DNA of 32,151 nucleotides from assembly GCA_022968985.1 (NCBI GenBank), contig JALJPK010000041.1:1-32151 (forward strand). The letters run 5' to 3'. Below are positions 1 to 32,151 of the stretch, one piece after another. The notes beneath the pieces were generated by a model that saw nothing but the letters and a program-made list of their open reading frames with translations, had not been told where the DNA came from and searched no databases. Made by a program: the position numbers and the translations under genes. Position 1 is the stretch's first letter. The number at the start of each line of letters is the position of its first letter. This stretch comes from Pseudomonadales bacterium. Lineage in GTDB: Bacteria > Pseudomonadota > Gammaproteobacteria > Pseudomonadales > Natronospirillaceae.

Positions 1-88
1 AACCATTTATGATTTAACGCCTGTTAGCAATCCATTCTGTTTTTAGGGTCCACTACCAACAATTTGTTAACAAAATTGATAGCTTCAG

Positions 89-490
89 GTGAAATATTTG
101 GATAATTTTGAATTGTCATTTGGCAGTGATACTTTTGTTATTATTGCGTCTTTAATACTGGCTAACTCCCTGTTTGCTTTTGTCATTTATATAAATTTAC
201 GCGGAAAAAAACAAGACCCACACCAATCAAGTATTGATCGTAACAGGCAAATTGACACTGCGATCAAATCCATGGTTTATATGAGTATTGTGGTTGCTGC
301 TTTTGGAATATTAGCCGGATTACTCAACGAGTATGATCTTGATTATTTAGAAGCGCCTATGATGAGTTTGTATTTGCAGTTAATTATTGTATATAGCATT
401 AAAACCCAATTCAAGGCATTTAATATCGATGAAATTAACTTTGATGTTTATAAAATTGAGTCACCAACACACTCAACAAAAGAGGATTAA
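89..490 (+). CDS. Hypothetical two-helix membrane protein
   Basis: A 133-residue protein that I do not recognise. A GTG start is used; the preceding bases give only a weak ribosome site. Two hydrophobic stretches are visible, at about residues 15-37 and 62-80, followed by a third moderately hydrophobic region near 88-104, with a charged Lys/Gln-rich linker (about 39-60) between the first two. This fits a small inner-membrane protein. The stop is 2 bases before the next small ORF (493), which has a good Shine-Dalgarno overlapping the end of this gene, so the two are probably translated together. No catalytic motif is visible. The gene looks like accessory DNA rather than core genome. Confidence that it is real is moderate, and its function is unknown. 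Confidence 0.55.
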   Translation: MKYLDNFELSFGSDTFVIIASLILANSLFAFVIYINLRGKKQDPHQSSIDRNRQIDTAIKSMVYMSIVVAAFGILAGLLNEYDLDYLEAPMMSLYLQLIIVYSIKTQFKAFNIDEINFDVYKIESPTHSTKED

Positions 491-492
491 CA

Positions 493-627
493 ATGGAAAT
501 CATAGGATTTATATTTGGACTGTCGGGTCTTTCAATTGCAATGATAACTCGAGGACAGATTGAAGTATTAAGAGGAGATTTTGATTTACTTAAAAAGAAA
601 TTTGAAGAGGCGGATATTGTTAAGTAA
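493..627 (+). CDS. Small hypothetical membrane peptide (44 aa)
   Basis: A 44-codon ORF starting with ATG, preceded by AGAGGA at 481-486, a strong Shine-Dalgarno at good spacing. The peptide starts MEIIGFIFGLSG and has one hydrophobic N-terminal segment (residues 3-18), then a charged amphipathic tail rich in Lys/Glu/Asp (residues 20-44) with heptad-like spacing. It begins 2 bases after the stop of the upstream gene, so the pair looks like a two-gene operon. A one-helix peptide partnered with a small multi-helix protein could be a complex subunit, but nothing in the sequence identifies a role. Confidence 0.5.
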   Translation: MEIIGFIFGLSGLSIAMITRGQIEVLRGDFDLLKKKFEEADIVK

Positions 628-711
628 TAAATATATCGTAGAAAAGAAAAACATACTCAATCATCCTAAAATTAATTTTAGTATGTAAGAGCAATTGATA
701 CAACTTTAAGT

Positions 712-804
712 ATGAATAAAAATTTAATAATAAAGTCGATTTCACCAGATCATTTTAAGCTTGATAATAATCTATCGTATAATTTCGCAGAGATGCTGAT
801 ATAA
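712..804 (+). CDS. Possible 30-aa peptide ending at a hairpin
   Basis: An ATG ORF of 30 codons (begins MNKNLIIKSISPDHF) whose TAA is directly followed by the hairpin at 803-834. Gene-stop-terminator spacing like this is typical of a real 3' end. Against it, no clear Shine-Dalgarno lies upstream, and ORFs of this size arise by chance. It may be a small peptide gene or the remnant of a decayed gene. Confidence 0.2.
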   Translation: MNKNLIIKSISPDHFKLDNNLSYNFAEMLI

Positions 805-834
805 AAAAGGCCACTAATTAGTTAGTGACCTTTT
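803..834. terminator. Bidirectional rho-independent terminator
   Basis: A stem GG-C-CACTAA / TTAGTG-A-CC (809-817 with 822-830, one mismatch, loop TTAG), bordered by six A on the left and four T on the right. Read on the minus strand the U-tract is longer, so it best serves the converging minus-strand gene at 921-1559; on the plus strand it could end the 89-804 unit. Confidence 0.65.
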
Positions 835-920
835 AGAAGAAAATCATTTATCGATCCACAATTTGAACTTTATTTAATATAGCAATACAGGACATCTAAA
901 TGTGGATGATATTTTTAATA

Positions 921-1559
921 TTAATCGACTACAATAGTATAAAACCCAATAAACTTAACACCTCCTTTTGGAGTCAAATCCACAGTAAAATTATATCTTC
1001 TATTAAAAACCTCTATTCCTATAGAATACACCAATCCTGATAAGTCATCATGCTTTAATAATATATATTGTATATCAACATCTACATTTTCAACTCCTCT
1101 CTTCAATGTATTTAGTGAGGATCCAGATGATAAAAACAATTCATCCAATCCAACAGCAAGTAAAGTAAAAACACCTATAGATACCCCATCAACAAGTACA
1201 AAATTCGAATTAGAATAATGGCTACAATCATTAGTGTTCAAACACATATAATTTAACTCCACTATATTATCTCCTTCCTTCCTAACCGCATCCCACTCAA
1301 CATTTCCATTATCAATAGTTTTATAAAGTTTTGTTTTTGTGAATAAATTAACTTGTTCGTATTCATAAATCGAGCTTAGATCCCATACATCCTCATCAAT
1401 CTCATTATTACAAATGGCTATAGAATTAAATTGACTCACTAAATCTTCATATTTTTTATTATACTGTTTTTTTGAATTATCATAATAATCACACTCATAT
1501 AATGACGAATATGAATAACTAGAAACAAATAACAATAATAGAAATATATATATTTTCAT
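921..1559 (-). CDS. Hypothetical secreted protein
   Basis: A 212-residue protein that I do not recognise. The N-terminus (MKIYIFLLLLFVSSYSYS) is a clear Sec signal peptide with cleavage likely just before or after SLYEC. The mature part is rich in Tyr, Asp, Asn and Val and contains four cysteines (in the YECDYY, AICNNE, YMCLN and DCSH contexts) that could pair in the periplasm. The C-terminal half alternates hydrophobic and polar residues as in a beta-rich domain. A hydrophobic stretch near residues 127-147 interrupts it. The gene is alone on the minus strand and ends at the hairpin at 803-834. Base composition is even more AT-rich than the neighbours, consistent with acquired accessory DNA (inference). 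Confidence 0.55.
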   Translation of the reverse strand: MKIYIFLLLLFVSSYSYSSLYECDYYDNSKKQYNKKYEDLVSQFNSIAICNNEIDEDVWDLSSIYEYEQVNLFTKTKLYKTIDNGNVEWDAVRKEGDNIVELNYMCLNTNDCSHYSNSNFVLVDGVSIGVFTLLAVGLDELFLSSGSSLNTLKRGVENVDVDIQYILLKHDDLSGLVYSIGIEVFNRRYNFTVDLTPKGGVKFIGFYTIVVD

Positions 1560-1655
1560 CTAAACCTCTCAACAATTTGTTTATTTTAATTTCATCTGGA
1601 TTATCAAAAAATGGGTGTCGATTTTAGATATTTAGTTACATATTAATACTTATGA

Positions 1656-1886
1656 TTATTTCGTAACCATTAAAATCAAACCAATCAATAATACCACTCC
1701 CAACATTATTATAACTAAATCGGAAAAACCCTCTTTTTTATTTAGTTGATATTCAACCATCATTTTATCACAATCATCTGATGTAAATTCATGAAGACAA
1801 TTACCACAAGCTAAAACACCCTTAACTACCCAGTAACCACATGAGACACATGCATATTTTTTAGATATAGAACCTAATTTTTTCAT
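1656..1886 (-). CDS. Zinc-ribbon membrane protein (76 aa)
   Basis: A 76-residue protein with an N-terminal zinc ribbon, CVSC at residues 13-16 and CGNC at 27-30, which are the four expected zinc ligands. A charged linker follows, then a single transmembrane helix at about 56-74. The fold is that of small treble-clef/rubredoxin-like ribbons tethered to the inner membrane with the ribbon in the cytoplasm. The partner and process are unknown. It lies about 100 bp upstream of the secreted-protein gene on the same strand and may be co-transcribed with it. The ATG start gives a compact ribbon right at the N-terminus. Confidence 0.5.
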   Translation of the reverse strand: MKKLGSISKKYACVSCGYWVVKGVLACGNCLHEFTSDDCDKMMVEYQLNKKEGFSDLVIIMLGVVLLIGLILMVTK

Positions 1887-2207
1887 ATGTAAACCTTACC
1901 ATTACTTCACGGTATACCCGCTATCAAACGGGGAGCTAATTAATGAGTTCAGGGATAGAAACCCCAATTTAAATAGACCAAAAATCAGAATTTAGCTGAA
2001 AACCAACGGGGTCGTGTCTAGCATCTTGACAAGACACCAACTAAAATCCAGTCTAACTCTCCTTAAATATTCCGAGGATCAGGCCATTAGTTTGAGGTAG
2101 ACATTCAAACATCTAACAAAATAACAGGGGCGCACCTAGAACCCCAAACAATATAAAAAATTTAGTTGTCAGGGCAAGCCCTGACCTACAATCAACAAAT
2201 CCCTAGC
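1887..2207. other. Gene-free stretch with hairpins
   Basis: No convincing gene is present. The stretch holds an inverted repeat GTGTCT/AGACAC (2014-2019 with 2032-2037), several GGGG/CCCC-bordered segments, and a TGTAGG-type palindrome (2168-2190, listed separately) immediately downstream of the phosphatase-kinase stop codon. Confidence 0.5.
2168..2190 (-). repeat. TGTAGG-headed dispersed palindrome
   Basis: A perfect 8-bp inverted repeat, GTCAGGGC / GCCCTGAC, with a 2-base AA loop (2168-2175 and 2178-2185), followed by CCTACA. Read on the minus strand this is TGTAGG plus a hairpin. Elements with the same head but different arms occur at 10136-10235 and 31676-31840. It sits 18 bases after the kinase stop codon and may also act as a 3'-end hairpin for that transcript. 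Confidence 0.6.
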
Positions 2208-3923
2208 CTAAACAGCCAAACTAACAATCAGCAATAACAACAAAACCGCACTTATACCCTGCCAAAACAAAACCGGATTACGATTCATTAAAGGTGTATT
2301 CGTAAACCTTAAAAAGTCTTTATTCGGATTTTTTAAATCATATAAAAACTCTGACAAATTTTCATAACGACTTTCTGGTTTCATGCTAGTGGCTTTTCTT
2401 AATGCGCCGTCTAACCAAATAGGGACTAACGGATTATGTTGCATCGCCGATGTATATTTTAGTTTTTCAAATTGCTCTACTCTATTCGGTTTTAAAAACG
2501 CATCACCATAGGGTAACTGTCCTGTTAGCATTTCATATACTATTACCGCCAATGAGAACTGATCACTTTTTGCGGATCGAACTCCACCATAACGATACTC
2601 CGGTGCGCTGTAATGTAACGTACCTAATGCATCTTCGCGTTTTACGGTTGTGTGTATTTCATCAACACTTGCAATCAAACAACCACCAAAATCAATAATA
2701 GTGGCACCGTTATCACCTAATACTATATTCTCCGGTTTTAAATCTTGATGTAAGGTTTCTTTACGATGTAACGCTCGGATGCCTTTTATCATTTGTGAGA
2801 CTAATTCGATGGTGTCTTGAATGTCTAATTGTTTACGTTCATCAATTAATTCACGTATGGTTTGCCCAGGTAAAAACTCGGTTAAATAATATAAAAATGT
2901 GCGTTTTTTAGGTTTGATCACTTTAACCACATTGGGGTTATTTACACGCAAACCAATCCATTCTTCAATAATAAATCGCTCTATATAAGCTGGGTCATCT
3001 TGGTAGTTAACAGATGGAGTTTTCATTACTAATGTTTGATCGTCTTCGTTTTTTACAATGTAGATTTGACTGCGTTCACTTGCATGAATAATTTTTTTAA
3101 CTTCAAGACCATCTATTTTTTGCCCTACTTCTAAGTCCGGTGGAAACGGCAAATCTTTTAATGACGCCAATACACCCTGTTCGGTTGCTATATCAAGTTT
3201 TTCGATTTTTAAGGCCTGACATGAGATATTGTCGTTGCTGCCGACATCAAAAGACTGTGTTTTTAATTGTTCACACAATACCTGCATGTCTTCAATATTA
3301 TTGTTAATTATTTCTTTTATTTCATTTTCTTGTAGCCAATCGTGTACACCATCGGTGGTGGCTAAAAACACATCACCTTGTTTGGCGCTGTGTTTTTTAT
3401 AATCCATATCTAAAGTCACATCGGCACCAATCGCTCGAGCTAAATAACTTTCTTTTTTAGATAAAATGGTGACATGATCTCTAGTTAACGCTTTTAACTG
3501 TCCATCACGATAACGATAAATTCTTGAATCACCCACATGAAAAATATGCACTTGATCGGACTTTAATATTACAGCTGAAAACGTAGTTAAATACCCTCGC
3601 CCCGCCACATGAGACTGTCCCATACTCCACAACCAGCGATTAAGTGATTTTAAAACCGATGAACCTGAACGTTGTACACTCCACGAATCAGGAGTTGAAA
3701 AGTAATCATTAAGAAATCCTTTCACCACTAAGTTAGACGCCTCTGCCGCGCATTCTGCAGCACTCACACCATCGGCGATAACCATCACCACGCCTTTAGC
3801 AGCAAGTGCGGAATCCTGTGGAATTTTAATACCTAGACAGTCTTGGTTTTCTTCTTTACGGCCTTTGTCAGAAATAAATCCTGTACGAATGGCTAGTTTT
3901 CCAGATATATTTTCAATGGTCAT
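2208..3923 (-). CDS. PP2C phosphatase-Ser/Thr kinase fusion
   Basis: A bifunctional 571-residue signalling protein. Residues 10-245 form a PP2C-type phosphatase, with metal-binding aspartates visible at ADGVS (D51), GDSR (D132), TTDG (D191) and NDN (D231). Residues 270-530 form a Hanks-type kinase: beta-3 lysine K301 (LVMKTP), catalytic loop HQDLKPEN (392-399), DFG at 411-413, and APE at 440-442. The glycine-rich loop is degenerate (HASERSQIY), as is usual for this subfamily. A C-terminal transmembrane helix at 552-571 anchors it to the inner membrane with both enzymes in the cytoplasm. It lies downstream of the NarK-type transporter on the same strand, and similar fusions are known beside nitrate-assimilation genes in gammaproteobacteria, so it may tune nitrate uptake; the substrate is not visible from sequence. 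Confidence 0.9.
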   Translation of the reverse strand: MTIENISGKLAIRTGFISDKGRKEENQDCLGIKIPQDSALAAKGVVMVIADGVSAAECAAEASNLVVKGFLNDYFSTPDSWSVQRSGSSVLKSLNRWLWSMGQSHVAGRGYLTTFSAVILKSDQVHIFHVGDSRIYRYRDGQLKALTRDHVTILSKKESYLARAIGADVTLDMDYKKHSAKQGDVFLATTDGVHDWLQENEIKEIINNNIEDMQVLCEQLKTQSFDVGSNDNISCQALKIEKLDIATEQGVLASLKDLPFPPDLEVGQKIDGLEVKKIIHASERSQIYIVKNEDDQTLVMKTPSVNYQDDPAYIERFIIEEWIGLRVNNPNVVKVIKPKKRTFLYYLTEFLPGQTIRELIDERKQLDIQDTIELVSQMIKGIRALHRKETLHQDLKPENIVLGDNGATIIDFGGCLIASVDEIHTTVKREDALGTLHYSAPEYRYGGVRSAKSDQFSLAVIVYEMLTGQLPYGDAFLKPNRVEQFEKLKYTSAMQHNPLVPIWLDGALRKATSMKPESRYENLSEFLYDLKNPNKDFLRFTNTPLMNRNPVLFWQGISAVLLLLLIVSLAV

Positions 3924-4095
3924 ATAGAAGCCTTAACTGCTAGTGAGTTTAAATAGTTTTTAAATAAAAAAGGATTGTACATTAGCTAATACAAATTTAG
4001 TGTTTATTATCTGTGATGATTCTTTAGCTAATTTTGTATGGACATAAAACAGGAGATAAAAAAGAAAGGAAAATAGAATATTAAAAAATAAGCAA

Positions 4096-4114
4096 CGAGT
4101 TAATGATTAACTCG
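4096..4114. terminator. Perfect 19-bp palindrome after narK
   Basis: CGAGTTAAT-G-ATTAACTCG, 9-bp perfect arms, located 18 bases beyond the stop of the minus-strand transporter gene. On the minus strand it is followed by a T-rich run. It is probably a weak terminator or an mRNA 3' hairpin separating narK from the kinase gene. Its near-zero loop also fits a protein-binding palindrome. Confidence 0.45.
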
Positions 4115-4131
4115 CCGCTTAAATGTAAAAC

Positions 4132-5670
4132 TTAACTTAAATCAATTTTTTGAATGGTGCCATCTGCTAATACTTCGGTCATATGCCCTTGTGGTTCATC
4201 TAAGAACAATGCACATAAAACAGCAAAACTAATACCACAGGCAATCACAAAAAAGAAAGTAGAGGTACTAACAAAAGAGAATACCAATAAGAAAACAACC
4301 GCACCTACGTTACCATAAGCGCCTACTGTTCCTGCAATTTGACCGGTTAATTTACGTTTAACTAATGGTACCACTGCAAATACACAACCGGCTGCTGAAC
4401 CTAAAAAGAAAGAACAAACCATCATACTCATTACAACTAATGATAAGTGCCAGCTCTCAGTAATTTGTGACATAACAAAAAATCCAATTGCAGCGCCTGT
4501 TAATAAAATAACCAATGGTTTTTTACGACCAAATTTATCACTGATAATACCGCCTGATGGACAAGACAATACATCCACGGCTGCGAAACTTGCACCAAAA
4601 ATAGACACTGACATACCCGCTGCTAACCATGTTTCTTTACCACCAAAATTCATGGTTTTAAAATAATCAACCAACATTGAAATAACAGCTAACTCAGCAC
4701 CAAAGGTGACGGCATAACCCACACTTAAAATGGCCACTTGTTTAAACTTGTATTGTAATGCTTGATCCATTGGAGCGGATTGTAACATCGATTTATTTAC
4801 GCTAAATAACACTCTTGCTTGATACATATATAAAGCCAACAACAACGCATAAATAATGTAAGACGTAGTATTACTAATTAAACCTGATACTGCTTCAGCC
4901 CCTGGCTCTAACCCAACATTAATACCCGCTTCAGTTACACGCCATGTTAAAGCGGCAAGTGAACCGACCATTGGAATATTAATTAATAAACAAAATATAA
5001 AATCACGTTTACTTGTTAGCTCTAATCCACCAGATTTATTCGGTCTAAAATAAGTCGAGCCTGCTGGTGTATCGGTCATTTCACGATAATAAAAAACCGA
5101 ATATATCAAAGCAATCACACCGGTTGATGCAATGGCATAACGCCAAGCGTTTTCACCGTCACCAAACACATGCGCCGCAACAAAACCTAATGTAGCCGCG
5201 CCTACTGCTGAGCCCACATTACCCATACCTTTATAAATGCCTTCAGCCAAACCTAATTGTTTTGCTGGAAACCATTCACTGATCATACGAATACCAATTA
5301 CAAAACCAGCACCAACAAAACCCATTAAGAATTTAGCTAAGGCTAATACTTCAAACGATTGCGCCACTGCAAAGAAAAAACATAAAAAAGCGGTAGCCAA
5401 TAACATAGCCGCATAACTTTTACGTGGCCCGTATTTATCAACCAACATACCTGTCACGATTCTTGCGGGAATCGTTAACGCTACGTTTAAAATTAAGATT
5501 ATTTTCCATTCATGAGGCTGTAGATTTAATGCCGCTATGATTTCATCTTTAAATGGCACATGGCTGAACCATACTAAAAAGGTAACAAAGAACGCAAACC
5601 AAGTCATATGCAATACTTTTGCACGACCTGTAAACGATAAAAAACTGGATTTTAAAGTACTTTGAGACAT
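4132..5670 (-). CDS. narK: NarK/NasA-type nitrate/nitrite MFS transporter
   Basis: A 512-residue major facilitator in the inner membrane that moves nitrate and/or nitrite. About 12 hydrophobic helices are visible. Family marks are the motif-A segment GMLVDKYGPRKSY after helix 2, the Gly-rich nitrate signature around IRMISEWFPAKQLGLAEGIYKGMGNVGSAVG-type residues, and its second-half counterpart RKLTGQIAGTVGAYGNVG. I chose the ATG at 5670 (MSQSTLKSS), because the longer frame begins at a TTG, adds a segment MLAYLLHIQ without family character, and has no ribosome site. The downstream phosphatase-kinase suggests an assimilatory (NasA-like) role rather than respiratory nitrate/nitrite exchange, but no reductase genes lie in the window to settle this. 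The exact symbol is therefore tentative. Confidence 0.85.
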   Translation of the reverse strand: MSQSTLKSSFLSFTGRAKVLHMTWFAFFVTFLVWFSHVPFKDEIIAALNLQPHEWKIILILNVALTIPARIVTGMLVDKYGPRKSYAAMLLATAFLCFFFAVAQSFEVLALAKFLMGFVGAGFVIGIRMISEWFPAKQLGLAEGIYKGMGNVGSAVGAATLGFVAAHVFGDGENAWRYAIASTGVIALIYSVFYYREMTDTPAGSTYFRPNKSGGLELTSKRDFIFCLLINIPMVGSLAALTWRVTEAGINVGLEPGAEAVSGLISNTTSYIIYALLLALYMYQARVLFSVNKSMLQSAPMDQALQYKFKQVAILSVGYAVTFGAELAVISMLVDYFKTMNFGGKETWLAAGMSVSIFGASFAAVDVLSCPSGGIISDKFGRKKPLVILLTGAAIGFFVMSQITESWHLSLVVMSMMVCSFFLGSAAGCVFAVVPLVKRKLTGQIAGTVGAYGNVGAVVFLLVFSFVSTSTFFFVIACGISFAVLCALFLDEPQGHMTEVLADGTIQKIDLS

Positions 5671-6455
5671 TGAATCGTTGATCCTGAATAGACTAATTAA
5701 CTGTATATGCAACAAGTAAGCCAACAAATAAACCCTTTAAAATCAACAACTTACAAAGGCAAGATACAAAAAAGCACCAGAACAACTCTTTTTGTCGCAC
5801 CAGATTTGCTCAATCTAGTTATTTAATAGGTAAACACGTTTAAATCACATTAAAACAAACAAAATTTTATGACTCTCACATGCTTTGTATACTCTTCTTG
5901 CACAATGACTTATCAGTATGTGTTGAATATTGTGCAGTTCGAGCCAATACGTGAGCCAACGACAAAGTGAATTGGGTGTAAATACTCTGCAAATCCTTTC
6001 TTTCATCACCTAAAAACAATATTAAAAATACTACACAGCAGAGCCTGTACTTAATTTGAGACAAAATCACACAAGCTAAGGTTAAACTCACAATTAAAAT
6101 CAATAATATTTTCTTACGGACAAATTTATTTGATTAATAACCACTAGCTCAGAATCAATTGTACAAAAATAAAGCCAATTCAAAATAACCATTTGATTAA
6201 ATTGATCACTATCTTGTGCTTGTACTGATGTGTTAAATACTTCGAGCTTTATATAAAGAATATTATAAAACTGATAAGACGGCCTACTTGTAATCAATGT
6301 AACTTCGTATATATCAAACAAGAAAAACTTGTATTAACCCTTTCTAATAAATCCTACTTATGACATTTGTCACATACATTGATGACAAAACAGACTAACT
6401 TTTTGAGTCGCTGCCAACTAAACTAATTAGCATATTAATTAATTAAGTCTCCAAT
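5671..6455. other. Divergent intergenic region, narK and ABC operon
   Basis: A 785-bp gap holding the promoters of narK (minus) and the ABC-exporter operon (plus). Two minus-strand ORFs (5876-6103 and 6100-6321) start at TTG without ribosome sites and have random-looking composition; I do not call them. An 8-bp direct repeat GCACCAGA occurs at 5774-5781 and 5797-5804, 23 bp apart, upstream of narK. A TGACA cluster lies near the ABC operon (6361-6387). Confidence 0.5.
6361..6387. promoter_or_regulatory. TGACA-repeat operator candidate
   Basis: TGACA-TT-TGTCA (6361-6372) forms a short inverted repeat, and a third TGACA follows at 6383-6387. It lies 70-95 bp upstream of the ABC ATPase start. 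The operon encodes its own NarL/DesR-type regulator, which bind such short inverted or direct half-sites, so autoregulation here is plausible but only inferred. Confidence 0.3.
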
Positions 6456-7520
6456 ATGAACATTACCGTAGAAGTGCAATCGCTGTCTTACCGATACAAT
6501 CAAACAAATGTGTTAAATGACGTCAGCTTTAAAATCCATACAGGTGAGTTAATTTGTTTATTAGGCTCAAATGGTGCAGGTAAAACGACACTTATCAACT
6601 TAATATTAAATCGCTTAACATTATTAGAAGGTCAGATTCATGTATTTGAAAACGACATCAATAACAACGTCAAATCTAGCAACAGTAATGTGGCACAACG
6701 TATTGGTGTTATGTTACAAGACAGCACCGCACCCGAACGCGCTACAGTAGTTGAGTTAATTGAGTTGTTTGCCAGTTATTATCCAAATCCGCTTGATACT
6801 GAACAATTAATTATTGAATTGGGTATTAAATATATTGAACAGCAGCGTTTTGGTAAACTATCTGGTGGCCAAAAACAAATTGTGTTATTCGCTTTAGCGT
6901 TATGTGGTGATCCTGATTTATTATTTTTAGATGAACCCTCTGTTGGAATGGACGTAAATGTTCGAAGAACGTTATGGAAAATAATTGAAGAGTTAAAAAG
7001 CAAAGGCAAAACAATTATTTTAACCACCCATTATTTAGGCGAAGCCGATCATTTAGCCGACAGAATTTTAGTATTACAAAATGGAAAAATAATCGCCGAT
7101 GACACCCCCGATGTTATTAAAGCTAGATTTGAAAACAAACATATAAAAGCCATCAGCAAATTAAGTATTGAGCAAATACAAAATTTACCCTGTGTCAGCA
7201 AAGCGCAAAAAGTAGGTAAGTTTTATGAAGTGATTACAACTAATGCACAAAATACGTTAAAACAATGGTTTGTCGATGATGACAACCTACTTGATTTAAC
7301 AGTGACATCCACAAATTTAGAACAGGCATTTATTCAAATGATGCAATCGGATGAATCTGACAAGTCTTCTGACATTTCCTCAAAGGATTTAACAGTGACA
7401 TCCACAAATTTAGAACAGGCATTTATTCAAATGATGCAATCGGATGAATCTGACACTTCCTCTGACATTCCCTCAAAAACAACATCAAAAACCCCTTCCC
7501 TTAACTCAACTATTAATTAA
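6456..7520 (+). CDS. ABC-2 exporter ATP-binding protein
   Basis: A 354-residue cytoplasmic ATPase of the drug/antimicrobial-export ABC-2 class. Walker A is GSNGAGKTT (37-45), Q-loop Q88, signature LSGGQ (135-139), Walker B LLFLDE (155-160), and H-loop H192. The usual C-terminal motif of this class, here LEQAFIQMM, appears twice because residues 280-310 are duplicated as 311-341 (a 93-bp tandem DNA repeat), followed by a Ser/Thr/Lys-rich tail. This makes the protein longer than typical members of about 300 residues. It pairs with the permease starting 13 bases downstream, and with a histidine kinase and response regulator further on, an arrangement like LnrJK-LnrLMN or YvfRSTU of Bacillus, where the exporter removes membrane-active compounds. 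The substrate is unknown. Confidence 0.9.
   Translation: MNITVEVQSLSYRYNQTNVLNDVSFKIHTGELICLLGSNGAGKTTLINLILNRLTLLEGQIHVFENDINNNVKSSNSNVAQRIGVMLQDSTAPERATVVELIELFASYYPNPLDTEQLIIELGIKYIEQQRFGKLSGGQKQIVLFALALCGDPDLLFLDEPSVGMDVNVRRTLWKIIEELKSKGKTIILTTHYLGEADHLADRILVLQNGKIIADDTPDVIKARFENKHIKAISKLSIEQIQNLPCVSKAQKVGKFYEVITTNAQNTLKQWFVDDDNLLDLTVTSTNLEQAFIQMMQSDESDKSSDISSKDLTVTSTNLEQAFIQMMQSDESDTSSDIPSKTTSKTPSLNSTIN
7293..7478 (+). repeat. 93-bp in-frame tandem duplication
   Basis: Unit 1 spans 7293-7385 and unit 2 spans 7386-7478; both begin GATTTAACAGTGACATCC. The first 70 or so bases are identical by eye, and differences are confined to the last part. Each unit encodes 31 residues starting DLTVTSTNLEQAF, so the reading frame is kept. 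The near-identity suggests a recent event. Confidence 0.9.
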
Positions 7521-7533
7521 TAAGGAGCTGACT

Positions 7534-8286
7534 ATGTTAATTCAATCATTACAACGAGAATGTGTTTTAGAGTTAAAATTGGCAATAAGAGAACCTGCGT
7601 TTATTATTCCGACTTTATTATTTCCATTTATGTTTTATGTATTTTTTGGACTATTGTTTGGCCAATCAGACTCACAATCAAATAATCAAGTGGCCACCTA
7701 TTTAATGCTCACTTATGCAGTGTTTGGTATTATGGGACCCTCTTTATTTGGTTTTGGGGCTAACATTGCCATGGAGCGTGACAAAGGCTGGTTGGCTATC
7801 AAACAAGTTTCACCTGTGTCCGCCTTACAATTAATGTTTGCAAAATTAAGCTCGGCGCTATTTTTTGCTTTTATCATTATTTTAGGATTATTCTCTTTGG
7901 GTGTCTTATTTGGTGGTGTGTCATTAAGCTTTTTTACTTTTGTTAATTTATTATTTATCTTATTATTAGGTGTATTACCGTTTTGTGCGCTTGGTATGGC
8001 CGTTGGGTTTTGGGTAAATGGCAGCGCAGCGATTGCGATTATTAACTTAATTTATTTGCCAATGGCATTTTTATCGGGGCTTTGGTTACCTATTACAATG
8101 TTACCGCAGTGGGTTCAAACACTTGCACAAGCACTACCGCCTTATCATTTATCACAACTATGTTTAAATGTGATCGAGCAAGGTTTAGCTCAAGCTAATT
8201 GGATTCATATATTGGCCTTAGTTATCAGCACGGCAATATTTTTAGCTATTGCTATGTTAGGTTATAAACGAACAAACACTAAATAA
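7534..8286 (+). CDS. ABC-2 type permease
   Basis: A 250-residue inner-membrane permease that forms the channel for the ATPase encoded upstream. Six hydrophobic helices are visible at roughly 25-45, 55-80, 100-125, 135-160, 165-185 and 220-243. The hydrophilic N-terminus (LQRECVLELKLAIREPAF) is the elbow helix common to this class, and the segment FLSGLWLPITMLPQWVQTLAQALPPYHL is the conserved extracytoplasmic turn before the last helix. The ATG at 7534 is chosen because AAGGAG lies 6 bases upstream (7522-7527); a longer frame from 7444 overlaps the ATPase out of frame and adds non-hydrophobic sequence. Only one permease gene is present, so a homodimer is expected. Confidence 0.88.
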   Translation: MLIQSLQRECVLELKLAIREPAFIIPTLLFPFMFYVFFGLLFGQSDSQSNNQVATYLMLTYAVFGIMGPSLFGFGANIAMERDKGWLAIKQVSPVSALQLMFAKLSSALFFAFIIILGLFSLGVLFGGVSLSFFTFVNLLFILLLGVLPFCALGMAVGFWVNGSAAIAIINLIYLPMAFLSGLWLPITMLPQWVQTLAQALPPYHLSQLCLNVIEQGLAQANWIHILALVISTAIFLAIAMLGYKRTNTK

Positions 8287-8316
8287 TTTTAAACAGTAAT
8301 TAAAAGACATTTAAAT

Positions 8317-9477
8317 ATGCTAATAAACTTAATTAAAAAGATTGATAACTTGTTATTACCCAAAGAACAAGATCTGGGTCTTACACCATATTTTTTATTA
8401 TTTTATCTGTTTTTTTTCTTTGGTAATTTTATATTCGAGCCTATTTATGGATGGGCTATTGTTTATGTTGTTGTTAATGTTATTGCTTTTCTTTTTATGT
8501 ACTTTAAAGCATTTGATTGTCACGGCAATAATAAAAACCTCACAATATATTTATTAGGTATTTTTATTATTGGTGTATTAATGTCACAAATCAATATTGG
8601 TGCTAGTACCTTTTTTGTTTTTATATCGGGTTTTACATCGGGTTATAAAAATCGAAAACAATCGTTTATTGCTTTAATTATTTTGTTATTGTCTATTTGT
8701 GTTTATACAGTTATCAGCCAACAACCTATATTCTTTTGGGTACCTGCAATTTTTATGTCGGCAATGATTGGAGTGATTAATATCCAACAAGTTGAAAACT
8801 ACCATAAAAACAAAGCCTTAAAACAATCTCAAGAAGAGATTCAAACATTAGCTAAAATGGCTGAGCGTGAACGTATCAGTCGTGATTTACATGATTTATT
8901 AGGCCATTCATTGTCAGTTATCACATTAAAAGCTGAATTAGCCGTTAAGATGATTGATAAAGGCAAATCTTTGTCCGATATTAAACAAGAAATAAAATCC
9001 GTTGAACTGTTGTCACGAAGCACATTAGCACAAGTGCGTGACGCAGTTAGAAATTACAATCAAGCCAAAATCAAAAGTGAATTATTACATGCAGTTGTCG
9101 CCACCCAAGCAGCAAAAATCGAATTAATTCACGACATTCAAATACACAATTTAGACTCAACGATTGAAACACAATTAGCCTTAATTATTCGTGAAGCTAT
9201 TACCAATGTTGTCAGGCACGCCGATACTAAAAAGGTTTGGGTTAATTTAACAACTAAACAAACACAATTAATATTAGAGATATCCGACCAAGGCAACACA
9301 GACACTTTTTCAGCTAATAACGGTTTAAGTAATATGTTGACTCGTATTGAAAAAATAAATGGTAATTTGTCTATTCAAAACCAACCCAATACTAAGCTGA
9401 CTTTTAGCTGCCCTACTCAACTAGACCCACAACAAGATAAGCAGCTAAATATACAACACAGTGAGCAGCAATTATGA
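8317..9477 (+). CDS. DesK/NarX-family sensor histidine kinase
   Basis: A 386-residue membrane sensor. Residues 20-155 hold about five or six transmembrane helices with hardly any periplasmic loop, as in DesK, suggesting it senses the membrane itself. The HisKA_3 dimerisation helix carries the phospho-accepting histidine H192 in RISRDLHDLLGHSLS. The ATPase domain has an N-box EAITN (293-297), G1 DQG (324-326) and G2 NGLSN (335-339). The last 30 residues are Gln-rich and look like a loose tail. Its stop overlaps the start of the response regulator (ATGA at 9474-9477), so the two are translationally coupled. With the ABC exporter upstream, it probably detects membrane stress or the exported compound. 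Confidence 0.9.
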   Translation: MLINLIKKIDNLLLPKEQDLGLTPYFLLFYLFFFFGNFIFEPIYGWAIVYVVVNVIAFLFMYFKAFDCHGNNKNLTIYLLGIFIIGVLMSQINIGASTFFVFISGFTSGYKNRKQSFIALIILLLSICVYTVISQQPIFFWVPAIFMSAMIGVINIQQVENYHKNKALKQSQEEIQTLAKMAERERISRDLHDLLGHSLSVITLKAELAVKMIDKGKSLSDIKQEIKSVELLSRSTLAQVRDAVRNYNQAKIKSELLHAVVATQAAKIELIHDIQIHNLDSTIETQLALIIREAITNVVRHADTKKVWVNLTTKQTQLILEISDQGNTDTFSANNGLSNMLTRIEKINGNLSIQNQPNTKLTFSCPTQLDPQQDKQLNIQHSEQQL

Positions 9478-10082
9478 TTCGAATTATTATTGCAGAAGAC
9501 CAATCGATGATTCTCGGTGCGTTATCGGCATTATTAGATTTAGAAGACGATTTAAGTGTGATAGGCAAAGCCAATAACGGTGAACAAGCACTTAAATTAG
9601 TTAATGAGCTTAACCCCGACATTGTATTAACCGACATTGAAATGCCTATTATGACTGGTATAGAATTAGCACAAGCCATTCAAAAACAAAAACAAAAACA
9701 CTCAACTAAAGTAATGATACTCACCACCTTTGCAAGAGGAGGCTATTTAAAACGTGCAATGGATGCCGGTGTAAAAGTTAATTTATTAAAAGACTCTCCC
9801 TCAGATGTTTTAGCCGACTCAATAAGCAAAATCTTTGCCGGTAAAACCATAGTTGCACCGGAATTAGTGACTGAAGCTTGGGCAGAAACCGACCCTTTGA
9901 GCGATAAAGAACGTAAGATTTTAAAATTAGCCTATGAAGGCAAAACTACAGAAGAAATTGCAAAGGTGATTTGTTTATCACCAGGCACAGTTCGAAATTA
10001 CTCATCAGAAGCGGTGTCGAAATTAGAAGCAAAAAATAGAATTGAAGCGGCGCGAATTGCTTGGCAAAAAGGCTGGTTGTGA
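9474..10082 (+). CDS. NarL/DesR-family response regulator
   Basis: A 202-residue DNA-binding regulator. The receiver domain (1-120) has acidic pocket residues E8 and D9, phospho-acceptor D54 (VLTDIEMP), T85 in ILTTFA, and K109 in NLLKDSPS. A GerE-type helix-turn-helix (about 137-197) contains LSDKERKILKLAYEGKTTEE and the recognition helix SPGTVRNYSSEAVSKL. It is the cognate partner of the overlapping kinase gene and probably activates the exporter operon, possibly through the TGACA sites upstream of 6456 (inference). It is the last gene of the operon; palindromic repeats follow it. Confidence 0.9.
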   Translation: MIRIIIAEDQSMILGALSALLDLEDDLSVIGKANNGEQALKLVNELNPDIVLTDIEMPIMTGIELAQAIQKQKQKHSTKVMILTTFARGGYLKRAMDAGVKVNLLKDSPSDVLADSISKIFAGKTIVAPELVTEAWAETDPLSDKERKILKLAYEGKTTEEIAKVICLSPGTVRNYSSEAVSKLEAKNRIEAARIAWQKGWL

Positions 10083-10135
10083 GTTTTTTGGGGGATTACT
10101 TTTTCTAAACTACATACCAAAATTGCATTTTAATT

Positions 10136-10235
10136 TGTAGGTCGTAATTTATTGCGACTAATTTTGAAGGGACATTAATTTTGTTAGAATAAATTCTAAC
10201 CCACATTAAATTTGTGGGTCGTAATTTATTGCGAC
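10136..10235. repeat. Three TGTRGG palindromic units
   Basis: Unit A (10136-10158, plus): TGTAGG then TCG-TAATTTATTG-CGA. Unit B (10182-10205, read on the minus strand): TGTGGG then TTAGAAT-TT-ATTCTAA. Unit C (10213-10235, plus): TGTGGG then the same TCG...CGA hairpin as unit A. Units A and C match apart from one head base, and unit B is inverted. They lie between convergent genes, in the usual place for dispersed palindromes, and could help end transcription from both sides. Confidence 0.7.
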
Positions 10236-10282
10236 AAGTATCATTTAAAAATTAGTGATTACAAGGTTATTCAAACTTAACC

Positions 10283-11338
<1,056 letters not shown>

Positions 11339-11343
11339 TTAGA

Positions 11344-11778
11344 TTAACAACCATCCGCATTAATAGTGATTAACGCCTCATTACCAAACTTGTTAGGTGC
11401 TTGATAATAAAGTACACATTTAAATGAATCACTTAATTCACTGTGATTTTTGATTTTATTTAATGTGCCTAGTTCAATTAAAGTTTTCTCTAAAATAGCC
11501 GTTAGACCCGATTTATTTTTTATAACCCCATATTGAATCGAGACATCAATATTGGCTATTTGCATAGTAGCATTAGGTCGTCGTGCGGTGTTTTCAATCA
11601 TAGCTAATGCAAACACTTGAGTATTAATGGCGTTAATGGCCATTTTAAGTTGATTCAGTGAAACTGCATTTGCTTGTGTGTGAGCTTTTGTAATTGATTC
11701 CACACCCATCGCGCTGACAGTACCTGTCATACACATAATTACAAGCATTTCTAAAAGAGTTAAGCCAAAAATACGCAC
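11344..11778 (-). CDS. Type IV pilin-like (minor pilin/pseudopilin) protein
   Basis: A 144-residue protein with a class III signal: MRIFG then LTLLEMLVIM. Prepilin peptidase should cut after G5, which places the conserved glutamate at position +5 (E10). The hydrophobic N-terminal helix runs to about residue 24. Two cysteines (C121 and C144, the last residue) could close the C-terminal disulfide loop typical of type IV pilins. The leader is short and the +1 residue is leucine rather than phenylalanine, which is unusual for a major pilin. No other pilus gene lies nearby, so it is an orphan minor pilin or pseudopilin that would need assembly machinery encoded elsewhere. The start is well placed for the leader. 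Confidence 0.7.
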   Translation of the reverse strand: MRIFGLTLLEMLVIMCMTGTVSAMGVESITKAHTQANAVSLNQLKMAINAINTQVFALAMIENTARRPNATMQIANIDVSIQYGVIKNKSGLTAILEKTLIELGTLNKIKNHSELSDSFKCVLYYQAPNKFGNEALITINADGC

Positions 11779-12040
11779 AGAATATATCTCGTTGGTGGTT
11801 TATTTTTGACAGATTGTATCTGGATGTAAGGAAGATTAAGCGTAAGGAAATGTTAACAACTAGTTTTTGAGGGTTGAACAGTGGTAAGAGATTTATTATC
11901 TATTGTGTTTATTTGCTGTACTAATTTACAAGTAATCACAACAACTGTGTTTAATGATTAAAACATAACCCATTAAAATATTTAACTATTCAAAATACAG
12001 TTATCCTTTTTTTCAGCAATCCTTTGCCAATTTATATCAA

Positions 12041-13012
12041 TTAATGATCTTTATATTTGTAAATTTTAGTTTGATTACGCCCAGAATTTTTAGCCTCAAA
12101 CAATGCTGCATCCGCTCCTTCAATCCACTGATTGTAAGTGCTAAGTTTTGTATGAACTTCATAAATCCCTAACGATATAGTGAGTTTAATCTGTTTTCCG
12201 GCATAATATATCTCACTTTTTTCTATTACTTTTCGTAACCTTTCACAAAATACAATTGAACTTTTTGCATCGGTATCCACTAATATAATAGAGAATTCCT
12301 CTCCACCATACCGCCCTGCTATATCTGTATCCCTTAATGTTTGAGTTAATGTATTGGCTACCATTTTTAAAGCGGCGTCACCTGCTTGATGCCCAAAAGT
12401 GTCATTTACTTTTTTAAAATGATCAATATCGAGCATTACTAATGAAGACACCCTGTTGGTTCTTGCAAAACGATTAAACTCCCCTACTAACGTTTCTTCC
12501 CAATAACCTCGGTTATACATTTGGGTTAATACATCGGTTCGGCTTAATTGTTTTAACTCTTCTGTCACCTTTATCGCTTCTAATTTATTAACTGCAGTAT
12601 CCGTTACGTCGTAAACCAATATAGCGATTTTATCAATTTCACCACGTAAATCTTTAATAGGTATAAACGTACAATTTTGGTACATAAACTCAGCAACCCC
12701 TGTAATAGGGCGATTATTTTTAAATTTAAAAATATATGGGTGTTGTTCCCAAATGGAGAAAGCATGATTTTTTAATTTAAAAACAGTGTCGGCTTTATGT
12801 CTGAGCCAAAACTCATCCATATCCTTAAATAATACAAAAATACAGGCATCAATGGCGTCCTTAGAATCAATACCACTATGATTTTCCATAAATCCATTCC
12901 AAGATTTAATTTGATACTCTTTATTAAGCACTACTACTCCCACATCAATGGTTTGTAGCATTTCAATCATCCAATGGAAATCTTGAAATTGATCTTGTTC
13001 TTGCAATTGCAT
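12041..13012 (-). CDS. PAS-GGDEF diguanylate cyclase
   Basis: A 323-residue cytoplasmic enzyme that makes cyclic di-GMP from two GTP. Residues 13-140 form a PAS-like sensor domain (VGVVVLNKEYQIKSWNGFME... ILVYDVTDTA). A short coiled linker leads to the GGDEF domain (about 155-320) with the active-site loop GGEEF at 236-240, the metal aspartate in LDIDHFK, and the inhibitory site RDTD (227-230), exactly five residues before GGEEF, so product feedback is expected. No transmembrane helix is present. It starts 3 bases after the CheC gene and is the last gene of a three-gene operon. The CheY/CheC pair upstream suggests that its activity is tied to a phosphorylation signal. Confidence 0.93.
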   Translation of the reverse strand: MQLQEQDQFQDFHWMIEMLQTIDVGVVVLNKEYQIKSWNGFMENHSGIDSKDAIDACIFVLFKDMDEFWLRHKADTVFKLKNHAFSIWEQHPYIFKFKNNRPITGVAEFMYQNCTFIPIKDLRGEIDKIAILVYDVTDTAVNKLEAIKVTEELKQLSRTDVLTQMYNRGYWEETLVGEFNRFARTNRVSSLVMLDIDHFKKVNDTFGHQAGDAALKMVANTLTQTLRDTDIAGRYGGEEFSIILVDTDAKSSIVFCERLRKVIEKSEIYYAGKQIKLTISLGIYEVHTKLSTYNQWIEGADAALFEAKNSGRNQTKIYKYKDH

Positions 13013-13015
13013 AGA

Positions 13016-13627
13016 TTACTCCATCAAATAATCAATTTTATCTTTAAGCACCGACAATGAATCTTCAGTAAATAATAAAAGTAAATCACAGTTAATATTT
13101 CGATTTTCTATCGTGTAGTTAATCTCGATTGCCAAAGTTTGTTTCCAGCGTTTTTTTGCAGATTTAATCAATTCGGGTACTTTTATATGTTGGCCCAATA
13201 TAACAGGTTGACCTTGTGAAAACTTAACATCTAACTGTTCGGACACACCTTGTAAACAAGCACCAATTAAAATATTGGCAATATCCATTAACAATTCTAA
13301 TTCAATATTTTTATCTATTACCCCTTTAAAATGGGTTAACTCTGCAATATCACTAAAACTAGTATCATTAAAAATCAACAACGCTTCGCCAGCAATGTTT
13401 GAGCCTATAAATCCCTGACAAACCGCCGATACACTTTCGCTATCTTCCAATGAACTAAGCGCCATATGTAATTCTGATATTTCTAATAAATTCACATTAG
13501 GAATAGGTAAGATGACATATACATCTAATAATCGAGCTAGTAAATCCGCGGCCCGCCCCATTGCTACATTAGATACTTCTTGTAGACAATCACGTGAGTC
13601 TTCAGAAAATTTAATTGCTTGTGTCAT
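13016..13627 (-). CDS. CheC-family CheY-P phosphatase
   Basis: A 203-residue protein of the CheC/FliY phosphatase family, which dephosphorylates CheY-type receivers. Both phosphatase motifs of the form D/S-x3-E-x2-N-x22-P are visible. The first is exact (D13, E17, N20, P43). The second is E111, D115, N118, P141, with conservative changes of the two acidic positions and the Asn and Pro kept. I start it at the ATG at 13627, because AGGAG then lies 6 bases upstream; a TTG two codons earlier would abut the ribosome site. It lies 9 bases after the CheY-like gene and 3 bases before the cyclase. Its natural target is almost certainly that CheY-like protein. Confidence 0.8.
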   Translation of the reverse strand: MTQAIKFSEDSRDCLQEVSNVAMGRAADLLARLLDVYVILPIPNVNLLEISELHMALSSLEDSESVSAVCQGFIGSNIAGEALLIFNDTSFSDIAELTHFKGVIDKNIELELLMDIANILIGACLQGVSEQLDVKFSQGQPVILGQHIKVPELIKSAKKRWKQTLAIEINYTIENRNINCDLLLLFTEDSLSVLKDKIDYLME

Positions 13628-13636
13628 GATCAACTC

Positions 13637-14005
13637 CTAGCCGATTACACCGTATTGGGTTAATACTTGAGTGACTTTTTCACGATCAACAGGTTTTTTT
13701 ATAAAATCTAAGGCACCTAGTTTTTTAACTCGTTCATAAGCTTCGGGTTGAATATCTCCTGAAACCACAATCACCATTGAAGGTAAGTCCTGAGCTTTAA
13801 TCACTTCTAAAGTGCCATAACCATCTAATACAGGCATGGTTAAATCTAAGAACATGATTTCGCCTTTACCACTTTTAATGGCGTCAAGCGCCTCTTGTCC
13901 ATGACTAGCAAATGTCACATCTACGTCCCAATTTTCGGGCAAAGCGCGGTTCATTTGTTTTCGTGCAAAACTGGAGTCATCACAAATAATGATTGGTAAA
14001 GCCAT
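13637..14005 (-). CDS. CheY-like single-domain response regulator
   Basis: A 122-residue stand-alone receiver. The acidic pair is D9/D10, the phospho-acceptor is D54 in MFLDLTMPVLDGYG, the switch Ser is in VVVSGD, and the conserved lysine is in DFIKKPV. There is no output domain, so it signals by protein contact. It heads the operon with a CheC phosphatase and a PAS-GGDEF cyclase, so it likely carries phosphate from an unlinked histidine kinase and either controls or is controlled by the cyclase. An AGGTGA ribosome site precedes the ATG. It is of the same general type as CheY, but there are no flagellar or chemoreceptor genes around it. Confidence 0.9.
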   Translation of the reverse strand: MALPIIICDDSSFARKQMNRALPENWDVDVTFASHGQEALDAIKSGKGEIMFLDLTMPVLDGYGTLEVIKAQDLPSMVIVVSGDIQPEAYERVKKLGALDFIKKPVDREKVTQVLTQYGVIG

Positions 14006-14107
14006 AAATCACCTAGTGTTCAAATTTAACTATAACTAGAGTAAAGGCTATATACAGGGGGTTCGCAAATTAAAAATATTACATTATGTAAAGCGCTGAA
14101 GGCGTTT

Positions 14108-14123
14108 CTCACATCCTTGTGAG
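14108..14123 (-). terminator. Short hairpin after the lipoprotein gene
   Basis: CTCACA-TCCT-TGTGAG, a 6-bp perfect stem 11 bases beyond the stop of the minus-strand gene at 14135. No good U-tract follows, so it is at best a weak terminator or a stabilising 3' hairpin. Confidence 0.3.
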
Positions 14124-14134
14124 TGAAGTTTTAA

Positions 14135-14662
14135 TTATTCGACAGCAGTAGAAGGCATCATAGATTCTAAGGTCTCTTTTAATTTTTTACTCTCGCTGTA
14201 TTTTATTTTAACAAAACGTTTAGTTAACCAATATTTACCTGCATTATCTTGGTAGACTGAAAAATTTAGAGCATCAGGTAATACATTAAATTCGCCTGGT
14301 TTAATCGTAAACATAATACTTTCATCACTAACATGTTCTTTAACTACACCTTTTAAATAATAGGATTTAACTACTTCGTAAGATCCTGGAGCAAATCCAT
14401 TAGATACAACGTATTTATTATTTAATGACATCGTGACACTTTTAGTTATTTTTTGTTTAGTGCCTACATTAACAATTACTAAAGAAAGTTTATGATTAAT
14501 CAATTGTGCAATGTTATCCGGTGTATTACTTTTTTTCAGATATTTTAGAGGAATAACTAATACACCTTGATTATTATCAAAGGATTTTTGAAATTGTGCA
14601 GTAGTATTACACGAGGAAAATACTAATATACTTATTAAACAGGTTACAACTACTTTTAACAT
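14135..14662 (-). CDS. Putative lipoprotein, function unknown
   Basis: A 175-residue protein with a lipoprotein-type N-terminus: a positively charged start, the hydrophobic run VVVTCLISILVFSSC, and a candidate lipidated cysteine at position 18. Phe at -3 makes the lipobox slightly atypical. The mature part looks beta-rich (alternating hydrophobics, e.g. SLVIVNVG, KYVVSNGFAPGSYEVVKSYY) and has a segment APGSYEVV similar to the way DUF2846-like or carboxypeptidase-regulatory-like domains read, but I cannot assign a family. It is single, with a 180-bp gap to the next gene upstream, so it probably has its own promoter. Confidence 0.55.
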   Translation of the reverse strand: MLKVVVTCLISILVFSSCNTTAQFQKSFDNNQGVLVIPLKYLKKSNTPDNIAQLINHKLSLVIVNVGTKQKITKSVTMSLNNKYVVSNGFAPGSYEVVKSYYLKGVVKEHVSDESIMFTIKPGEFNVLPDALNFSVYQDNAGKYWLTKRFVKIKYSESKKLKETLESMMPSTAVE

Positions 14663-14841
14663 GATCGGTCCTTAAGGGGATTTAAAGCGCGCCATGGTAA
14701 AACAATACTAATTAATTGCAATCTTATTTAAGAGTAATTTTATTGGTTGTTAAACTTATAAAGTATAACAACCCAAATATTCTAAATTTTATGACAGCTA
14801 CTTAATCCTTATAACCACTATTTTTTAATAGTTAGGTTAAT

Positions 14842-15648
14842 TTAGAAAACCCCCACAATACCTAATACAATACTTTGGAAACCAAATTGACCATCTTCAT
14901 TGGTTAAAAAGTTAAAACTCGAATCTCCATCAATTTTAAAATTAAATGACTGAAACCCAGCTTGTAAACGAATATCAACTGGTGAAAACTCTTCAATAGG
15001 CAATTTATAACGTACAAAAGCATCAATTGTTTCAAATACAACCCCATTTAGAGGTAATACAGCGTATTGCGCTGAAAGTGAAAGGTTATCCTCAAAAAAT
15101 GACTTTGAAACACCTGCGTATACAAATGGAATAGGGGCATAAAAACTATTACGCTGCATTTCGCTGCCAAAAGCTGCAATACCATAATTAACCCCATGAA
15201 CTCTTAACTTTAACCCCATATCCAAATCAACCGCCTGAATAGGCCAAGAAAACGAAGCTATTGTTTCTATGTAACTAAAATCAATCTCAGATTCAACCTT
15301 TCCAAGTAAAGTAGACAAGTCGATACCGGCAATTTCAACATCCAAAATTTCAGCTATATCACCAGTGCCATAATATTGAATATCTTGATAACGCACTTTA
15401 ATGTTTGGGAAAATAAACACACCACTTTTCGCTTCTACCCAAAAACCCAATCTTGAGCCATTATAATAATAATCAACGCCATTTACCCCGCTAGCTAAGC
15501 GGTATTCACCTAACCGACCACTGGCTTCACCATTAGCCCAATAATTAACCCCACCTGAAAACTTATATAGGTACTCAATTGCAATCGACTGGGCGCTAAA
15601 TAGACTAAGACATACTGTAATAAACAATGAAGTGATTTTAATACGCAT
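14842..15648 (-). CDS. Outer-membrane beta-barrel protein (TIGR04219-like)
   Basis: A 268-residue exported protein. The signal peptide (MRIKITSLFITVCLSLFSAQSIA) is followed by a sequence with alternating aromatic and small residues typical of transmembrane beta-strands, ending in IVLGIVGVF, whose terminal Phe is the outer-membrane insertion signal. The opening of the mature part (YKFSGGVNYWANGEASGRLG) and the repeated strand pairs resemble the TIGR04219 family of uncharacterised barrels from marine gammaproteobacteria. That family call is from memory and tentative. Only the barrel nature is well supported. It is transcribed away from the copper operon, so the 746-bp gap between them is a divergent regulatory region. 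Confidence 0.6.
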   Translation of the reverse strand: MRIKITSLFITVCLSLFSAQSIAIEYLYKFSGGVNYWANGEASGRLGEYRLASGVNGVDYYYNGSRLGFWVEAKSGVFIFPNIKVRYQDIQYYGTGDIAEILDVEIAGIDLSTLLGKVESEIDFSYIETIASFSWPIQAVDLDMGLKLRVHGVNYGIAAFGSEMQRNSFYAPIPFVYAGVSKSFFEDNLSLSAQYAVLPLNGVVFETIDAFVRYKLPIEEFSPVDIRLQAGFQSFNFKIDGDSSFNFLTNEDGQFGFQSIVLGIVGVF

Positions 15649-15850
15649 AATTTATCCTATTACTAACAACGAATTTAAATAATTGAATTGACCATATCAC
15701 ATAATTAAACAACGCTAATGCGACTGACTTCAAAGTAACAATAAACCTACCAATCAATACTTAGTAATAACAACTTTTAAATGACATTTAAGTCCATTTC
15801 TAAACCGATGTGAGCATTTACAAACAATGATTTTTTGTTATTTTCATTTC

Positions 15851-15872
15851 TGCGAAGGTTATGCGAAGGTTA
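15851..15872. repeat. Exact 11-bp tandem repeat
   Basis: TGCGAAGGTTA occurs twice head to tail (15851-15861 and 15862-15872). The unit is close to one helical turn, so bound proteins would sit on the same face. It may be a regulator site for the divergent barrel gene, or a simple slippage product. Confidence 0.5.
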
Positions 15873-16258
15873 TCTGTACGAAACTTCTGTTTTTATTTTA
15901 TGAGCCTGATTATTAAAAACCTGTATTTAATATCGTTATTTTCACTTTAGGCTAACAAATAACCCTTATTTTCAGTCTCTGACATTCATCAAAACCAGAC
16001 AATTAATATCGTAAGAATTGAAACGATAATTACTGACTTATCTTGTTTTTCAGCTGTGTTTGATAACAATTTTATTAATCACCACGATCCAAAATCACAG
16101 GGTAAAACAAGGCCCTACACTAATTTATTAATGTAACAATCGGATTAAAATAGTGTCGTACATTTTTATAAAAACATCAAAAAGGCTGTTAAATAATATC
16201 AATTATATTTCACTGATAAACCCGCCAATTTAAATTTAAACGATGATGACAATTAAGC

Positions 16259-16288
16259 TTAAAACACCTGTATTAATGTGTGTTTTAA
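16259..16288. repeat. Inverted repeat TTAAAACAC/GTGTTTTAA
   Basis: Perfect 9-bp arms (16259-16267 and 16280-16288) around a 12-base loop, 107 bp upstream of the first copper-operon gene. It has an A-rich left and T-rich right arm, so it could be a terminator-like hairpin or an operator. Confidence 0.45.
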
Positions 16289-16326
16289 ACTCAACAACAT
16301 TAAATAATTAATAAATTTTAAAATGA

Positions 16327-16368
16327 AATGATAAATAACTTGCCAATTAAAATAATGTATTTATCATT
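16327..16368 (+). promoter_or_regulatory. Copper-operon promoter within an inverted repeat
   Basis: AATGATAAATA (16327-16337) and TATTTATCATT (16358-16368) are perfect 11-bp inverted arms, 31 bp centre to centre (three helical turns). Between and over them lies a candidate sigma-70 promoter: TTGCCA (16340-16345), a 16-base spacer, and TATCAT (16362-16367), whose -10 falls inside the right arm. This is the geometry of a repressor or metal-sensor operator. The regulator is not encoded in the window. Confidence 0.45.
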
Positions 16369-16394
16369 GAACACAGAATATTTGAGAATATATA

Positions 16395-16784
16395 ATGAAA
16401 TTGCACGCTATATTGATTACAGTTTTGATGTTTGCTTCAATGTTAGTACAAGCTAATATTGCAGACTTTATGTCGCCTGAAAATCAAGTATTGCAAACTC
16501 AAAAGCATAATCACCAACATCATAAGCAAGGCAATCAGCAAGATTGTTGCACAACTCAACCCTCTGAACAGCTTTCTATACAACTATCAGATCAACAAAA
16601 ACCCGTTAAATGTGAAAACAGTACTGACTGCGACATGTTACATTGTAATACCAGTATTATTTTTAATCATTTCGATCTGTCTGAATCCATAAATTTACTA
16701 ACTCAACACGTTTTTAATCTTTTAGTCGACAAACCTACCTTCACTCAATCATCTTTGTTACGCCCACCTAAATACCAAGCCTAA
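16395..16784 (+). CDS. His/Cys-rich periplasmic metal-binding protein
   Basis: A 129-residue exported protein. The signal peptide (MKLHAILITVLMFASMLVQA) is followed by a histidine cluster KHNHQHHK (about residues 36-43), a CC pair near 51-52, and three further cysteines in CENSTDCDMLHC, an arrangement suited to soft-metal ions such as Cu(I). It ends in LLRPPKYQA, a tail common to small proteins that precede Cus/Czc efflux genes (DUF2946-like; from memory). It is the first gene of the copper operon, 128 bp before cusC. A likely role is periplasmic metal binding or sensing ahead of the efflux pump. No enzyme motif is present. Confidence 0.65.
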   Translation: MKLHAILITVLMFASMLVQANIADFMSPENQVLQTQKHNHQHHKQGNQQDCCTTQPSEQLSIQLSDQQKPVKCENSTDCDMLHCNTSIIFNHFDLSESINLLTQHVFNLLVDKPTFTQSSLLRPPKYQA

Positions 16785-16912
16785 TCACTGTTTTTACTGA
16801 ATATCATTCATGAAACTGGCTTGAAATAATTCACATTTTATTTTAATGAACTCCTTTTTGTTCAGCATTTTTATCAATGAGATTCTATTATTTAATCAAT
16901 TTTAGGTGTCTT

Positions 16913-18181
16913 ATGACCACTCATTTTAAACACACACGTTTTATATTTAGCGCTATCATTTTCAACTGCGCTTTAGCATTAAATGCAAATGCTCAAAGCT
17001 TAGAATCGTTGATTGATCAAGCAATTTTTAACGATCCATGGCTTAAGTCTTCAAATTGGACAGAACAAGCTTTTTTACAACAAGCTGAGGCTAAAACACA
17101 ATGGATGGACCCCACAGTCCAAGTATCATTGGCCAATTTAGCGATAAACAGCTTTGATTTTAAACAAGAAGCTATGACTCAATTTAAAGTGTCAGCCAAA
17201 CAAATGCTGCCCAATACTCAAAAATTGAATTTGGAAAAACAAGTTCAAATCGATTTAGCTCAAATACAACCTATTTTACGTATTCAACGTGAAGCCAAAT
17301 TGGCCTTAAGCATTAAACAACTTTGGTTAAATGCCTACCAAACTCATTTGAGCATTGAGTTAATTGAAAAGAACTATCAATGGTTTGAGCAAATAATTGA
17401 TTTAAACCAAACTCGTTATCAAACGGGTTTTAATATGTCAGATAGTCAGAATATTTTAGAAGCGCAGGTGGCGCTATTAAAAATAGATGACCGTTTATTG
17501 TCGTTAAAATCTAAAAAACTCGAACATCTGACAAAATTATCTCAATATATTTTTGAACCTATTAGCTTAACTGATGTTAAATGGCCCAATTTTGTACACA
17601 TTAACATCGAACAAAACTTCATCATTGAAGCCATCAATTCTCACCCCTTATTACAAGTAATCATCAAACGCGCTGAATTATTATCAACCAAATCGTTATT
17701 GGTTAATACAACCGACGATTTAAACTGGAATGTAGGTGTCGCTTATTCATACCGTGCCGATTCTGATAATGGCATAAAACGTAGTGATTTATTAAGTATT
17801 AGTGTGGGTGTAAACATCCCTTATTTCTCAAAAAACAAAACTCAATTTTTAGTGCAATCTAATCAATCAAAACAACACAGTTTAGATTTCGAAAGACAAA
17901 CCCTCGTTAATCAATTAAAAGCACAATTTAATACGTTAATAGCCAAAAATGAGATCAATGAAAAACGCATTAAATTAAACGACACTCAACTTATTACTAA
18001 ATCATTAGAGTATTCCGATGTTGCACTTAATGCTTATACAACCAACAGCAACGATTTTTCAAAAGTATTAAAAGCAAAAATCGAACAACTCAATACAGAA
18101 TTAACATCTTTAGAATTGATAAAAAACAAACAATTCATCATTGCTGACTATCAATTTTTAACAACAGGTATTTCATTATGA
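16913..18181 (+). CDS. cusC: TolC-family outer-membrane channel (CusC/CzcC-like)
   Basis: A 422-residue outer-membrane efflux protein that forms the exit duct of the tripartite pump with CusB and CusA. I use the ATG at 16913, preceded by AGGTG; a longer frame from 16877 adds 12 residues before the natural signal peptide (MTTHFKHTRFIFSAIIFNCALALNANA). The mature part consists of two repeats of long amphipathic helices (rich in Gln, Leu, Lys, Glu; e.g. AKLALSIKQLWLNAYQTHLS) and beta-strand segments such as WNVGVAYSYRAD and LLSISVGVNIPYF, as in the OEP family. There is no lipobox cysteine near the cleavage site, so it resembles CzcC more than E. coli CusC. Its TGA overlaps the next ATG (ATGA). 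Confidence 0.88.
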   Translation: MTTHFKHTRFIFSAIIFNCALALNANAQSLESLIDQAIFNDPWLKSSNWTEQAFLQQAEAKTQWMDPTVQVSLANLAINSFDFKQEAMTQFKVSAKQMLPNTQKLNLEKQVQIDLAQIQPILRIQREAKLALSIKQLWLNAYQTHLSIELIEKNYQWFEQIIDLNQTRYQTGFNMSDSQNILEAQVALLKIDDRLLSLKSKKLEHLTKLSQYIFEPISLTDVKWPNFVHINIEQNFIIEAINSHPLLQVIIKRAELLSTKSLLVNTTDDLNWNVGVAYSYRADSDNGIKRSDLLSISVGVNIPYFSKNKTQFLVQSNQSKQHSLDFERQTLVNQLKAQFNTLIAKNEINEKRIKLNDTQLITKSLEYSDVALNAYTTNSNDFSKVLKAKIEQLNTELTSLELIKNKQFIIADYQFLTTGISL

Positions 18182-19947
18182 AAATCATAAAAAACATCTT
18201 TATCAGTTTATTTTTAATCGGTATTGGATTCATTTTAAGTTTTGTACTCATAAATAATACATCCTTATTGAATTCACATTCAGAAATAAAAGTGAGTTCT
18301 GAACAAGACGAAAAACAACCTCTTTATTGGGTCGCACCTATGGATCCTAATTTCAGAAAAGACGAACCGGGTCTGTCACCAATGGGGATGGAGCTTGTAC
18401 CATTTTTTGCCGATGAAAACTCTGCCGAGATTGGTAGTGTTAGAATCCACCCAGATGTGGCGTACAATTTAGGCCTGAGAACACAAAAAGTAATCAAACA
18501 GCCTTTTGTAAATACAATTAAAACTGTAGGGATTGTGGCAGTCAATCAAAACAACATTACCCATGTGCATTCGCGTGTAACCGGTTGGATTGAAAAACTG
18601 TATGTTAAAACACTTGGCGAAGAAGTTAAAAAAGGCCAAGCGTTATATGAAATTTATTCACCTGAATTAGTTAACGCACAAGAAGAATTATTGATTGCAC
18701 TTAAACGAAACAATAAGTTTTTAGTGAGCGCATCAAGCGAGCGTTTATTAGCGTTACAAGTGTCTAAAACACATATAAATGAACTCAAGAAAACTAAAAA
18801 GGTAAAACAAACTGTTGTTATTTACGCTAAAGCATCAGGGTATGTCACTAAATTAAACATTAGTGAAGGTTTTTATATAAAACCAGACATTACGCTTATG
18901 GCGTTAACGGATTTATCAAATGTCTGGATTAAAACTCAAGTATTTGAAAGTAGCGCAAATAAAATTCATTTAAATATGAATGTACACATCGATGTAAACA
19001 ACCATATTTTTAACGGTATAGTGGATTATATATATCCAATTTTAGATAAGAAAAACAGGAGTCTAACTGTTCGTACCCAACTGGATAACCCTGAATTAAT
19101 TCTAAAACCTAATATGCAAGTTAACGTTGTTTTATCTAATAACGATACAAAATCCACATTACAAATCCCAATTGAAGCGTTGATTCGCCTGGGTTATGAA
19201 AACAAAGTAGTAATTAAAATTGCAGAAAATCAGTTTAAATCAGTTAATGTTAAAGTAGGCCGTATCAATGAGAATTGGGCCGAAGTTATTTCAGGTTTAG
19301 AAGTGAATGACGAAGTGGTCACCTCTGCTCAATTTATGATTGATTCAGAATCGTCTAAAACCTCTGATTTTAAGCGTTATAGTGATTCTGCAGAAAGCAA
19401 TATGCAGATGAAAGACAAACAAGAAGAAACAGAAAACGGCGTTTGGGTAACCGCTATTATCAACTCAGTTAATATTCAAGACAATCAAGTAAATGTAGAT
19501 CACCCACCCATTAAACAATGGAACTGGCCAGCGATGACAATGAATTTTGTAATTAACGAGTCCGTTGATACAAACCGTTTAATAGTAGGTTCAAGCTTAG
19601 AGATACACATAATTAAAGACAATAAAAAATATGTGATCGATCAGGTTAAAAGTAAAAGTAAAACAAAAACCAAAAACCAAGATCAAGTTACTGTAAAAGC
19701 AACCCTCAACTCAATTAATGCCGCTAAACAATTAGGCAATTTTGATCACCCTCCGATTAAACTATGGAACTGGCCAGCCATGACTATGAATTTTAATTTT
19801 GATGACTCCATCGATTTAGACACACTTAAAATTAATAGTGAATTTCTGATCACCATTGAAAAACAAAATAAAAAATACGTCATTGTAAATACAATGCCTT
19901 CTAACCACAGTGAACCAGAAATGGATCACAGTAACATGAAGCATTAG
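18178..19947 (+). CDS. cusB: CusB adaptor fused to two CusF domains
   Basis: A 589-residue periplasmic adaptor linking CusA to CusC. An N-terminal membrane anchor (10-26) is followed by a heavy-metal-binding-domain relic at 50-77 (YWVAPMDP...GLSPMGMELVP) whose usual cysteines are replaced, leaving Met residues. Residues 90-395 form the HlyD/CusB body (barrel-sandwich with VHSRVTGWIEKL, helical hairpin, beta-barrel). Two CusF-type copper/silver chaperone domains follow: the first with ligands H442, W450, M453, M455, the second with H524, W532, M535, M537. This is exactly the H-x7-W-x2-M-x-M spacing of CusF. The tail (NHSEPEMDHSNMKH) adds more His/Met. CusF is normally a separate protein; single fusions are known, a double one is less common. 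Confidence 0.92.
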   Translation: MKIIKNIFISLFLIGIGFILSFVLINNTSLLNSHSEIKVSSEQDEKQPLYWVAPMDPNFRKDEPGLSPMGMELVPFFADENSAEIGSVRIHPDVAYNLGLRTQKVIKQPFVNTIKTVGIVAVNQNNITHVHSRVTGWIEKLYVKTLGEEVKKGQALYEIYSPELVNAQEELLIALKRNNKFLVSASSERLLALQVSKTHINELKKTKKVKQTVVIYAKASGYVTKLNISEGFYIKPDITLMALTDLSNVWIKTQVFESSANKIHLNMNVHIDVNNHIFNGIVDYIYPILDKKNRSLTVRTQLDNPELILKPNMQVNVVLSNNDTKSTLQIPIEALIRLGYENKVVIKIAENQFKSVNVKVGRINENWAEVISGLEVNDEVVTSAQFMIDSESSKTSDFKRYSDSAESNMQMKDKQEETENGVWVTAIINSVNIQDNQVNVDHPPIKQWNWPAMTMNFVINESVDTNRLIVGSSLEIHIIKDNKKYVIDQVKSKSKTKTKNQDQVTVKATLNSINAAKQLGNFDHPPIKLWNWPAMTMNFNFDDSIDLDTLKINSEFLITIEKQNKKYVIVNTMPSNHSEPEMDHSNMKH

Positions 19948-19955
19948 GGGTTTTT

Positions 19956-20051
19956 ATGATTAGTAAAATTATATTTTGTTACTCGGTGAAAAATCGTTTT
20001 TTGGTTTTATTATCGACATTAATTATTTCATTAGTTGAGGTGTTTTCATGA
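19956..20051 (+). CDS. Mini-ORF 1: 31-aa copy of the CusA N-terminus
   Basis: ATG ORF of 31 codons whose sequence (MISKIIF, then SVKNRFLVLLSTLIISLV) is almost the same as the first residues of CusA. It carries its own ribosome site (AGGGG at 19946-19950). The TGA overlaps the start of the second copy (ATGA at 20048-20051). The DNA match to the true cusA start continues past the coding identity: the bases that supply the Shine-Dalgarno of copy 2 (GAGGTG) are a slightly changed version of cusA codons. It may be a decayed duplicate or a translated leader peptide that would insert as a single membrane helix. Confidence 0.6.
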   Translation: MISKIIFCYSVKNRFLVLLSTLIISLVEVFS

Positions 20052-20128
20052 TTAGTAAAATTATTCATTACTCGGTAAACAATCGTTTTTTGGTCTTATT
20101 GACGACATTAATTGAGGAATCTTTATGA
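20048..20128 (+). CDS. Mini-ORF 2: 26-aa copy of the CusA N-terminus
   Basis: A second in-tandem copy, 26 codons, starting MISKIIHYSV and sharing NRFLVLL with CusA. It is more diverged than mini-ORF 1 and shorter. It ends in a TGA that overlaps the ATG of full-length cusA (ATGA at 20125-20128), and the cusA ribosome site GAGGAA lies inside its last codons. If translated, ribosomes ending here would restart on cusA. Whether it is selected or merely a remnant cannot be told from one sequence. Confidence 0.55.
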   Translation: MISKIIHYSVNNRFLVLLTTLIEESL

Positions 20129-23100
20129 TTAGTAAAATTATTTATTGGTCGGTGAAAAATCGTTTTTTGGTTTTATTATCGACATTAATTATTTCATTAG
20201 TGGGTGTATTTTCATTATTAAAAACACCCCTTGATGCGATTCCAGATTTATCAGACGTACAAGTAATCATCAAAACAAGTTATCCAGGACAGGCACCACA
20301 AGTAGTAGAAGATCAAGTGACCTATCCTCTAACCACCGCGATGCTTTCAGTGCCTGGTGCTAAAACGGTTCGCGGTTACAGTTTTTTTGGTGACTCCTAT
20401 GTGTATATTATTTTTGATGAAGGCACCGATTTATATTGGGCGCGCTCAAGAGTATTAGAATATTTAAGCCAAGTTGCACCTAACTTACCGTCTCAAGCAA
20501 AATCACAACTTGGGCCCGATGCGACAGGTGTCGGTTGGATTTACGCTTATGCGCTTATTGATAAAACAGGACAACATGACTTAGCACAGTTAAGAAGCCT
20601 ACAAGATTGGTTTTTAAAATTTGAGCTACAAACTGTTAAAGGGGTTTCTGAAGTAGCCACGATAGGAGGTATGGTTAAACAATATCAAATTGTGGTCGAC
20701 CCAAATAAATTAGCCGCATTAAATATCCCATTACAACATATTAAAATGTCAGTACAACGCTCCAACCAAGAAGTAGGAACTTCTGTAGTTGAAATGGCTG
20801 AAGCGGAATATATGGTGCGTGTCACAGGTTATATTCAATCAATAACAGACTTAGAAAACATTTCGTTAGGCTTAAATGAACAAGGCACACCACTGTTATT
20901 AAAAGACGTGGCCCATATTGAGTTAGGCCCACAAATGCGCAGGGGTATTGGTGAATTAAACGGCGAAGGCGAAGCCGTAGCGGGCATAGTTGTAATGCGT
21001 TTTGGTGAAAATGCACAACAAACTATTAACGCAGTTAAAGCAAAACTTGAGCAACTAAAAACAGGACTTCCAGCGGGGGTTGAAATCATTCCTGTGTATG
21101 ATCGTTCGGGTTTAATTGAACGTGCAGTTGAAAACTTATGGCATAAATTGTTAGAAGAGTTTTTAGTAGTGATGTTTGTTTGTTTTATATTTTTATTCCA
21201 TTTACGCAGTTCACTTGTTGCGATTATAAGTTTGCCAGTAGGTATATTGACCGCGTTTATCATTATGAAAGCCCAAGGTTTAAATGCCAACATAATGTCA
21301 TTAGGTGGTATCGCTATTGCGATTGGGGCGATGATTGATGGTGCCATTGTGATGATTGAAAACATGCATAAACACATGGAAAAAACAGTCATTACTAAAG
21401 AAAATCGCTGGGAAGTAGTAGCCAAAAGCGCATCCGAAGTGGGTCCTGCTTTATTTTTTAGTTTAATGATTATTACCGTGAGTTTTGTGCCTGTATTCAC
21501 TTTAGAGGCACAGGAAGGAAAAATGTTTGCGCCTTTAGCGTTTACTAAAACCTACGCTATGGCCGCATCGGCAATATTAGCCATTACATTGGTACCTGTA
21601 TTAATGGGATATTTTATTCGAGGCAAAGTATTACCCGAGCATAAAAACCCTTTAAACCGAGTATTAACCTTTATCTATTTACCTGTCTTAAATCGAGTTT
21701 TGGCATGGCCTAAAACAACTATTTTAGGTGCTTTACTTTTATTGGCAGTGGGGTTTTATCCAATGAATAAAATTGGATCAGAATTTATTCCACCACTGGA
21801 TGAAGGCGATTTAATGTATATGCCTACTACGTACCCAGGCATTTCAATCGCAGAAGCCAGAGACATTTTACAGTTAACCAATAAATTAATTAAAACAGTG
21901 CCCGAAGTTTTAACCACCTACGGCAAAATGGGTCGTGCAGAAACCGCAACCGATCCTGCACCTTTAACAATGATCGAAACCTTTGTGCAATTAAAACCAA
22001 AAGATCAATGGCGAGAAGGCTCAACCACAAAAAGTATTAAACAAGAGTTAGACAGCCTGATTAAAATCCCAGGTTTAACCAACGCTTGGGTCATGCCAAT
22101 CAAAACGCGTATCGACATGTTAGCAACCGGTATTAAAACCCCAGTTGGTATTATAGTAGGTGGTCCTGACTTAGCAGTGATTGAGAAAATAGGTCAAGAT
22201 TTAGAGCGTATTGTACAAGACATTAAAGGCACCGCTTCGGTTTATTCAGAGCGTGTTGTGGGTGGACGTTATTTAAAAGTGGATATTGATCGTTTACGTG
22301 CAGCCAATTACGGCTTAAATATAATGGATATTCAAGAAATTGTAAGTAGTGCAATTGGAGGAATGAACATTACTAAAACTGTTGAAGGGTTAGAGCGTTA
22401 CCCTGTGAACTTACGTTATCCACAAACCCAACGTAATTCACCTGAAGCTTTAAAAAACCTGCCCTTAATTACCGCAAAAGGTGATCGAATTGCATTGTCT
22501 GATGTGGCAAACATTTATATTGAAAAAGGCCCCGCTGGTATTAAGAGTGAAAACGCACGTTTAAATGGCTGGACATTTATTGATATTAAAGACATCGACA
22601 TTGGCAGTTACGTAGAGAACGCTCAAAAAGTGGTGAATGAACAACTGGTATTACCTGCTGGATATTCGATCACATGGTCTGGACAATATGAATATATGTT
22701 ACGTGCTAAACAAAAATTAAAAGTAGTGATTCCGTTTACGTTATTAATCATTATTGTTTTATTGTTTCTAAATTTTAAAAACTTCACCGAAGTATTTATC
22801 ATTATGGGCACGTTACCTTTTGCGATGATTGGTAGTATTTGGTTAATGTATTTACAAGGTTTTAACTTTTCAATTGCAGTAGGTGTCGGCTTTATTGCAC
22901 TAGCAGGTGTATCCGTAGAGATAGGTGTGATTATGTTGGTGTATTTAAACCAATCCTATAACCATATGTTAAATGAATGTGTTTCAAACAATATTCTGCC
23001 AACAATAAAAGACTTAAGACAAGCCGTTATACATGGCGCTGGCATGCGTATTCGCCCTGTAATGATGACGGCTTGCGCCATCATTCTTGGTTTATTACCC

Positions 23101-23277
23101 ATTTTATTAGGCACAGGAACCGGCTCAGAAATAATGAGCCGTATCGCAGCACCTATGGTAGGCGGCATGATCAGTACTGTTTTATTAACTTTACTTGTAT
23201 TACCTGTTGTCTATTTTATGTGGAAAAAAAATCATATTAATACCCCTTTAAAACCAATAAAAAGAGAAGACTCATGA
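20125..23277 (+). CDS. cusA: CusA-type Cu(I)/Ag(I) RND efflux pump
   Basis: A 1050-residue inner-membrane RND pump of the heavy-metal (HME-RND) family, driving Cu(I)/Ag(I) through CusB and CusC with proton motive force. Twelve helices with two large periplasmic loops are evident. The proton-relay aspartate is in AIAIGAMIDGAIVMIEN. The three methionines that form the metal site in E. coli CusA are recognisable by context: YMPTTYPG, PLTMIETF and RIDMLATGIK, along with the nearby Glu and Lys. Other hallmarks are SYPGQAPQVVEDQVTYPL near the N-terminus and GLLPILLGTGTGSE near the C-terminus. The start is fixed by GAGGAA and the overlap with mini-ORF 2; the stop overlaps the CopC-like gene (ATGA). 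Copper/silver rather than cobalt/zinc/cadmium is the best substrate call. Confidence 0.96.
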   Translation: MISKIIYWSVKNRFLVLLSTLIISLVGVFSLLKTPLDAIPDLSDVQVIIKTSYPGQAPQVVEDQVTYPLTTAMLSVPGAKTVRGYSFFGDSYVYIIFDEGTDLYWARSRVLEYLSQVAPNLPSQAKSQLGPDATGVGWIYAYALIDKTGQHDLAQLRSLQDWFLKFELQTVKGVSEVATIGGMVKQYQIVVDPNKLAALNIPLQHIKMSVQRSNQEVGTSVVEMAEAEYMVRVTGYIQSITDLENISLGLNEQGTPLLLKDVAHIELGPQMRRGIGELNGEGEAVAGIVVMRFGENAQQTINAVKAKLEQLKTGLPAGVEIIPVYDRSGLIERAVENLWHKLLEEFLVVMFVCFIFLFHLRSSLVAIISLPVGILTAFIIMKAQGLNANIMSLGGIAIAIGAMIDGAIVMIENMHKHMEKTVITKENRWEVVAKSASEVGPALFFSLMIITVSFVPVFTLEAQEGKMFAPLAFTKTYAMAASAILAITLVPVLMGYFIRGKVLPEHKNPLNRVLTFIYLPVLNRVLAWPKTTILGALLLLAVGFYPMNKIGSEFIPPLDEGDLMYMPTTYPGISIAEARDILQLTNKLIKTVPEVLTTYGKMGRAETATDPAPLTMIETFVQLKPKDQWREGSTTKSIKQELDSLIKIPGLTNAWVMPIKTRIDMLATGIKTPVGIIVGGPDLAVIEKIGQDLERIVQDIKGTASVYSERVVGGRYLKVDIDRLRAANYGLNIMDIQEIVSSAIGGMNITKTVEGLERYPVNLRYPQTQRNSPEALKNLPLITAKGDRIALSDVANIYIEKGPAGIKSENARLNGWTFIDIKDIDIGSYVENAQKVVNEQLVLPAGYSITWSGQYEYMLRAKQKLKVVIPFTLLIIIVLLFLNFKNFTEVFIIMGTLPFAMIGSIWLMYLQGFNFSIAVGVGFIALAGVSVEIGVIMLVYLNQSYNHMLNECVSNNILPTIKDLRQAVIHGAGMRIRPVMMTACAIILGLLPILLGTGTGSEIMSRIAAPMVGGMISTVLLTLLVLPVVYFMWKKNHINTPLKPIKREDS

Positions 23278-23732
23278 ACAAAAAATTATTATTAACATTA
23301 TCGACTATTGTTTTAAGCACAAATTTAATCGCCTCTGGCCAACATGGTGACGATCATTCAGAAATGAAAGATATGAACGTAAAACATGATATGGCAATGA
23401 ACGATAAACAAAAGGAACATAAACCCATGCATAAAAAAATAATGGGGGATTTAGATCAAGTAATGACAATGCCAACTGATGGTCAAATGTTGATGGGAAG
23501 CCCAGAAACACTGATGATGCATTTCCCTGCTATGGTTACTCTGAGCTCTGTTCAAATCATGGATGAAGCTAACAATGTTTTAGATGTGAATTTTGAGCTT
23601 TCAGCCGATCCTGTCAAGATGTTTGAGCAAACTCTACCTACTTTGGTTGCTGGAACATATACAGTTAAATATTTCTATATGAACACTGACTCTGAAATGA
23701 GCATAGAAGAATTTTGGTTCATGGTGCATTAA
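23274..23732 (+). CDS. CopC-like periplasmic protein with Met/His-rich lead
   Basis: A 152-residue exported protein. The signal peptide (MNKKLLLTLSTIVLSTNLIASG) is followed by a flexible Met/His/Asp-rich segment (about 24-60: HGDDHSEMKDMNVKHDMAMN and onward), typical of copper-binding linkers. The remainder reads as a CopC-type beta-sandwich (PTDGQMLMGSPETLMMHFPAMVTLSSVQIMD ... GTYTVKYFYM ... FWFMVH). Unlike classical CopC, the histidine that would sit at the mature N-terminus is displaced by the linker. It starts within the cusA stop codon, with AGAGAAG upstream, so it is translationally coupled to the pump. A copper-carrier role in the periplasm is likely. Confidence 0.75.
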   Translation: MNKKLLLTLSTIVLSTNLIASGQHGDDHSEMKDMNVKHDMAMNDKQKEHKPMHKKIMGDLDQVMTMPTDGQMLMGSPETLMMHFPAMVTLSSVQIMDEANNVLDVNFELSADPVKMFEQTLPTLVAGTYTVKYFYMNTDSEMSIEEFWFMVH

Positions 23733-23767
23733 TACTATTTGACTATAATCTAAATAATACTTTATAT

Positions 23768-23788
23768 AAGCCCTGTTTTTCAGGGCTT
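23768..23788 (+). terminator. Hairpin between the two CopC genes
   Basis: AAGCCCTG-TTTTT-CAGGGCTT, a perfect 8-bp stem with a 5-base loop. No long U-tract follows, so it may only partly stop transcription or protect the upstream mRNA, lowering expression of the CopC/CopD/cytochrome part relative to the pump. Confidence 0.5.
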
Positions 23789-23815
23789 CTACTAATATAA
23801 AAAATGAGAATTATT

Positions 23816-24244
23816 ATGAAATTACTTACTTACTTGTTTATCAGTTTTACTGTTTTTACTTCAACCATTGTTTTGGCACATTCTAAATTACTCAGCCATG
23901 ATCCTATTAATAATAGTGTGATCGAAACAACACCCGAAACCTTGACATTAAATTTCAATAAGCCAATGCGTTTAGCAAAAGTGACGTTTATCGATCAAGA
24001 CAACAATAAAATAAAAATAAAAAATTTAGGTAAAGAATCTAAAAAAGAACACAGTGTATCTTTAGAGGATATTCCTCATGGCTTATTTAACGTTATTTGG
24101 ATTTCGTTAGGTAAAGACGGGCACAAAATGGAAGGGGAATTTTCTTTTATGTTACACAATAGTGCAATGATACATACAGAATCGATGCAAGAATTTTATG
24201 ATAGTTTTCAATCTTCAATTAACTTATTAGAAACTGAAGAATAA
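23816..24244 (+). CDS. copC: CopC-family periplasmic copper-binding protein
   Basis: A 142-residue periplasmic protein (signal peptide MKLLTYLFISFTVFTSTIVLA). The mature form starts HSKLLSHDP, giving the N-terminal histidine that is the key Cu(II) ligand of CopC. The rest follows the CopC sandwich: ETLTLNFNKPMRLAKVTFID, PHGLFNVIWISLGKDGHKMEGEFSFML, with Asp/His of the site in KDGHKMEGEF. I prefer the ATG at 23816 to one four codons earlier, since the upstream one has no ribosome site. It is followed one base later by copD, the usual partner in CopCD systems. Confidence 0.88.
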   Translation: MKLLTYLFISFTVFTSTIVLAHSKLLSHDPINNSVIETTPETLTLNFNKPMRLAKVTFIDQDNNKIKIKNLGKESKKEHSVSLEDIPHGLFNVIWISLGKDGHKMEGEFSFMLHNSAMIHTESMQEFYDSFQSSINLLETEE

Positions 24245-24245
24245 T

Positions 24246-25103
24246 ATGTTTGAATTCATTCAATTTATATTTCAATTTTTATCCACTTTATTAATCATTC
24301 ATATTATTGGATTTGGCTTGTTTCGAATAATATTTAACGTCGAACAATTAGATTCTAAATTAATCCGTATTGTTCGAATTTTAATATTATTATTCTTTCC
24401 TGTTTTAATAATCAACTATTTATTAGTAGTCATTATTTTCGCCGACGAAGGGATAGCAGGATTATTTGATGTTTTTTACCATGAACTTATATTATCCACT
24501 AACGAAAAGTGGATTGGTTTAATATCTATTTTAAGCATTATATTTTCATTAATCGCCCTACACTTAAAACAAAATAGCTTTATTATGAAGTTTCTATTTG
24601 TAGTTTTCAGTTTGGGGATATTATCGAGATTTACTTTGTCTGGGCATTTTTTTAGTGAAGGTCTATTATTTTGGAGCGTAATAGCACTGCATACTTTCTC
24701 AGTTTGTTTTTGGATTGGAAGCTTATACCCACTTATAATCAGCTGTTCAGATAAATATAAACTTAAGCCTAGTGTTATTAAACAATTAATGAATAAATTT
24801 GGCACAGTCGCCATATTATTTGTATCCATGCTATTAATTACAGGTTCCATATTAACCTACAAACACCTACCCGATTTTAATACAATCACTACAAGCTTTT
24901 ACCACATTGGTTTATTATTTAAATTACTCCTTGTTGGTTTATTATTATTAATTGCACTGTGGCATAAATTTTATTTAGTAAAAAATTTAATCGACTCTAA
25001 AAGTATTTTACAACTTAAAAAATCAATTACAATTGAATGGATTATAAGTTTTATCATCATTTTTATTACCACTTATATTGTGCGTATTATAGGGTTAAAT
25101 TAA
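24246..25103 (+). CDS. copD: CopD-family inner-membrane copper protein
   Basis: A 285-residue integral membrane protein with about eight hydrophobic helices. The CopD core is visible as LHTFSVCFWIGSLYPLII (around 155-172), with His and Trp-x-Gly typical of the family, and SGHFFSEGLLF in the preceding helix. CopD, together with CopC, is associated with copper uptake or copper transfer across the inner membrane. It starts one base after copC. The composition is very rich in Ile/Leu/Phe, as expected. The next gene starts two bases after its stop, so it belongs to the same transcript. Confidence 0.82.
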   Translation: MFEFIQFIFQFLSTLLIIHIIGFGLFRIIFNVEQLDSKLIRIVRILILLFFPVLIINYLLVVIIFADEGIAGLFDVFYHELILSTNEKWIGLISILSIIFSLIALHLKQNSFIMKFLFVVFSLGILSRFTLSGHFFSEGLLFWSVIALHTFSVCFWIGSLYPLIISCSDKYKLKPSVIKQLMNKFGTVAILFVSMLLITGSILTYKHLPDFNTITTSFYHIGLLFKLLLVGLLLLIALWHKFYLVKNLIDSKSILQLKKSITIEWIISFIIIFITTYIVRIIGLN

Positions 25104-25105
25104 TT

Positions 25106-25555
25106 ATGTTTTTAAAAATCACATCCTTTCTATTTTTATTCCTATCTCTAATTTTGACAAGTTGCCAAACTATTGAACTCGACTCTGCAAAAGAAAATAA
25201 ATTAGAACAAAAACTAGAACAAAAACTAGAACAACAAGCTATTGCCATTTCAAAGATAGAAGTAAAAGAAATAGCAGTAGACCATGCTGGGTTTAAAATA
25301 TACAAAGACAATACTTGCCAAAATTGTCATGGTGATAAGTTACAAGGTAGCCTTACCGGCCCACCTTTAATTTATAATTTGTATAAGTCATCCCATCACA
25401 ATGATTTAAAATTATTTACAAGTATAAAAGAAGGGGTGGATCAACATCATTGGTTTTTTGGTAATATGCCAGACCATGGGTTCATTAACGATAAAGACAT
25501 CCAGCTAATAGTCCAATTTATTAGACAATCCCTCATTTTAAATAACATAAAATAA
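25106..25555 (+). CDS. Lipoprotein monohaem cytochrome c
   Basis: A 149-residue protein. The N-terminus MFLKITSFLFLFLSLILTSC carries a lipobox (LTSC; lipidated Cys20). A charged linker follows with a short repeated LEQK unit (three near-copies from 12-bp DNA repeats at 25201-25236). The haem c site is CQNCH, and a methionine in GNMPDHG is the probable sixth ligand, as in small class I cytochromes. It should sit on the periplasmic face of a membrane and pass single electrons. I start at 25106, since a longer frame from 25037 overlaps copD out of frame and lacks a signal peptide. It follows copD by 2 bases. Confidence 0.82.
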   Translation: MFLKITSFLFLFLSLILTSCQTIELDSAKENKLEQKLEQKLEQQAIAISKIEVKEIAVDHAGFKIYKDNTCQNCHGDKLQGSLTGPPLIYNLYKSSHHNDLKLFTSIKEGVDQHHWFFGNMPDHGFINDKDIQLIVQFIRQSLILNNIK

Positions 25556-25563
25556 AAGGTTAC

Positions 25564-26079
25564 ATGATGAAAAAAATAAAAAAACGCATCCTTGCAATCG
25601 TCTGCTCTTCGTTTGTATTTGTGGCTTGTTCATCAAAAGACGATGAACAATCTAAAGACAAAACAGCTAACAATAAAATGTCTACAACAGAAGGTTTTAT
25701 ATTACCAAGTAAGTCATTAACTCAGCCCGATACCAATCGTTGGTATACACAAAATCAAGTAAAAAATGGTGAAATAACCTTCGGCCAAATTTGCGCTGCT
25801 TGTCATCAAAAAGATGCCAGTGGATCTGAAAATTGGAAAGAATCAAAAGGTGGTGTATTTCCACCCCCACCATTAAATGGGCAAGCACACGCATGGCATC
25901 ATCCTTTGACACAACTGCATAAAACAATTAAAGAAGGCACAACAAGTTTAGGTGGCAATATGCCAGCTTGGGGTAAAGTATTAGATGACGAGAAAATATT
26001 AGAGACGATTGCGTTTTTTCAAAGTAAATGGAGTGATGACATTTATTCTATTTGGTCAGGTAACAAACCTAGCCATTAA
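25564..26079 (+). CDS. Second lipoprotein monohaem cytochrome c
   Basis: A 171-residue protein and the last gene of the operon. The signal MMKKIKKRILAIVCSSFVFVAC ends in a lipobox (FVAC), giving a lipidated cysteine. The haem c motif is CAACH near residue 78, and the probable axial methionine is in GGNMPAWGK. The region between is rich in Pro and His (GGVFPPPPLNGQAHAWHHP). The overall pattern is shared with the cytochrome encoded just upstream, so the pair may have arisen by duplication, but they are well diverged. AAAGG precedes the two adjacent ATG codons (25564 and 25567); either could be used. A strong terminator follows. Confidence 0.85.
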   Translation: MMKKIKKRILAIVCSSFVFVACSSKDDEQSKDKTANNKMSTTEGFILPSKSLTQPDTNRWYTQNQVKNGEITFGQICAACHQKDASGSENWKESKGGVFPPPPLNGQAHAWHHPLTQLHKTIKEGTTSLGGNMPAWGKVLDDEKILETIAFFQSKWSDDIYSIWSGNKPSH

Positions 26080-26116
26080 TTGATCAATCATTTTGTATTG
26101 AGACCGATTGTAATGT

Positions 26117-26148
26117 AAAAAACCCAATTAGAATTAATTGGGTTTTTT
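26117..26148. terminator. Strong bidirectional terminator
   Basis: A perfect 14-bp stem, AAAAAACCCAATTA / TAATTGGGTTTTTT, with loop GAAT. It has six A on one side and six T on the other, so it ends both the copper operon (plus) and the cbtBA operon (minus). Almost the same hairpin occurs at 27921-27949. Confidence 0.9.
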
Positions 26149-26200
26149 ATTTACACTGCTCATTTTCATACGACAGGCCGCACTTTGTAGTACTAAATGA

Positions 26201-26992
26201 CTAGGACAAAAGTTTTTTAAACGACTCTCGTTGTACAGCAAAACCACCTGTTAAACCAATAACCAACCAAAACACAGCATTAGCAATGACAGTTAAATAG
26301 ATGAATTTATGATGTAAGTTATTTAATATCGTTAATGTTTCGACGTCTTCTTGCAAAAACTCTAATCCTTCAAAACCGGGAACACCAACAATAAATGGCG
26401 CCAATAATAATAAAACACTGACTAACTTAAATTTTAACGGTGCAAAGAAAACAATAAATAAGCCTGCTCCACTACAAATAACAGTAAAAGACCACCATAA
26501 TTGACGTGAACTTAAATCAGCTGCTTGCATGCCTGGTATTTCTGGAGACATTCCCATAGCTGGTATTGCAAAAAAGGTAGCAAAACCCGCCGCCCCCCAA
26601 ATCAACCGTTTAACAATTGTTAAATTACTGCTTCTTTTAGATTGTATTTGCGCCATTAACGCAATCATCATTACTGAAAAACCAAAGGCCGTTATAACAT
26701 TGGTTAATAACGAGAACAATTGTCTTTGTGTTAAATTTGCAGGCTCCCATTCAGGCTCCTGACTATTATGGTTATCATTCACAATATCATTATGTGTTTC
26801 TACAACAGTAGCTGTTTGATTGGTCGAATGTGAATGTGAATGAGCATGGTGATCCACTTGTGAATCAGTAACTTCAAATTGTTCTGCTGCAAGAATAATA
26901 GGGTTTAAAAGTATTATCTGAAAAAGGCTAAGAATTAAACCACTAACCAGGGCTGCTGGAATGGCAGAAAAAATAATTGAACGAAAAAGCAT
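26201..26992 (-). CDS. cbtA: CbtA cobalt transporter subunit
   Basis: A 263-residue inner-membrane protein of the CbtA family, which with CbtB is proposed to import cobalt for B12. About six helices are visible (residues 8-30, 88-110, 128-146, 165-185, 190-205, 232-252). Between helices 1 and 2 lies a periplasmic loop with a metal-binding His cluster (DHHAHSHSHS at about 47-56). Family marks include NLTQRQLFSLLTNVITAFGFS and LIWGAAGFATFFAIPAMGMSPEIPGM. It follows cbtB on the same strand after an unusually long 367-bp spacer and ends at the strong terminator at 26117-26148. It is expected to be controlled by the cobalamin riboswitch upstream of cbtB, if transcription runs through the spacer. 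Confidence 0.9.
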   Translation of the reverse strand: MLFRSIIFSAIPAALVSGLILSLFQIILLNPIILAAEQFEVTDSQVDHHAHSHSHSTNQTATVVETHNDIVNDNHNSQEPEWEPANLTQRQLFSLLTNVITAFGFSVMMIALMAQIQSKRSSNLTIVKRLIWGAAGFATFFAIPAMGMSPEIPGMQAADLSSRQLWWSFTVICSGAGLFIVFFAPLKFKLVSVLLLLAPFIVGVPGFEGLEFLQEDVETLTILNNLHHKFIYLTVIANAVFWLVIGLTGGFAVQRESFKKLLS

Positions 26993-27098
26993 AGTTTTAT
27001 CTCTTTATTTTAGGCACAGTTATCAACTTAAATTATGTATATAAGTCAAAAAATGAATAAGGTTTTTTTGTCGTTATCCGACTCACTGCAAAACATGT

Positions 27099-27120
27099 GT
27101 ATTTTCGCATTCGAAAATAC
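27099..27120. repeat. Perfect hairpin upstream of cbtA
   Basis: GTATTTTCG-CATT-CGAAAATAC, 9-bp perfect stem with 4-base loop, 107 bp before the cbtA start. A second small inverted repeat (CACCT/AGGTG, 27128-27145) is next to it. These could be an attenuator, a processing hairpin or a separate regulatory site for cbtA. Confidence 0.5.
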
Positions 27121-27250
27121 TCATTTACACCTATTAACTTAGGTGCAGATATATATTCTGCTTTTGCAATTACAAGAATTTGACAGCAATCAATACAGTC
27201 ACAAAGTATTGTTGAATAGTTGTTATTTTTTAAAATTACAGGTAATAAAT

Positions 27251-27330
27251 ATTAATACTAAAATAGATTTTTAACACTAAAATAGTCTTTTAATAGTTAA
27301 ACAGTCTTTGAATAGTTAAACAGTTTTTTA
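27251..27330. repeat. Four degenerate 20-bp tandem repeats
   Basis: Four 20-base units in register: 27251-27270, 27271-27290, 27291-27310, 27311-27330. The first two share ACTAAAATAG, the last two share AATAGTTAAACAGT. The period is close to two helical turns. They lie between cbtB and cbtA. They may be a protein-binding array or an AT-rich expansion. Confidence 0.55.
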
Positions 27331-27359
27331 ATATTTAGACTTAAAACGAGTAGTTTTAA

Positions 27360-27554
27360 TTAATGACAAGGGAATGAAACAACATGTCTAGTATCATGTG
27401 CTGAGTTATGAGCTACTGACATATTTGAAAAACCTACTGCAAATATAAATAATGCACCAATGATTAATGCACCAAAAACAGAAGGTAAAGTAGAAGAAAC
27501 ACTTGATGTGTTTATGTTAGATTCGATATTGTTTGAATTAGTAATTGAAGTCAT
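27360..27554 (-). CDS. cbtB: CbtB cobalt transporter subunit
   Basis: A 64-residue protein of the CbtB family. It has a polar Ser/Asn-rich N-terminus, a single transmembrane helix (about 26-45), and a periplasmic C-terminal metal-binding tail ending AHNSAHDTRHVVSFPCH, with four His and one Cys as likely cobalt ligands. Family members normally keep just this layout. It is the first gene after the cobalamin riboswitch, and the ATG at 27554 lies about 45 bases from the riboswitch end, so B12 would probably regulate translation or transcription of cbtB directly. Its partner cbtA follows on the same strand. Confidence 0.88.
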   Translation of the reverse strand: MTSITNSNNIESNINTSSVSSTLPSVFGALIIGALFIFAVGFSNMSVAHNSAHDTRHVVSFPCH

Positions 27555-27599
27555 GATAATTTCCTAGGCACCCACCGTACCTTAAAATGAATTATAAAA

Positions 27600-27740
27600 A
27601 ACTGGGGAGGTATCCGGGCTTAAGAAACAGACCACATATTAATGAACTAAATCGTTAAATTTGTGTATTGTTTAAATTACCGTTGCGGAGGCAGCGTTGG
27701 TTTTTAACCAAACTTCCCGTCGAACCATATTTTAAAGTAT
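27600..27740 (-). ncRNA. Cobalamin (B12) riboswitch
   Basis: On the minus strand the conserved elements come in order: GACGGGAAG, the B12 box GCTGCCTCCGCAACGGTAA (27695 to 27677), then AGCCCGGATACCTCCCC ending near 27602. These match the known core (GGGAA, GCTGCCCCCGCAACTGTAA, AGCC-GGATACC). It lies in the leader of cbtB. Binding of adenosylcobalamin should lower cbtBA expression, so cobalt import falls when B12 is plentiful. End points are approximate. Confidence 0.93.
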
Positions 27741-27761
27741 AGCCACCAGAATAAGAAACGG

Positions 27762-27790
27762 ATTTTAAATTTATTTAGAGCTATTGTCAA
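27762..27790 (-). promoter_or_regulatory. cbtBA sigma-70 promoter
   Basis: On the minus strand TTGACA (27790-27785), a 17-base spacer and TAAAAT (27767-27762). The -35 is consensus and the -10 differs at one position. Transcription would begin near 27755, just upstream of the riboswitch, giving a leader of about 200 bases. Confidence 0.7.
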
Positions 27791-27920
27791 AGTGTAAAAA
27801 CACTATATTTTCAAATCAACTATCTACAATTACTGCATTATCAACACTGAGGGTTTTACAGCATAAAACAGCGTAATTACCCACTAAGCTCCGCTAACTT
27901 GCTCAGAAATTATTATTTTG

Positions 27921-27949
27921 AAACCCAATTAGAATTAATTGGGTTTTTT
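27921..27949 (+). terminator. Second copy of the AACCCAATTA hairpin
   Basis: AAACCCAATTA-GAAT-TAATTGGGTTT followed by TTT. The T-tract is good only on the plus strand; read on the minus strand it is poor, though the minus-strand lipoprotein gene (27965-28255) ends just upstream. No plus-strand gene leads into it. Confidence 0.65.
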
Positions 27950-27964
27950 ATATTACTTTTACTC

Positions 27965-28255
27965 TTATTCTTCCACTGAAGTACATGACTGTCGTTGTGG
28001 CTCGTAAATTAGTTCGTTTTCGGTTACCCCCACAAACTCTAATGAATCAACCGGTACTTTTTCTTTACACCACGAAACGGCATCACTTTTTAATACAAAG
28101 CCACCACCATCAACATCACGACAAATTCCATCAGGATAAAAAGTATTAACAAAACTATCTGACGTGGTTACCACGCATGAAGTATACATGATGCCGTTTT
28201 CACAACTCATCAATACCAATGAACTAATAACTGCGCTTAACAATACTTTTTTCAT
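27965..28255 (-). CDS. Small putative lipoprotein
   Basis: A 96-residue protein. MKKVLLSAVISSLVLMSC shows a lysine-rich start, a hydrophobic core and a lipobox cysteine (LMSC, C18). The mature part has four more cysteines (in YTSCVV, GICRDV, SWCKEK and QSCTSV), an even number that could form two disulfides. It has no match to a family I know. It starts 30 bases after the nadC stop on the same strand, so it may be co-transcribed with nadC, though a functional link is not expected. It ends near the hairpin at 27921-27949. Confidence 0.55.
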   Translation of the reverse strand: MKKVLLSAVISSLVLMSCENGIMYTSCVVTTSDSFVNTFYPDGICRDVDGGGFVLKSDAVSWCKEKVPVDSLEFVGVTENELIYEPQRQSCTSVEE

Positions 28256-28285
28256 AATTACGTCTCACTCAATATAATGTGTATT

Positions 28286-29137
28286 TTAATCGATTATTCG
28301 TAAACTTAAATCTATCGCCGTCACGTTTTTAGTAATCTGCCCCGAAGATACAAAGTCGACGTCTTCTTTAAACGCCGCCAATGTATCAAGAGTGATATTA
28401 CCTGAAGACTCTAACTTTGTTTTGGTGCGATCAATATTAAACTCACCTTTAATATGAAAGTTATCCAACATAATCACATCGGGTTCACACAATAATGCTT
28501 GTCGTAACTCAGTTTCGTTCTCTACTTCAATCTCAATTCTTTTGTCTGGATACAAATTACGTGCTTTGTTAATGGCTTTTTCAATTGAACCACAAGCGGC
28601 TATATGATTTTCTTTTATTAAGAACATGTCGTATAAACCGATTCGATGATTACCACAACCCCCTACTAATGCTGCGTATTTTTGCGCCATACGTAAACCT
28701 GGAATGGTTTTGCGAGTATCTAAAATGGTTGTATTTTTATTTAAAATGGCTTCATTAAACTGATTAGCTAAGGTCGCTGTGGCGCTTAATAACTGTAAAA
28801 AGTTAAGTGCAGTACGCTCAGCAGTTAAAATTGAACGTGAACACCCCTTTAAGTCAAACAATGTTTGATTAGGTTTAACACGGTCACCATCTTTTACAAA
28901 CCAAGTGATTTTTACGCTATCGTCAAATTGTTTAAATGTTTCATTTACCCAAGCCACACCACATACTACGGCTGTTTCACGGGTAATAACCCGTGCTTTA
29001 CACACTGCATCTTTGTCAATTAACTGTGCGGTTATATCGCCTGACTGAATATCTTCTTCCAATGCAAAACTTACATTACGTTGAATGTGCTGCTTTAAAA
29101 GGTCTAAATAAGGTACATCTGCTATAAAATCATGCAT
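28286..29137 (-). CDS. nadC: Nicotinate-nucleotide pyrophosphorylase (carboxylating)
   Basis: A 283-residue cytoplasmic enzyme of NAD synthesis that converts quinolinate and PRPP to nicotinate mononucleotide with loss of CO2. Characteristic segments are GDITAQLI near the N-terminus, LTAERTALNFLQLLS (substrate arginine), TTILDTRKTIPGLRMAQKYAALVGGCGNHRIGLYD (the family's best-known stretch, about residues 139-173), EIEVENETE and DVIMLDNF of the barrel, and DFVSSGQIT near the end. Length is normal. A good promoter lies upstream (29180-29209). It is divergent from ampE; in many relatives nadC sits beside ampD/ampE, so the neighbourhood is conserved. Confidence 0.96.
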   Translation of the reverse strand: MHDFIADVPYLDLLKQHIQRNVSFALEEDIQSGDITAQLIDKDAVCKARVITRETAVVCGVAWVNETFKQFDDSVKITWFVKDGDRVKPNQTLFDLKGCSRSILTAERTALNFLQLLSATATLANQFNEAILNKNTTILDTRKTIPGLRMAQKYAALVGGCGNHRIGLYDMFLIKENHIAACGSIEKAINKARNLYPDKRIEIEVENETELRQALLCEPDVIMLDNFHIKGEFNIDRTKTKLESSGNITLDTLAAFKEDVDFVSSGQITKNVTAIDLSLRIID

Positions 29138-29179
29138 AAGTTAATCGCGTCTTATGGTTTTGAATTAAAAAGTGGCGTA

Positions 29180-29209
29180 ATTATACGCAACTTACTGCAC
29201 TCACGTCAC
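29180..29209 (-). promoter_or_regulatory. nadC promoter candidate
   Basis: On the minus strand GTGACG (29209-29204), an 18-base spacer, and a consensus TATAAT (29185-29180), 42 bases before the nadC start. The -10 is embedded in an inverted repeat GCGTA-ATTA-TACGC (29175-29188), which could be a regulator site. Confidence 0.55.
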
Positions 29210-29305
29210 TTTTTGATAAATTAGCCTAACTACCCGTTATGTATAGGTTACAATTAATAGAAGTATGGTAACGTAGCATTTATCAATTTAACTGAGGGAT
29301 ATTCA

Positions 29306-30133
29306 ATGATTCTGGTAATTTTAGCCATCGCGTTTGCGGTATTTCGTTTTTCACATATCAATCCACAACGCGCCATTTTACCGCTAGCTAGACCACTTTT
29401 AAATAAAATACACGGATACAAACAAGCCGGAGGTTTAGTTGCATTATCTATGGCTGTATTTATTCCCACAGCGCTATCGGTTGTTTTATTGTATTTTTTC
29501 AATTCAACTAATGTGTTATATATCTCAGGATTGACGTTATTAATTATCGCTTTTGCAGGAAATAACTACTTAAAACACTTGGAAAATTTCATTGAATTAC
29601 GTAAAAACGGTAATTACAAACAAGCATTTGATGTGGCTACTCATCACTTAGGTGTTGACAGTGACAAACATAAAACCGATGACGACAATCTTTATGAGGT
29701 GGTTAATCGTGGTATTTTAGGTTTGCAGTTTAACTCTTTATATTTATGCTTCTTTTGGTATGTCGTTTTATTAGGACATCCATCTGGGGTTTTATTTATT
29801 TTATTATTAAATTTATTTATTAAAACAGCGCCAATTGAACCTAATATTGCATTAAAACTAAGACATGCATTAGCCTGGATTCCAGTTAGAATAACAGGGT
29901 TAACCTTTGCTTTAGTAGGGGATTTCACAAGATGTTTTAATGTTTGGTTTAAAGATCTATTAGATATCCAAATGCCTTCAAGAAAAATTCTACAAGAATA
30001 CGCAAATGCCGCATTAGGTGAAATGTTAGAGCCTGATGAATTTTCAATTCAAATCGTTAAATTGTTACAAAGAAGTTTAGTGGTTTGGATGGTATTACTA
30101 GCGTTCATTGTTACATTTGGTGGTGTTTTATAA
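29306..30133 (+). CDS. ampE: AmpE-like inner-membrane protein
   Basis: A 275-residue inner-membrane protein of the AmpE (CobD/CbiB-like) family. AGGGA precedes the ATG. Hydrophobic helices are visible at about 2-15, 42-65, 66-85, 145-175 and 254-273; family features include NRGILGLQFNSLYLCFFWYVVLLG and the segment WIPVRITGLTFALVGDFTRCFNVW. AmpE was described as a signalling partner in beta-lactamase induction, next to ampD, but its biochemical role remains unclear. Here no ampD precedes it; nadC lies divergent instead, with no cell-wall genes nearby. A strong terminator follows, so it is monocistronic. Confidence 0.9.
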   Translation: MILVILAIAFAVFRFSHINPQRAILPLARPLLNKIHGYKQAGGLVALSMAVFIPTALSVVLLYFFNSTNVLYISGLTLLIIAFAGNNYLKHLENFIELRKNGNYKQAFDVATHHLGVDSDKHKTDDDNLYEVVNRGILGLQFNSLYLCFFWYVVLLGHPSGVLFILLLNLFIKTAPIEPNIALKLRHALAWIPVRITGLTFALVGDFTRCFNVWFKDLLDIQMPSRKILQEYANAALGEMLEPDEFSIQIVKLLQRSLVVWMVLLAFIVTFGGVL

Positions 30134-30154
30134 CTATAGCTTCTTTTTAAACTT

Positions 30155-30188
30155 GGCCTAATGGTTTTAAACATTAGGCCTTTTTTTT
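30155..30188 (+). terminator. Rho-independent terminator of ampE
   Basis: GGCCTAATG / CATTAGGCC (30155-30163 with 30172-30180), a perfect 9-bp GC-capped stem with an 8-base loop, followed by eight T. Confidence 0.95.
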
Positions 30189-30427
30189 ATTTATTTACCT
30201 ATTCTATAAAAGAATCCCCGCTCGCTAAACATTACCCACATTTTCCAAATCACTCATAACCTTCATTTCATGAATGTCATTCACATCTAAGCATAATAGG
30301 TTTTAACAACTTGTTTGACATCACTATCAAACCAAAAAGACTAACGTAATTGATTTAAATTTAGATATATAATACTTTTAATATTTTTAACACAAAGTAA
30401 ATTCAGACAATTTAACTGGTTAATACA

Positions 30428-30988
30428 ATGAATCAATCTGCCCCGCCCACACTCACCGATGAAGAAACTCGCGAGTTAAGCAATATACAAAAGATTAAAA
30501 CCTTTCAAAAAGGCGACATTCTAATACGAGAAAACGACATCATCAAACAGTATTATTTTGTGATTAATGGTTGTGTGAGATCTTATAGCTTAATTAATAA
30601 CGAAGAAGTGACCATTGATTTTTTTACTGAAAACCAAGCGGTATTACCTGCAATTATTGGAGAAAACATTCCGTCACCACATTTTTTAGTCTGCGCAGAA
30701 GATTGCACATTAAGTATTGTTGACAACAAAATGGAACAAGCCGTATTTGAACGATTTCCAAGATTAAAACAACTTTGCCAAAAAAATACAGAACAAATGT
30801 TAATCCAAAATCAAAATGAACAAATTCGATTTAAAAGTTCAAACCCCGAACAGCGTTATGAATATTTTTTAAACCAACGAGCGCAATTACTTAACCGAGT
30901 ACCCCATCACCAAATTGCCTCATATTTAGGTATTAAACCCGAATCATTAAGCCGTTTAAGAAAACGCTTAGAACAACAAAAAACTTAA
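30428..30988 (+). CDS. Crp/Fnr-family transcription regulator
   Basis: A 186-residue regulator. Residues 10-110 form a cyclic-nucleotide-binding-type beta-roll (FQKGDILIRENDIIKQYYFVINGCVRSYSLINNEEVTIDFF). A long helix follows, then a helix-turn-helix at about 156-182 (PHHQIASYLGIKPESLSRLRKRL). There is no N-terminal cysteine cluster, so it is not an FNR-type oxygen sensor, and the standard cAMP-contact residues are not evident. It belongs with the short Crp-like proteins that act through unknown ligands. It is followed by a small outer-membrane protein gene 80 bp downstream, with a palindrome between, suggesting the neighbour may be a target (inference). Confidence 0.85.
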   Translation: MNQSAPPTLTDEETRELSNIQKIKTFQKGDILIRENDIIKQYYFVINGCVRSYSLINNEEVTIDFFTENQAVLPAIIGENIPSPHFLVCAEDCTLSIVDNKMEQAVFERFPRLKQLCQKNTEQMLIQNQNEQIRFKSSNPEQRYEYFLNQRAQLLNRVPHHQIASYLGIKPESLSRLRKRLEQQKT

Positions 30989-31023
30989 AAGTGCATTAAC
31001 TTAAGTCAATGCATACTTAATAT

Positions 31024-31038
31024 AGTGTGCAGTACACT
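31024..31038. promoter_or_regulatory. AGTGT-ACACT inverted repeat
   Basis: AGTGT-GCAGT-ACACT, 5-bp arms separated by 5 bases, overlapping a -10-like TATAGT (31021-31026) and 31 bases before the outer-membrane protein start. An imperfect repeat TGCATT/AATGCA lies upstream (30992-31013). The upstream Crp-like protein could bind one of these, but this is inference. Confidence 0.3.
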
Positions 31039-31068
31039 CTTATTAACTCACAATAATAAGAGAAATTT

Positions 31069-31671
31069 ATGTTCAAAATCACATTAATTAGCCTCATTAC
31101 AACCTGCGCTTTCAACTTATCACACGCCTCTCAAGCTGAACAAAACTACGATTACCAAATAAATGCATCAGTATTTATGTTAGCCAATTTAATAGATGAC
31201 GAACCAAAATACGGACATTTAGAAATCAGTAAACCACTTAATGCCAATTCGTTAATAGGAATAGAATTTTTAACATGGCAATATTCAACGCCGTTAGGAA
31301 TACCATTTGGCCCTAAATTTGATCAACCTGAAGAAGCATTTCCGGGATATATTCAGGATTTTGGATTGGGATTAACCTATCAACATTTTTTCCATAAACA
31401 ATTCTTTTATAAATTACACACCACCGCTTTTTATCAACGTTATTTAGACGAGAATAGGAACATGATTCAAAGTGGATTTAAATTATTTGCAGTAGCTAGA
31501 ACAGGATACAAATGGGAGTTTGGCGAAGGTAAATATTTTATACAACCCTCAATAGCAGTTACATCATGGCCAATAGATACGAACATGCCTGAAGCGTTTC
31601 AAGTAATTGAAGACAAATGGCCTAAGTATTTTTTGTTTGAACCAGGGTTAAATATTGGTTTTAGGTTTTAA
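31069..31671 (+). CDS. Putative outer-membrane beta-barrel protein
   Basis: A 200-residue exported protein. The signal peptide (MFKITLISLITTCAFNLSHA) precedes a mature part with alternating aromatic residues and ends FEPGLNIGFRF, whose final Phe matches the outer-membrane insertion signal. Strand-like segments include SLIGIEFLTWQYS, DFGLGLTYQHFF, FYKLHTTAFYQRY and FKLFAVARTGYKWEF, compatible with a small (8-stranded) barrel. I do not recognise its family. AGAGAA lies upstream of the ATG. Its nearest relative in context is the Crp-like regulator encoded just upstream on the same strand. Confidence 0.65.
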   Translation: MFKITLISLITTCAFNLSHASQAEQNYDYQINASVFMLANLIDDEPKYGHLEISKPLNANSLIGIEFLTWQYSTPLGIPFGPKFDQPEEAFPGYIQDFGLGLTYQHFFHKQFFYKLHTTAFYQRYLDENRNMIQSGFKLFAVARTGYKWEFGEGKYFIQPSIAVTSWPIDTNMPEAFQVIEDKWPKYFLFEPGLNIGFRF

Positions 31672-31675
31672 TTAA

Positions 31676-31839
31676 TGTAGGTTCGGGGTTTATTGTGAAA
31701 GAACTTATTTTGTGATTAGTTTTGACGCTTCCACGAATTTTGATCCAGTCAAATTCGACATACCTACATCCATGTAGGCAAAGCCACGACCTACAGAGTT
31801 GGATGGCGAGAAGATTGATCGACTAAAGTCGAACCTACA
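31676..31839. repeat. Cluster of TGTAGG-headed palindromes
   Basis: Plus-strand unit at 31676 (TGTAGG, GTTC...GAAC to 31704). Minus-strand units: TGTAGG plus a 9-bp stem with one bulge (arms at 31734 and 31757), and TGTAGG at 31839-31834 plus TCGACT-TT-AGTCGA (31832-31819). CCTACAT-CC-ATGTAGG (31763-31778) is itself a perfect palindrome joining two heads face to face. Confidence 0.65.
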
Positions 31840-32028
31840 GCAGATAATATTGCATCAATATTTCAATTTAGACGATAATTTTTATTAGACGAACCAGCAC
31901 ATGGATGTGCATTAAGCGACTGAATTGTAAGCTGGGGCTCAGCCCAAAAAGGTAAACATGTGACTTTCGATATAAATATCGAACCTTGTATATCTCCATA
32001 ATATTTGATTAGCTATCAAATATAAGCC

Positions 32029-32097
32029 AAAAGCTAGTGAGCCTGGATCGAACCTAAGCAGAAAATGCTGTTCCGTAGATTAGGCCCTAGCTTTTTT
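32029..32097 (+). ncRNA. Long hairpin with poly-U end, possible small RNA 3' end
   Basis: AAAAGCTAG (32029-32037) pairs with CTAGCTTTT (32087-32095), continued by GCCT/AGGC inside, with a 37-base apical region and a run of six T (32092-32097). It ends like a rho-independent terminator but the apical part is longer than usual and contains a further small stem (AGCA/TGCT). It could be a structured RNA or a terminator for an unseen transcript. Confidence 0.3.
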
Positions 32098-32151
32098 ATC
32101 TCACAAAACTGGATGGTATCCAAGCGCCTTTTAATATAAAAGTGATGCTGT

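Follow-up and report, generated by a model that had tools for sequence, protein, structure and literature searches.

Replication slippage or microhomology can give rise to short tandem duplications, a general class of event. The repeat array that we have analysed at the start of a cusA gene resembles such duplications in that copies of a unit lie head to tail, there is a modest similarity between the sequences at the presumed ends of the unit, and the periods of arrays within ORFs of the same genome are divisible by 3. It differs from the usual slippage duplication in that the unit spans a translation start, each copy carrying a Shine-Dalgarno sequence, an ATG and an open frame, and in that the copies have already diverged. 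Some described systems are related in other respects. Archaeal Borg elements contain tandem repeats throughout their genomes, with units described as 18-21 nt long and perfectly repeated (PMC9879509); compared with that description the present genome is bacterial, its periods are at least 40 nt, and its arrays have mostly two or three diverged copies, often at gene ends. The genomes of marine Beggiatoaceae have intergenic TAACTGA direct repeats, described as a single seven-base motif (PMC4679880). The likeness to that account lies in the many direct repeats within one bacterial genome, whereas at cusA coding sequence has been duplicated at a single locus. Lastly, coupling by termination and reinitiation at ATGA overlaps has been described (PMC6728339, PMC10666635). 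As in such coupled genes, a 4-nt stop/start overlap joins co-directed frames at cusA, but here the upstream frames are fragments of 26-31 codons of the downstream gene itself, and the coupling is putative. Among the literature matches listed, the titles and the opening lines of the abstracts describe no bacterial case of a tandemly copied gene start like that of cusA.

The window (the whole stretch of 32,151 nt that was analysed) contains a copper/silver-type efflux operon at 16877-23277, after which come CopC- and CopD-like genes. The operon includes the gene of an outer membrane factor (16877-18181) and, on the forward strand, cusB (18178-19947), encoding a periplasmic adaptor with two C-terminal CusF domains (Pfam HlyD_D23 2.1e-69; CusF_Ec 1.5e-31, in two stretches). 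It is completed by cusA (20125-23277, forward strand), encoding an RND heavy-metal efflux pump of 1050 amino acids (Pfam ACR_tran 7.5e-240). Between the last two genes Tandem Repeats Finder detects an array of 3.2 copies with a score of 309 (19946-20220). Copy 1, of 92 nt (19946-20037, forward strand), comprises a Shine-Dalgarno sequence, an ATG and 27 codons, one more than the corresponding part of copy 3. Copy 2, of 77 nt (20038-20114, forward strand), has the same elements with 22 codons, and is 15 nt shorter than copy 1, lacking 3 nt near the start and 12 nt in the tail. Copy 3 (20115-20220, forward strand), the presumed working start of cusA, runs straight into the gene. The copies are thus spaced by 92 nt and then 77 nt, head to tail, and while the ATG of copy 1 lies 8 nt from the cusB stop, that of copy 3 lies 177 nt from it, an extra 169 nt.

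The original prediction was of three cusA starts at 19956, 20048 and 20125, each with its own ribosome site, and this is borne out by the coordinates, the repeat score and the calculated duplex energies of the Shine-Dalgarno sequences, which are -5.9, -6.9 and -6.2 kcal/mol respectively. In strength they equal or surpass the sites of 83%, 93% and 86% of 451 genes in a 949-kb sample of the genome, percentages that are rough, the start of each gene having been taken as the first ATG of its ORF. Since their ribosome sites are strong, the upstream copies are probably translated. The two short frames were also found as predicted. Mini-ORF 1 (19956-20051, forward strand; 31 codons, MISKIIFCYSVKNRFLVLLSTLIISLVEVFS) ends in a TGA that overlaps the ATG at 20048, and mini-ORF 2 (20048-20128, forward strand; 26 codons, MISKIIHYSVNNRFLVLLTTLIEESL) in a TGA that overlaps the ATG at 20125, so that both stops lie within the following ATGA. 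An RNA switch was considered as well and is not favoured: the predicted fold of 19900-20230, which is also the one structure examined for a leader-peptide attenuator, is not unusual (z = -1.30), and 14 of 100 shuffled sequences are folded equally well or better.

We compared the junction with that of cusA genes elsewhere, the best of which are 77% identical. In a set of 95 homologues (88 distinct junctions), inspection by eye revealed no copy of the start in the 60 nt upstream of cusA. The distance from the upstream ORF was measurable in the 90 that have a long ORF ending nearby, and ranges from -8 to +17 nt with a median of -1, compared with 177 nt here; none of these 90 has a gap of 100-260 nt. 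Plasmids are a further source of related sequences, with 3054 records that match the cusA DNA. In the 20 plasmid matches listed of these, the alignment begins at query base 616 or later (window 20115, where copy 3 starts) with 66-73% identity, and the upstream copies are absent. No exact match to the core pattern of the repeat was found in the viral_contigs collection, and a phage origin of the repeat was rejected on this count. At an E value of 1e-100 or better, 20 of the 21 family genomes other than the source lack a cusA match, and the one remaining (G007) has a relative that is just 28% identical; because of this the operon may have been acquired by horizontal transfer.

Comparison of the three copies suggests which of them is in use. 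Trp-8 is present in 92 of the 95 homologues and, among the three copies, is kept only by copy 3; copies 1 and 2 both have TAC at this position. Copy 3 is therefore likely to be the working CusA start, and copies 1 and 2 to be of common ancestry. On the other hand copies 1 and 3 share an identical run of 53 nt, from which copy 2 departs at five sites, a distribution that suggests conversion or unequal exchange between copies.

A plausible origin for the first duplication is provided by a similarity between the cusB/cusA junction, CATTAGGGGTTTTTATGATTAGTAAAA, and codons 24-33 of cusA, CATTAGTGGGTGTATTTTCATTATTAAAA (20195-20223, forward strand), the presumed slippage partner. The two align with a score of 32, which was reached by 11 of 1000 shuffles; the similarity is modest and the sequence AT-rich. 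Along cusA the same score was reached in two of 201 overlapping windows, both of which hold the stretch of codons 24-33. Slipped mispairing between these sequences would have given a unit of length 3n+2, and the upstream copy would then have been duplicated again, with changes of length in multiples of 3. On such a scheme the mini-ORF peptides and their ATGA ends would be an outcome of the phase of duplication, and no selected function would be needed.

The phase of the duplication has a direct bearing on the ends of the frames. It had been argued that two open frames that both stop exactly on the next ATG are unlikely to have a random origin. That argument fails, as the ATGA lies within the unit and the position of the stop is set by its length modulo 3. 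ATGATTAG forms the first bases of the repeated unit. A frame entering the next unit will therefore meet TGA at once if the length is 3n+2, meet TAG five bases in if it is 3n+1, and be fused in frame if it is 3n. We modelled this with copy 3 as the unit, at lengths of 70-100 nt, without mutation and with a spacer entered by hand. All 11 lengths of the 3n+1 class stopped at the TAG five bases into the next start, and all 10 of the 3n class read into the next start in frame. Five of the 10 lengths of the 3n+2 class, 77 and 92 included, stopped at the next ATGA; the other five stopped 11 bases sooner at a TAG created by the hand-entered spacer. The mini-ORFs end on ATGA because the unit begins ATGATTAG and has a length of 3n+2, and since the lengths of the two real units differ by 15 a single phase served both. 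An NTGA start is found in 91 of the 95 other cusA genes, and so is a property of the cusA gene itself. Thus a triplicated start and Shine-Dalgarno sequence with frames ending on the next ATG, striking as it is, arises almost automatically from tandem duplication by 3n+2 over a gene that begins with ATGA. The feature is evidence of neither a designed relay nor micro-peptides.

Are the copies nevertheless under constraint? They differ from each other by 7-10 nt, yet both mini-ORFs are open. If as many sites are substituted neutrally, the probability that a copy remains open is 0.50-0.54. Synonymous/nonsynonymous codon changes number 3/3 between copies 1 and 3, 3/4 between copies 2 and 3 and 4/4 between copies 1 and 2; the excess of synonymous ones falls short of significance (P = 0.14 and 0.16, such counts being reached in 14-16% of open runs). 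The two differences in length (3 and 12 nt) are both divisible by 3, which is true of only 8 of the 32 gaps in arrays that lie outside ORFs. Taking a phase of 1/3, openness of 0.5 × 0.5 and indels of about 1/9, a rough product is near 0.01, before allowing for some 25 such loci genome-wide (extrapolated from nine in 36%) and for the locus having been picked for its openness. This is mild evidence that frame has been kept at the mini-ORFs, and is weaker once the number of loci and the choice of this one are allowed for.

One reading of the open frames is that they encode functional membrane micro-peptides, copies of the CusA N-terminal helix that modulate the CusA trimer. Much of the helix is indeed kept in both, and the ribosome sites on the copies are strong. 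However, copy 2 stops after 22 homologous codons and continues with EESL, and similar fragments precede unrelated genes in this genome, those of cytochrome bd subunit II, urease beta and a molybdopterin-binding protein. The signs of a conserved small protein are not seen either; in none of the 90 homologues is there room for such an ORF before cusA, and the synonymous excess has the P values of 0.14-0.16 given above. The suggestion of membrane micro-peptides gained nothing in its favour beyond the open frames, and we regard it as very improbable.

Local tandem duplication is common in the source genome (G000). In 101 stretches totalling 1,739,047 bases, about 36% of the genome, we counted 68 tandem arrays with a period of at least 40 and a score of at least 100, eight of them from the single stretch L118. 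Two control sets gave two arrays in 369,915 bases (20 stretches of family genomes) and seven in 887,921 bases (110 loci around related RND genes). The density in the source genome is about 5-fold that of the controls (68 in 1.74 Mb against nine in 1.26 Mb, p = 1e-8). The controls have another GC content (0.52 and 0.47, against 0.34) and were drawn in a different way, and some of their loci are nearly identical to each other. The excess persists in the 949-kb sample without L118, with 32 arrays against nine (p = 4e-6). ORFs, rather than predicted genes, were used throughout. All 23 of the arrays within ORFs have a period divisible by 3, and the remaining 45 are distributed 14/15/16 over the three phases; the duplications therefore look phase-random, with those that break genes being lost. 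The genome makes or keeps many local tandem duplications. A lack of mismatch repair, or a lack of two single-strand exonucleases, was rejected as the cause: mutS, recJ and xseA score above the cut-off in all 22 family genomes searched, the source genome included.

The same data bear on the quality of the assembly. It might be supposed that variants of the cusA start from several strains had been joined in tandem in a fragmented draft, and the genome is indeed in 273 contigs, its completeness is 90.85%, and a search for a 16S rRNA gene found none. Against this, the sequence at the junctions between the copies is unique, and similar diverged arrays are present on many contigs. Since joining errors would not yield in-ORF periods that are all divisible by 3, we consider such an artefact highly unlikely.

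We scanned 1325 gene starts of the source genome for a copy no more than 260 nt upstream. Of 12 hits, nine stand after reading; those dropped were at window 7444 (inside an ABC ATPase ORF), L205 (an intergenic repeat) and L220 (repetitive sequence, with TTG as the start codon). Besides cusA, the duplicated starts belong to genes for a beta-lactamase-family protein (L131), a periplasmic-binding-domain protein (L147), a molybdopterin-binding protein (L127), RelA/SpoT (L157), an AHH nuclease-like protein (L215), a flavin reductase (L228), urease beta (L232) and cytochrome bd subunit II (L221). Copies ending on ATGA occur at cusA, L147 and L127, and three of nine loci is the share expected by chance. 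L131 has two upstream copies, each of which ends more than 70 nt short of the next start. In L157 and L228 the copied frame ends prematurely, after 4 and 11 codons respectively, and in L215 the copied start codon has decayed. The controls gave no hit in 316 family genes and two in 479 other genes, both dropped (L023, which looks like a repeat protein read in the wrong frame, and L012, an in-frame MKT run at the gene start). The excess has p = 0.017 with these rows dropped (9/1325 against 0/795) and 0.096 with them retained (12/1325 against 2/795); against the family alone p = 0.22. With fair confidence, then, duplicated gene starts are in excess over the controls, a conclusion that depends on the dropped rows.

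Three of these loci have features of their own. At L221 the ORF of cytochrome bd subunit II (13124-14134, reverse strand) is accompanied by a hybrid ORF, in which the N-terminus of the gene is joined to a copy of the C-terminus of the upstream gene, and which ends 8 nt inside the true start. At L232 (13777-13916) a 42-codon ORF that copies the urease beta start, with a Shine-Dalgarno-like site of its own, precedes the whole gene. The dropped control L012 (6241-6642, Marinomonas foliarum) is a gene at whose beginning the codons for MKT recur in frame (as repeats of ATGAAAACT), giving a ladder of in-frame starts.

Taken with three diverged copies and 169 extra nt that are absent from the homologues, similar duplications at other gene ends make up the observed part of the explanation that we favour. 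We think it likely that the cusB/cusA junction was multiplied by one short tandem duplication and then by a second, in a genome where such duplications are often made or retained, and that copy 3 is the working start. Among the possibilities raised originally was a remnant of repeated recombination. This is supported in the form of repeated duplication, given the approximately 5-fold array density and the eight other duplicated 5' ends. A paralogous cusA was rejected as recombination donor, the genome's other RND matches being only 22-23% identical, and no donor paralogue was seen.

A further reading accepts the duplication and gives the open frames a role in its survival. On this view the duplication moved cusA a further 169 nt away from cusB, past the reach of termination and reinitiation; open copies that stop on the next start would pass ribosomes on, and so survive in frame. 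Both mini-ORFs end in ATGA, the stop/start overlap of a coupled pair, and the spacing of the upstream ORF and cusA in the 90 homologues is within the range for coupling. We defined a close junction as one where the upstream gene was originally within 20 nt. An open copy ends less than 20 nt from the true start at all four of these (cusA, L127, L221 and L232, with ends at +1, +1, +8 and -13 nt relative to the true start), compared with one of the other five (L147). The genes upstream of L221 and L232 we take to be cydA and ureA, named from their peptide ends. The difference has a Fisher p of 0.040 one-sided and 0.048 two-sided, but the test was devised after the loci were known, with n = 9. Moreover, at a close junction a stop near the start can be supplied by the unit itself, the Shine-Dalgarno sequence of copy 3 is strong in its own right, and synonymous changes are not significantly in excess. 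That coupling kept these copies in frame at cusA seems to us rather unlikely. We place similarly low odds on its general form, in which duplications at operon junctions in this genome would be filtered and then maintained by coupling, a duplicated start surviving if its shortened frame remains open and terminates on the following start. If it were true, the chain of mini-ORFs would relay ribosomes from gene to gene over a stretch of DNA that otherwise would uncouple them. A genome rich in duplications of gene ends offers natural cases for asking whether coupled translation limits the survival of duplications.

Other repeats were seen in the course of the analysis. A dispersed family consists of intergenic tandem repeats, roughly 90-100 nt in size, which match one another on different contigs (L155 3968-4158, L184 17049-17212, L186 16756-17123 and L197 1-276). 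Some intergenic arrays belong to such dispersed families; the cusA array does not, and has no relatives elsewhere in the 949 kb tested. Within the sample of the source genome arrays at 3' gene ends (17 alone) are commoner than those at 5' ends (4 alone). One gene-edge array (L118 11-773) falls within genes for repeat proteins and may have been put in the wrong class. Partly decayed tandem copies of the end of the gene lie behind the 3' ends of genes at L154 18464-18827, L120 5900-6174, L141 9394-9584 and L142 13808-14095. In the window itself, part of the C-terminal tail of an ABC transporter ATPase (ORF 6456-7520) is duplicated in tandem and in frame (7293-7477; 93 nt, copies 95% alike), shortly ahead of the permease gene. 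The two CusF domains of CusB (19500-19570 and 19746-19815) likewise form a tandem, at a spacing of 246 nt. An Arcobacteraceae MAG (L036 2531-2970) also has a tandem in the corresponding stretch before cusA, with a period of 234 nt and copies 90% alike, and this one is apparently independent.
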